This document shows positions 1 to 64,000 of a DNA stretch of 64,000 nt, in pieces. The stretch is from Ovis canadensis (Eukaryota > Chordata > Mammalia > Artiodactyla > Bovidae): the NCBI RefSeq assembly GCF_042477335.2, contig NC_091249.1, positions 50,762,001 to 50,826,000 of the forward strand, read 5' to 3'. Numbering within the stretch: the first letter of the stretch is position 1; each line of letters begins with the position of its first letter. The notes under the pieces were generated by a model. It was not told the DNA's origin and searched no databases. It saw only the letters and a list, made by a program, of their open reading frames with translations. A program made the translations under genes and the position numbers.

Positions 1-1052
1 TTACAGCTTCAATTTATCTTTGGAAAAGTTCACGTATTCACTTAGCACACAATTCAAAAGGCACAAAAGGCTATACAGTACAACGTCCTGTTTTATGGAA
101 TAATTACACAGATGCAGGCGCACACTTTCTTGACAGAGAGCAAGGAGCGTCTGTGGAACTGTCTTGCTCTCCCTTGGCTTTGGTGCCCATCATCTTTGGG
201 GATGAAAGAACCTTGGCACTTCAGGCATCTCTTGATGATAGTGAATCCAAGTCCCCCTCTTCCTTGATGAAGGACAGCTTGCAACGTAAGACAACCAAGA
301 AGACTGGGCCAGGCAGGGTCTTCCAAAGGTCCCCGCCCAGCTCTCAGTCAGCAAGAGGAGCACAGAGTCCTTCCCATACTGACTTGACCAGGGACCTCTC
401 TGCTACAGGCATCTTCCAGGCCTGGGGTTCCGTGGAGCACACTTTGAGAAAGGATGCCAAGGCTGCCATGTATTGTGTCAGCAAGTAGAGCAAAGGCCCC
501 CGCCCACCCGTCAAGTCTCTGGATGGTCCTGGACAAGCCTCAGTCCCTCTCTAGGCCCCTGATTTTGAAGGACACTATTAGCTTGGACACTTCAAATAGG
601 CAGGGCAGCGCAGTGGTTGAGGGAATGGATTCTGAAGTCCACCTGTGTTCAGAGCAGGGTCTTGACGCTGACTCTGTGCGGCCTCAGGCAAGCCCCCTCC
701 TCTCTAGACTTGGTTCTTTAGCAGTCACTTTGTCGTTGCAGGAATAAGATTGTGCATCCAGTCTGCCTGGGGCCAGGCCTGCTACACAGTGGACCCTGAA
801 CTCTGGGGTCAAGTTCAGGCTCAGTCTCAGGCTGAAGCTCTAGACCAGACCCAGCTACCCTGCCCTCCCTCTCATGCCACCCCCCCTCCCCCTCCCGGGG
901 CACATCTGGCAAACGGGCAGAATTTGATAGGGGCCTGGGGGAGAACCTTGAGTGATGGTGGTGGGTGGGCCAGGGCTGGACCCACAGACAAGGCTCCACC
1001 AGACGAGGGAGGCCTGGGTTCCCGAGCCCTTTCCTGGCGTCTCTTCCCACAG
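1..1052. other. Upstream sequence, probably CDHR2 intron 1
   Basis: No coding exon is seen. The coding exon at 1053 has a good 3' splice site (pyrimidine tract then CAG at 1050-1052), so a non-coding first exon and the promoter must lie upstream, probably outside the window. A MIR-like SINE lies at 608-735 and a C/T-rich patch at 860-900. Confidence 0.5.
608..735 (+). repeat. MIR-like SINE
   Basis: The order of features follows the MIR consensus: a start like 'gcagtggttgagggaatgga', then 'tctgaagtccacctg', a 'cctcaggcaag' block and a pyrimidine-rich 'cctcctctctag' block. It is diverged, so the assignment is by pattern only. Confidence 0.45.
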
Positions 1053-1119
1053 GTCCCTCCAGACATGATGGGGTGGCCGTGGCTGTCCTGCATCTTGCTT
1101 CCTGCCCTTGTGGTGTCTG
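1053..1119 (+). CDS. CDHR2: CDHR2 coding exon 1 (12 nt of 5'UTR, then signal peptide)
   Basis: Acceptor CAG ends at 1052; donor GTAGGT starts at 1120. Coding begins at 1065 with ATG ATG and encodes a hydrophobic leader, MMGWPWLSC then ILLPALVVS, typical of a signal peptide. The second ATG has the stronger context (A at -3, G at +4). The exon ends in phase 1. Confidence 0.9.
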
Positions 1120-4100
1120 GTAGGTACCTCCCCTCTCCCATCAGCACTAACCAGGGGCCCTCAGCAGAACCCTCTAGAAGGGCGGGCTGCTGCTCCATCA
1201 GCAAAAACCTAGTTCCTACGGCCCAGCTCTATGCTTGGCTGCCGTGGGGAGGCCTGGGGAGGAATCCAGCCCCAGACTGGTGAGCTGGGCTGAAGGCTGG
1301 CTGCTGGGACTGGGACAGGCTCCCACGGGGGTAGATGGGGTTCAGTCTTTCCAGAGGTGTCCCAATGTCCCCGCACCCCTTGTCCCTGCAGTGGCAGCCA
1401 ATACGGCCCCAATGTTCGCAGCCAACATGTCGACAGTGAGCCTGCCCGAAGACCTGCCAGTCGGTGAGTACGAGTTCCTGTGCCCAGATCGTGCCAAACC
1501 CTTACCCATAAGAGGGCCCGGGGTCCCCTGTGGGCTTGCTCCCCATCCCTGCAGCTCCACAGCACCTCATGTGGCAAAGATGGCCTGAAGGGAGTTTGTT
1601 CCAGAAGTTTCTTCTTTTCAGCTCTTTGGTCAAAGGCCCTCACACAGCATCAAATAATTAAGACCCACCCCAGGAGAACACCCCTCCCGCTTCCCATCTC
1701 TTTCAGGCTTTCTGATTTCCCTAGGGAGAAAGTACCCATTTGGTACCATTCTTCTTCTTCTATCTCTCTCACTTGCTCATCTTCCTCCATCCCTTGCTAT
1801 TTTTTTTTTTCCCTTAAACAGACAGAGAGCAGACTTGAGGCTCAGCGCCTTTCACAGACACATCTCATCAGAAGTCGACACTTTTGCTTTGCTTTTGTTG
1901 TCTTTGTAGAGTTATCTTCCATCTGTGGCGAGTGAGACAGGTTTTCCATGTACAGTAACAATCTAAAGTTCGCGTCTAAAATAAATGTATTTGCATAAAA
2001 TAGTAAGTCAGTTAAAAGCAGGGTCATAAATAATGAGACACGGTTGGTAGTAAAGATCTTGGCAGTGCAGAGGAGTGAATGACGTTCACAAAGCATTGTT
2101 TTGGATGAAGCCACCAGGACTGGATGCCAAATTCCCAGCAGGCAGGATGGGGGTTGAAGAAGCTGAAAGGATAGATGGCTGCATTCAGTGGGATATAGGG
2201 TCAGCTGCGCAGAAAGTGTTAGTCACTCAGTCGTGTATGACTCTTTGTGATCCACGGACTGCAGACCCCCAGGCTCCTCTGTCCATGGAATTCATCAGGC
2301 GAGAATACTGGAGTGGGTAGCCATTCCCTTCTCCAGGGGACTCTCCCAATACAGGGATGGAACCCAGGTCTCCTGCACTGCAGGAAGATTCTTTACCGTC
2401 TGAGCCACCAGGGAAGCCCTAGCTGCTCATAACAGACCCCAAATAATAGAAGTGTAAACAAGGCCAAGGTTTACTGTTCTCTTACATAGTCTCCCAGAGC
2501 AGTGAGTTCAGGGCTGCTGGAGGGTCTGTTCAGTCAAGCTGGTTCTTGGTCTCTGCTTTGGGTGTCAGGGACCCTCCTTCCATTTCTAGGTTCTGCCTCC
2601 CCTGTGGCGTGGACTTCATCCACGGGGTCCCAGATGGCTAGTGCCACACCCTATTCCTGTGAGAAGTTGAGGGAGGAAAGGGCCAGGAAGGCTCACTTCT
2701 TTCTCCCAAGGACAGGCCTCCAGATTTCACCCATGTTGTTTCTGCCCACATCTCATTGGCCAGAACTTAGCTTCATGCCCTAGCTGAAAGGCGACTGGAG
2801 AAATGAGGGCTTTTGTTATTTCAGTTACCCATGTGCCCAGCTCAAACTCTGGGGTTCTATTTGTCTAACAGAAAAGGGGGTGTGAATACTGGGGAACAAT
2901 TTAGTCTTTGTTGCAGTGTCAGATATCCAAATCTACCAGATTACACAAGAGACGGCGTCAAGAAAGCTGAAATCCAGAGTCTGCCTTGGGGTCCAGAAGC
3001 CCAGGTCTGGGTACACGAAGAAAGGGTGGGCGATGGGCTTCGCAGCCACAAGGGCTACATCCATTTGCATGTGGCTGTCAGGACAGCATAAGGGTTACAT
3101 TAATAAAGATTTAGAGGCCAAGATGAGGGAGGTGATAGTCTCATTAAATCCTGAGATGGCACAATCCTCCCTGGAGGACTGGGCTGAGGTTAAACTATTC
3201 GATATCTATGAATGCAACAGAGAAGTAGTATATACGTGTTAATGATATTTTACACACGTTTTCATAGCTGTTTCAGTTCAGTTCAGCCGCTCAGTCGTGT
3301 CCGACTCTGCGACCTCATCAATCGCAGCACGCCAGGCCTCCCTGTTCATCACCAACTCCCAGAGTTCACTCAGATTCATGTCCATCGAGTCAGTGATGCC
3401 ATCCAGCCATCTCATCCTCTGTCGTCCCCTTCTCCTCCTGCCCCCAATCCCTCCCAGCATCAAAGTCTTTTCCAATGAGTCAACTCTTTGCATGAGGTGG
3501 CCAAAGTACTGGAGTTTCAGCTTTAGCATCATTCCTTCCAAAGAAATCCCAGGGCTGATCTCCTTCAGAATGGACTGGTTGGATCTCCTTGCATGGATAA
3601 ACACACACACACACACACCCTTCCAAACAAATGTCACAAATACATGTAATCCAAATGCCCTCATGATCTCCATTCTCTTGGGTAACCCTTTAAAATCAAG
3701 TAGGATCTCAGCCAGACCAAATGAGGGTCTTTTTAAAATATATAATTTGCTTATTTATATGTTTTGGTTGTGCTGGGTCTTTGTCGCTGCATGCAGGCTT
3801 TCTCTAGTTGTGGCAAGAGGGGGCTACTCCTCATTGTGGTGCTCGGGCTTCCCCCTGTGGGGCTTCTCTTGCTGCGGAGCGCAGGCTCCGGGCACACAGG
3901 CTGCAGTAGTTACAGCAGGCTGGCCCAATAGTTGTGGCTTACAAGCTCAGTTGCTCCGTGGAGTGTGGACTCTTCCTGGACCAAGGATCACACCAGTGTC
4001 CCCTGTTGGCAGGCAGATTCTTATCCATTGTACCACCAGGGAAGTCCAAGGGTCTTTTCTTCTGTAACCCCGGGGCCCCCTCTCTGGGCTTTCTTAAACC

Positions 4101-7100
4101 AAGGGGCAATTTTTTCCTTTCTGAGATGAATTCCATGGCTCTCTAGGGATGAGAAAGCATTTTCAGTCAGGTTTTAAAAAATGTTATTTAGACCTTTTAT
4201 TTTGAAGTATAGTATGTGTAAATGTACAGGGAAGTACACTCCCTGGTGGCTCAGATGGTAAAGAATCTGCCTGCAATGCGGGAGACCCAGGTTCGACCCC
4301 TGTGTTGGGAAGATCCCCTGGAGGAGGGCATGGCAACCCACCCCAGTATTCTTGCCTGGAGAATCCCCATGGACAGAGGAACCTGACGGGCTACTGTCCA
4401 TGGGGTCTCAAAGAGTTGGACACGACTGAGCCACTTTCACTTCAACCGCCAGGAACACCTACACCTCAACCCCTTCTCTCCCCTTCTCGTCACTCTCCAT
4501 CCTGCATAAGACCTGTTTTCCTGACACTAACACTGGTTAATAGTTTAGTTCTGTCAAGCAGACTCTTTTTTTTCCAGACTTCAAAAAAATACATTGTATT
4601 TTAAATATCAAATTCGAGTTTAGTGACAGAGACCTAATATATGTCTTTTATTTCATAGCTCTTATTATTTGTTACATTTGACTTTTCTCAGGCAGACTTT
4701 TAGAAAAGCATTTTCTCCCTGATCCATCTTTCTGTGACCAGGGACACGTGTACAGAGAAAAATTTATACCCACCCACTCACCTCCCATATTTCCTTGAGT
4801 ATAAGAGCCATATCAGTTTACACCTTGGCATTTCTGAGTCAGGATGTATCTTATATTTGAGACAGTCACTTAACACAGAATGACTCCCCACCCTCATCCC
4901 AGCATGCCAACTTGACAGGGTGTCTCACAGCAGAGGAAACGCAACGTAGACACCAACATTTTCCTAGCCCGATGGTCTTCCTGGAGGAGGGGGTGCTGGG
5001 TGGGGAGAGACCGAGGTTTCCAAGGAGTTTCCGGAAGAGGCAAGACTGATCAAAGAGCAGGCTCCAGGTGTGTTGCCCAGACTGTTCCTGAAGGGCCATT
5101 GTGGGCAAGAAGGAGCAAGCTGGTTCTCTGGGACACTCAGGCTTCAGGCTGACCCCACCATCACGTCACCATTCTAGCATTTTTGCCTTTGTGGGCCTCT
5201 TCCATAATTAAAAGGAACAAGATATAATTGATATACAATGTGATATTAGCTTCAGGTGTACAACATACTGGTATATTTGTATATATTTCAAAATAATTAC
5301 CTCAATAAGTCTAGCTAATATCTGTTACCACACATAGTTACAGAATATTTTTCCCTTGCTGTGAGAACTTTTAAGACCTACTCTCTCGGCAACTTTCGAA
5401 TACCAAATACAGTATTATTAATTATAGTCGCCATGCTGTACATCGTATCCCCAGGATTTATTTACTTTATAACTGAAAATTCGTACCTTTTGACCCTCTT
5501 CACCCATTGCTCAGTCTCCTCACCCCACGTCTGGGAACCACCAGTCTGCTCTCTGAATCAATGAACTTGGATTTCTGGTTTCAGATCCCACGTGTGTGTG
5601 AGAACATCATACAATATCTGTCTTTCTCTGACTTTTTTCCCTTAGTTGAATGCCCTCTTCAGGTCCATCCATGTTGCAAATGGCAAGACTTCATTCTTTT
5701 TTTCATGGCTGAAAATATTCCATTTTGTACAAAATGTACAGAATATTCACACACACACACGTATACCTCATCTTCTTTATCCACTCATCCGTTGGTAGAC
5801 ATCCGCTGATGTCTTGGCCCTCCTAATTTCAAAAGAAGTTGAATGTACCTGCGGGCCTCGTGGGCAGCTTGGACAGGCCAGCATCAAGCTAGGTGGCCGT
5901 GGACCCTGGGCATTCCCTGTCCCATCTGCAGGTGCCGAGGCCTTCTGGTTGGTAGCTCGGGACCAAGAAAATGACGAGCTGGAATATGGGATTAGTGGCT
6001 CCAATGCCTACTTCTTCAGTGTCACTTCAAATACTGGGGAAGTGAAGCTGGCCAGCCTTCTGGACTATGAGGTAAAGGAAAACAGCTTGGGAAGGCCTTC
6101 TGGGGGGCAGGGTGGTGAGCAGGGCCCTGGTGGATACCCAACCAGGGCTCACCTTCGTGCCTGTCTCTCTGCCCACTGCAGACACTCTACTGGTTCGCCA
6201 TCACCATCTCCGTGAGCGACAGTTACAACAACCGAGTGAGTCACCGGGGGAGGGAAGGGTGATGGTCCCAGGATCAGAGGACAGGGGCCTGAGGGTCCGC
6301 GGCTAGTGGTGTCCCGACCTCAGACAAGCAGAGCGAGCCTCGGTTAACAAAAAACAGATTGAATGCTTATTTTTATCAAAATTATACTTGTCCCTTTTTC
6401 ATCATATAGTATTACCAAGATTTTAGTATTTACTACTAATTTGTTTTAATTATATGCATATGTGTATGTATATTTATGGTGTATCTATTTTGCATATCTA
6501 CTGCTTATAGATATACTGTTTGTATATTTGCATATCTACTGTTATCATGAATTGCATTATTAATTCATATTAATGCATGTATTAATAAGAAAACAGACGC
6601 CAAATAACTCCCTACCTTCTCTCCACTGAGATCATCATCTTCAACTCCTTTGACTAACGGGCTGGTCTCAGTGTTCATGTTTCTCAATAACACACTTATA
6701 CAGCTACGTCTGTGTCTGTGAAAGTTGGGCGTTTTCTCTTTACGACCTATTCCTTAAAACCTATGCATTAAAAGATGACTTGGATATTCATAATTACTTT
6801 CTCTCTGTAAGACAGACACTTTCTCTCTGTAATACTTCCCAACCCACTCCCATCTAAAGTATCCACCATCACTGTGTTTTTCATCCCTTGCTAAGCACTG
6901 GCATACATATACGCATCCATAGCAGAAAGATTGTAGTTTTCAGTGTATTTTCTTAAACCCGAATGGAATCCTGCTGCCTTTATGGTCTTGCACTGACTTG
7001 TCCACTCAACAATCAGCTTTGGAGCCTTTCTGAATCTGCACACAAGTCTTCCATTTCCTGTGTGTCTATGGCCCAGTGTGGGTACCTACCATGGTGCTTA

Positions 7101-10100
7101 GTTGGTCTCCTCAACACTTACGTTGTTCACAGCTTTATTTTGTGGCTAACAAAGCTAAAAGGAAGATTCTTGTGATAAGACTGCTATGTCTTAGATTTCT
7201 TAAATGACCTAATGTACTCTCCAGTGGTTCAGCAAACATGTGGGAAGAGAGAGAGAGAAACTAAATAAGGGGTAAATCTGCATGAAGAGTATCAGGAGTT
7301 CTTTGTTCTGTACTTGCAACTTTTCTGGCATTTGAAATGGTATCAAATAAAGAATCAACCCAGACACTGCCTGATTGTTCTCCTGAGACGCTATGCCAAC
7401 TTGCATTCCTGTCCAGGCACTCCTGAATTTGTTTTCTCAAACTCCCACGCTTTCTGGCTCACCTGGGCTTGCTTCTCACTTGCAGGTGCAGAGGGAAATG
7501 CAGGTGATCGTAGAGGACAGAAACGACAATGCACCTGTTTTCCAGAGCATAAGCTTCTCCACCAACGTCAGCGAGGTAACATCTGCCCTACCAGGGTGGG
7601 TGTATAAAAAGCAGACATCCCACAAATCTGCTCAGAGTGGAAAGGACCGGAGACAGTCAGCAGGTCATCCAGGACTGGGAAGAGTGCCTCCTAGAAAGGG
7701 CAGCTGCAGGAACCAAATTAAGGGGGTTGCATGTGACCCCATGTACAATAGTTACAAGCAACATTTTTCAATCCATCACACTGGATTGGAGTTCATTAAG
7801 TTATGATCATCCCAGGTGGAGAGGAAGAAATTGATTTTCTCATGTGTCTGGACATGTGAATGGTCTATCTGGCTTCAAACATGGCTGGATCTAGGCACTC
7901 AAGCCAGTCATCAAGAAGAGACTTCTTTCCACCTTGCACCTCTGTGACTCTTGTTGCCTTCATCCTGGGCCTGGGGGAGAAGTTCTCTCTTGTGATGATG
8001 AAAGTGCCCCCAGCAGCTCCAGGCTCACATCCCACTGGCTTTGAATTGCAACACAGACTGTCTCTTTCTCAGTGGTCCCAACCCACACCCCAGGGCTGAC
8101 TCTCACTGACCCATTGTGGGTCGCGTGCACATGCCAGCATTGTTTGCTGGGCTTCCCAGGTGGCTCTAGTGGTAAAGAATCCACCTGCAATGCAGGAGAT
8201 ATAAGAGACCAGGGTTGATCCCTGGGTCGGGAAGATCCCCTGGAGAAGGAAATGGTAACCCACTCTAGTATTCTGGCTTGGAAAATCCTGTGGACAGAGG
8301 AGCCTGTTGGGCTACAGTCCATGGGGTCACAGAGTCGGACATGACTGAAGCGACCTAGCATGCATGCATGTCCATCAGCTGAGGGGTGCGGCATGCTCCA
8401 GTTGTCAAAGCTGGCATCGTGGGCCTTCCCCTTCAGCAAGGGTGACAGCTTGACTTGAACTGCTTGGGCAGGGAGGAGGTTCTCCAGTGGTCCACAAGCA
8501 GGAAACACACCACTCCTGAGTCTTCATTACTACACGGATTCAAAGACCTGAGGGGTGTGCCCTACCCCCCAGGCCAGACAAGAGGCTGGTGAGGCCCAGA
8601 CAGACCTTCAACACGCTCTGATCGAATGCCTACTATGTGTCTGGCACTGTCGTTGGTGCTGAAGATACCTGGAGATGATAGCCTTGGTTGCCACCCTCAG
8701 TAGCTCACATTGTAGTGAAGATCACAGATACTAATGAACAAAACATTAAACAGATAGGATTATTTCAGAGGGTATTGTGCTCAGTGAAGAGCATAATGGG
8801 CTGCTTACAGGTTGAGCCAGTCAGGAAAGTCTTCTCTGGGTGGGTGACATCTGAGCAGAACTAAATGTCAAGGAGCCTGCCTGGGCTGCTTCAGGAAAAG
8901 GATTTTCCAGGCAGGGAATAGCAACTGCTCTGAGGTGTGAATCAGCCTGGAGAGTTGTAGGCATAGCAAGAAAGCAGCTGTGCAAGGAGGGTGGAGTGTG
9001 AGGAACAGGTGAGGTCAGAGAGGTGGGCCTGACCCCAGAGGTCCATGGAGGCAGTCTGGACTATATTCTGAGTGGAATGGGGGAACCACTGGTGGATTTT
9101 GAGCATGAGAGTGATGTGGTCTGGTTCAGGATTTTCAGAGATCTCTCTGGCCCCCTTGTGGAATTAGTGAGTGTGTGGACAGGTCCTGGGGCAAAGGCAT
9201 CCAAAAGAAACTTTCAGCTCTGAAGAGTACTGTCTGCAACCTGGGCTGGAGGCTACAGAGAACCCACAGGGAAGTTTAAGCAGGGGAGTGGCAAAACCTG
9301 AGTTCTGGAATGATCATTTATACTGGCCCTGAGGGGCTCAGCAAATCAGAAGCTAGTTCATGTGGTGAGGGGGCTGCATCGGAGAGAGGAGACGGGGAAA
9401 CTGCTTCCTGCCGATGTCCAGATGCCCCCAGAGGCCCAGCCCAGGGGAAGAAAAGGGGGCACCTGTGGAACAAACACAGGGATTCAGGTTCTGGAAGGTC
9501 TGTCACTCTCCCCGTGGTAGGGCTGTGGGCCCTGGAACTCCAGGTTGGAGCATGTGCTTGGGCATGAAGAAAATGGATTGGAAAAAAAAAAAAAGAAAGA
9601 AAGAAAATGGATTGGAACTCAGAGTTGATGAAACCTTTTGTTATAGAGGGGCTTCCCTGGTGGCTCAGAGGTTAAAGCATCTGCCTACAATGTGGGAGAC
9701 CTAAGTTCAATCCCTGCGTCGGGAAGCTCCCTTGGAGAAGGAAATGTCAACCCACTCCAGTATTCTTGCCTGGAGAATCCCATGGACAGAGGAGCCTGGT
9801 GGCCTCAGTCCACAGGGTCTCAAAGAGTCGGACACGACTGAGAGACTTCACTTTCACTTTCTTTTGTTACAGACCCTGCCGGTGGGCTCCGTGGTGTTAT
9901 CTGTGCTGGCCACTGACAAAGACACAGGCTCCTCCGGAGCGGTGGTATACTCCATAGAAAATGTGAGTGTGTATGGTCCACGTGGGAGTGTGGGCGCTGC
10001 CGCTCCTTGTGGCCACCAGGGGGCAGCATCTCCCACACAACCTGCAGGCACCTTGCAGACCAGGAGCTCTGCCATGGCCCAGCCCTGGTCCCCACACCGT

Positions 10101-13100
10101 CCTCTGGCCCCCTCTGGCCCCATTTGGTCAGTCGCCTAAGAAGGGTACCTGCTGAAGACCGAACCCTTCTCCCCACCCTCTCACCCAGAGTGCTGAGGCA
10201 GTATCTCGCCCACTTCTCAGAGGCAGACACTGAGTATCAGAGAGGTTATGTGACCTGGTGAGGTCAAGAGCAGAGCCAGGATTATACCCCAGGCCTCTGA
10301 GAGCAGGTCCTGGGGGCAGAGCCGTCCTGGGGCAGCCTGGCCTGACTGTGCTGTGCCTCAGGTCATTCCTGCCACGGAGGGCAGTGAGTACCTCTTCAGG
10401 ATCCTTCCCAATGGTTCCATCATCCTCAATGGCAGCCTCAACTACAACAGCAAGAGCTCCTTCTACCAGCTGGAGCTGAAGGCCTGTGTGAGTGGGGGCA
10501 CTGCAGGGGGGTGGGGGCATGGGGACCCGAGGCCCAGAGTCACGGAGACCCGTCTCCCTGCAGGACTCGGGCGGCCTGTACGACAATCGCACCGTCTTCC
10601 AGTGCTCCTCATCTGTCTTCGTGTCCATCTCTGTAATCGACAAGCCAGACCTGGACCCCCAGTTTGTTCGGGAGTTTTACTCAGCCTCCGTGGCTGAGGA
10701 TGCACCCCAGGTATGCTGGGCACCTGGGGGAGGGCCTGGGGGGAGCTGAGAGGTAGGGACAGGGCCTGGCTCCCGACTGTGCCTCCCTGCAGGGAACCTC
10801 GGTGCTGAAGGTGGAGGCCATGGATGGTGACAGAGGCATCAATGACCCTGTGATCTACAGCATCTCCAGTGAGAACGGGGTGTCCCCAGGCTGGCGCTGG
10901 GCAAGGGGAGGGGTGGGGGCTCCGTCAGAGCCACTGGAAGGAGCTGCTCTTGCTGCCTCTTCCCAGATTCCACAAGGCCTGGATGGTTTGATATTGGCAA
11001 GCAAGATGGGGTGATCACAGTCAACAGTCCCCTCGACAGAGAGCAACTGCTGGAGGAGGATGAGGAAGTGCAAGTGCAGGTCACGGTGAGTGAGGGGGCC
11101 ACTGCCCCCTTTGCACCCCCACTCTCTGCACCCCCACTCTCTGCACCCCCACTCTCTGCACCCCCACTTTGATCTTTGATCTCAGCTCTTTTGGGATGCT
11201 GGTTCTCTGACCTCTGCCTTCTGGCTTCAACTCTGCTCTCAGGCCACCGAGATGCACCCCAACATCCACGGGCAGGAGGCCAAGGCGAGCATATGGGTCA
11301 CGCTGAGAGTGACAGACGTCAATGACCACGTACCTGAGTTTTACAACTGCAGCCTCCAAGACTGCGCCTTTACTCCCGATGAGACTCAAGCCAACTTCAC
11401 TGGCTACGTGGATGAGCACGCCTCCACGCGCATTCCCATTGAGGACCTCGCCATGGTGGTCTATGATCCAGACAAGGCAGGTGCATCCAGACCATAGGCA
11501 GGGTGGGCGGAAGTGGTGATGGGGGGTCGCTGGGGAGGGGAGGTGGAGAGTAGCCAGCAGAGCGCCGACCGTGGTGCATACACAGTGCCGCAGGGAGCGA
11601 CAGCGGTGCCGACCACGGGCGGTGGTGATGAGCAGAGTCTGAGCGACACTGGAACTGCTGAGTGATGCTGAGCTGGTGGGAGGTCTTGTGTTCAGGGTGG
11701 AGCTCAGTGGTGGGGAGTAGAAAGGCAGGACGCTGGGTAAGGTTGGGTGGAATGTCACTTTGTAGAGGTGTTGTGTAGAGGGTAGTGACGGGTAGATGGT
11801 GAAGTTGAGGGGAGCTGGTATTGGATATTGGGGGATGTGGGAGGTGTTGAACACAGATGCTTCTAAATGGGTGTCAAATTGGAAGGTATTCTTGAGAGAG
11901 GTTGGTACTAAGCGGTGGATGATTTGGGTAGTACTGAACGCTAAATAACAACAGTGGTAGTGACAATGAGTTGATACAAAATGTTGAGTGGAGGATGATT
12001 TTGGGTGGTGGTGGTGGTTGGGTGGTGTGTGGGGTTTATGGTCGGCATTAAGTGGAGAGGCTATAGAGTAGAAGGGGCGTGTGTGTAATGGGCCGATGTT
12101 GGGCACCGATGGTGTTTGGGGTTGGAGTGCATGGTGGAGGGTGGCTGGTATGGAAGACTCAAAGGGAGTGAGCGGTATTTGTCCAGGCTCTGCAGCCCAG
12201 GCTGGGGCCCACAGTGCCTCAGGGAAGTCTTCTGATGAGCCCACGTCTACAGGAATGACCAGTCCACCCTCCTGGGGCCTGTGGCCAGGGACTGGGAGAA
12301 AGACGCAGGTGGGTACACTGCAGGACTGGGGTCCCTACTTACAGCCCACCTCTACAGGGCAACAACGGCACCTTCCTGCTGACCTTGGGGGGCCCAGATG
12401 CTGAAGCCTTCAGCGTCTCCCCGCAGCGGGCAGTGGGCTCAGTGGATGTGCAGGTGCTGGTGAGGGAACCGTCGCTGGTGGACTACGAGAGGCAGTCAGT
12501 GATGCTGGTGCAGGTGAGCGGTGCTTGGCGGCCCAGGGGGGGCCAGCCATGGGGCGCTCCCATCCCCATGCCTCTGCCTCTGCCTCTGTGCTTAGGTCAC
12601 AGCCACTGACTCTGTCAGCGGGAACGCCTCTGTCGCCTCAGTGACCATCCACCTTCGAGACACCAATGACCACAGGCCCACGTTCCCCCTCAGCATGTAC
12701 AACCTCAGCGTCTTCGAGCACAGTGCTGTCGGCTCTGTGGTCACCGACAGCATCCACGTGAGTGACAGGGGACAGGGCTGGACTGGGGTGGGAGAGACGT
12801 GGAGATGGGCAGGCTTGGGGCTGTCCCTGCCAGAGTCTCTGCGTCATCTGGGGTCATCGGATCCCAGCAAGTGTGCATGTACATGTGAGTGTGCAAGGGT
12901 GAGCGTGTCAGTCTGAGTGCATCAGGGGCTTCTCCCTTCGGCTCAGGAAGCAAGCCTGCCCTGTCCTCATCAACTGCATGGTCGGCAGCGAGGGCATGGC
13001 TTCCACTCAGTGTCCCATTACCTGTCTCTCTGCCTCACAGGCCTCCGATCCCGACACAGGAGAGGGGGGCCGTGTCACCTACAGCCTGCTTCCAGGGAAC

Positions 13101-16100
13101 GGGTAACGTCTCTGATGGGAGCGGGGCAGGTGGTAAGGGGGACCCAGGTTCGCCTCTCTGCCTCACAGTGGGGCTAGAGGAGCCAGATAAAATATAGGGT
13201 ACCCAGTTACATTTCAATTTCAGATAAATAAATTATTCATTTTTTTTGGTTGTATAAGTAGGTTGCAAATATTCCACGGGACGTCCTAAAATACTTTTCA
13301 TTGTTTATCTGAAATTCAAATTGAAGTGGGCATCCTGTATTTTTTTTCGCTCCATCTGGCCGCAGGGCGGACATCTTTGCAGTGGATCCAGACTCGGGGC
13401 AGGTGACAGTGAGAGACCGCGAGCTGCTGGACCGGGAGAAACAGGCCGTGTACTACCTCACGCTGCAGGCCACGGACGGCGGGAACCTGTCGTCCTCGAC
13501 CACGCTACAGATCCACGTGCTAGACGTCAATGACAACAGTCCTGTGGTCAGTGGCTCCTACAACATCTTCGTCCAGGAGGAGGAGGGAAATGTCTCCGTG
13601 GCCATCCAGGTGCGAGCTGGCCTGAAACTAGTGGGGGGTGGAGGGAACAGGCCCAGGGCACCAAGCCTGGCTCTGTTGCCATGCTGGCCCTGTGCTGGAA
13701 TCTGGGCTCTGCTGTGTGGCCCTGAGAAAGTCACTCCAGTCTCTCTGGGCCTCCATTTCTTCTTTGGAAAATAAGGTCAATCATAGAACTTATTCCCAGG
13801 GTCATAAAGGATATAAAGTGCCGGCTAGCACAGAGAGAGCCCTCAAAAACCACACTGCTCTTTAAAATGCAGGTCCCGGCCTCACTCCAAAAAGGATTTG
13901 GGAGGCTTAGATTTAAAAGTATCATAAAAGAAATGAAGAAAAAGAGAAAATAAACACAAATCCTGTCCAACTCTATGTGACCTCATAGACTGTAGCCTGT
14001 CAGGCTCCTCTATCCCTGGAATTCTCCAGGAAAGAATACTGGAATGGGTTGCCATTCCCTTCTCCATGGGATCTTCCTGACCCAGGGATTGAACCCAGGT
14101 CTCCTGCATCACAGGGAGATTCTTTACCATCTGAGCTACCAGGCGGTATAAGCACAAAGGTAGGGTTAAACCCAAAGCCATGCAATTGCTAGGAGAGGGC
14201 TGAAAACTCAGTTCTCAGCTTCATAGTGGCCAGAGCAAAAATGGAAATGAGACCAGTGGCCAGATTCTCAGAGACGAGGAGATAAGAACCAACTGTTGGC
14301 TCCAGAGGAAGGCTGGGGAGAAGCTCCTGCCCTGAATCATCTATAAGGAGGTCTTGTGAGAAGCAGGAAACAAAATCTTCAGAATGACAGTCACGTGGCC
14401 ACGGGGCCCTCCCGTCTTGGGCTTGTGGTTTCCTGATCTCTTGACAACCTTGTGAAGTAGCTGTTCTGATGGTCCCCATTTCACAGAAGGAGGAAACAGG
14501 CTTAAAGAGGTTAAGTGACTTTTTTGTGGTTGTACAGCCAGCCAGTGGCAGTGCTGAAACCTGGGTCTTTCTCCATGCACCTCAATGCTTCTCACGCTGG
14601 TCTGAGAACTCTTTGGGGCCAGAGCATCTCAGGTATGCTGCTGGAACCACAGTGCCTGGTTTCAGCCCTGAGAAGTGCTTGGTGAATCAGCCGGCCTGAG
14701 TTCAGAGTGCTGAGGGATGAACAACCAGAGTTTTTCATTTCATAAACGAGATCCCAACAGATCTGAAACAAAAAGAGCTGAAGGTGGCGGTGTGCAGGGA
14801 GGAGATGAAAGAATTGGGTCCGAGTCAGACTAGCCCAGCTCTGGATTCAAAGCCACATTTGCTCAGCACCTACATGCAACAGGCCCTTTGCTGAGCCCTG
14901 GGTCCTCCGAGATGAATTCACCGTAAGTCTTGCTTCCAGGGAGGGTGGCAGCCCATCCTGCAAGGGTGTCTCTTGTGCTGTGTGCAAGGTGGCACAGGGC
15001 TGGGGGAAGCCCAGCGGAGGGACCAGCCTGGCCTGGAGCCAAGCAGACACGGCGTAGAAGGCATCCGTGTGTGTGCGCAAAGCCCTGATGGCAGGGGAGA
15101 GCCTCCTGGGCTCTCTGTGCCCAGTCACCCTAAAGGCACACCAAGCGTGTGCTCAGGAGCCTGGCAGGACAGGAATACACACACACACAGATTGGGTGAA
15201 GAATTTCAGCTACTTAAAAAAAATAAGAAAGCACCGAAGTAGTCATGATGAATCAGAATCTTGCTGGACTTCACACTTACTTTTTTTGGCTGCACCACGT
15301 GGCCTGTGGGATCTCAGTCCCTCCCCTCCCTACCCCCCCCCCCGCCCCCCCCCCCCCCCCCCCCCCCGGCCAGGGACTGAATCTGGGCTCCAGGAGGCAA
15401 AGTCCAGAATCGTAACCACCAGGCCACCACAGAATTCCCTTACACTTATTTCTGTTGGTTTATTTTTACTTTTGACTGTCTGTAGTATATTGCCCCATAC
15501 CTCTCACCTCACTAGAATATCAGCTCCATACGGGAACTGTCTTGATCACAGCTCTAGTCCCAGTTCCTAGAACAGGGCTGGGCATGTGGTAGGTAAACAT
15601 GTGTGGGATGAAGGAATGACCTCAGTGTTTAAGACCTCAGAAGCTCTTGCAAGCTCTTGTTGGTCCTGTCCTCTTGGCTGGGAGACAGGGGCTGGGAATT
15701 GGGGAGCATCCCTCTGATTTTAAGAGGTGGAGGCCCATGGGTGGGCAAGCACCTCATGGCGGGCATCCCAACCCTGCGTACCTGCCCAGGCTCACGACAA
15801 TGACCAGCCAGACACCAAGAACAGCCTGCTGCACTTCAGCCTCCTGCCCAGCCTCTACAGCCACAACTTCTCAGCAGACCCTGACAAAGGCATCCTCAGA
15901 AACCTGGGGCCCTTGGACCGAGAGGCCATCGACCCCGCTCTGGGGGGCCGCATCGTGCTGAGCGTGAACGTGTCTGACTCTGGCGAACCTGCCCTCTGGA
16001 CCACTGTCAGCGTCACCATCACCGTGGAGGTAAGGCCCGGCTCAGCCAGGGACGGGGTTTGGGATGAACCCCGTATTGGGAGGCTCCTGAGAAGGTGGCC

Positions 16101-19100
16101 TGTTCTCCCTCCTGCCCACCCAAATCACATTTCTGCCCTTGCAATATGGCGTGCTGTGATTCATGGGGTCGCAAAGAGTCGGACACAACTGAGCGACTGA
16201 ACTGAACTGAACTGAACTGAATATGGTGGGTAAAAGAGTTCTGGAGCCAAGCTGATGGGTTAGAGTCCTGGCTCATTGGTTGTGTAACCTTAGGCAATCA
16301 GTGAGCCTCCCTGTGTCCTCAAGTTCCTCATCTGTAAAATGGGAATGAAAATAATATGAGTTAATAAATGGAAAGTGTTGCAAAGAATGCCCGGCCTGGA
16401 GAAAACACTCAGTGCACACCTGGCCTTGCGAGGCAGAGGGGGTTAGCTCCGTCATGTTGATCAAAAAACTAAGGCGCACAGAGGTTCAGTAGCTTGCCTG
16501 GGTCACAGAATGGGGCTTTGAATCCAGTCTGTCTGGCTCTAAGGCTGCTGTCCCCTCACAAGCACCTCATGTCCATGACGTAGTTGGCGCCCCCGTGGGT
16601 TTTGCAGCGCACAGCCCGTGCCCCTGCACACAGCAGCCCTGTCTCCCACTGGGTTGGGATGTGACACTTTCCTACAAGGATCAGAATGAGACATCAAGGA
16701 AAACAGGAACAGAAGCCAGGTGAGGACTCACCAGCTGTCTTTGGGGGTCGGGGAGAATAGGCCACAAAGAAGGAAAAAAAGCAAAACTGCCTTTCTTGAG
16801 CCATCAAGCTTCTGTCACACCCATGAGCCCTGTGAGTAGGGATGACGACCCCAATCTGCAGATGAAGACACTGAGGCCCAGGGAGGTCAGAGTCACACCA
16901 CGAGGAAGAGGTGGAGCCGGGTTGAACTTGGAGCTGTGCTTGTAGCTCCTCCTGTGAGGATGACCTTGAGAAGGCAGCTGGCCATGGACATGGGGCAGTG
17001 ATGCCATCTCTGGGAAATCTCCATCAGAAATTCCGTCTGGTTAAGAAGGAGAGGGCTCTGGTTTTCAAAGATGTTCCTACCGTTTAGTAAAAGCTGAAAG
17101 CAGACGTCCATGGGCTGCCCTGGGGAAGGACCCGGAGAGCCAAGAGCACTCAGCATACCAGCGTCAGGGGAGGAGGTGCAGGTGGAGTTGGCCTGACGCT
17201 GTCACATGGAGGCAGCACTCTGCATGGGAGAGGCCACTGGGAAGGGAAGGCGAGAACAGAACGCAGTGGGCATCCGAGGGCAGGACCAGGTCCAGCCCTG
17301 GCATATGCCCCCAGCGCCTCCCCACCTGAGCTCAGAGCAAGTGTGGTGGGGCCAACCAAGGGTAGGAGGGACAGGAAGAAGGAGGGGACCAGGAAAAACA
17401 TGGGCATTTGTGGGATCACGGTGGTATTGGGACCAACACAGTAAATCCGAGAGATGGGGAGTGAAGCTGGGCCAGGCAGGGACACAGGTGGGGATGCAGA
17501 ACCATCCTTCTGGAGAGCAGGGTCTGAGACAGCTGTGAGTGGTGGACAGGGAAACAAAGTGTGTACCTACTTCAGAGGGCCTGCCACGGACCTCGGAGCC
17601 CCGCGGGGGCGGGGTCTGGGCTAGCTCTGTTCTCCTGAAGTCTGTTTCATCATCTCTGAAGTGGGCAGCACTGTCTGAGGAGATGGACAGAGAGAATGGG
17701 CTGCAGGTCAGGGGAAATATTGGCTTCTCAGGCTGTGTCTGGGGATGCCCAACCTGGGGGCCTGAGTTCCCTGGGCTCAGAACTGCCTCTGTCTGCAGGA
17801 CATCAATGATAATCTGCCCATCTTCAACCAGTCCAGATATTCCTTCTGGGTGAGGGAGAGAGACCCAGGTAAGTCCTCCCTGGGGCTCCCTGGGTAAGTC
17901 AAGGGCAGGCCTGAGGCCCCCAAGGCGGGTGAGGATGGAGGATGCCCCCGGTGGCTGCCGGGCTGTGCGTCTCTCTGCACTCTGCCCCTCATCCACAGAA
18001 GTGCAGGTGGGCGTGGTGGAGGCCTGGGATGCAGACCAGACGGAAGCCAACAACCGCATCAGCTTCAGCCTGTCAGGGAGCGGCGCCAACAACTTCATGG
18101 TCCGAGGCTCGGTGCTGGGGTCTGGGCAGGCAGCAGGCCGCCTCTCGTTGCCCTCGGATGTGAGCCTGGACTACGAGACACAGGCCTCCTTCAGTCTGAT
18201 CGTGAGCGCGGAGAACGTGGACGCCCAGGGGCATGAGACTACAGCAGAAGTGCTTGTGGCTGTGGAGGACGTGAATGACGTGCCCCCCACCCTGGACTCA
18301 GCCTCGCTCCAGGGCATCCGGGTGGCTGAGAATGGCTCACAGCACGGCATCCTGGGCAACGTGGTGGCCCAGGACAGGGATACCATGTCCCAGGTGGAGG
18401 TACAGCTTGTGAATGTCATCTGCACCAAGGCTGGAGTTGACGTGGGCAGCCTGTGCCACGGCTGGTTCTCTGTGCTGGCCAACGGCTCGGTGTTCATCAA
18501 CCAGAGCGAGGCCATCGACTATGAGGCCTGTGACTTGGTCACGCTGGTCGTGCGGGCCTATGACGTCACAACAGACCCCCGCTTCCAGGCCTACAGTGAC
18601 AATGGTGAGGCAGCCTGGCCTGCAGGGCTCAGCAGGCTGCAACACAGGGGCTGTGGGGAAGAACTGGAATTTGTAAGGTCTGGGTTCAATCCTGGCTCCA
18701 GCCCCAACGAGCTGTGCCCCTGGGAAAGTCACGACACTGCCCTGAGCTTGAGTTGCCGCATCGGTCAAGTGGAGCTGGGTAGTAGGTTGCCTGTGAAGAG
18801 TACCTGAGAATATGTATGGAAGGCATTGAGTGCAGTGCTTGGCATGCTGTTGTTCAGTTGCCCAGTCGTGTCTGACTTTTTGCGACCCCATGGACTGCAG
18901 CATGCCAGGCCTCCCTCTCTCTAACCATCTCCCCAAATTTGCCCAAGTTCATGTCCATTGCGTTGGTGATGCCATCCAGCCATCTCATCCTCTGACTCCC
19001 TCTTCTCCTCCTGCCTTCAATCTTTCCCAGCATCAGGGTCTTTTCTAATGAGTTGGCTGTTCGCATCAGATGAACAAAATACTGGAGCTTCAGCTTCAGC

Positions 19101-22100
19101 ATTAGTCCTTCCAACGAGTATTCAGGGTTGATTTCCTTTAAGATCAATTGGTTTGATCTCCTTGTTGTCCAAGGGACTTTAGCACTTGATGCTGTGATGC
19201 TGAGAGGCAGTGTAAAGAGACGCTTCAGAGCCAGGTGTGTGCTCAGATCCCACCTCTGACACAGAAGGCGATGGCGACCCACTCCAGTACTCTTGCGTGG
19301 AGAATCCCATGGATGGAGGAGCCTGGTGGGCTGCAGTCCATGGGGTTGCGGAGTGTTGATTGCAACTGAGCGACTTCACTTTCACTTTTATGCATTGGAG
19401 AAGGAAATGGCAACCCACTCCAGTGTTCTTGCCTGGGGAATCCCAGGGACGGGGGAGCCTGGTGGGCTGCCGTCTATGGGGTCGCACAGAGTCGGACACG
19501 ACTGAAGCGACTTAGCAGCTGCAGCAGCAGCAGCAGCAGCAGCAATAACAGTCACATCAACAGCCAGCATATACTGAATCCTTACTACAGCCCAGCCTAT
19601 GCTAGGCACCTTGCAAGCATTTCACCATTTTACTGCCACACAATCCATGTGGTAATTGAGCCCTAGACAATTTTATAGATGAGGAAACTGAGGTACAGAG
19701 TGTGCAGTTCAATAATCTAGCTTACGCAGCTAAGCAGGGTCAGAATAATGTTGCTTCCGGGTGGCACATACCTGGGCTGGGCTCAGTCCTGGCCCAGTGG
19801 CCTCACTGTGTGACTTTGGACAAGTTGCTTATCCTCTCTGAGGTCTGGGGAGGATGCTCCCTCCTACACAGGCCAGAGGAGGCTGAGTTAGTAGGGGAGC
19901 GGCCTGAGCATGGGAGATGCATGGTAGGGAGGCTGCTGGGAACAAGCCTGAGGACCAGGCTTTGTGGGTCAAGCCTTACTTAGAGACCAAAGCCAGCCAA
20001 TCTTTTCCCTCTAGGAAGCCTCCCCATCACCATCGAGGATGTGAATGACAATGCACCTTACTTTCTCCCTGAGGATAAGACTTTTGGTAAGCTGCAAGAC
20101 CCTTCCTCCCCTGTACTCTGCCAGAACTACCTTTGGGCAGCTCCCACAGATGCTGCTCAGACCCCCAGGTGTGCCCCTGAAAAGGGAAGAAGACCTCCAG
20201 CCCTGTCTCTCTCTCAGGGATTCAACAGGAGGAGAGACCTGAGTTTTCACTCTATCTCTGTCCCAACTCACATCTGACCCTGGGCCCGGCCCTCCTTCTC
20301 TGGGCCTCAGTTTCCCCATCTGCACAATGGGAGGTGGCTGCTGCTGCTGCTGCTGCGTCGCTTCAGTCATGTCCGACTCTGTGCGACCCCATAGATGGCA
20401 GCCCACCAGGCTCCCCCATCCCTGTTCTTCTCCAGGCAAGAACACTGGAGTGGGTTGCCATTTCCTTCTCCAATGAAGGAGAGGAAGGACCTGCTAACTA
20501 GTGGCTCAGGGGTAGCTGTAGTGGGGGTCTGGCAGAGCTTAAGGGCAGGTTTGGAGGGATGAGCCCCGAGCTGGGCTTATTATGGTCAGCAGTTGGCCAA
20601 GGGGGCACTGGCCCTGCCGCCACTGACCTCTTCCCGTCTACGCTTGCAGTGATTATCCCAGAACTCGTATTGCCCAACCAGCAGGTGGCGTCTGTCCGGG
20701 TAAGTCCTTGGCTTCAGCCTTTGTCAGTCACATTAGCGCCAGGAGACAGGGCCCAGGCCTTTAGGTCTTTCAGCCATTCTCCAAATGTTTTAACACTAGA
20801 AAGAAAATGTATTAACTCTCTGGAATGGAAACGAAGCACCTGCTTAATTGATATCATTAAACTCCATTAATTGTTAAATGTGGTATTTATAAAAAATTCA
20901 TGACCTTAAAAACCACTTGCAGTGTTTTTCTTCAGAATTCTGGACTATTACAGAGAAATCACAATAACTGAAAATTAAACAAGTTCCTCATATTAAATAA
21001 TTTCCAGAGCAAGCTGCAAAAATGCTTTCAATTTTTATGGCAGTGGCTATGTTTATATTAGAGGGTGGTGGCTGTGCCCGCAGTGGGTAAGGGCTGAGGT
21101 CTCCCCCACAGCCCTGGGGCCTGGGCCTGGCCAGGCCTTTTGACTGAGCTGGGGAGCTGCTGTGCCTTTTTGGAACTCACTTTCCCTTCCAGACAAGAAG
21201 CTGTCAGCCCTTGGCGGTAACTCCTTAGGGTTCAGGCGTTTTATATGTGGGTGGCCCTCCTTGAGTTATGGAAAGGGCATGGGTGTGGAGATGGATGGCT
21301 CTGGCCCTCCCCACTTACAGCCGAATGTGCCCTGGGGAGGATAGGTCTCTGTCAGAACCCCAGTGTCCTCCCATAAAAGGGGAATAGTAATTCTCCCTTT
21401 CTGGGGCTTCCCGGGTGGCGCCAGTGGTAAAGAACCCGCCTGCCAATGCAGGAGACATAAAGATGTGGGTTTGATCCCTGGGTTGGGAAGATCCCCTGGA
21501 GGAGGGCATGGCAACCCATTCCAGTATTCTTGCCTGGAGAATCCCATGGACAGAGGAGCCTGGCAGGCTACCATGGGGTCGCAGAGAGTTGGACACGACT
21601 GAAGCCACTTAGCACGCATGCAATTCTTCCTCTCTAGGTTCTTTCTAGGCTCAAATGGTCAGTTTTCCAATCTTCAGCCCTGGCTGAAGACGTTCATTCC
21701 AACGTCAGGAGTGTGGCCCTGGCTTTGAGCAATTTTCTTTAAACCAACTCCCTTTTGAAACATCAACACCAGCTTTAGCCTCATCCTGAACAGTGACATC
21801 AGTGGCCTCACAGCTCTATGTGTTGGTTGTATTCTTCTCCAAAAGGCACTAGAGTGAATAAAAATGCCTCATTTCATGGTCTGCTGGGGGAATTCATACT
21901 CCTGTTAGCAAGCACTGAAAGGAGGGGTCTGGGGGAAGGTGCTTGGTACACAGTAGGTGCTCAGGACAAGTGAGTGTCCCTAGGCTTGTGCGTGTATGGA
22001 AGTGAGAGGAGGGACCTTCCCAGGGTGACCTTCTACCCGGGAGAGACTTGGGCAGTGACCTGTTGAGTTGAAGCAGGGACATGTTCAAACACTGTTTAAA

Positions 22101-25100
22101 GCATTTGGTCAGTGGCCTGGGGAAGGCCAATAGAGGTCATGGAGGGGCCAGGCTCCCAGGCTACCCTAGCTTCAGATTCCTGCTGGGGATGGAGGGGTGC
22201 CTGGCCTGGCCCAGCTGCCAGAGTTTGTTCACTCCGTCTTGCTCCCAGGCCAGAGATGACGACTCAGGGAACAACGCGGCCATCCTGTTCTCCATCCTTC
22301 AAGTGGATTTCATCGCTAAGGACGGGGCCGTGACCGCTTTCCAGGGCTTCTTCCGGGTCTCCACTTCCTCGGAGGCCAGTGTGTTCACTGGCAACATTGA
22401 GTAACTGCGGGCAGCCCCTGGACAGGGGTGGGGGAGCCAAGCGGGGCCTCAGGGCAGTGAGTTCCCCATCCTAGGAGGGGTCCAGGGAGGTTCTGAGAGG
22501 ACTCCAGCTTGGGTTTCAGAACTGAGTGGTGCCCTCCTACCTTCCGTAGCCTGTTGACCAGCCTTGATTCCACTCTCCAAGGCACCTACCAAGTGACGGT
22601 CAAGGCCCAAGACAATCCTTCTGAGGGTCTTGCCCAGGAAGCCAGCATCACCCTAAACGTGAGTGTTAGGTTCTGGCTCAGTTCCCAGCGCCCTCTGCCG
22701 GCCCCAGGGTCCCTTGCGTCTCATCTTCCCCACGTCCCCCTCCCATAGCTCTTCACCGTGGACCAGAGTTACCGTGTGAGGCTGCAGTTCTCACTGAGCA
22801 AGGAGGAGGTGGGCGCCAACTCGGAAGAGATTAAGGCGTAGGTCTCGGGAGCCAGGGGGGTGGGTAGCCTGTGGGGAAGAACAGGGCTTGGGAGCCTAGT
22901 CCCTGACAGAAATCTGAATGGAATATCTTTCAACCCTGTCTGTGACCCACGTTTGATCTGGTCCTTGTCTTTGACCCTATACCTGTACCTGCACTTCCAT
23001 TCTGCATGCCCCCAGAAGCCTGTGGTTGGCTGGGCAGAGATAGGCCTAAATAGGGCTGCCACATACAGTTGCAAAGGCAGTACACTGCACAAGGGCACTC
23101 TGCTTGCTAAACTATAAACCCAGTCCTAAAGGAAGGGGCTTCCTTGTCTAATTTGTGCAAGAGTGCTACTTGCTTAGCCAGTGGAGCTGTCCAGAGGAGG
23201 TGACCCTCACACAATCCCTAATTTCACTGCCAGAGCCCTGGCCACAGGCCTGGGCTAAGGCCCCTACCCCAGCCCTCCGTGACATCTGCCCCCTTTGCAG
23301 GGCTCTTGCTCAGGCAACCAGGACTACTGTCTACATTGTGGACATTCAGGACATAGCCTCCCCGGTTCGGTGAGTGCCCACTCGGTGGATGGGGCAAGGA
23401 AGAGAGGAACAGCAGCAGGGCTGTGGCTGGGTGGTCCTGGGCTGTGGGCTTCACCTCTGCCCCATTCCAGGGCCCGAGGACGTTCCTACCTTGATGCCTA
23501 TTTTGTCTTCTCAAATGGGTCGGCCTTGACCCTTGACCAGCTGAATATGTGAGTGGGGCTGCCCTTGGGGTGGGCAGGAGGGTAAGCAAGAAGCCTGGGG
23601 GATGCCAATGTCCCTCGGGCCTGAGTGGGGCTTTGTGGCCAGGATGATCCGGAATGACCAGGACTCCCTGACGCAGCTGCTGCAGCTGGGGCTGGTGGTA
23701 CTGGTGAGTGTTGGCAGGACAGAGGTAATGGGGGAGCAGGAAGGCGGGAGACTGACCCCACAGCCTCCTCCCATCACATTCCTTCTTCTCCAGGGCTCCC
23801 AGGAGAGCCAAGAGTCGGAGTCACCGGACACACTCCGCAACGTCACCATAGGACTGGGAGTGGCTTTGCTGCTGGTCATTGTGATCTTTAGCACGATCAT
23901 CATGTGTACCCAGAAGAGGTGCTGCTCCCATCACCCTCTGTGTCTCCAACCTCCCCTCTCTCACCACCCAAGATATCTAGGGGTAGAGAGACCTGGGGCT
24001 TAGGTGTCAGGTACATCTGTATTCAATCCCCAGTGACTCCTTATGACCCCTTGGGTAGGTCATCTCCCCTTCCCAAGCCTCAGTTTCCTCATTTGCAGAA
24101 TAGGCTTGATGCTACATTCCCCAAATCATTTCAGGGATCCATGTGCGTCTCATACCAGCAGACATCTGGCATATGTTGCTGTTGTTCAGTCACTCAGTCT
24201 TGTCTGACTGTCTGCAACCCCATGAACTGCGGCACCCCAGGCTTCCTTGTCCTTCACTATCTCCCAGAGTTTGTTCAAACTCATGTCCGTTGAGTCGGTG
24301 ATGCCATCCAACCATCTCATCCTCTGTTGCCTCCTCCTCCTGCCTTCAATTTTTCCCAGCATCAGGGTCTTTTCCAATGAGTCAGCTCTTTGCATCAGGT
24401 GGCCAAGGTATTGGAGCTCCAACATCAGTCCTTCCAATGAGTATTCAGGGTTGATTTTCTTTAGCATTGACTGATTTGATCTTCTTGCATTCTAAGACTC
24501 TCAAGAGTCTTCCCCAGAATCACAGTTCAAAAGCATCAATTCTTCAGTGCTCAGCCTTCTTTATGGTCCAACTCTCACATCCATACATGACTACAGGAAA
24601 AACCATAGCTTTGACTACACAGACTTTTGTCGGCAAAGTGATGTCTCTGCTTTTTAATATGCTGTCTAGATTGGTCATAGCTTTTCTTCCAAGGAGCAAG
24701 TGTCTTTTAATTTCGTGGCTGCAGTCACTGTCCACAGTGATTTGGGAACCCAAGAAAATAGTCTGTCACTGTTTCCACTTTTTCCCCATCTATTTGCCAT
24801 GAAGTGATGAGATTGGATGCCATGATCTTCATTCTTTGAACATTGAGTTTTAAGCCAGCTTTCTTTCACTCTCCTCTTTTTACCTTCATCAAGAGGCTCT
24901 TTAATTCCTCTTTGCTTTCTGCCATTAGAGTGGTATCATCTGCATATCTGAAGTTGTTTAAATTTCTCCCAGCAATCTTGATTCCAGCTTGTGAGTCATC
25001 CAGCCTGGCATTTCATGTGATGTACTCTGCATATAAGTTAAATAAGCAGGGTGACAATATACAGCCTTTATGTACTCCTTTCCCAATTTTGAACCAGTCC

Positions 25101-28100
25101 GTTGTTCTAACTGTTGTTTCTTGACCTGCATATAGGTTTCTCAGGAGGCAGGTAAGGTGATCTGGTATTCCCATCTCTTTAAGAATTTTCTACAGTTTGT
25201 TGTGATCCATAGTCAAAGGCTTTAGCCTAGTTAATGGGGCAGAAGTAGGTGTTTTTCTGGAATTTCCTTGCTTTCTCTATGATCCAGTGGATGTTGGCAA
25301 TTTCATATCTGGTTCCTCTGCCTTTTCTAAAACCAGCTTGTACATTTGGAAGTTCTTGGTTTATATGCTTTTGAAGCATAGTTTGAAGGATTTTGAGCAT
25401 TACCTTGCTAGCGCATGAAATGAGCACAACTGTATGGTAGTCTGAACATTCTTTGCCATTGCCTTGCTTTGGGATTGGAATGAAAACTGGCCTTTTCCAG
25501 TACTGTGGCCACTTGTGGCTGAGTTTTCCAAATTTTCTAACATATTGAGTACGGTACTTGAACAGCATCATCTTTTAGGATTTGAAGTACCTCAGCTGGA
25601 ATTCCATCACCTCCACTAGCTTTGTTCATAGTAATGCTTCCTAAGGCCCACTTGGCATCACACTCCAGGATGTCTGGCTCTAGATGAGTGATCTCATCAT
25701 CAAGCTTATCCAGGTCACTGAGACCATTTTGTAGAGGTCTGTGTATTCTTGCCACCTCTTCTTAAACTCTTCTGTTTCTTTTAGGCCCTTGACATTTCTG
25801 TCCTTTATTTTGCCCATCTTTGCATGAGATGTTCCCTTGGTATCTCTAATTTTCTTAAAGAGATCTCTAATCTTTCCCATACTACTGTTTTCCTCTATTT
25901 CTTTGTGTTGTTCACTTAGGAAGACTTTCTCATCTCTCCTTGCTATTCTCTGGAACTCTGCATTCAGATGGGTATATCCTTCCTTTTCTCCTTTGCCTTT
26001 AGTTTCTCTTCTTTTCTCAGCTATTTGTTAGGCCTCCTCAGTCAACAACTTTGCCTTCTTGCATTTCTTTTCCTTGGGGACGGTTTTGGTCACTGCCTCC
26101 TGTACGGTGTTACAAACCTCCATCCATAGTTCTTCAGGCACTCTGTCTACCAGATCTAATCGCTTGAATCTACTCATCACCTCCACTGTATCATCGTAAG
26201 TGATTTGGCTTAGGTCATACCTGAATGGTCTAATGGTTTTCCCTACTTTCTTCAATTTAAGTCTGAATTTTGCAATAAGGAGCCTATGGTCTGAGCCACA
26301 GCTCCAGGTCTTGTTTCTGCTGACTGTAGAGAGCGTCTCCATCTTTGGCTGCAAAGAACATAATCAGTCTGATTTTGGTGTTAACCATCTGGTGATGTCC
26401 ACGTGTAGAGTCATCTCTTGGATGACTCTTGGGTTTTTGGAAAAGGGTGTTTGCTATGACCAGCATGTTCTCTTGGCAAAACTCTGTTAGCCTTTGCCCT
26501 GCTTCATTTTGTATTCCTAGGCCGAACTTGCTTGTTTCTCCAGGTATCTCTTGACTTTATACCTTTGCATTCCAGTCCCCTATGATGAAAGGGACACCCT
26601 TTTTTGTTAGTTCTAGAAGGTCTTGTAGGTCTTTATAGAACTGATCAACTTCAGCTTCTGTGGCATTAGTGGTTGTGGTATAGACTTGGATTACTGTGAT
26701 GTTGAATAGTTTGCTTTGGAAGCAAACTGAGATCATTCTGTTTTTTTTTTTTTTTTAGATTTCATGCAAGTACTGCATTTTGAACTCTTTTGTTGACTAT
26801 GAGGGCTATTACATTTCTTCTAAGGGATTCTTACCCTTAAATATGCCCGTTCCTATCCATTTTAGTTCACTGATTCCTAAAATGTCGATGTTCACTCTTG
26901 CCATCTCCTGCTTGACCACATCCATGGTCATGGACCTAACATTCCAGGGTCCTATGCAATATTGTTCTTTACAGCATCGGAGTTTACTTTCACCACCAGA
27001 CACATCCACAGCTGAGGGCCAGTTGTGCTTTGGCCCAGCCTCTTCATTCTTTCTGGAGCTATTTCTCCACTCTTCCCCAGTAGCTTTCTGGACACCTACC
27101 AATCTGGTGGGGCTCATCTTCCAGTGTTATTCACATCTTTTTGTCTTTTCATACTGTTCATGGAGTTCTCAAGGCAAGCATACTAGAGCGGTTTGCCATT
27201 CCCTTCTCCAGTGAGCCATGTTTTGTCAGAACTTTCCACCGTGACCCGTCCGTCTAGGGTGGCTCTGCACAGCATGGCTCGTAGTTTTACTGAGTTACAC
27301 AGGCTGTGATCTGTGTGATCACTTTGGTTAGCTTTCTGTGATTATAGTTTTCATTCTGGAGTCTGTGGGACTGTAGTTCTTGCTTCTTCTGTCTGTACTC
27401 TGATGGAAGAAGGTAAGAGGCTTGTGCAAACTTCCTGATGGGAGGGACTGGCTGTGGGAAAATTTGGGCACCAATCATCCTCTGTTGGGCAGGGCCATGC
27501 TCAGTAAATCCTTAATCCAATTTTCTGCTGATGAGTGGGGTGCTCCCTTCCTGTCAGTTGTTTGGCCTGAGGCAGCCCAGTCCTGGAGTCTACAGGCTGT
27601 AAGGCGGGCTCTAAGGCAGCAAGCTGCAAAAGGGCTTATGCCAACATACCCCTCCTAGGATTGCTGCCGCCAGTGCCTGAGGGTGACAGTGGGCTGGCAG
27701 TGGCCTGACTCGGGGGCACATGCTATGCCTTTAATAAATGCTGCTTTTTCCCCCCTTTCTAATGCATATGGAGGCAGTAGACATACCTGGGTGTGATGCT
27801 AGGCTTTGCCACTGATCAGCTGTGTGGTCTTCAGCAATGATTTCCCTTCCGTGATTCTTACCCTCTGTAAGATGGAGCTAACACTCCACCAGCAAAGTGG
27901 TTGTGAAATCACATTCTCAGGGCCTGTACTGGGCACACAGTAGGGGAATAGGGAAAGTAGTGACCTTCCGTTCTGGGTTCCTCATAGCTACCAGCGGAAG
28001 CTTCGGGCTGTGAAAGCTGCCAAGGAGGCCCGGAAGACAGCAGTGGGGGTGATGCCCCCAGGCTCTGCCATTCCTGGGACTAATGTGTACAACACTGAGA

Positions 28101-29289
28101 GGTAAGTGGGGATCAAAGGGTGGGTAAGAGACCCCATGGGGTGGTTAAGCCCATGGTTACTGGACTGGGCCTTCTCTCCAGGGCCAATCCCATGCTGAAC
28201 CTCCCCGCCAAGGACCTGGGCTTTGAGTCCCAATCTTCCTCCAGCGACTTGGACCACATCAGGTGAGCAGTGCCCCTGGCAGCCAGGCTGGTTGGTGGTA
28301 ATAGTCATGGTGTGGGGAAGGGTGATGATGATGATGGTGATGGTGGTGGTGATGGTGATGGTGGTGGTGGTGATGGTGATGGTGGTAGTGGAAGTTGTTG
28401 GCCACAGACAGGTTGGACTGGGCCTGCCAACCATCTGAGCTCCATTGTCTCCCCTACAGCATCAACTCCCTGGATGACAATTCTGTGGATCTGGAAAACC
28501 GCACGCAGGAAATCAAGGCAAGATGGGGGATGAGTTGGTACCAGGGGTTTCTGACTTAGGGTGCTTCTCTTAAGAGGTGGGGTTCAGGACAGAGCTCGAG
28601 GGACCTGCTGCTGACATGGGTGTCTCTGCACTCAGCCCTGGGAAATCCCACAGCTTTGGAATGGGACCCAATCCTTATTCCTCTACTCATTCACTGTGAC
28701 CCTGGGTGGGTGACTTCTTCCCTCTGGTTCTCAGTTTTCTAATCTATAAATGGGGATCAGAACACCAACTATTCAAAACTGTTCTGAGGATGAAATAAGA
28801 GTGGGTATAAAAACCATCTGGCACAAAGCAAGTGCTCAGAAATCTGGTTCCTTCCCTTTATATCCTTTATATAAAAGCTGGTGGGGTGGGAAGAGGCGAT
28901 CCAGAGATGAACATAATCCAACTGAAGAGCAAAGGTAGGCTCGAGTGAACAACAGCGCCATTGTTTGTTCAGTACGCTAGTTGGTTCAGTTAGATCAAGC
29001 ATTTGCATAGCCTGGGCTGCTGACATGGGGAGCTCTTTAGATGTGAGTGTATCAGGTCACAGCCCAGAGATTCTGATCAGCTGGGGTGGGCCTGGGAAGG
29101 AAGGTGCTGCTAAAGCTCCTAGGATTCTAATGTGCAGGTGAGTGAGAACCTCGCAACTGGGAAAGTAGATCAGAGGGCTGGGTGGGGGATGGGGTGCCAG
29201 AACCAGGAGCAACTATCCTTTTCTTCCCACTTTGAAAGCCACCACTGGAGTAGAAGCTCTAAGGCCCACTGACCTTTGGTAGTCTCTGG

Positions 29290-29327
<38 letters not shown>

Positions 29328-31684
29328 GTGTGTGTGTGTAGGGATGGGTATCCTCCCGCCATTCACCTTATCCACTCTACTTTGGGTCCTACCCTCAGCC
29401 TAGCCCTGCCCTCTTGGGGATCCACAGCCACCCTTCATGCTTCAAGACTTTTACTTTAAAAAAAAATTTTATTTATTTGTTATTGGCTGTGCTGCGGCTT
29501 CCCTGATAGCTCAGTTGGTAAGGAATCTGGGCTGTGCTGGGTCTTTATTGCTGTGTGAGGGCTTTCTCTAGTTGTGGTGCATGGGCATCTCATCGTTGTA
29601 GTTTCTCTTGTTGCACAGCACAGGCTCTAGGGCAAGCGGCCTTCAGTAGTTGCAGCACACAGACGCCATAGTTGAAGTTTGCAGGTTCCAGAGCGCCAGC
29701 TCAGTAGTTGTGGCACAGGGCCTTAGTTGCCTCGAGACATATGGGATTTTCCTGGAGCAGAGATCAAACCTAATTTCCCTGCATTGGCAGGCGGATTCTT
29801 AATCACTGGACCATCAGGGGAGCCTCATGCTTCACAACTTATTTTCCCTTGAGGATCCCTTACTTGAAAAGACTTGGTGAGCCAAAGCCTCTCACAGGTG
29901 TTAAAATACCAGAATGCTGCCAAGGACCTGGCTGTCACCTGAAGGCCTCCAAACGGGCCCCCAAGGATGAAGGTGATGGATGGGGGTTCAGGCCGCCAGG
30001 CAGTGCTGGAGGCCTCTGGTTGGATGGCTCATCTCTGGGTTCAAGATGGTTTGGAGCAAAAGCTTCCGCTTAGGTGGAGGGAAACAGTCTTGCGGGCTGG
30101 AGCAGGTGACTGGGCAGGTGGCCCCTAATGGAGGCTAAGGTTGACCCTAGTGGAGGAGAGTGGAGTGGGGAGGGGAGTGGAGTCAGAGACCCTAGCAGTG
30201 GGGCTGGACCTGGGGGTTGGGGAGGGCCAGGGAACCCCCCAGGGAGTCTGGAGAGGGAGGAGGATCAGAGGACTGAGCGTCTTCAGTCTTCAGGCCGGGA
30301 AAAAGCCAATCCTGCGAAGGCAGGGAGCAGGGTTCAGTCTCCGAGAATCCTGCGGCAGAAAGCGGGCCTTGAGGTCTCCAAGTGTGGAAAGCAGGTGGGG
30401 CCTTTTTCCACAGACCCCTTGGTGCCGACTCACCTAAGCCTTCCATAAATGTTTGTGTGGAAGGTCTGAAAGACCTGAGGGCTCATCCAGTCTGAGTTTT
30501 TCAAGCAACCGAGGCCAGGGAGGGGTGTTGAACTGCCCAAGATCAGAAAGTTCGCAAGGTCAGGGCAGCCCGGAACCCAGGTCTCCTATCTCCCAGGCCA
30601 GGCCATGTTTCCTGGGCTGCAATGTGCCAACTGTTCCCAATGGGGGTCTGTGTGGAGGGCTCTGGGGAGCATGGCAGACTGTTTAGCTCCTCCTGGGACC
30701 CCCTCAGATGTTCCACTGTTTACCAGGGACCAGAACAACCCCAGTCTGGAAAAAGCCCTTAGTGAGCCCTAGGGAGGGTGGAGGTGGTGGTGGTGGTTGG
30801 GGCTTTGCTCCCATGGGTGTTCTCATGGTGGAGTAACTGAGCCTGGGGGCCTGGCTGGTCCACAGGAGGGAGTCTTGTGAAGGTGTGAGTGTGACATGTC
30901 ACATGGTGAGAGGGAAGAGGGAGGGCAGGAGACAAGTTAGTGTATGCTGTGATGGCCAGCAGGCAGGACCTGGGTGTGATGTATCCCTCTGGGATGGCAG
31001 AAGGACCTGCCAAATTCAACCAGGGGCAGCGTGAAGTTGTGGACAGGCTTTAGAGTCAGCAGGACAAGCGGTCCAAACCTTGCTGTGCCCCTTCTGGGCC
31101 AGAGAGCCTTCCAAGCCTCGGTTTCCTCATCTGTAAACTGGGGGACATTATCCCTCCCTCAAGGGGTCCTATGAGTACCTCAGGTCATGGATGGCTGTGC
31201 CCAGCACCCACCGTGCGTGCCATGAGGTACAGGTGGCAAGGACTGTGGCTTGACTGGCTCTGACACAGGACACAGGGCCTGACTTATTCAGGACCTGGCA
31301 GAAGACCAAAATGCCGCCATGTTCGTGGGCAAGACAAAGGCTAGAGTAGACCCCTGAGGCCCACCCCATCACCTGAACCCATCTGCACCACCAGTAGTCA
31401 TGGCCGCCTCTGGGACAGAGTCAGGAAACTGAGACCCCAGCCAAGGAGCCATCTGGTCGTGAGTTTGAAGGCCCATTCATTCTCCTAAGGACTGGAGAGA
31501 TCACTCCATCTTTGCCCTGGTCTGACCCCTCCCCTCCCTCTTTCCACAGAAGGAGCCCCTGAATGGTCCCATGGGGCCAGATCCAGAGCCCTGGAACAGT
31601 GAGCTGTCCGGGAGGAAGGCGGGCTCAGAGCAGAAGGAGGAGCTGGCCTTCACCAACCTTGGCCTGGACACCACAGATCTGTGA
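1065..31684 (+). CDS. CDHR2: CDHR2, cadherin-related family member 2 (protocadherin LKC), complete spliced CDS of 31 coding exons
   Basis: Single-pass adhesion protein of brush-border microvilli. In known family biology it pairs in trans with CDHR5 to form intermicrovillar links and binds USH1C/harmonin-MYO7B through its tail. The exons listed below sum to 3,936 nt, giving 1,311 residues; I recall the human protein as 1,310. Visible in the translation: a signal peptide (about residues 1-20); nine extracellular cadherin repeats, inferred from linker motifs DRNDN 118-122, a degenerate DKPDLDP 235-241, DVNDH 348-352, DTNDH 475-479, DVNDN 581-585, DINDN 690-694, DVNDV 803-807 and DVNDN 923-927; a membrane-adjacent domain; one transmembrane helix (about 1159-1179); a 132-residue tail ending in TDL, a class I PDZ ligand. 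All phases are compatible and no in-frame stop occurs. The start is the first of two adjacent ATGs. Identity was recognised from family knowledge; exon limits were read from splice sites. Confidence 0.95.
1392..1463 (+). CDS. CDHR2: CDHR2 coding exon 2
   Basis: Acceptor CTGCAG ends at 1391; donor GTGAGT starts at 1464. Encodes residues 19-43, including the end of the leader (VAAN) and the first strand of EC1 (SLPEDLPVG). Phase 1 on both sides. Confidence 0.92.
2214..2420 (-). repeat. Bov-tA SINE (antisense) in CDHR2 intron 2
   Basis: Reverse complement of a tRNA-Glu-derived ruminant SINE. It starts with the 'gttagtcactcagtcgtgt' tail block and ends with the complement of the tRNA head ('gagccaccagggaagcc'). 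Confidence 0.9.
3272..3592 (-). repeat. BovB/ART2A LINE 3' fragment (antisense)
   Basis: Antisense of the BovB 3' end, with the block order 'gctcagtcgtgtccgac', 'gtgatgccatccagcc', 'tctcctcctgcccccaatc'. Antisense translation gives the family's usual C-terminal remnant. An (AC)n tract follows at about 3600-3617. Confidence 0.9.
3735..4048 (-). repeat. CHR-type tRNA SINE (antisense)
   Basis: Matches the cetartiodactyl CHR-2 pattern in reverse: 'ttggttgtgctgggtcttt', 'ctctagttgtggcaag', and the closing block 'ccaccagggaagtcca'. Confidence 0.75.
4238..4443 (+). repeat. Bov-tA SINE (sense)
   Basis: Full head-to-tail copy: tRNA head 'ccctggtggctcagatggta', body with 'gatcccctggaggagggcat', tail with 'gttggacacgactgag' and 'cactttcacttc'. 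Confidence 0.92.
5205..5830 (-). repeat. Old L1 LINE 3' portion (antisense) directly upstream of CDHR2 exon 3
   Basis: Carries the recognisable L1M block 'gcttcaggtgtacaacat', the 'catagttacagaatattttt' block and 'gtccatccatgttgcaaatgg'. These read antisense relative to L1 ORF2. The copy is interrupted and diverged; subfamily is not assigned. It ends about 100 bp before the exon 3 acceptor. Confidence 0.75.
5932..6071 (+). CDS. CDHR2: CDHR2 coding exon 3 (EC1)
   Basis: Acceptor CTGCAG ends at 5931; donor GTAAAG starts at 6072. Encodes residues 43-89: [19 protein letters not shown] (the DxD calcium region of EC1), [20 protein letters not shown]. Phase 1 in, phase 0 out. Confidence 0.93.
6182..6235 (+). 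CDS. CDHR2: CDHR2 coding exon 4 (EC1)
   Basis: Acceptor CTGCAG ends at 6181; donor GTGAGT starts at 6236. Encodes residues 90-107, [18 protein letters not shown], the penultimate strand of EC1. Phase 0 on both sides. Confidence 0.9.
6340..6600. other. AT-rich tract in CDHR2 intron 4
   Basis: Strongly A/T-rich stretch within an otherwise GC-rich gene. The block 'tttgcatatctactg' occurs twice (about 6489 and 6525). No element family recognised. From 6600 to 7485 I see only diverged, unclassified intronic sequence. Confidence 0.6.
7486..7575 (+). CDS. CDHR2: CDHR2 coding exon 5 (EC1-EC2 linker)
   Basis: Acceptor TTGCAG ends at 7485; donor GTAACA starts at 7576. Encodes residues 108-137 with the canonical calcium linker [10 protein letters not shown] (DRNDN at 118-122). 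Phase 0 on both sides. Confidence 0.93.
8149..8372 (+). repeat. Bov-tA SINE (sense) in CDHR2 intron 5
   Basis: Begins 'gggcttcccaggtggctc', runs through 'gatcccctggagaaggaaat' and ends 'gaagcgacctagcatgc'. Complete dimer-like Bov-tA structure. Confidence 0.92.
8590..9270 (+). repeat. Old interspersed repeat, family unresolved
   Basis: Diverged copy of a common mammalian repeat whose consensus includes a 'group of phrases' like 'gaggtcagagaggtgggcc', 'gagtggaatgggggaacca' and 'gagcatgagagtgatgtgg'. A related stretch lies at 63150-63915. I cannot name the family reliably. Confidence 0.4.
9647..9860 (+). repeat. Bov-tA SINE inserted in the exon 6 splice acceptor
   Basis: Complete sense copy (head 'gggcttccctggtggctcag', tail 'gactgagagacttcacttt'). 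It is flanked by near-identical 12-nt copies of the acceptor itself: cttttgttatag at 9635-9646 and cttttgttacag at 9861-9872, the target-site duplication. The SINE tail now sits in the pyrimidine tract of CDHR2 exon 6. Confidence 0.93.
9873..9962 (+). CDS. CDHR2: CDHR2 coding exon 6 (EC2)
   Basis: Acceptor TTACAG ends at 9872, within the downstream copy of a SINE target-site duplication; donor GTGAGT starts at 9963. Encodes residues 138-167, [17 protein letters not shown] then [13 protein letters not shown], typical EC2 start. Phase 0 on both sides. Confidence 0.92.
10013..10027 (+). promoter_or_regulatory. CTCF-like motif in CDHR2 intron 6
   Basis: ccaccagggggcagc matches the CTCF core consensus (CCASYAGRKGGCRS) at each core position. 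Motif only; occupancy cannot be judged from sequence. Confidence 0.55.
10362..10487 (+). CDS. CDHR2: CDHR2 coding exon 7 (EC2)
   Basis: Acceptor CCTCAG ends at 10361; donor GTGAGT starts at 10488. Encodes residues 168-209, including [17 protein letters not shown] with two N-glycosylation sequons (NGS) and YQLELKAC. Phase 0 on both sides. Confidence 0.93.
10564..10710 (+). CDS. CDHR2: CDHR2 coding exon 8 (EC2-EC3 boundary)
   Basis: Acceptor CTGCAG ends at 10563; donor GTATGC starts at 10711. Encodes residues 210-258. The linker is the degenerate DKPDLDPQF (235-243) instead of DxNDN, followed by the EC3 start [15 protein letters not shown]. Phase 0 on both sides. Confidence 0.93.
10793..10868 (+). 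CDS. CDHR2: CDHR2 coding exon 9 (EC3)
   Basis: Acceptor CTGCAG ends at 10792; donor GTGAGA starts at 10869. Encodes residues 259-284, [19 protein letters not shown] then [15 protein letters not shown] is the calcium-binding DxD loop. Phase 0 in, phase 1 out. Confidence 0.92.
10967..11085 (+). CDS. CDHR2: CDHR2 coding exon 10 (EC3)
   Basis: Acceptor TCCCAG ends at 10966; donor GTGAGT starts at 11086. Encodes residues 284-323 with [19 protein letters not shown], the cadherin LDRE motif. Phase 1 in, phase 0 out. Confidence 0.93.
11111..11169. repeat. Short tandem repeat in CDHR2 intron 10
   Basis: Nearly four copies of a 16-nt C-rich unit (tgcacccccactctc plus one base) begin 25 nt after the exon 10 donor. 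Read antisense, they make an artefactual VGVQR repeat. Confidence 0.85.
11243..11476 (+). CDS. CDHR2: CDHR2 coding exon 11 (EC3-EC4), GC donor
   Basis: Acceptor TCTCAG ends at 11242. Encodes residues 324-401, with linker [11 protein letters not shown] (DVNDH 348-352), sequons NCS and NFT, and VYDPDK. The reading frame only joins exon 12 (GNNGTF) if the exon ends AAG at 11476, so the intron starts GCAGGT: a GC-AG intron. The nearby GT at 11481 would shift the frame by +1, and read-through stops at TAG within 21 nt. Phase 0 on both sides. Confidence 0.9.
11500..12130. other. G/T-rich low-complexity sequence in CDHR2 intron 11
   Basis: The + strand is strongly G- and T-biased with repeated gtggtg/ggtggg/gagtgg words and no recognised element. 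Strand asymmetry makes long antisense frames (a 387-codon one covers 11081-12244 on the - strand), which I take as chance. Confidence 0.6.
12358..12513 (+). CDS. CDHR2: CDHR2 coding exon 12 (EC4)
   Basis: Acceptor CTACAG ends at 12357; donor GTGAGC starts at 12514. Encodes residues 402-453, [18 protein letters not shown], then [16 protein letters not shown] with the DYE motif. Phase 0 on both sides. Confidence 0.93.
12596..12757 (+). CDS. CDHR2: CDHR2 coding exon 13 (EC4-EC5 linker)
   Basis: Acceptor CTTAG ends at 12595 after a (ctctgc)n pyrimidine tract; donor GTGAGT starts at 12758. Encodes residues 454-507 with linker [11 protein letters not shown] (DTNDH 475-479). Phase 0 on both sides. 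Confidence 0.93.
13041..13102 (+). CDS. CDHR2: CDHR2 coding exon 14 (EC5)
   Basis: Acceptor TCACAG ends at 13040; donor GTAACG starts at 13103. Encodes residues 508-528, [20 protein letters not shown] plus a split Gly. Phase 0 in, phase 2 out. Confidence 0.9.
13181..13361. mobile_element. Palindromic MITE-like element abutting CDHR2 exon 15
   Basis: The left arm (13182-13232, starting gccagataaaatat and including atttcaatttcagataaa) is inverted in the right arm (13302-13360, including tttatctgaaattcaaatt and ending atctggc). An A/T-rich centre separates them. This is the structure of a small DNA-transposon derivative. I recognise the family pattern but cannot name it with confidence. The right arm lies 5 nt before exon 15. 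Confidence 0.75.
13366..13609 (+). CDS. CDHR2: CDHR2 coding exon 15 (EC5-EC6 linker)
   Basis: Acceptor CCGCAG ends at 13365; its T-rich tract lies inside the palindromic element. Donor GTGCGA starts at 13610. Encodes residues 528-609: [18 protein letters not shown], linker [10 protein letters not shown] (581-585) and EC6 start [17 protein letters not shown]. Phase 2 in, phase 0 out. Confidence 0.93.
13952..14148 (-). repeat. Bov-tA SINE (antisense) in CDHR2 intron 15
   Basis: Antisense blocks 'ctgtccaactctatgtgacc', 'gggttgccattcccttctcc' and 'accatctgagctaccaggc' in the correct order. Confidence 0.88.
14430..14575 (-). repeat. MIR SINE (antisense)
   Basis: Antisense MIR core: 'ccccatttcacagaaggagg', 'ttaaagaggttaagtgact', then 'gctgaaacctgggtctttc'. 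Confidence 0.6.
15278..15440 (-). repeat. CHR-type SINE fragment containing a poly-C run
   Basis: Flanking text 'ttggctgcaccacgtggcc' and 'cagggactgaatctgggct' resembles the CHR-type SINE in reverse. Inside it, C11, one G, then C23 run from 15333 to 15367. Confidence 0.65.
15790..16029 (+). CDS. CDHR2: CDHR2 coding exon 16 (EC6)
   Basis: Acceptor GCCCAG ends at 15789; donor GTAAGG starts at 16030. Encodes residues 610-689: [37 protein letters not shown], and the LDRE motif ([10 protein letters not shown]). Phase 0 on both sides. Confidence 0.93.
16148..16221 (+). repeat. Bov-tA/BOV-A2 tail fragment with (ctgaa)n
   Basis: SINE tail 'gcaaagagtcggacacaact' followed by pentamer repeats of actga ending at about 16220. 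Confidence 0.8.
16238..16410 (+). repeat. MIR SINE (sense)
   Basis: MIR blocks in order: 'gttagagtcctggctcattg', 'gtgtaaccttaggcaatc', 'ttcctcatctgtaaaatggg', 'agttaataaatggaaagtg'. Confidence 0.7.
17799..17868 (+). CDS. CDHR2: CDHR2 coding exon 17 (EC6-EC7 linker)
   Basis: Acceptor CTGCAG ends at 17798; donor GTAAGT starts at 17869. Encodes residues 690-713, starting with the canonical linker DINDNLPIF (690-694) and sequon NQS. Phase 0 in, phase 1 out. The intron before it (16030-17798) holds the SINE tail and MIR listed above and otherwise unclassified sequence. Confidence 0.92.
17999..18604 (+). CDS. CDHR2: CDHR2 coding exon 18, the largest exon (EC7-EC8)
   Basis: Acceptor CCACAG ends at 17998; donor GTGAGG starts at 18605. 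Encodes residues 713-915 without interruption: [25 protein letters not shown], linker [11 protein letters not shown] (DVNDV 803-807, last Asn replaced by Val), VAENGSQHG, and [13 protein letters not shown]. Four cysteines and several sequons (NGS, NQS) are visible. Phase 1 on both sides. Confidence 0.94.
18846..19185 (-). repeat. BovB LINE 3' fragment (antisense)
   Basis: Starts 'tgttgttcagttgcccagtc' and runs through 'gtgatgccatccagcc' and 'gttgatttcctttaagat', the antisense BovB 3' order. Confidence 0.9.
19263..19543 (+). repeat. BOV-A2 SINE (two monomers) with (cag)n tail
   Basis: Two head-truncated monomers in tandem, each with 'gcaacccactccagt'-like, 'gagcctggtgggctgc' and 'gactgaagcgactt'-like blocks. 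A short cag repeat closes it at about 19517-19543. Confidence 0.9.
20015..20086 (+). CDS. CDHR2: CDHR2 coding exon 19 (EC8-EC9 linker)
   Basis: Acceptor CTCTAG ends at 20014; donor GTAAGC starts at 20087. Encodes residues 915-939 with linker [11 protein letters not shown] (DVNDN 923-927). Phase 1 on both sides. Confidence 0.93.
20336..20476 (-). repeat. BOV-A2 SINE monomer (antisense) with (ctg)n
   Basis: Starts with ctgctgctgctg, then 'gcttcagtcatgtccgact', ends 'ttgccatttccttctccaat'. Confidence 0.9.
20650..20699 (+). CDS. CDHR2: CDHR2 coding exon 20 (EC9)
   Basis: Acceptor TTGCAG ends at 20649; donor GTAAGT starts at 20700. Encodes residues 939-955, [17 protein letters not shown]. Phase 1 in, phase 0 out. 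Confidence 0.9.
20780..21060. other. AT-rich island in CDHR2 intron 20
   Basis: Marked A/T-rich stretch without recognised repeats. It contains TAAT/ATTA homeodomain cores (for example ccattaattg) and two CDX-like words (tatttataa, ttttatggc). Could be regulatory; sequence alone does not show it. Confidence 0.4.
21402..21620 (+). repeat. Bov-tA SINE (sense) in CDHR2 intron 20
   Basis: Head 'ggggcttcccgggtggcgc', body 'gatcccctggaggagggcat', tail 'gttggacacgactgaagc'. Confidence 0.92.
22249..22400 (+). CDS. CDHR2: CDHR2 coding exon 21 (EC9)
   Basis: Acceptor TCCCAG ends at 22248; donor GTAACT starts at 22401. Encodes residues 956-1006: [37 protein letters not shown]. Phase 0 in, phase 2 out. 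Confidence 0.92.
22550..22658 (+). CDS. CDHR2: CDHR2 coding exon 22 (EC9)
   Basis: Acceptor CCGTAG ends at 22549; donor GTGAGT starts at 22659. Encodes residues 1006-1042: [20 protein letters not shown] and EASITLN. Phase 2 in, phase 0 out. Confidence 0.91.
22684..22701 (-). promoter_or_regulatory. CTCF-like motif (antisense) in CDHR2 intron 22
   Basis: The reverse complement reads ccggcagagggcgctggg, a good match to the CTCF core. It lies between two closely spaced exons. Confidence 0.5.
22749..22837 (+). CDS. CDHR2: CDHR2 coding exon 23 (membrane-adjacent domain)
   Basis: Acceptor CCATAG ends at 22748; donor GTAGGT starts at 22838. Encodes residues 1043-1072: [20 protein letters not shown] then VGANSEEIK. 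Phase 0 in, phase 2 out. Confidence 0.9.
23301..23369 (+). CDS. CDHR2: CDHR2 coding exon 24
   Basis: Acceptor TTGCAG ends at 23300; donor GTGAGT starts at 23370. Encodes residues 1072-1095, [18 protein letters not shown]. Phase 2 on both sides. Confidence 0.91.
23471..23548 (+). CDS. CDHR2: CDHR2 coding exon 25
   Basis: Acceptor TTCCAG ends at 23470; donor GTGAGT starts at 23549. Encodes residues 1095-1121, [20 protein letters not shown], with sequon NGS. Phase 2 on both sides. Confidence 0.91.
23643..23703 (+). CDS. CDHR2: CDHR2 coding exon 26
   Basis: Acceptor GGCCAG ends at 23642; donor GTGAGT starts at 23704. Encodes residues 1121-1141, [20 protein letters not shown]. Phase 2 in, phase 0 out. 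Confidence 0.91.
23794..23918 (+). CDS. CDHR2: CDHR2 coding exon 27 (transmembrane helix)
   Basis: Acceptor CTCCAG ends at 23793; donor GTGCTG starts at 23919. Encodes residues 1142-1183: a Ser/Glu-rich stalk, then the hydrophobic helix [20 protein letters not shown] and the basic stop-transfer CTQK. Phase 0 in, phase 2 out. Confidence 0.92.
24173..27660 (-). mobile_element. BovB (RTE) LINE, nearly full length, antisense and inactive
   Basis: About 3.5 kb filling most of CDHR2 intron 27. On the - strand, endonuclease and reverse-transcriptase regions appear as short frames broken by stops and frameshifts. Recognisable pieces are [17 protein letters not shown] (26.3 kb), [18 protein letters not shown] (25.6 kb), [20 protein letters not shown] (25.3 kb) and a C-terminal [11 protein letters not shown] piece (24.4 kb). 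The 3' end is at about 24175 (tgttgttcagt) and the 5' region reaches about 27660. The opposite orientation to CDHR2 and the many breaks mark it as a dead passenger. Confidence 0.92.
27790..27950 (+). repeat. MIR SINE (sense)
   Basis: Blocks 'gccactgatcagctgtgtgg', 'accctctgtaagatggagct', 'cctgtactgggcacacagta' follow the MIR order. Confidence 0.6.
27988..28101 (+). CDS. CDHR2: CDHR2 coding exon 28 (cytoplasmic tail)
   Basis: Acceptor TCATAG ends at 27987; donor GTAAGT starts at 28102. Encodes residues 1183-1221: [20 protein letters not shown], then [14 protein letters not shown]. Phase 2 on both sides. Confidence 0.92.
28182..28262 (+). CDS. CDHR2: CDHR2 coding exon 29 (cytoplasmic tail)
   Basis: Acceptor CTCCAG ends at 28181; donor GTGAGC starts at 28263. 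Encodes residues 1221-1248, [20 protein letters not shown] and SDLDHI. Phase 2 on both sides. Confidence 0.92.
28317..28395. repeat. (gatggt)/(ggtgat) microsatellite in CDHR2 intron 29
   Basis: Interrupted trinucleotide array of gat and ggt units, likely length-polymorphic. Confidence 0.85.
28460..28517 (+). CDS. CDHR2: CDHR2 coding exon 30, GC donor
   Basis: Acceptor CTACAG ends at 28459. Encodes residues 1248-1267, [19 protein letters not shown]. The intron begins GCAAGA at 28518, a good GC donor (AAG followed by GCAAG). The frame joins exon 31 in phase 0. Read-through would add about 14 codons and stop at TAG near 28559, removing the PDZ ligand. Confidence 0.88.
28680..28835 (+). repeat. 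MIR SINE (sense) in CDHR2 intron 30
   Basis: MIR-like order: 'ctgtgaccctgggtgggtga', 'ttctaatctataaatgggg', 'gatgaaataagagtgggta', 'tggcacaaagcaagtgctca'. Confidence 0.65.
28995..29150 (-). repeat. MER5A-like DNA transposon fragment
   Basis: Contains 'cagagattctgatcagctgg' and 'aggattctaatgtgcaggtg', characteristic of MER5A/Charlie-derived copies. Confidence 0.6.
29293..29340. repeat. (TG)n microsatellite
   Basis: About 22 TG dinucleotides with one CG interruption. Confidence 0.95.
29455..29826 (-). repeat. CHR-type SINE (antisense) interrupted by a SINE head fragment
   Basis: The CHR-type text ('ttattggctgtgctg', 'ctctagttgtggtgcatgg', 'aatcactggaccatcagggg') is broken at about 29495-29530 by 'cggcttccctgatagctcag', a sense tRNA-like SINE head. 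'ctgtgctg' is repeated on both sides. This looks like a nested insertion with partial loss. Confidence 0.7.
31045..31215 (+). repeat. MIR SINE (sense)
   Basis: Blocks 'ttagagtcagcaggacaagc' and 'cggtttcctcatctgtaaac' followed by 'gtcctatgagtacctcagg'. Between 29830 and 31045 I see only unclassified intron sequence. Confidence 0.6.
31550..31684 (+). CDS. CDHR2: CDHR2 coding exon 31 (terminal, PDZ ligand)
   Basis: Acceptor CCACAG ends at 31549. Encodes residues 1268-1311 and stop TGA at 31682-31684. The end LGLDTTDL is a class I PDZ ligand, as used by the family to bind USH1C. Phase 0 in. Confidence 0.94.
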   Translation, partial: KEPLNGPMGPDPEPWNSELSGRKAGSEQKEELAFTNLGLDTTDL

Positions 31685-31850
31685 TGGAGGCGCAGCCACC
31701 AGACCCTGGCCACAGAGCTCCACATGGGCCCCCACTCTGCTGATCCACCTCCAAAGAGGCCTTATTACCCCCAAATTATACCTACCCTTCCCTGATCATA
31801 ATAAGATAAGCTGCTCCATCCCCATCTGCTTGTAGCCAATCACAACTGAC
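31685..31850 (+). other. CDHR2: CDHR2 3'UTR, end not determined
   Basis: No AATAAA or ATTAAA was seen on the + strand between the stop and 32.7 kb. The nearest candidate is an AATAAG-like word at about 31800. The 3' end is therefore uncertain and could run into the GPRIN1 3'UTR on the opposite strand. Confidence 0.4.
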
Positions 31851-32747
31851 AAGGGTTGGGGGAGTATTTTATTACCAATGTATTGTGACAGTTTGTAGCC
31901 AAAAACCGTGGCTGGAGGGTTGGGGGACAGGGGTACTGAGTGGTCACAAGGGACTTGTGGGGCTCACGGCACTGGGGGATGAGGGACCAGAGAGGGTGGT
32001 CTTTTAGGGACTACGGTGGTTGTAGAGTGAGCTTTCTGTCGTGTCCCCAGCACCCAAGGCCAGCTGTCACCAGGCTGTGGGCCTCTGACCGTGACCCTCC
32101 GGCATTTCTGTGACTCTTGCAGCTGCGCCCACAGGGCACTCCTGCAGCTGCCTTTGGCCTGTCTGGGAATTGTGGAGTGGTGTCCAGTGAGGGTGGGAAT
32201 AGGGCCAGGTGAGGGGGAGACAGGAACAGGGGACAACTACCAGCATGCAAGAGATGCCCAGGCCATGGGGCCAGCCCGCCGCGTGGACACGCACTCGCAT
32301 ACACCCAGGGCTTGCACATCGGGGGTCTCACATGCCAATCCTCACATACTTGGGGCTTTTGTACACAGTTTCTCCCATTCTGGGGACCTGGCTGCCTCTG
32401 GAGACCACAGCGCACCTGTCTGGACATCTCAGGAGCCTGCCCTAGCTCTCAAGGCTAGGTTCCCAGAGGTCGCCTAGTGTGGCAGGGAGGGGGTGGCGCT
32501 GAGGGCTATGAGGGGACGGGGGGTGTCGGGGCTGGGTTCGTGGGCTCCTGACCACGAGGGAGCTGGGTAGAGGGCATTCATTGGTGTGTTTAGGAAGGGA
32601 AAGGGGGGCTTGAAAGGATGAGAAGGCCCTAGATGCTGCCCGCCCCTTGGAGGCCTGTCGCGCGTTGAGGGGATCCCTTCTAGGGGCCTGGGATCGAGAA
32701 GGGAGCCTGAGAAGGTTGGAAACCCGGGCGTACAAAAGCGGAGCCGA
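31850..32747 (-). other. GPRIN1: GPRIN1 3'UTR with canonical poly(A) signal
   Basis: The - strand carries AATAAA at 31873-31868, about 875 nt after the GPRIN1 stop. It is the first canonical signal I see, giving a 3'UTR of about 0.9 kb. It ends within 200 bp of the CDHR2 stop codon. Confidence 0.65.
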
Positions 32748-35519
32748 TCACTCGGCCGTGGGCCCGGCCCGCGAGCAGCATCGCGGGCGCCGCACACTCT
32801 GCAGCAGCGCGCGGAAGAGGCCCGGCGGGCGCTTGGCGGCTCCCTCAGGGGGCGCGGTGCGGACAGAGCCGGAGCGGCCGGGGCCCGGGCGCGCAGCGGG
32901 AGGTGGCGGCGCGGGCGCCCCCTGGCGACCGTGCTCCTCGATCTGTCGCTCCAGATGCTTCTGGATGGCCATGCCCAGCACCTCCACCTCCATGGCGGCG
33001 CCGTACACCTCCCACGTCATGCCCTTTTCGTCCCAGCTGACGTCGCGCACCGGCTCGACCGCCTCGGGGGGCGCCGTGGCGGCCGCCAGCGCGGAGCCCG
33101 GCTGCACCCGCACTTCGGGGAAGGCGGGCGGCGCGGCGGCCTGCGGCGTCATGGGCCCAGTGGCCACGGAGCGCGTCTCGGCGGCGCCCAGGGACACTTG
33201 CAGGCCCGCGTCCCGGCGAGAGGGCGGCCCGGGCGCGGGGCTGGGCGCGCGCGGCGCCCCCTGGAAGCTGAAGGCCGGGCCGCCCGCGCCGTCCTGCGGA
33301 GACATGGGGCTCACGGCCACCGATACGCAGGCCTGCGAGCCCGCCTGCGTGCCCGCGTCCTCGCGTGGCGGCGGGGCGCTCGCCTCCCACGACGGCACCT
33401 TGGTGAAGTTGTCGCGAGTCCGCGGCCCGGGCGGCGGCGGCGCGACCGCCTCCAGGCCGGGGCTTCTCTCGGCCCTGGCAGCCGCCGGGTCCTTCCGGAC
33501 GAGGCTGGAGGCCTCGGAGCTGGGCAGTGACGCTGGCTCCACGCGGCCCCCGCCGTCTGCGGGAGAAGGAGCGGAGTCACAGGGTTTGTCATCTACCTGC
33601 CTGGAGGAGGCCTTCTCCAGAGTCAGGCTGTCCCCCTTCCCCGAGGATGGGGGCTCCCCCTTTCTTGGAGGCACAGAGTCAGTCTTGTCCAGGGCTACAG
33701 GCGCCACCTTTCCAGAGGCAATAGAGCCTGCTGATTCTGAGGATCCAGGGTCCGGCTTCTCTGGGGCCAGTGGCTTCTCGTTTGGCGAAGACGTAGCCTC
33801 TACTTTCCCGGCTGAGACGGTGCCCTCCTGCCCAGAGGGTGTGGTTTCCGCTTTGCCCTCGGACTTGGATTCTGCTTTCCCGGAGGCCCTGGGATCCACC
33901 TTCGTGGAGTTCATAGGATTGCCCTTCTCGAGGGGCAGAGCATCCACCTTTCCCTCTGGGACAGCTTCTGCCTTTCCTGAGGATGCCAGGACTGTTTTCC
34001 CTAGGCTCGCGGGGGTCACCTTTCCTGCGGACTCGGAGTCTATGTCTCCGGGGAGAACAGCTTCTGGCTTTCCCTTGATCACAGGGTCCACTTTCCCTGA
34101 GGTGGGGGGTTCAGCCTTCCCCAAGGCTGGGGGACCCACCTTTCCAGGGCCCAGGGGACCTGTCTTTTCCGAGGACAATGTGTCTGCTTTCCCCCTAGTC
34201 ACTGCCTCAGCTCTTTCAGAGGAAGGAGGACCCATGGGACCAGAGGACGCAGAGTCTATCTTTCCTGATGATTCAGGATTTACTTTTCCAGGAGGTGATG
34301 TTTTTGTGTTTCCCACAGAAGTGGCATCCCCCTTTCTGGAGGACACTAGGTCCTCCTTTCTTGAGGACGCGGTTTCTGTCTTTCCCACTGACATCAGTTC
34401 TGCCTGCACGGGAGACAAGGGCTCTGGCTTTCCTGAGGACACAGGATCCACTTTTGCCAAAGAAATCGAACCCACTTTGCCTGAAGACACGGGGTCCATA
34501 TTTTTCAAAGACATGGGCTCCACCTGTCCAGTAGACATGGTTTTTGTCATTCCCACAGACGTGGAGCCTTGCTTTCCTGAGGAGGCAGGGTCCATCTTTC
34601 CTAGGAACTGAGGGTCCTCTTTTGTGGAGGACATAATTTCTGCATTTACCATAGATGCAGGATCTGTCATCCCCAAGTGAGTAGGATCTACCCTTCCTGA
34701 TGGCCCCAGAGCCACTGTTCCAGGCATGATTTTGCCTGGTGACCCTGGAATTAGCATTTCCAAGGACACAGGATCCGCGTTTGCTGAGAGCTCAGGATCT
34801 CTCTTTCCCAAAGCTACAAGATCTGTCTTTTCTGCAAATGCAGGCCCCACCTCTTCTGAGGATACTCGAAGTTCTTTTCCTGAATACCTGGGCTCCTCCT
34901 TTCTTGGGAATACAGGATCCACTTTGCCCAAGGATCCAGGCTCCTCCTTCCTTAGGGACACTGTGTCCATCTTTCTGGAGCACTGAGGATCCACCTTTCC
35001 CAAGGATCCAGGCTCCTCTTTTCCTGGGGTCACAGGATCCTTCCTTCCAGAAGCCACAGAATCCCCTTTCCCTACGATTGCAGGCTCTGTTTTTCCTGTC
35101 AACATAGGATCTGTCTTCCTCAAGGACTCAGCATCTTCCTTTCCTATGGAAATGGAATCTACCTGTTTTGAAGACTTGGAATCCATATTCTCTAAGAACA
35201 TCAGATTTCTGTTCTCTGAGGGTGAAGGATCAGTTTTCTCTGAGGACACAGGCTCTAGCCTCCCAGAGAAGGTGGTTTCTGGTGTTCCTGAGATCAAGGC
35301 TCCTTGTGTCCCTAATGTCTCCTTGGTGGCTGCCTCTTGGGAAGGGATGTGGGTCATGGAGGGGTAGGCCACACTCCTGCCAAGGTCCTCAGAGCAGGAC
35401 GCCCCTTCCCCAGCCCCACTGGGGCTGCTGTGTCTAGAGTCCATGCTTGGGCCTTGGGCGGGGGTGTGCCTTGGGTGTGTAGGGATGGCCTTTTGCTGGG
35501 AGGGGCAGCAGTCCCTCAT
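32748..35519 (-). CDS. GPRIN1: GPRIN1, G protein-regulated inducer of neurite outgrowth 1
   Basis: Neuronal membrane-associated effector. By family knowledge it binds activated G-alpha z/o/i at growth cones and promotes neurite growth. The 923-codon frame lies in one exon. From the ATG at 35519: a Ser/Pro-rich head; a long low-complexity array of degenerate 8-11-residue units built on SGKxDPxSS (about residues 90-640); [54 protein letters not shown]; and the conserved GRIN C-terminus from about 824 ([30 protein letters not shown]). The end [16 protein letters not shown] has a Cys-Cys pair (914-915) next to basic residues, the expected palmitoylation/membrane site. The 3' half is CpG-rich. Homology to human extends 41 codons upstream of this ATG (next entry), so the true start is uncertain. 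Confidence 0.95.
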
Positions 35520-35642
35520 GGCCTGGCTCCCAGCCCCCAGGCTCCCATCCTGTGGGCAGCAGAAGGCTGTGGGCTGGGGTCCTGGGGGGCTGGAGTCCTT
35601 GCGAAGCAGCTGGAGCCAGGCTGGGTCTTCAGCACTGCCCAG
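35520..35642 (-). CDS. GPRIN1: GPRIN1 N-terminal extension, open in frame but without an ATG
   Basis: 41 in-frame codons directly before the ATG read (X)[40 protein letters not shown]. As I recall it, human GPRIN1 begins with a very similar 41-residue stretch. The codon at the human start position is CTG here (35642-35640), and an in-frame TGA lies three codons further upstream (35651-35649). The extension is either translated from CTG or lost. Confidence 0.6.
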
Positions 35643-35658
35643 TTGCCCTCATGACCAT
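35629..35658 (-). promoter_or_regulatory. GPRIN1: Short uORF in the GPRIN1 leader
   Basis: ATG at 35658 has A at -3 and G at +4 (strong context). It opens a 9-codon u[12 protein letters not shown], ending TGA at 35629. The main ATG lies 109 nt further on, a distance that permits reinitiation. Confidence 0.55.
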
Positions 35659-35685
35659 GCTTGTGCCCCAGGCTTCTGTCTGGTT
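35659..35685 (-). other. GPRIN1: GPRIN1 exon 2, 5'UTR start and splice acceptor
   Basis: On the - strand 'tctttctatgtttcag' ends at 35686, giving a strong acceptor. The coding exon therefore starts at 35685, and the first exon lies upstream, most likely in the CpG island at 42.8 kb. Confidence 0.7.
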
Positions 35686-35869
35686 CTGAAACATAGAAAG
35701 AGCAGACTCAGACTCAGAGGAGACCCAATGGGAGGAGCCTCTATCCAGGCCTCTTCCTTCTCACTGTTTCTAACAGTCAGGCCTTCTTACCACATTCTCT
35801 ACCTTTGTCTGATCCCCTCCTGTCCATAGGGTCTGGGCTAATAAATGAACCCAACCATACCATTTCTCT

Positions 35870-36000
35870 GCTTCACTGCTCCCATTGGCCCTCTGGATAA
35901 AGGCCAGGCTTCCTAAAAGGGCAATCAAGGCCCTTCACAACTTGGCCACAATCTAACTTTTCACCCTCCCTTTTTAGCCCACCCCATGCAACATGCTACC
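35870..36000 (+). repeat. L2 LINE fragment
   Basis: Text 'ggataaaggccaggcttcct', 'aaggcccttcacaacttgg' and 'cccaccccatgcaacatgct' follows the L2 3' consensus. Confidence 0.6.
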
Positions 36001-36979
36001 TAGAAGTTATGCTGTTCTCCTTTAGGCCATGGGTCACAAATTCTGATGCTATAGGGGCCAGGTAGGTAATCTAATTGAGGGAAGCAGACTGGGTCCTCAA
36101 ACTAGAGAGCACGTGCCTTGTCTAAAGGGGGGGACCATATTCCATTAGCCAAGTACTGTCCTGGAGAAATGCATCCTGGTAGTATCAGTCAGAAGTGGGA
36201 AATACAGAAGTTTAATGTAAAATATCCCAATTAATTAAAGATTTAAAAACTCTGGTATGTGGGCCAAAGTATGTCTGTGGATCACCAGTTTATGTCTGTG
36301 TAGGCCCTGGGGAGATGGGAATGGTTTACGATTGAGGAAAGGGCACAGTCTGAAATGTGTGTTTTCAAAGGTTGCTTAGGAGGCTGGAGAGGAGGGGTTG
36401 GCCAATCATTTATTCAACCTCTCATGCATCCTGCTCTTCATTCATTTACCCAGCCCTTTCCCTGTGATGGTCTAGATGAGAGACGGTACGGCAAAGGTGG
36501 TGGGGATGAAGAGTTGGCAGTTTTGAGAGGTCCGAGGGAAACTGACAGGAACCAAACTGGATGTAAGAGGTGATCGTGGGGGTGGTCTGCAGGATTCTGG
36601 CTAGGTTGGGGGGCTGCTGGGCAAGACATCTGGGGAAAGGGAGAGTTGCATTTTGGACAAACTAAGTGTGTGGTACCTGGGATACACCCAGGGAGAGGAT
36701 CTCGCAGGCCGCTGGATCAGCATGCAATTCAGTTTTTTCATACACTCAGCAGCCAATGCACGCAGAGCTCTGACTCCCCCAGATCTCTTCCTCCTGACAT
36801 CTCCAAAGCCACACTGTAGTGCTCAGGCCAAGATCCCTTGACTTCTCAAACCCTCCAGCCCAACATTTGAGCAAAACATAATGGATCTACCTTCAAAAAA
36901 ATCCAGAATTTGGCAACTATCCTGAGCCAAACCCACACCATCTCTGCCCGGAATTATTCCTGCTTTACTCTTCACTCTA

Positions 36980-37775
36980 TTTGTTTATTCTCAACACAGC
37001 AGCCAGAGGGATCTTAGTGAAATTCAAGGCAGACCTCCTTTGCCCGGAACCACGTAATGTCCCCATTTCATGCAATGTAAAAATGTTAGTCACTCAGCTG
37101 CGTCCAGCTCTTTGCAACCCCATGGACTGTAGCCTGCCAGGCTCTTCTGTCCATGGAATTCTCCATGCAAGAATACTGGAGTGGGTAGCCATTCTCTTCT
37201 CCAGGGGATCTTCCCAACCCAGGGATTGAATGTGGATCTCCCGAATTACAGGCAGATTCTTTACCATCTGTGCCACCAGGGAAACTCCTCACCATAGCCC
37301 ACAAGTTCCTGCATTTTCTGGCCCTGTCACAGCTCTTGGTCTTGTCTCCTACTGCTCTCCCCTGATTACCCTGCTTCAGCGACCCGTCTGCCCTGTTGGC
37401 CCCTGAACCCAATACCTTGGGGCCTTTGCACTGGCTGTCTCCTCTCTGCCTGAAATGCTTTCGCTCCCAACATCTGCATCTCCCTGAAGCTTTCCCTGAC
37501 ATATCCAGTATAAAGTAGCCTCCTTCCCAACATGGGCTGGTGCTCTCCTCCCCCCTTGCCTTGCTCCATTTTTCTTTCTGGTACCTGTCTTCATCCTCAA
37601 ATTGCATATGCTTGTTTATTGCTCATGATGTGTCTCTACCATGAGAATGTCTGCTCCAGGAGTGTGGGGACTTTGCCATGTTAACTGAGGTAGTCTCAGG
37701 GTTAAGAACAATGACTGGCACATAGTAAGCAAGTGGTTTCCAATACATGTTTGTTAAATAAATGACTGAATGCCC
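36980..37775 (+). repeat. L2 LINE 3' end split by a Bov-tA SINE
   Basis: L2 text before the SINE ('acacagcagccagagggatc', 37000) resumes after it ('catagcccacaagttcctgc', 37295). It continues through 'tgcctgaaatgctttcgct' to 'tgactggcacatagtaagc' and 'tgtttgttaaataaatgac' near 37770. The SINE is nested at 37082-37290. Confidence 0.8.
37082..37290 (-). repeat. Bov-tA SINE (antisense) nested in L2
   Basis: 'gttagtcactcagctgcgtc' to 'ccatctgtgccaccaggga', complete antisense copy. Confidence 0.92.
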
Positions 37776-38319
37776 TTTCTGTGACGTTGGTCCCAACATG
37801 CCACTCTTGGCTCAAAGCCCTCCTTGCTCTTTTAGGGGAAATAAATTGGTTGCAATCTTTTTGGAAGGACATTTATCAATATCAGACTAATGGTGCATGA
37901 GAACATGGCTGGTAATGAGAAGAAAACCAGGAAGTGTGTTTGTAAAATGTGGGACAAACATATGGGAAACCCTCCACCCCCCACAGCTGTTAGAATGGGT
38001 GGAGTGATGAGGAAAGATGCTCAAGGTAAGTTAAGGAAAAAAACCAGGGGACAGCATGGCTAGTGGGTTTCTGTGAGTGTAGGCAAGGAAAAGGATAGAT
38101 ACACATCTGTAGGTTTATTTATAAAGAGAAAATTTCTGGAAGGAAACCCATGAAACTTTCAGCAGTGATTGCCTTTGGGAAGTGAGACCAGAGAATCTGC
38201 AGGTAGAAGAAACCGTTTTATTAATGCTGCTTTGCAATGCTTGAATTTTGATTATGTGTGCACGTATTATTTTTTAAAGAAAACAGGGAAAAAGAAACTT
38301 TTAATGACTTCTTGTTATC

Positions 38320-38660
38320 TTTAGGGTCAAGTCCAACTCTTTAATGTGCTTCTAAGCCCCTGTGTATTGACTCACTTGGTGGGCTTTATCTTTCATTATG
38401 CACTCCATCCCCCACAGCATGTGTACACACACACACACTCAAAAATGCTTTGGGTTCAACCAGGGGTTCACATTCTCTCCCATCTTGGCCCTACAACTTT
38501 CCTGCTTGGGTTTTATTAAACCTTCAGTTCTCAGTTTAAATGCCGCCTCCTCCAATGACCTTCTTTGCCTACCACCTTCCTTGAGGTTCCTGTGGCCTCT
38601 TGTTCTACTCCTAACCAGACTCTTGTCATTCTGCCTATAGCCCTTTACACCTCTGGATCC
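38320..38660 (+). repeat. L2 LINE fragment
   Basis: 'agggtcaagtccaactcttt', 'ttctcagtttaaatgccgc' and 'ctccaatgaccttctttgcc' match L2 3' text. A short (AC)n sits at about 38425. Confidence 0.6.
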
Positions 38661-38971
38661 CCACCTGGCCCTCAGGTGCCTGGATGGGGATTCAGCTGCT
38701 ATTTTTCACCACTGGGTCCCCCAAGCTTTGGGCTTATGGGACTTGGGGGGTGAGGATTTCACCAAAATAGGGGGATGGGAGGAGAAGCAGTCTTGCAGAG
38801 GATGGTGGGGGACTGGGTTTTGGGAAGTTTAAGTGGGGTGTCTGCGGGTCTTATAGGGGAGATATCCAGGAGGCTTCTGGGATATAGTTTTGAAACACAG
38901 GAGAGGTCTGCTGGAATTCTTTGGATCTGGTTTTCATCAGCATAAAAACAGCAGGTGTATGGGGAGCTTGG

Positions 38972-39195
38972 GGCTTCCCAGGTGGCTCAGTGGTAAAGAA
39001 TCCGCCTGCCAATGCAGGAGAAGTGGTTCGATCCCTGGGTTGGATCCCAGGGAAGATCCCCTGGAGAAGGAAATGGCAAGCCACTCCAGAATTCTTACCT
39101 GGGAAATCCCATTGTCAGAGGAGCCTGTGGGCTATAGTCTATGGGGTTCCAAAAGAGTCGAAAATGACTTAGCGACTAAACAACAACAACAAAAT
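38972..39195 (+). repeat. Bov-tA SINE (sense)
   Basis: 'ggggcttcccaggtggctca' head, 'cccctggagaaggaaatggc' body, tail ending in (caa)n at about 39180-39193. Confidence 0.92.
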
Positions 39196-40369
39196 AGGGA
39201 GCTTGGGCTGGAACTGGAAGGAGTTGCCAAGGGCTATAGGAGGTATGCTCTGAGTCCTCATCAACCTTCTTTTCACCCCTGGTAACCCAGCCCCGGGGTC
39301 CTCTCACACCGGCCCCTCTAACAGGCTCCCTCCCCCAGGTGAGGCATGGGCCAGAAGTCAGGACAGCTCCCCAACTTACCAGCTTCCTGATTTTATACCA
39401 GCTCTGTGACCTTAGGCAAGTGCCTTCTCCCCGCTGGGGACCCTGACAAACCTACCCCCTGCTCCCCCAGGGCTGCAGGGAGAATTAAAGAAGATGAAGG
39501 GTGTGCACGCTCCTGCTACTTCAGGGCTGGCTGTGTACATGCAAGGCCTGTTTTTATCTACTCAGTCTGTCAGAGCCCAGCTGTGCTCCCAGGAGGGGGC
39601 AGGGGAGGGAGGGCCAGCAACACAGGTACAAACTGGCAAAACCTCGCCCTTGGACATGCCTGATCAACTTGGAGTGCTGAAAAAAAATTTTTTTTAAGTT
39701 ATTGATCAACATCTAAAAATTAGAAGAGTTCATGTGAAAATCAGATTTCTAGCTCCTCTTGGAAAACTAAGATTTGGCAGTCTGCGTGTGCTTCCTTCAT
39801 AGCAGCAGTGAGCAGTGGCTGCCTCCTTAGATGGATCCAATCAGCCACCATTTCTACCCCTCCCAGTGGTGTCCTGGGCACTGAGGTTGACTGCCTGCTG
39901 CCATTGATCACTGATTTGCACCATCATTTTTCTTATAGCAGCCCCTCATGGGTGTTATTCACCTGGTCTGTAGCCACCTGAGTTCTGGCTCTTGACCTAG
40001 ATGCCAAGAAGGCGGGAGGTGGCCCTGCACACATGAAGTTCTTACAAGGCTTATTACGTGCAAATCCTGCACACTTTCTGGGCAGATGCTCTGGTCTTGT
40101 TTTCCAGAGAAGGACACTGAGGTTCGAAGAGGCGGGCATGGCCAAGCTGGCAACATGCCCCTCCTGAAAGTTCCACAAGAGGCTACCTTCTTAGTTGTCA
40201 GTCCACAATTCTCTGATGTGGAATAAGGTCCAAGTTGGGACAAAGAGCCTGGCCACATAGTTAGAAAGATGTGGGGGTCAAGTCCCAGCCTAGTCGTTGA
40301 CTTGTTACATGACTTTGGGTGAGTTTTTCCATACTGAACCTCAGTTTCCCAATCTTTCAAATGGGGGAG

Positions 40370-40595
40370 ATGCATGCATGCTAAGTTGCTTCAGTCGTGT
40401 TTGACTCTTTGCAATCCTATGGACTGTAGACTGCCAGGCTCCTCTATCAGAGGAATTCTCCAGGCAAGAATGCTGGAGTGGGTTGCCATGCCCTTTTCCA
40501 GAGGATCTTCCTGACCCAGTAATTGAATCCACGTCTCTTACATCTCCTGCATTAGCAAGTGGGTTCTTTACCACTAGCATCACCTGGGAAGCCAC
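40370..40595 (-). repeat. Bov-tA SINE (antisense)
   Basis: 'gcatgctaagttgcttcagt' to 'ctagcatcacctgggaagcc', complete antisense copy. Confidence 0.92.
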
Positions 40596-40889
40596 AAAGG
40601 GGAGAGGATGTAGTTATACTAGTAGAACTGGCTGAGGCCTGGGTTTACGATCTGCCAGGATACTATTCCTAGAGGCTCTACCGCTTGCAGTTCTGCTAGG
40701 CTTTACCCAGCTCTCAAGAAAGCCTTGGTATTCTCAAGTCATTTCTCCAAAAGGCAACCCACGCCTGGGGTCTCATATTCTCGCCTCCCATCTCCCACTG
40801 GACTCAGCTCCATCACTCTCCCACTGTGTGCTCAGCCCTGGGCCCAGCATTCTCAGGCTTGTTTTTGCATCTGGACTCCACAACAGTCT

Positions 40890-41030
40890 CAGGAGGGGGG
40901 CATTATCATCCCATTTCACAGATGAGGATGCTGAAGTTAGAGGCAGAAAAGACTTGACCAAGGGCACACAGCTGGGAGAGGATGGGGCTGTGATTCAAAG
41001 CCTGTTTTGTCTGAATCCAAACCCTGGTTC
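40890..41030 (-). repeat. MIR SINE (antisense)
   Basis: 'ttatcatcccatttcacaga', 'ttgaccaagggcacacagct' and 'gattcaaagcctgttttgtc' read as reverse MIR. Confidence 0.65.
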
Positions 41031-42339
41031 TTCCTACTCACATCAGCCAAGATCTTGGACATTGATGCGTGGCTCTTAAAACCCCTTTATGCTCTTCAGG
41101 GTCATGCCAAGGGTCCTCCCAGTCCCCTGGATCTAACAGGCAACAGCACAAGGAGGTGTCTAGGAGAGGAAGCAAGAGTGTCTTCTGTGTGAGAACCCAC
41201 TTGTGGGCACACCCTTTGGGCAGATGATCCTGCACACTTCTGCCTCCTGATGGAGGTAAAAGGTTGAAATGACCCCCAGTTGTGTGGGCTGGCTCACCCA
41301 GCGTGCAGCGGAGCACGTAGATGGCTTGTCGACATCTGCGCCAGCTTAGGCCAGCCTGGGGAGCCAGAGTCTGGCTCCTGCGTTTTGCTCAAGAACTTGG
41401 TGTGCACATGTGCAGTCTGTATGTGCAGAATGCCCTACGTGTCTGTGTCTCCTGGTGGCCATTTGGACCCTGTGGGTATGCACATTCATGGCCACCTGGC
41501 CTCAGAGCCTCATTCATGGGAGAGCTGGCCAGTATGTGCACAAGCGTTGTTGTGCCCTGCTCCCAGGCAGAGAAGTCCCTGTGAATGCTCACTCAAGCCC
41601 AGAGACCTGGCCAGCCTGTTACTTCCCCTTTAGGATTTCTTCCCGAATTGGAGCCAGGACTGCCAGGCACCTGCAATCACCTCTCCCCATGGTGATAAGA
41701 TTGACAAAGGCTTGTGGTACTTCAGCAGGTGTGTGTGTGTGACAGTCTAGGTGTGCTGTACCTCACCCTCTCATCCCCTTGTCCTCTACAACCGTCAGAG
41801 CAGTAAAGCATCCTGTCTGGGGCTGGATGGGAGAAGGAGTCTAGCAAAGGGTGATATCCAGTCTTCCTTCCAGAAATAGCCTTCAGGGCAGCTGTCCATA
41901 CACTCACAGGAGGGCAAGAGTGGACATGCAGGAGTTGAGGGGTGGAGAGCAAGCTGAAAGTGTGTGATGGAGTGCATGACACACCTACTCCAGGGTCTGG
42001 GGGTACATGAGGGACACCATGATGTGCAGGTGTGAACAGGCGCAAGCAGGCCAGAGCAGGGTGGCTGCGAGTGCATTGTGATGGGGACTATTGCTGAGTT
42101 GAGTGTGTGCTATGATAGGCGATGGCTGATGTGAGTGCGTAGCAATGCCTGGATGTGTACGCAAAGATGTACTGGGTGGGTGCACAGGTGGCCATGTGTA
42201 TGAGTCTGATGGAATGATCAAGGACCATAGTGTGTGTAAACCTGTGGCCTCGAGTGGTGAGCGTGTGACAGTATATGTGGTGGACCCCCAGAGTGTGTGC
42301 CACACCGAGCGTGCGACAGCGAGTGTGCTTGATGGTGCC

Positions 42340-43110
42340 AATAGAGCTACTCGATCGCCGAGCTCGCTCCATGGGGAAAATGAATCAACGCGGGCGGACC
42401 CTTTCCCCGCGGTGGCGGGAAGCGCCCCCTCCCGCACCACGGTGCCAAACAAAGCGGCAGCAGAGGCGAGGCCAGGCTCGGGGCCGGGGTCTTACACACA
42501 GGGCGGGATGGCCCGCAGGGCCCCTCGGGTGCTCGGCCAGGACTGCGGACCCGCCCCCGCCCCGCCCCAGAGAGGAACCTGGAAATGGACACCCGCCGCC
42601 CCAGTAGCGCGCGTACCTTCACCCAGGCGCACGCCAGACACAAGCTGCGCGCTGTGCCCAAACCCCGCCACCCAGGCGGTTCGAGGACCCTGGACAGCGG
42701 CTCTGGGGCTGCTGCGAGCGGCAGAAGGGGGTCGACACCGCCCGTTTGTAGCGAGCAGCAGATGCAGGAGCAGCGCTTACCGGGCTCTGTCGCCGTTCCG
42801 TCTCCTCGGCGCGCTGCGCTCTGGCTCCCGCCACCGCCACCGCCGCTGCCCGAGCTGCCTCGGCTGCCTCCGGCCGGGCTGGCGGGCGGACCCGCGGACT
42901 CGGCGCAGCCGTCCCCCGCGCCAGCTCCGCGCTCCCACCCCGCGCCCCGCCCCGGGCATGCGCGCTAGCTGACTGGCGGCCTCAGAACCCGAGAGGGGGC
43001 GGTGCCGCCAGGGAAGCAGGGGCCCAAAGGAGGGAGAGGCGCCCCTCGCCCGCAGCCCCTCACTGCGACCGCTAGGCTCCTGGGTTCCCCGCCCTCCTCG
43101 ACCCGGTTAG
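42340..43110. promoter_or_regulatory. GPRIN1: CpG island, inferred GPRIN1 promoter
   Basis: Dense CpG, several GC boxes (for example cccgccccgccc on the + strand near 42555) and no TATA box. It contains two candidate - strand 5' splice donors, which fits a CpG-type promoter with its first exon reading leftward. Confidence 0.7.
42781..42960 (-). other. GPRIN1: Candidate GPRIN1 non-coding exon 1
   Basis: On the - strand the donor CCCG followed by GTAAGC starts at 42780, so an exon would end at 42781. A second donor, GAAG followed by GTACGC, ends an exon at 42617 and could serve a longer or alternative first exon. The 5' limit is not visible; 42960 is a guess from the island's extent. Confidence 0.5.
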
Positions 43111-43179
43111 CGTTTCACAGACTGGATACCGAGGGGCGGAGAGGCTGCCTATTTGCTGCGCGCCTGTTGAGGGCGGGGC

Positions 43180-43310
43180 ACGCTGTCACTCAGATCTCAC
43201 TCAATCCAGCCCCGCGAACGCCCTCTGCTTGTTTCACCGAGGAGAAAACTGGGGCCCAGAGAGGGGAGGCCACTTGTCCAAGGATACTCGGCCTCTGAAT
43301 AGAGACCCAG
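43180..43310 (-). repeat. MIR-like SINE (antisense)
   Basis: 'tgtttcaccgaggagaaaac', 'cccagagaggggaggccact' and 'tagagacccaggtctg' follow reverse MIR order. Confidence 0.5.
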
Positions 43311-43399
43311 GTCTGCGCCATGTCCGAGCTCCCCCTGCACGGAATTTCCCGCCTCCTCCTTGGCCGCACTTCCGGCCTTCTCCCACACCCCCACTTCGC

Positions 43400-45820
43400 C
43401 CCGCCCCCGTCCCCTTTGTCTCGCCGCCACCCACGCTCTCGGGAGTGGAGGGACCTGCGTGGTTGTGGGAGGAGGGAGAGAGCCTTTGATTTCCCCGCTA
43501 TCGTCCTCCCTAGCCAGGGTGCCCGCTCACCTAGTCTGTGCAAGCCGGGTTCTCCTCCACCCTCCAGCAAATCATTTCACCTTTCAGAGTCTCAATTTCT
43601 CCATCTGTAAGATGGGACTAACATGAATCACCTTACAGTGAGTAGTCTTGGAAGGATGAAGGAGCCTGAAGTAGGTGTTCAGAGGCTTTTAGCTGAATTT
43701 GAATGGCCAAGGACAGGAGGACTTGTTGCCCACCCCACCTTGACGTTTCTCAGCCGAGAAATAGCCCCCTCCCCTTTGATTTCCCAGAAGGGGAAAAATA
43801 AGTCTGTAATTGCCAAAAGGTGATAAAGCCCTCTCACGTGTACTGTAAAATCACCTACTAAGAGTGGTAGCAACTAACGTTAATATGCTTATTTAGGGGC
43901 AATGTTTTTATGGTAAAGCCCGCAAGTTAAAGTAACCAGTAAGGTTACCTTGTTTTCAGGTTTCATCTAATTTCCATTTCCAATCACTTATAAGCAAGTT
44001 CGTGTGAATGTATTATATCCCGTTTATCAGATAAGAAAACAGATACTGGTGATAGGTCACTTGTTTGCTAGTAATGAACCTAACTCCTGAAACTTCAGGC
44101 TTCACCTTTACTTTCTATTCCTCTGACTTACCTGGTGAGCCACAAGTCACTGTGATCGTTAAAAGAAAAAAAAAAATAAAATCTAGATGGCACACATACA
44201 AAAAAACCCCAAAAACCTATCGGACTGACGCCTTCAGTTAGCATCCCAGGGAAGCAGAAAATGGGGAGTGACCAACCAACTTTCAGCACCACGGACAGCA
44301 CCGAGGAACCGGTGTCTTTAGCCCTGAAAATTGCTCATTTACCACAAAAGCATTTCGCTTCACAGTTTACAAACTCTATTCTACACTCAACGTTTCATTT
44401 TATCTTCCCTGCAGCCCTTCAAGGTATACATCGTTGGCCCCATGATACACATGAAGACATCAAGCTTTGGGTAGGTTCACAAGACACAAGCAGTAGCAGG
44501 AACGTGGCTATAATCTAAAAAGCACTCCCACCCCCAGGGGGGAGGGGGCAGGGCGAGTGTGGATGAGAGCAGGATCAGGGCATGAGTGAGGAGGCCGTAG
44601 CAGATGAAAGGTAATGATGCCTGAACCATTGGAATGGAGACCAGGGGCCAGATTTGATAACTATTTAGGGGTAAAGTCAACAGGTCTTGGTCATGTGGTG
44701 AATGTGAGTGTGAGAGGATTCTACTGCCTCTCTGAGGGCTTGCCTTGGGGAGCCAAATGGATGCAGAATCTGATGAACCCTGAGGAAAGAAGGGACTTGT
44801 GAAACAGCTACACTGAGACATCTGAGTCCAAAACTGAGCTCTGAAGTAGCCAAGGCTGGAGACAGGGCAGGGAGCTGGTGATGGAAGTCATGAGAGGTGT
44901 GCTGGGACACGAGGGGAGAGTATAGACCAAATAGGGTGAGACAAGGTACCCTAGGCCCACCCCGAGGAACACCAGCATTAAGGGGAAAGGAGGCTGCAAA
45001 GGATGAGAGAGAGTAGTATGAGAAAACCCAGAAGAAACCCAGGAGAGTGTGATGTCTCAGAAGCCAAGGGGAGAGAACATTCTAGAAGAAGGTCAGGGTC
45101 AACTGCATCAGGAAGACAAAATACAGCCTGAGAGATATCCTCTGGACTTGAAAAAAAGACAATGGAAATTTGACGAAAGCACAGTCAGTGGAGTGGTGGG
45201 GGTGGAAGCCAGACTGGGGAGGCAGGGCAGGAACTGATGAATTAATGGAACCAAGGAAGTGGAGAAGACAAGTAGATGACTCTCTAAAGTTTGGGTTTAG
45301 AGCAAGAAAGGCGATTTGATAGTCTCTCCAGGGCATTGGAGGTATTTAAATCCTGATTCGATGGGGGAGAGGGCAGTAAAGAGGGAAAGTGAAATGCCAA
45401 GAAAGGAGATCATAATGGCTGGGTCCAGATGCTCAGTGTGGAAGGATAGGATGGGATCCAGCACCCTGGGGCAGCTCACAGACCCTGAAATGAAGCTTGA
45501 GGAAATGTGGTTTATTTGGGAAGTGCAGGGACACCAGCAGGCAAGTGGGAAGGTGACCCAGGCAGAGAAGGCATCCAATGAGAAGTGGTTATCAAGCCAG
45601 CTACCACAGTGGATGACTGAGGCTTAATCCTGCAGGAAGTCTTGAGACGTGGGATAAATGCGCATCTAGAATCCCCCTGGCCAAGAGCAAGGGAGCTGTG
45701 TATTTAGATCCCAGTATCTGGCAGACTGAGGGGAAGAGCCAGCCCACGGGCTGTGTGTTAATTCCCAGGCACTTCTAGCCCACGGTGCAGGTAGACAAAG
45801 TGGTTTCCACAGCCTGATAC
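43400..45820. other. Intergenic, mostly unclassified
   Basis: Apart from a MIR trace at 43550-43660, the A-rich patch at 44160-44180 and the RE1 site, this is diverged non-coding sequence. Parts of 44560-45700 resemble an old purine-rich interspersed repeat I cannot name. Confidence 0.45.
44282..44302 (+). promoter_or_regulatory. RE1/NRSE element (REST binding site)
   Basis: Left half TTCAGCACC at 44282-44290 is joined directly to the right half ACGGACAGCACC at 44291-44302. This is the canonical 21-bp arrangement with, by memory of the consensus, one difference (A for G in the final GCGCC block). It lies about 1.3 kb upstream of the GPRIN1 CpG island. Confidence 0.8.
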
Positions 45821-45825
45821 AGTTC

Positions 45826-46926
45826 TTTGACAAAGATGCAGAAAAACATCTACTTCTGCTTTGTTGATTATGCTAGAGCCTTTGACTGTGTGGATCACAA
45901 TAAACTGTGGAAGATTCTGAAAGAGATGGGAATACCAGACCACCTTACCTGCCTCCTGAGAAACCTGTATGCAAGTCAAGAAGCAACTGTTAGAACCAGA
46001 CATGGCACAATGGACTGGTTCCAAATTGGGAAAGGAGTACATCAAGGCTGTATATTGTCACCCTGCTTATTTAACTTATATGCAGAGTAAATCACGTGAA
46101 CTGCTGGGCTGGATGAATCACTGGAATCAAGATTGCCAGGAGAAATATCAATAATCTCAGATGCCATTCTAATGGCAGAAAGTGAAAAGGAACTAAAGAG
46201 CCTCTTGTGGAGGGTGAAAGAGGAGAGTGAAAAAGCTGGTTTAAAACTTAACATTCAGAAAACTATGATCATGGTATCTGGTCCCATCACTTCATGGCAA
46301 ATAGATGGGGAAACAATGGAAACAGTGGCAGACTTTATTTTCTTGGGTTCCAAAATCACTGCGGAAAGTGACTGCAGCCACAAAATTAAAAGACGCTTGC
46401 TTCTTGGAAGGAAAGCTATGACAAACCTAGATAGTGTTTTAAAAAACAGAGACATAATTTGCTGACAAAGGTCCATATAGTCAAAGCTATGATTTTTCCA
46501 GTAGTCATGTATGGATGTGAGAGTTGGACCATAAAGAGGGCTGAATGCCAAAGAATTGATGCCTTTGAATTGTGGTGCTGGGGAAGACTCTTGAGAGTCC
46601 CTTGCACTGCAAGGAGATCAAACCAGTCAATCCTAAAGGAAATCAACCCTGAATATTCATTGGAAGGACTGATACAGAAGCTGAAGCTCCAATACTTTGG
46701 CCACCTGATGCAAAGAACCAACTCACTGGAAAAGATTCTGATGCTGGGAAAGCATCAGAAGCAAAAGAAGGGGGCAGCAGAGGATGAGATGGTTAGATAG
46801 CATCAGCAATTCAGTGCACATAAATGTGAGCAAACTCTGGGAGAGAGTGAGGGTCAGGGAAGCCTAGCAAGCTGAAGTCCATGGGGTTGCAAAGAGTCAG
46901 ACACAATTTAGTGACTGAACAATAGC
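45826..46926 (+). mobile_element. BovB LINE, 5'-truncated, sense, inactive
   Basis: The reverse-transcriptase region starts around YARAFDCVDHNKLWKILKEM and includes [18 protein letters not shown]. It then breaks frame. The catalytic aspartate-pair segment is altered (SDAI where the family has an Asp-Asp motif) and a premature stop follows. The tail 'agagtcagacacaattta' ends near 46926. Confidence 0.92.
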
Positions 46927-48534
46927 CTGGGTGTTGGGAGTCTGACTGGTGGGCACAGAGATAGTAAAATCACCAGAGGAGATGTGGACAGAACTCCGGC
47001 CTTGTCTGCTACATGAGCACAGTCAGGGCCTCTTTCCATCTGTGCCCTTTGCCACTCTTCAACAACTCTTGTTCCATGAGGACTTGTTGATAAATACATG
47101 TTTAAAAATGAAAATTTCCAGACAACAGAATAAAACACTTGCTAAGGTAGAGTGGAAGGTCAAAAAGGACATGGACGTAAGCAGTGCAGATTCAGATCCC
47201 GACTTTGCCAGTTACTAGTGTGTATGGCCTTGACTGAGATCTCTCTAGGCCTCAGCTTCATCATTTGTAATTCTTACTTCTCAGAGCTTTGAGGAGGATG
47301 AAGGGAGGAAATAGTCCTCAAGCACCAAGCATAGTGTAACACTCCTGGTGGCTGCCAGGGTATGGCAAGCCCAGTGCTCTGTACCCTTATCTGGCCACAG
47401 CACCTCTGTTTTCCTTGGGGATCCACCTCCTCACTCCAGTCCATGTGGTGGAGTGGGATGGGCCCCACTGCCATCTTTAGGGGTGGGCAGTGACCCTGTC
47501 CTGGCCAATCAGTGTGTGGTGATTAGTTTCATGGATGGAGGCAGAGCACAGGATCATAGCCAGGGCAACCAGTCTCCCACTTCCCTGGAGCTTTAGGGGT
47601 TGCTAAATTGATGATGTGTCTGCCTGGAGCTACTGAGGGTCATCTTTGTCCCCATGTGGAGAGTCTGCCTGGGCCCGGATTGTGGCTTGTCTTGGGGTTC
47701 AGGTTCATCCTATGACAACCAACATGGTCACCCACACCCATGTGAGTGTGTGTGTATGTGAATCTTGGGTTGGTCTGCCTCTGGGAAGCCACACACACTC
47801 GTGCACACCAGAAGATAAACAAGTGCCTGCAGTTCTTTGGCTGGCACCCAGGCCGGGGGTGGAATAAACAATCCCAGTGACTTTCTGAAAAGCAAGCGTG
47901 TGTGGCAACAGGCACCATGGAGACAAGCAGACTGTACCAGAGCACGGGCAGCAGCCACCCCCCTGATACCTCTCCTGTGCACAAACACACACACATACAC
48001 AGCACTTCTCATGTTCAGATCATATTTGTATCCACTCCATCACGCACAGTCCTGCTTGCACACCCAGGCACACCACCCTTGGGATCTGCCCCCATTTTAG
48101 TTTTGCTAGAGGCTAAAGGCTTTTGAGAAGGTCTGAGATTTCTAATATAATAGCATCCATGGCTCCTCATCCCTTTCTGGACACTGGTCCTGATGTAGGC
48201 CAAATTTTAGCAAATCATAGCCTCTAGGAAAGTGTGTGTGTGGTGGGGGTGGAGGGGAGATGGAAACAGAGAGATGGAAGAGGAGAGAGGTGGGGGAGGG
48301 GGACAGGATCACATGGCAGGCAATATTATATAAATCCAACTTCCTAGAAAGTTCTTCTCTTTGCTTCAGAGATGCACACTCAACAGACAGGCACCTGCTC
48401 CTTCAAGAAACACTCACCTAGCCACCCTCCTCCAGGCTTGTATGCACACGACACTGGGTACAAACATTCACATATGTATCGGTCCTCATACATGCAGGGG
48501 GGTTAACCCGGAATCCTACAGGTGATGATGGTGG

Positions 48535-48740
48535 TGGTGTACAATTTACTGACTGCCTAAGTGTTTTACAGTCATCATCTCATTATATTTAAGCCTTAAG
48601 AAAAATCATCTGAAATTGATATTGCTATTCCCATCTCATAGCTGAGGGAACAGAAGTTCAGAGAGGTTAGGTAACTTGCCAGGGTCACAAAGTTAGAAAG
48701 TGACAAAGTCAGGAGAAGAATCCTGCCCACACTATGAGAC
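48535..48740 (-). repeat. MIR SINE (antisense)
   Basis: 'ttcccatctcatagctgagg', 'gttcagagaggttaggtaac' and 'agaagaatcctgcccacact' in reverse MIR order. A (CA)n tract follows at 48797-48813. Confidence 0.65.
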
Positions 48741-49369
48741 TTTCTTCATTTAGTCAGATAGATATGCAACATGCATGTGTGCACAGGTGTGTGTGCACAC
48801 ACACACACACACATATGCAAACACTGCCTCCTTAGTTAGTGCAGGGAATTGATGCCCATGAGGTCATCTTCCTCCTCCTCTCTCTGACCTCCTCATGTGC
48901 ATCACTCCCAACCCCTCACAGCACTGCCCTGATTTTCAGGAGCGCCCCTGGCTCAGACACCTATGAGCACAGCTTGCTGCCCACAAAGGTCTCCTCCCCC
49001 CAGCAGCTGTAGGCCCCGGCCCAGCTGGGGGCGGCCCTGGGATTTGGCTGGGTGACTCAGGCTGAATCATGGCCCAGCTGCTCCTTGGCAGCCCTCTCCC
49101 CTACTCTGCCCAGAGAGCCTATTTTGAAGGCAGAGATGGGCCTTGGGTGGAGGACAGGAAGCATGGGCACTTGAGAAGGAGGAATCAGGCACAAGAAGGC
49201 CTCTGTGCCCACTTCTACTCCTCAGTGGTCTGCAGGCGCTCAGGCAGCCCCTGCCCATGCCCCTTGTTCTCCCGGAAAGAGGACCCTTTTGCCTGGACAT
49301 GAGCATGGGTCTCCCTCTCTGATTCCAGGACCCACATTGGCTCCCTTGTCCCACTTTTTGGCTTTAATA

Positions 49370-49610
49370 ACAATGATAACAATATTTACTATTCTAATGG
49401 ATTACTCACATGTTACAATATTCTACAGTTTTCAAAGCACTTTCTCATCAGTATTGCATTTAATTCTCTTATTAGTTCTAGAGTGGACTAACAGCATCCT
49501 TAGGAGTGGAAATTAGTATCCTTAGGTTTGAGCTTATGTGAACTCTCTAAGGTCACACAGTGGGTGAAACGACAGAGCTAGGAACCAAACTTTAGGCTTC
49601 TTGGTCCAAC
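49370..49610 (-). repeat. MIR SINE (antisense)
   Basis: 'caaagcactttctcatcagt', 'gtcacacagtgggtgaaacg' and 'gagctaggaaccaaacttta' match reverse MIR. Confidence 0.6.
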
Positions 49611-49909
49611 CTGTGGAAGGTAAGCATTAAGGCTGGAGTTGAGCTGCAGCTGGGCGTGGGGAGGGCATGAGTATATGGGGCATGGCAGGGCCAGGGTGGG
49701 GCCATGGCTGGGGCATCAGAAGTAGCACAGGGGCGTGGCAAAATAGGGGGTATGCGGAGCGTATGGAGGAGGCATGCCTGGTGGCTTGGTGTATGAGGAT
49801 CATGACAAAATTATTCTCTTTGCCCTTCTGCAGTTAATAGATTATGGAATCATTTATGCTTTAAAATCTTCTTTTCCATGTTTCAGGCCAATATCCTAAG
49901 CTTAACAAG

Positions 49910-50040
49910 TCCATCACCAACTCAATGGACACGAGTTTGAGCAAACTCCGGAAGATAGTGAAGGACAGGGAAGCCTGGCGTGCTGTAGTTCATGGGGTTG
50001 CAAAGAGTCAGACACGACTGAGCAACTGAACAATGACAAG
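49910..50040 (+). repeat. BovB LINE 3' terminus (sense)
   Basis: 'caatggacacgagtttgagc', 'aggacagggaagcctggcg' and 'aaagagtcagacacgactg' are the BovB 3' end in sense. Confidence 0.9.
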
Positions 50041-50441
50041 CGCAGAGCCATAGAGTTTCTACTGAGAAGACTTGACCTATAGGACCTTTGCTTTCCAAAG
50101 CCTTGGTTTGCTCATCTGAAATGATGGGTCCGGGCCTCCGGTGTGGTAGGGTGTTGAGAGGCATGCATGCAGTTGTGTGCATCATGCCCTTTAGAAGCCA
50201 CGAAGGACTTCACAAAGGCTGATGTTTTTCACATTTTGTTTTATCTTTTTAAAAACGTCTGTGAGTGCTGGGCAGAGGGGTGGGTGGGCTTCTGGGAAGC
50301 TGTGGGCGGTGCTGAGAGGGGGAGTGGGTGACAGCTCTTCCTTCCCCCAGCCTGGTCTCAGCCTGGCCTTCCCCCACCCTCAGCCCAGAGCCGGTTTCTA
50401 GGCAACAGGATGGATGCAGGGATGGTTCGGAGGGGAGAGAG

Positions 50442-50451
50442 CTATAAATAG
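50442..50451 (+). promoter_or_regulatory. CTATAAATAG, TATA-box or MEF2-type site
   Basis: The decamer fits both the TATA consensus and the MEF2 consensus exactly. The surroundings are G-rich (several gggg runs) and no ORF or exon follows, so it may be chance or an enhancer site. Confidence 0.3.
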
Positions 50452-52271
50452 GGAAGGGAGAAAACAAAAATAAAGTTCCAGAGAAAGCAGTGGAGCTGTA
50501 TTACTAGAGGTGGGGGCGGGGAGATGGGGAGGGAAATGAGTGAAGGGTGGGGCACAGGGAAACAGCCGCTGAGCCTTCATCAGAGAAGACGGTAGTCTCA
50601 GGTTAGCCAGCTAGCAGTGGTCCGCAGAGTGCTGACACAGGTGAGGAGGGGGTCTTCGCATGCATAGCTGAGCCAGATGGGGGTGACAAGGAGAAGTCTA
50701 TTATGGCTGGAGAAATAGGGGAAGCTCAGCGGCAGGGAAGATTTCAACAGGCAGAGTGGCAGGCAGATGTCCAGGTGAAGGAAAGAAGCCGCAAAGGACT
50801 GGAAGGTGTAGATCAGCCAGGGTGGGGCCAGACTCCCAGATCTCCAAGGCCTGGCTGAGCTCAGTCTCACCGACCTCATACCCCATGTCCATGCAAACAC
50901 AGGTGGGCTCTTCCTGCACTGCAATGCTCGCCCTCCCCAGGTTTTCCGGGCACCTCCTTTTCATTCAGGTTTCAGCCTCTCAGACACCTGAGCTGCTCCA
51001 CCCAATTGAATGTTGGTCACTACCCTTACTGTGCCACATTCTATCACATGGCTCTATTTTATGTTCTCCATAAAACCCCAAATTGTCTCGATCCATGTAT
51101 TCACTGATCCATGGACATGAGTTCTTCTGGGGCAGTGACCCCAGGGCTGTTCCCTGTAGCCCCTTACTTCTAGGACCAGAGCAGGTGAGCATCACACACT
51201 GTTGAATGACTAAAGGCACCCAACACGTGGACAACCTCCTTTTTCACGTGTGAACAGAAATATACCTGTATCTATATGTAAGTGTGATACACAGCTCAAC
51301 CCCACCACACACACATTCACTTGCCTCCCTGAAACTGCTCGAGCATCTGTTATCTCCACTCTGCTGCTTCACATTTTCCTGTTGTCGGTGGGTTTTGTCT
51401 CCCCTCAGAGCAAGTCCCTTTTGTGAAAATTCCAAAGAAACAGGGCTTCGGAGTCAGGCTTGGGGCTGAGTGTGGCCTTTGCCACTTCCCAGTGATGTGA
51501 CCTAGGGCGAGTAAGTTTGCCTCTCTGGCCTCCATTTTCTCAGCTGTAAATTAGGGCAAATAACAAGGAATCTTTGAGGATGGTTTCAAGTGAAATGAAT
51601 GGAGGCAAGTGCTGGATGCCTGGGAAATGCTGCGCACTGGGGAAATGGCTCAGTCCCTGTCATGAGGGAGGCACCAAGGAGCTAGCTGTGTGTTCCCACA
51701 CAAGCACTCACAGTCAGGACTTGGGTCTGACACAGGGCTGGCATCTTCCGCTGACGCTTCTGGGCTTGTGCCTGGAATGCATTTAAAGTGACCCCTGCAG
51801 ATGAGAACATTGGTCTCTGAGCAGAAAATCGAGCTCAGAAAACCAGGTGCGTGGCTTGGCACCCAGGAAGGAGGAATAAAGCTCTTCACAAGCAGATGGT
51901 GAACCTGGTTTTGGCATCTAAAAATGGGGACCAGGTGCTGGTAGCTGGCGAGGACGTGACAAACTCAAATTCCTCAGAGGCGAAGCAGTTCATGAAAATG
52001 AGTGAAGTGGATGGGAGGAACGCAACAGGGAGGGAAAGGGACTGTGGCCAACCGGAATCAAATGAAAAATATTTAAACCTTGTGCTAGCAAATTAAACAT
52101 CTCTAAAGGCCAAATTCAACCTAAGGACCACAAGTCTGCAGTCCCTGTGGACTGTGGGTTGCAAATAATGTCTTAATTCAGACAAAGATGATCTGGACAT
52201 CCTAGTACTCGCATGTTGAGCCAGAGAATTAGAGACCCCCCACGGCCCCACCCCACCCCCATTTGTTCTCC

Positions 52272-52273
<2 letters not shown>

Positions 52274-52315
<42 letters not shown>
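52274..52315. repeat. (AC)n microsatellite
   Basis: 21 uninterrupted AC dinucleotides. Confidence 0.97.
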
Positions 52316-52318
<3 letters not shown>

Positions 52319-52689
52319 TGCCAGCGGCCTCGTACTTCCGGAAGTAAAGGCTCCTTCACTGCAGGCCAAAGTGACTCAAGTGACCCTGGTGGACCCAGAG
52401 TTCAAGGCCTTCTGCACCCTACCTCCCCCAACAACTCAGGGAAAGAGGGGGTGCTAAACACTTGGGGGTTGAATAAATGGAGCAAGCTTTTTCTAGCCCT
52501 TAGGTTTGCAAGGGCGAAGCAAGGTTTGAGTCGGAAAGGAGGTCGGACTTGGCAGAGAAAGGATGGCGTCTTGATCAGGCGAGGTTTAGGGGCTACCGTG
52601 GCAAGGAGGTGCTGGGCTTCCGCATGGGCAGGGGTGGTGGCCTGAGTCTGAGCCAGGTTAAGCTACTGCTGCGGCGAAAGAGAGCAAGA

Positions 52690-52860
52690 GCGCCGCATCG
52701 GCGGGGGCGGGGCCTAGCCCTGGCTGGGGCGGGGCCTCGACGCGGGCGCGGTGTGTTCTATGCCAATCAGAGCGGTGCTTTCGCCCTGGTTGGGGCGGGG
52801 CCTCTGTGCAGCACCGCGGCTTCTCCGCCCCTACTTCCCAGTGCTGAGGCGGTGTTGGGG
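52690..52860 (+). promoter_or_regulatory. Orphan GC-box/CCAAT cluster
   Basis: Three ggggcggggcc boxes (about 52704, 52726 and 52793) and a CCAAT at 52763-52767 within 110 bp. The block 'ccctggctggggcgggg' at 52718 recurs as 'ccctggttggggcgggg' at 52784, an internal duplication. No coding exon is attached; SNCB ends 1 kb to the right on the other strand. Confidence 0.5.
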
Positions 52861-52879
52861 GCCCTCTAGTGCAGATACC

Positions 52880-53004
52880 TGGAGAAGGAAATGGCAACCC
52901 ACTCCAGTATTCTTGCCTGGAGAATCCCAGGGACAGAGGAGCCTGGTGGGCGGCCGTCTATGGGGTCGCACAGTCGGACACGACTGAAGCAACTTAGCAG
53001 CAGC
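52880..53004 (+). repeat. BOV-A2 SINE monomer with intact 12-bp target duplication
   Basis: 'tggagaaggaaatggcaacc' to 'gactgaagcaacttagcagc'. The word agtgcagatacc occurs identically at 52868-52879 and 53005-53016 and defines the insertion. Confidence 0.93.
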
Positions 53005-53568
53005 AGTGCAGATACCGTTCTGCGCAAGGTTCCGGGCGGGCTTCCCAGATTTCTGCAGACCCTAGCTCACCTCAGCCGAGGTCGCAAACTTTCTGAGGCT
53101 TTTCTGGGAAGAGTGGAGCACTCGTTGCCCAAACTCTGCCTTTTTGGGGGGGACAACTGTCCATTTCCTCTCCTCCGGGATGAGTTTTTCTGCAGCGGGC
53201 CGGTGTGCGCAGGGGTATGTGCATGTCAGTGTTCTTGGCGAGGGGTGGGGGGAGTTTAGGGTCAGCAGCTTCTTCCAGTGATCACGCTGCTGTTTTCCCA
53301 GAGCTTCGCGGTGTGCGTGCAACTCAGTGCGCGCCCGGTTCTGCACTTGTCGGCCAGCGAGCTGCGCGCGTGAGCGCAGGTGCGCGCCTGTCCCGTGCGT
53401 ACACTCTGGTTGGCGCGCAAGGACCAGCATAAGTGCACACAAGTCCGCGCGCGCGTAGCCGTCGATGCTCCTTCGCCGCCTGTGCCTTGAGGTGTGAGCC
53501 TGTGGGCCCTGCACCTCGGCTGCACTGGGCTTCCTTCCGCCCAGCACGCCCAGTAGGTGCTTTATGGT

Positions 53569-53583
53569 CCAGTAGGTGGCGCC
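53569..53583 (+). promoter_or_regulatory. CTCF-like motif beyond the SNCB 3' end
   Basis: ccagtaggtggcgcc fits the CTCF core exactly. A partial copy (cccagtaggtgct) lies 20 bp upstream. It sits between SNCB and the rest of the interval. Confidence 0.6.
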
Positions 53584-53824
53584 CGAGGCCGCCTCCCTGC
53601 CAGCAGCATGTCCCAGCCTGGGAGCGAGGCGTGGGGTGTGCCGCGTCCGTCCAGATGGTCCATGGGGGAGGGTAGGAGCTGAGGCCCGAGGTGGTCAGTC
53701 TTACACCTGGGCTGGGTGTGCCGGGCCCCAAAGAGTGGAGTGAGGCAGGCTGTAACCTGGAAGTCTGTCGGCCGCCCCCATCCAGCGCCCAGCCCAGACC
53801 TGCCCTGCCCCGCCCGTGCGGCGC

Positions 53825-54433
53825 CTGCTACAGACAGATTGGCTTTATTCATGGACACGCGGGGAGGGGGGCGGCCGGACCCGCCCTCCCGGAACACGCT
53901 CACACGAGGGTGGGGGACTCTCCATGCTACAATCACGACACATGACGCCCGCGCTCGGACCGGGTCGGCTGGGGGAGGGGTCATGGCACAGCCTGGCTCC
54001 TGGTTTTGGTTTAAAAGAAAAAAAAAGGTTCTTGGGGTCGATGTGGGAGTGCGCTGGAGGGCTTTGGCGGGGGTGCCCGGAGGCCCTTCAGAGAGCCTCT
54101 ATCGGGGGGTGGAGGGGAGCCGTCGTTTTCCTGTTCGTTTAAAAACACATAGAACATGCTACAACCGCGCATACACCGGACGGGATGGGGCGCGGAAGGG
54201 GCAACATACGTGCTGCGAGACTCCCAGCCTTGGCCGCAGCCCCAGCCCTGTCCACGCCCCAGGACGGGAAGGACAGACAGACAGACTCAAACACGGGCTC
54301 CGAGGGGGCACCTCGGAGCGAAGGAAGATCTCGTGTTTTGAGGAGAAGGGGTAGAAGGACAGCCCTGGCTCTGGGGGGCGGGGCAGGGGGCCGGGAAGGG
54401 ATTGTGCTGCTGGTGGGGGGCCGTCCTGGGCCC
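53825..54433 (-). other. SNCB: SNCB 3'UTR with canonical poly(A) signal
   Basis: AATAAA on the - strand at 53849-53844 follows the TAA stop by about 585 nt. It is the first canonical signal. An A-rich run (+ strand) lies at 54014-54027. Confidence 0.75.
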
Positions 54434-54466
54434 TTACGCCTCTGGCTCATACTCCTGATACTCCTC
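54434..54466 (-). CDS. SNCB: SNCB coding exon 5 (C-terminus)
   Basis: Acceptor ATGCAG, then [10 protein letters not shown] and TAA at 54436-54434. Residues 125-134. Phase 0 in. Confidence 0.95.
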   Translation of the reverse strand, partial: EEYQEYEPEA

Positions 54467-57400
54467 CTGCATCAGAGGGATGGGGGTAGAGTGGAGAAGA
54501 GCAAAAGAGGAAGGGGTTGGAGACCAAGTGGCCCGGCCGCGCCCCGAGTCCCTTCGCCCACCAGGAAGAATAGTGAACGCCCCTCCCTCTGGGCAGGGGA
54601 GAGACCTAGAATTTGGGGACGGCTGGGACGTTCCTGGGCAGGGGTGCCTGAGACCCAGCGACAGGCTCCATCTGTCCTCCCTCCCTGCTGCCATCTCTGG
54701 GGTCTGGGGTCTGGGGTCTGGGAGCTTGGAAACTCACTGGCCCAAACTTATCCTGCCAGGAACCTCCCACCCTAGCTGGGGATGCCCAAAGCCCCACCCC
54801 TCACCTGCGGCTGTTCCTCATAACTCTCTCCTTCAGGCTCCATCAGGGGCTCGATCAGCGGCTCCTCAGCAGCTTCCTGGGCCACTTCCTCTGGCTGCAG
54901 GAAGAGAAGAGACAAGGCCTTTGAGGCCAGCTGGGCATGCCCCCCAGATTCCTACCCTGGGAAGATTTTGGCTGATTGGGGGAAGGCTGGGCTTTGTTGG
55001 CAGTGCAACCAGAATTTTTAATTGTGTATTTAGAGTGCCTTGGAAATGGGATGGAGCAGTGAAATCCCTCCAATCACGGCTTGAAGCTGGGGGTGTCCAG
55101 GGGTTGTGGGTACCCATACCCCTCTCCCTGCAGCTGACAGCCTCCTGTACTTCCCTTGATGGGACTGGATGGAATGGGGAGATAGCACACATAATCATCC
55201 ATTTGTCCCTCTTGGTGTCAGCTCTGTAGGTGGGGGGTGCTTATGAGGACCCCAAGATAACCCTGGAGGCTCCTCAGGGCTGGAGGGAGATGGAGGCTCA
55301 GGGACAGAGCTGAGCAGGGGCTTTGAGCCATTCCCCTGCCACTTTCCACCCATCCCTCCCCCAGGGCCCTGTGTGGCCTGGTTTCTTCAGCTGTTGCTAT
55401 TTTAAGATAAGCTGGAAGCAACAGCTCATGGTGTTGCTTGGATGTGCGAGCTAAGACTCTCCCCTCCCCACAGCATCTGCTGCCCAGACCTGTGCAGGCC
55501 AGCATATATGCAAATAGGGGGCTGCCAGACACATGGCCAGTCCCCTGTGAGCCAGCACATATGTGTGCACAAACACGAGACTGAGCTGATTGCCCACGTG
55601 GGCACACACAGTAACCTGAGGTTCATGCTCTGTAGGCAAGGGGCCCCACCCCGTCCCCCAGTTGCACATGTAACCACTGTCCCTCCCTACTGGGCAGAGG
55701 TAAGAATCTTGGGACCCATGAGGGCTGGCACCTCGGCACTCTAGTTGCTCCAGCTCCATCCAGGCAGCTTCAGCTCCTTCACATTACCTGTCTAGGTGGG
55801 CCCTGTGACAACATGAGTTTACACTCCTGGCGTAGCTCACTTCCCCTAGTTACAGGGAGTCCACCACAGCCCAGGAGGTGGGGAAATGTTAGTTTGCCCC
55901 AAGTCACCCAGCTATGACCAGAACCCAGGAAAGAAACAGAATGTGAAGAATCCCAGCTCTGCACATTGTTTGGAAACAAATGTCCAACAGCAGGAGAATG
56001 GATATGTGCATTATGGTCTTATCACACAGAGGGTACTGCACGTCTAGCATGGGGACACCCAGTGCACACCAAGGCGTGGTTGACTCCCCTTCTTAGTGAT
56101 GAGTGAAAGAACCCGGGTACAAAAGAACGTGTGCTTTAGGATAACGTTTACGTGAAGTTGACAGACACTCAGATAATCTGTGGTGATAGAAGCAATTATC
56201 TGTGGAGGGGGACAGGATAAAGGTGAGGAGAATCAGGTGCCTGGGATAAACGAGACCCTGGAATAAGCACCCCCTTAAATTTTGTGCCCCAGGCACTTCA
56301 CTTCCCTCACCCTATTCTTAGCCCTGGGAGTAGGGGTGGCAGGGAGTGTAAGGGGGGCTTCTAATGAGCTATGTCTTGTGTTTTATGTCTTGATTTGGGT
56401 GCTTGATTACCTGGGGAGAGCTGAGTTTGTGAAAATTCCATGGATCTGTGTGTTTTCTGCATAATATACTTCAGTAAGAAGTTCGCTTAAAAACTACCCC
56501 AGCCTTGCTATTCACTACCTCTTTGGCATCAGGTCAGTTGCTTCACCTCTAATCTCAGCTGCCTCAGATGGGAAGAGGGATGGTGTCTTTGCTTTGTATG
56601 CGTGTGGGGAGGCTTCCACGATACTATGTGTGGGCAGACTGAGAGGTAGAGACAGAAACACACACTCTTAGCTTCCATGAGTTCTCCATGGGGCCAGTGG
56701 CCCCAAACACCTGGCTTTGGATTGTAAGTCTATGATCTTGAGTTCTTTTGAGACAGGAAGTTTGAAATGTCAACAAGTGCAGGTAAGAGGAAGGCAGCCT
56801 GAGAAAAATGGTCGTGTGCAAAGGCCCCCTCACCAAGCCTCAAGCTGATGGCTCTGCTTTCTCTGCACCCTAGTACTGGGCCTGGTCCCATGTTGGCATC
56901 AAGGGACTACAGTGACATGAATCTGAGCTTAGCATCTCCCAACTACTTTCTCAGGGGGGCAGGCAGGATTTGGGATCTTGAGTAAGTCACTTCACCTCTC
57001 TGAGCCTCAGTTCTTTTACCTATAAGATGTGCTAATTGTGATGCCTTTTTTTATAGGGACATTGTGAAGATTCATTGAATGACTCCATGTACAATATTTA
57101 GAACAGCACCTGCCCACACAAGAGATCAGTGAATGGGAGTGATCACTGGAAACAAGGATAAGAAATGGGAATTCACACAGCTGGTAAAATGCAGAGACAG
57201 GACTTGAACCAGAACCTCTGAGCGGAGAGAAGGAACCAACTGAGCAGAGTGTCTAGAGCAGAGGGTGCTATGTGGTCTCCTCCCCCAGACAATGGATGGA
57301 TCCGCTCATGCCGAGATAACATGGAAGGAGGCCCCACCCCCATGGAGGCAGATTCGGCATTTGCACGTGGAAAACATGGAGCACTGCACAGGAGGGGTCT

Positions 57401-60400
57401 GTGCAGATGATGTATAGATCCACAGAGTTCAACGTCCTAGCACACCTGTGACACAAGCCCCTAGGGGCACACACAGGCTGATCCTGTGATTGTGGGGCCA
57501 TCATCTCTTACTGAGCATTCACTGTATGCCATCCAGGCTCTTTACATCAGTGGTTCTCAAGATGTGATCCCTGGACCTGCAGCATCAACATCACCCAGAT
57601 ACCTTTTAGAAGTGTACATTCTAGCCCTACCTCAGACCTACTGAATCAGAAATTCTAGGAATAGGACCAACAGTCTGTATGTTACCCTGGCCTCCTGGTG
57701 ATCTGATGCACATTTAGGTTTTTGAACACCTCTAAGCTACATTATTTCTAATCTACACAAAATCCTCTTGTATTCATCTCCTGTCTTAGAGGCAAAGAAT
57801 CAGGCTCAGAGACATGACGGGATGTGCCCAGGGCCAGGCAGTCAAGAAGTAATGGAGCTGAGATTCAGATCCAGCTCTGTGGGGCTCCAGAGCTCACAGC
57901 CCTTACCCTGCAGCATGTCCTAAGGAAGGTACCTGACTTTGTGCACACATGGGTTGCTGCCACCATTTGCCTGGGGTAACATTGCACAAATCTGTGAGAC
58001 ACAGTTCACCCCTCCCCATGGCCCACTTCTGCTCACGCCTGCCTCAGGGCCTTTGCACGTGCTGTTCCTCCTGCCTGAAATAGACTTCCCACATGGTGTG
58101 CCTCATCACTTGGGTGTCAGTTCTAATGTCACCTTCTCAGAGAAGCCCTCCCAACTAAAGTTGCCCCTCACCCCTTGACTCTCCATCCCATCGCTCTTGT
58201 TTTCTTCATAGCACATATCCCTGTCTGAAATCATCTTGTGTACAGGCTAGCTGTTTATTGTATCTTCTCCCACTACAGAGTCAGCTCCGTGAATGTAGGA
58301 ACCCATTCACCGTGGTAACCCCTAGAACAATCCCTCCCTGGCATGAATACTTGTTGACTGAAAAGATATGAGGGAACAATCAGTGACTTATGCAGATGAG
58401 GCCAAAAGCAGGCCAGACCACACTCATGAGCAGGATACATGCATCCAATCCAGATCTGGGTCACAGTCACGGGGAGCGCCATGCCCGCACATAGCCACAT
58501 GCAGACTCCTGCCGAGCTGTGTCTATCTGGGCCCTGCAGAATGTTAGGCAAGGTGGCTTGTGCCCCAGGCCGGCTGGGGGAGCAGGGAGCCTGGCGGCAG
58601 ATTTGTGGGTGTACCTGGTGTGTGTGTGTGTGTGTGTTGAAGGATAGCTCACCTTCAGATCAGTGGGGAACTCCTCCTTCTTCACCAGACCTGTGGCTGC
58701 TGCAATGTTCCCAGCCCCAGAGAACACGGCTCCTCCCAGGTGTGATGCCTGCTCCTTGGTTTTCTCAGCCACTGCGTCAGGGAGAGGGTTGGGGGCAAAG
58801 GTCAAGCAGACATAGATGCCCTCCTCCTCCGTAGTGTTCCAGGGCCTGACTTCCCACAGAGCACTACAACCCGCCGAAAGCTCTGGGGGTGCCCTCTCCC
58901 GCCACCCTCTGCCCCCACTCTCTGGATGTCAGCAGACCCTGGGCCAGGGTGAGGGAAAAAGTGGGCAGGGCTGGGCTAGTACCTGAGGCCACTCCTTGCA
59001 CCACCCCTTCTCGAGTTTTGCTTCCTGTAGGGACAAGACGGAGCACATTTAAGGGCCGAGGGAACAGATGCCAGCAAGCACAGTGGTTACAGAGTGGGCA
59101 GAGGGACCCAGGCAGCAATGGGCATCCTAGTCCTTCCCTGCCTTCTTGGGCCTCCAAATCCCACAAGTGCCCCCTTCCATGCCTGTGTCATCTGGATGTC
59201 CAGTTCTCCCCACTGTCTGTCCCTGCCCCACAGCCCCCCACCCCGGCCTCCCGTGCCCTGACCCACCCACCCTCCCCTGGATGTTGCCCATGATCCAGCA
59301 CTGGGAAAGCACTCTGCCTGCCGATTCATTTAATCCTCTGCCCTGGATGGGAGCAGGTGGGGGTGGGGATGGACCTGGGGGTGGGGCGAAAAGATTCTGT
59401 CTTTGGAAAGGTGCCCCTGGTGCACAACTGCCCACATCCTGCCCCGGTACACTCACATCCCCACACCCCCTGCTCCATTTCTTAAGACTCTCTTTTAAAT
59501 AGGGTGCAAATCTCTCCTTCTGGCCAAAGTAGCAGGTGTCTTAGATGAAGGATGGGTCTAAGGGTGACGTGAAGATGGTGACTGACAGCTACGGCATTGG
59601 GCTGGGTCTTCCCAGAAGAGTAGCAAGTGGGAAAGGCGAGAGAGCCTGTCCTGAGGTGGGGGTGGGAACCCTCGGGAGAGTGGGATGTCTCCCATCCTGA
59701 GGATCTGGCAACCCAGACAACAGCTGATAGAGCCAGAAATGGGAGTGTGGGCCAGCTGAGGCTGGCAGGAGGAGGATGCAAGCAGACAGGCTTCTCAGGG
59801 CTAAGGCTAGCCACATCCAGAGACCGGTGGCTGGGGGCGGAGCGGGGGGGGGGTAGTTGTGCAAGCACTTCCATTTATTCCTCGCATGAACACTTGTTGG
59901 CACAGTCTCTGACTCAAGTCCCAGGCTGATGGCTCACTGTCAGATAAGGGACAGAGAAGAGGAAAGTTGGTGCCTTCGACCTCAAAGTAGTGGGGAGAGG
60001 AAGTTTGGGCCTCTGAGGGGTGCAGGATGTGGGGGGTGTTTCCCAGGTCTTGACAAATGGGGAGCAGTGGATACGCAGAAAGGGGACTGAGGAGGGACAG
60101 GGAACCTAGAGAGGTGTGATTTCAGGGTCTGCATGGAGCACGTTGATGTGGTCTGTGTGCTCAGAGTGATGGAGACTGAGATGGAACCACGAGGCAGGTT
60201 GAATGCTAGGCTACGAGGAGCTGAGTCTTTGATGAGTAGGAGCTGGGGACCATCAGGAGTTCCTGCTCAGGGAGAGGAGCAGGAGGTGACAACCTGGGGG
60301 AAAAGGAGGTGGTTGTTGAGTCTGTTAGCAGGGAGACAGCATCAGGGATGTCAGGGGTCCACCGGAGTGAAAGGGCTGAGGGAAGAGGGAGGCCAGAGCT

Positions 60401-61897
60401 AGGATCCAGAAGGTGTGGGCTGAAGCCTTCTCCCAGTCTCCATCACCTCTGCCCTAGCTCTAACCACCCTCATCTAGTGGCTATGTTACCTCCCAGCGGG
60501 CCTCCCTGTAATTTGTCCTGTCCCCAGAGTCCTAGGGGACTTTCTATGCTGAAGCCAGATCATGTCGGTCCCTGGCTCACAGTCTGCCATGGCAGTCAGA
60601 CTAATGCTTTGCCTGCAAGGGCCCCTCATGAACTGGCTGTTGCTGATCTCATTTCTTACCCTTGCTTTCTGCCCTCTGCTCTCAAACCCAGTATCTTTCG
60701 CCCCATCCCAGGGCCCTTGGCACCTGCCTTTTCTGCACCTCCCTCCCCAACCACCCTTATTTTCTCGGCTCAGCTCAAATGCTACCCTCTTTGATTACCA
60801 AAGTGGCTCCCCACCCCAGCCACTGGATGTCAAAGCCCGAGACTGGAATACTTGACCTCACCACCAGCAGAGCCGGCACCTACCAGCACAGAGTAGGTGA
60901 TCAATAAGTATTTTTCAAATTACCACCATTCCAAATCTGCCACAGCCCTGGGCAGGTTAACCAACCCTCTGCAGCCTGCATAGAAGATAATTCTATCACA
61001 CAAAATAAGCCCTGAATCAGCAGACTGCATGCAGAGTTTCTTGCCTCCCTTTATGCAAATGACCCTGAAGGCTCCCTCCCCCCCCTCTTAGGGTGAGATA
61101 TTTTAACCACTTGGCCTTTCTCCTGATGACAGCTGGCAGTTGCAAGGACAGTGGACCCCTAGGAGAGATGCCAATGGTGGAACCACTGGGAGGAGAGATT
61201 CAGAGGTGGCGAGCAGTGCTGGGAGGGAGCCCCAACAATACAGGAAGGAGAGTGGTAAGGGGAGGGGGGCACTTTGGAATCCATAAAGCTTGGCTCAAAC
61301 TTCAGCTTCAGGTCTTGTCAGCTGTGACCTTGAGCAAGACAATTAAAGCTCTGGGAAGCAGGGGTTTCCCTGGTCTGTGGATGGGCAGGGAGCATTAAAT
61401 GAGGTAATACATATTGCAGATACATTTCACACTTTACTTGGCAGATAGTAAGAGTTCAACACCAGATAACTATTAATAATGGGAAGAAGAAGCAGAAGAA
61501 GGCTGTCTCCTTTGATCCCTGCCTTGCTTCTCTGGACTTTCAGCTGAACTCCACCCTCATCAGCCCTTCCTCCATTCCCCACGACAGTTCGTGTCATCAC
61601 TGACCCAGGTTTCCATCGGCTGGCTATGTCCTCAGTGACCCCTGCTAACCCGGCCCCATCTGCTGACTCATATTCTCCGGCCCAGACCCCCCACTTCCTC
61701 GCTCTAAGGACCTCGGCTCTGTCCCCTCTGAGGACCCCCAAACCTCGCAGCCCCGGAAGCCCCGCCCCTCGCCCACCGACGTAGAGGACACCCTCCTTGG
61801 TCTTCTCCGCGGCCTCGGTGACCCCCTGCTTGGTTTTCTCCGCGGCAGCCACGACGCCTTCCTTGGCCATGGACAGGCCCTTCATGAACACGTCCAT
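54434..61897 (-). CDS. SNCB: SNCB, beta-synuclein, complete spliced CDS of 5 coding exons
   Basis: Presynaptic, natively unfolded, vesicle-binding protein that counters alpha-synuclein aggregation (family knowledge). The coding exons (121+42+119+90+33 nt) give 134 residues, the human length. The N-terminal amphipathic repeats on the KTKEGV theme are visible (KTKQGV 21-26, KTKEGV 32-37, KTREGV 43-48, KTKEQA 58-63). The hydrophobic region is shortened ([19 protein letters not shown], 67-85), which separates beta- from alpha-synuclein. The acidic tail holds S118 and ends [11 protein letters not shown]70 and P123, the positions of reported human disease variants, are the normal residues here. The start ATG sits in an ideal Kozak context (gccgccaggATGG). 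Confidence 0.96.
54699..54722 (+). other. G-quadruplex-forming run in SNCB intron
   Basis: Four G-runs (4, 4, 4 and 3 G) separated by identical TCT loops on the + strand, the template strand for SNCB. Confidence 0.7.
54805..54894 (-). CDS. SNCB: SNCB coding exon 4 (acidic tail)
   Basis: Acceptor CTGCAG, donor GTGAGG. Encodes [20 protein letters not shown] and [10 protein letters not shown], residues 95-124, with S118. Phase 0 on both sides. Confidence 0.95.
55970..56490 (+). repeat. Old L1 LINE 3' fragment (sense)
   Basis: 'atgagtgaaagaacccggg', 'gcttgattacctggggag' and 'gcataatatacttcagtaag' follow old L1 3' text; diverged. Confidence 0.55.
56975..57130 (+). repeat. MIR SINE (sense)
   Basis: 'ttgagtaagtcacttcacct', 'ctcagttcttttacctata', 'gaatgactccatgtacaata' in MIR order. 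Confidence 0.65.
57545..57740 (+). repeat. MER5A-like DNA transposon fragment
   Basis: 'gtggttctcaagatgtgatc', 'catcaacatcacccagatac', 'ctgaatcagaaattctagga' and 'ggtgatctgatgcacattta'. Confidence 0.75.
58030..58345 (+). repeat. L2 LINE 3' end
   Basis: 'cctcagggcctttgcacgtg', 'ttctcagagaagccctccca', 'ctgtttattgtatcttctcc' and 'cagctccgtgaatgtaggaa'. Confidence 0.8.
58619..58637. repeat. (TG)n next to the SNCB exon 3 donor
   Basis: In the transcript this is a (CA)n run beginning about 15 nt inside the intron after the GTGAGC donor at 58652. Confidence 0.9.
58653..58771 (-). CDS. SNCB: SNCB coding exon 3
   Basis: Acceptor ACGCAG, donor GTGAGC. Encodes residues 55-94, [20 protein letters not shown], then [20 protein letters not shown]. 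Phase 1 in, phase 0 out. Confidence 0.95.
58983..59024 (-). CDS. SNCB: SNCB coding exon 2 (42 nt)
   Basis: Acceptor CTACAG, donor GTACTA. Encodes [13 protein letters not shown] with split flanking codons, residues 41-55. A 42-nt exon is the conserved synuclein arrangement. Phase 1 on both sides. Confidence 0.94.
60440..60920 (+). repeat. L2 LINE fragment in the long SNCB intron
   Basis: 'cctccctgtaatttgtcctg', 'tcaggctcagctcaaatgct'-like text and 'gagtaggtgatcaataagta' place it as L2 3' sequence. The remainder of intron 59025-61776 is unclassified. Confidence 0.55.
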
Positions 61898-61906
61898 CCT
61901 GGCGGC
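61777..61906 (-). CDS. SNCB: SNCB coding exon 1 (9 nt of 5'UTR, then N-terminus)
   Basis: Acceptor CCCCAG, exon starts 61906; ATG at 61897 in context gccgccaggATGG. Encodes residues 1-41, [20 protein letters not shown] and [20 protein letters not shown]. Donor GTGGGC starts at 61776. Phase 1 out. Confidence 0.95.
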
Positions 61907-62204
61907 CTGGGGAGGACGAACACACGGGCACCGGTGCGCTCGCCCGAATCCTCACCCCAGCCCTTGTGAAGAGACCGCAGGTGTCCCATCCCTCCCCCTG
62001 AGACCGAAGGCGCCCTTCTGGCCCGGAACCTCCTCCCATCTTACTCCCTTCCCCAGTGCCAGGCCACAGGGCCGCGGCGAGTCCTAGCGTCCTTGAAGCC
62101 CGTGGACGCAGGAGGGGCCCCCCGCCTCGGTTATCCGGGGCCCTGCAACCTGCAGCCCCGCGGAATCAGAGCTGGGCACGGCGCGAAGCCCGGGGGCCTG
62201 CCTG

Positions 62205-62360
62205 TACACACGCGACAGACACACGGCCACGCAAACAAACATACTCCTTGGACACGCTCACGTGCACACACAGGACCCTCAGACATTCGAACGCGCACGG
62301 ACACGCGGACACACCACGGGGCACACGGGCGCGGGTGCACGGCCACACGGCCATCCAGGC
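62205..62360. other. Alternating CA/CG purine-pyrimidine tract in SNCB intron 1
   Basis: Degenerate ca/cg-rich tract (cacacgg, gcgcacggacacgcggacac) with Z-DNA potential inside the CpG island. Confidence 0.5.
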
Positions 62361-62538
62361 AGCTGCAGACACCAAGCAAGAGAGATACCTACCCCGGAGC
62401 GCATACGGACACGCACCCCGCGGCGTACTGTTTACGTTCTCCGGCCCCTTCCCCATCCCATCCCGTTCCCCCTCCACTCCATTCCCAGACCTTTACCCTT
62501 CTCCTCAGCCTGGGGCTCCCGGAGCGCCGCCGCCTCAC

Positions 62539-62830
62539 CTAGATGCGGGGCCCGGGTTAGGGATGGAGTGGCGGCTGCGGCAGAGGCTGCAGCAGGCGGA
62601 CGCACGGGCTCGGCTGGGCTGGGCCGAGGTGGGCTCCGGCCGATGAGGGATCGGGCCGTGGCCAGGCGTTCAGGCTGGTCTGCAGCAGACGAAGCACGAG
62701 CCCTGAGCCGAGGTGCAGTAGTGTCCGGGCCTGGAGTGCTTCGCCAGCCGCCGCTCGCTCCTAGCGCCCTGCTGTCTCGCGCGCTCCTGCTCCGGCTGGG
62801 GCGCTGCGGCAGCTCTGAGCTCAGCAACCC
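62539..62830 (-). other. SNCB: Candidate SNCB non-coding exon 1
   Basis: On the - strand the donor CTAG followed by GTGAGG ends an exon at 62539. The upstream limit (about 62830) is not readable and is set from the island. Splicing to the acceptor at 61907 would skip the purine-pyrimidine tract at 62205-62360. Confidence 0.55.
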
Positions 62831-62950
62831 CCCCTGGCAGCCGCGCCACCCCCTCGGCCTGACTGACAGGAGGCGGGGAGGGTGACATCTCCGCGGAGCC
62901 CGCTAGCCTCACGGGGCGGGCCCGGGACACGCCGCTGGGGACCCCGGAGC

Positions 62951-64000
62951 GTCATCGGACTCAAGTCCTGTCCCCCAGGAACCTAGTCTGGTGGGAGACA
63001 CAATGCGGCGTGCTGAGTACGGGGGAGAAATGCTGCAGTTGGTTTTAGTGTGTAGATGGGTTTGGAGGTCTTTATTAACTGTGGGACCTTGGCTACTCAG
63101 ACCTCCTTTCTGAATGTCAGTTTCCTCTTCTGTAAAATATGGATGGTTCATTCAGCGAACGTTTACTGAGCTCTTAGGTACCAGGCAGATTTGAGGCTGG
63201 AGACAGCACAAAAGGAAAACTAGACCCCTCCTTTTTGGGGAGTTTGCAGTAGTGAATTAGTGTGTGTGCAGAGATGAGATACGGGAGAGAAAATAAACAT
63301 CAATGCTTAAACCAAAGGTTATTTCAGCTTGTGATAAGAGTCACGGAGATGATAAAATGGAGATGGACAAGACTTACTAGAATAGGGGCGCTTGAGATCT
63401 GGCGGTCAGGGAAGGCCTCTGTGAGGAGGTGAATGGGAGCAGAGATCCCAGAGAAGCACCAAGGCCAGGATGCTCGAGGGCAAGATCCGTAGAGAGGGAA
63501 CTATATGTGCCAAGGCCCTGAGGCAGGACTGTGCTTGATAACAGATAAAACACAGTGTAGCTGAAGAAACAACAAGGAAGGAGAAGGAGGTGGACATGAT
63601 CCTTTCTCCTGCGGTTACGGTCTGGATTGGCAAAATGACCCTGGAGTGCCAGTCACACATAGGTCCTTAGTTGGTGTATGTCAGAATTATGCCCAGGAAG
63701 CTGTGGGATACCAGAGGAACGGGTCTCTGACAGCTACAGAGGAGGTGACATCTGAGCTGGGCCTTGTGGAATTTCATCTGGCAGACAAGGGAGGAAGGAC
63801 ATTTTGGGTTGTGGACACAGCATCCGCAAAGGCACTGTGGTTGGAAAGGTAGGGTCTGTAAGTGTCAGATGATGAGGTGAGAGGGCAGCCAGGAGCCAGA
63901 CTATGCAGGGCCTGGAAAAAATTGTTCACAGATTGCTGGTAGAGCTGCAAACTGGCACATGCTTTTTGGAAGACAATTTGGCAATGTTTACCAAAGACAT
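62951..64000. other. Intergenic end of window with old repeats
   Basis: 63150-63915 resembles the unnamed old repeat of 8590-9270 ('gccaaggccctgaggcagga', 'gatgaggtgagagggcagcc'). 63920-64000 looks like an L1 ORF2 fragment ('tttttggaagacaatttggc'). No exon of the next gene is recognised. Confidence 0.5.

Follow-up and report, generated by a model that had tools for sequence, protein, structure and literature searches.

To our knowledge, retroelement insertions at splice acceptors are encountered mainly as disease or phenotype alleles. In the 64,000-nucleotide stretch of Ovis canadensis DNA analyzed here (the window), which covers C5:50762001-50826000 of its genome, a complete SINE lies directly in front of a coding exon of CDHR2. 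The locus raises the question of how an exon can keep a 3' splice site after a mobile element has inserted across it.

The exon, the SINE and its flanking repeats

The gene was identified by its translated exons, which are colinear with the chains 5czr and 7n86, which we take to be human CDHR2, and 5cyx, presumably mouse CDHR2 (E values of 3.5e-88, 6.4e-88 and 2.6e-81, respectively, with the next-listed molecule at 9.7e-67), and which encode N-terminal cadherin repeats orthologous to those of human and mouse. In our exon model the intron that received the SINE extends from 7576 to 9872 on the + strand (gt at 7576, ag at 9872, phase 0). Coding exon 6, placed by human/mouse colinearity, occupies 9873 to 9962 (+ strand, 90 nt) and lies inside a cadherin repeat; a Pfam Cadherin match covers this exon together with the following one, and the junction VSE/TLPVG is gapless in the alignments to 5czr, 7n86 and 5cyx. 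Colinearity upholds the gene named in the initial annotation, whereas the label of exon 6 holds for coding exons only: acceptor-like sequence, seen by eye in front of the ATG exon, suggests that a 5' non-coding exon may renumber it as exon 7. A search with the exon 6-7 region returned the window's own locus as its sole match, and the genome contains the junction word a single time when up to one mismatch is allowed. In genome_contigs, a 20-letter junction pattern matched twice, each time in a bacterial record whose likeness to the exon, as judged by eye, ends after the word; viral_contigs gave 0 matches.

Positions 9648 to 9860 (+ strand) hold a full-length SINE in sense orientation to the gene, which we take to be Bov-tA; the family start GGGCTTCCC is at 9649, and the G at 9648 is perhaps an extra base. 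The element has high identity over its full length to many dispersed genome copies (93% over about 213 nt for the closest non-self copies among 40 candidates scored), which bears out the earlier description of a complete Bov-tA. It ends in a CACTTT-type 3' tail, TTCACTTTCACTTT (9847 to 9860, + strand), a pyrimidine tract carrying two TTCAC motifs with their A at 9850 and 9856. With regard to a tRNA-derived head, the Bov-tA consensus contains GGTTCGATCCC, which resembles a pol III B box; ARAGORN found no tRNA over 9400-10100. A separate sample of 80 tail-motif places, drawn from the first 100 listed of 6383, comprised 11 full-length elements (by our own rule), 66 partial ones and 3 without a match; it was left out of the duplication and age work.

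Against a consensus of 37 genome copies selected by similarity, the element shows 13 differences in 202 positions and one indel, or 8 differences in 186 positions outside CpG. At 6.4% from its consensus it is not young. Assuming neutral substitutions at about 2e-9 per site per year, a divergence of 4-6% suggests an insertion age of very roughly 20-30 million years, a guide only, because the consensus is biased to similar copies. The insertion is expected to be common to other bovids. Bov-tA elements are described as ruminant SINEs that depend on RTE/BovB and have a LINE 3' end in common with it (PMC8620236, PMC5322556); a giraffe study dates the entry of RTE into ruminants to about 50 million years ago and reports that Bov-tA is not currently retrotransposing in cattle (PMC8620236).

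Two further features of the gene were noted. At 9567-9617, 17 nt upstream of the SINE target, two identical 17-nt copies of AAGAAAATGGATTGGAA surround a 17-nt A-rich stretch. This could be a duplication that arose locally, or the retroposition of a tail alone with a target duplication of its own. A long stretch at 24180-27220, in a late intron of the gene, resembles by eye a reverse-oriented LINE, which we take to be of BovB type, the partner of Bov-tA.

The SINE is adjoined on both sides by 13-nt direct repeats on the + strand, CTTTTGTTATAGA at 9635-9647 and CTTTTGTTACAGA at 9861-9873, spaced 226 nt apart and identical at 12 of 13 positions. Two words at 9635-9646 and 9861-9872 had been singled out before, and both are present; the repeat is better described as 13 nt long with a single mismatch. 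The upstream copy contains a putative relict acceptor AG at 9645-9646 and the exon-side copy the presumed working AG at 9871-9872. The repeats span the acceptor AG, in agreement with the earlier proposal that the 3' splice site itself was the duplicated target, and they also take in the first base of coding exon 6, which places the insertion across the intron/exon boundary. The accompanying notion of an original acceptor that moved away from the exon is not a claim that can be made for the upstream copy, as both copies come from one target. Their single mismatch, TAG in the upstream copy and CAG in the exon-side one, would be in keeping with decay of an unused upstream copy.

An equally good match (13 nt, at most one mismatch) was found at 57 of 400000 random points within the window, using the same spacing and allowing a few shifts. 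Confident target-site duplications (TSDs) flank 14 of 39 other Bov-tA copies picked by SINE body alone; their lengths are 8-15 nt, a range that the 13 nt at CDHR2 fit. A study of Bov-B insertion reports a Tn-TA signature, in which the TSD starts with A after T and a T run lies about 10 nt upstream (PMC13295347). The CDHR2 target lacks this signature: its TSD starts at C/C, and the 25 nt in front of it contain no three consecutive T. A T/A start is found at 7 of the 14 other copies, and having C/C in its place makes the CDHR2 target atypical. If the words were not a TSD, the upstream one being a chance match or the SINE having come by another route, this atypical 5' end and the mismatch would be accounted for, as would a second Bov-tA, at the CLCA locus described below, that has no visible TSD. 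The rarity of comparable matches at random points, and repeats that adjoin the SINE ends at a length usual for the family, nevertheless make such a reading extremely improbable.

Homing of Bov-tA to pyrimidine tracts by tail homology was also considered and is unsupported, with CTT in the first four TSD bases of only 4 of the 14 confident copies. The TSDs of these copies are AT-rich (A 0.34, T 0.38).

Strength of the two acceptors

Acceptors were scored with a weight matrix trained on 29 further acceptors of CDHR2 within the window, which were picked by reading the exons and not from annotation. The AG at 9872 scored 6.29, which ranks first among 210 scored intron AGs and exceeds 17 of the 29 other acceptors in a leave-one-out comparison. 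With 29 training sites only, the lowest true acceptor fell to -8.9 when left out, so a low score does not rule out use; and 21 sites at which a Bov-tA tail precedes NCAG without a recognized exon scored 3.8 to 11.1, so scores alone are no proof of splicing. Taking conservation and scores together, the AG at 9872 is apparently the one in use. The second-best AG of the intron by this matrix, at 9520 (3.81), lies 353 nt ahead of the exon and may be a cryptic acceptor.

The AG at 9872 is preceded by 17 pyrimidines in 20 nt, and the SINE tail contributes 10 of the 20, as anticipated by the initial annotation, which had made the tail part of the pyrimidine tract. The A residues of the two TTCAC motifs in the tail lie 23 nt and 17 nt ahead of the exon, within an AG-free zone starting at 9845. 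The duplicated 13 nt themselves bring with them the AG and, in a short T-rich stretch, one half of the pyrimidine tract; they do not contain the branch-point motif YTNAY. A candidate ancestral branch-point A lies at 9628 (+ strand), outside the duplicated 13 nt, in a TTGAT 19 nt from the upstream AG; no other YTNAY lies within 60 nt of that AG.

Joining the flanks to reconstruct the empty site gave a score of -2.32 with CAG and -4.38 with TAG, and putting poly(A) in place of the tail dropped the exon-side repeat to -4.29. Random 8-nt contexts placed before the repeat (20000 draws) averaged 2.05, and 5.3% of them reached 6.29. A good score is thus possible without this particular tail: the SINE tail is a favorable context, but others would do as well.

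The upstream AG at 9646 scored -5.42 (rank 43 of the 210), with pyrimidines at 12 of the preceding 20 nt versus 17 of 20 at 9872. Splicing to 9647 would add 226 nt, giving an exon of 316 nt versus 90 nt, and the read-through frame would meet a TGA at 9839-9841 (+ strand) after 64 codons, all of them in the insert's upstream part and ahead of any frameshift effect. This stop falls 121 nt before the exon's donor. Stops more than 50-55 nt before a junction are subject to NMD, and a transcript from the upstream AG fits a predicted NMD substrate by that rule; our computation thus reproduced the added length, the stop and the predicted NMD-type isoform proposed earlier. Were this AG used to a useful extent, CDHR2 would have a regulated poison isoform, for which the AG, the short T run and the TTGAT motif are still in place and the stop is suitably distant from the next junction. 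The low score and rank, the poorer pyrimidine content, the 316-nt exon and the presence of TAG where the exon-side copy has CAG render such an isoform very unlikely.

Comparable insertions in the literature and in the genome

The kind of event seen here is known; for its sense-oriented, RTE-tail form no report was found in a search of one PMC library, in which no title or abstract among those listed concerned this CDHR2 insertion or Bov-tA tails as pyrimidine tracts of ancestral exons. A close published parallel is that of dog merle PMEL. There, a SINE lies at the intron 10/exon 11 boundary with a 15-bp TSD holding the original acceptor, and the reversed element supplies a poly(T) that acts as the tract in a length-dependent manner (PMC7349775). 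CDHR2 shares with it a boundary SINE, a TSD spanning the acceptor AG, an exon-side copy with the presumed original acceptor, and SINE tail sequence that would serve as pyrimidine tract. The merle insertion differs in being a SINE-Cf in reverse with poly(T), tail-length-dependent splicing and a coat phenotype, segregating in dog breeds, whereas the CDHR2 element is in sense, RTE-dependent and CACTTT-tailed, and appears old.

In human NF1, a sense AluY with an 11-nt TSD sits in the intron 14 acceptor, at c.1642-1_1642, and in a patient the exon that follows is skipped; the authors describe disruption of the splice site (PMC3219598). On our own reading of Table 2 of that paper, the TSD includes the AG, and an A-rich tail would stand in front of the duplicated AG. 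So read, the NF1 allele resembles CDHR2 as a sense SINE at an acceptor with a TSD that takes in the AG, and is unlike it in its presumably A-rich tail and in the skipping of the exon. Both of these published acceptor insertions are harmful (PMC3219598, PMC7349775), and a 90-nt exon could be skipped with the frame preserved, so the SINE might likewise have broken the CDHR2 acceptor, leaving the exon skipped or the gene impaired in carriers. We regard this as highly improbable: the exon has an open frame and a sequence close to those of human and mouse, its acceptor scores best of the 210 intron AGs, and a SINE 6.4% from its consensus is not a young insertion.

A genome search with the 29-nt tail-acceptor junction, allowing at most 2 mismatches, found four places, CDHR2 among them. 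The second, at C1:64651198, leads into a 225-nt open exon (328-552 of locus L140, G000:C1:64651227), the product of which has a match in the VWA domain of CLCA (6pyo, E 3.7e-18); a Pfam search of the same product gave no match at 0.001. One of the other two places looks non-coding by eye, and the last (L161) is without AG, ending in CTG. At the CLCA locus a full-length Bov-tA, also in sense, places its tail and CTTTTCTTACAG directly before the acceptor of the coding exon, as at CDHR2. It differs from CDHR2 in that a flanking duplication was looked for and none was visible, and in that some 90 additional bases adjoin the SINE. The tail-acceptor arrangement is present at least twice in the genome.

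A tandem CLCA paralogue at C1:64597257, 54 kb away, has the same exon behind the acceptor TTTTTTGTTACAG, without the SINE and without the extra bases beside it. The two exons differ at 14 of 225 positions, and 9 of the 14 changed codons are non-synonymous. Exon identity is 94%, versus 80-85% in flanking collinear blocks over 600 bases; both exons thus seem constrained or converted.

A broader pattern (tail, 8 nt and NCAG) matched 26 genome places, with 0 for the reversed-pattern control; CDHR2 is not among the 26 because of a G in its tract. A coding exon was recognized at 1 of the 22 places inspected, the CLCA one, which is a lower bound, as L141, L163, L175 and L176 carry short open stretches to a donor-like site. 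A 60-aa open stretch at L171 had no match in Pfam or PDB. At another locus (L178, match near G000:C19:49973835), a Bov-tA has CTACAGGGGT in both flanks, an acceptor-like duplicated target; no coding exon was recognized there.

A proposed route to exon survival

In the mechanism we propose, target-primed reverse transcription would have integrated a Bov-tA RNA across the intron/exon boundary of coding exon 6, in the same orientation as CDHR2. Through staggered cuts, 13 nt, namely CTTTTGTTAYAG and the first base of the exon, would have come to stand on both sides, with the AG staying joined to the exon; the presumed ancestral empty site would be a single CTTTTGTTAYAG ahead of ACCCTGCC. The former branch-point region and the upstream tract would have been left 226 nt away. 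The CACTTT-repeat tail would then have replaced the upstream half of the pyrimidine tract, now missing, and contributed branch-like sites in the form of TTCAC, and the 3' splice site would have been rebuilt in full and, by score, improved. The upstream AG would be a decaying relict, productive only of an NMD substrate if used.

A TSD combined with a pyrimidine-rich tail best explains the survival of the exon, a reading to which we assign a probability of roughly 0.78 and which includes a presumed empty site, presumed use of the AG at 9872 and candidate branch points. The initial annotation had credited survival to target duplication; the duplication stands, but probably not as sole cause, because the 13 nt contain no branch-like motif. 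Rescue by the duplication alone, with the tail incidental, could draw on the AG and the 10 nt of original tract still joined to the exon, on the existence of weak acceptors in CDHR2 (down to -8.9 when left out) and on the mean of 2.05 for random contexts. It is nonetheless unlikely, given the missing branch-like motif, the rise from -2.32 at the empty site to the present 6.29, the CLCA case with a tail and no visible TSD, and the exon skipping that followed an 11-nt TSD at the sense AluY of NF1 (c.1642-1_1642; PMC3219598). The tail is probably as important as the duplication, since the 13 nt are without a branch-like motif and duplication of the AG in NF1 still led to skipping; nor is a visible duplication a constant part of the arrangement, as CLCA lacks one. 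The likelihoods attached to the combined reading and to its alternatives are not mutually exclusive.

The feature is ordinary in its parts and unusual in their combination: it looks like an apparently tolerated, apparently old SINE insertion at a seemingly constitutive acceptor in an open gene, with a testable cause of tolerance. If TSD and tail acted together as proposed, the duplication would keep the AG, and whether the remaining signal is restored would depend on the type of tail. A natural comparison is available in the two CLCA paralogues of this one genome, of which one has the SINE and the other lacks it. More tentatively, and at somewhat less than even odds, sense RTE-dependent SINEs with CACTTT tails may be portable 3' splice sites, carrying a branch motif and a pyrimidine tract that could replace the upstream half of an acceptor without loss of the exon; they would then offer ruminants a recurrent route of acceptor turnover that is unavailable to sense A-tailed SINEs such as Alu.
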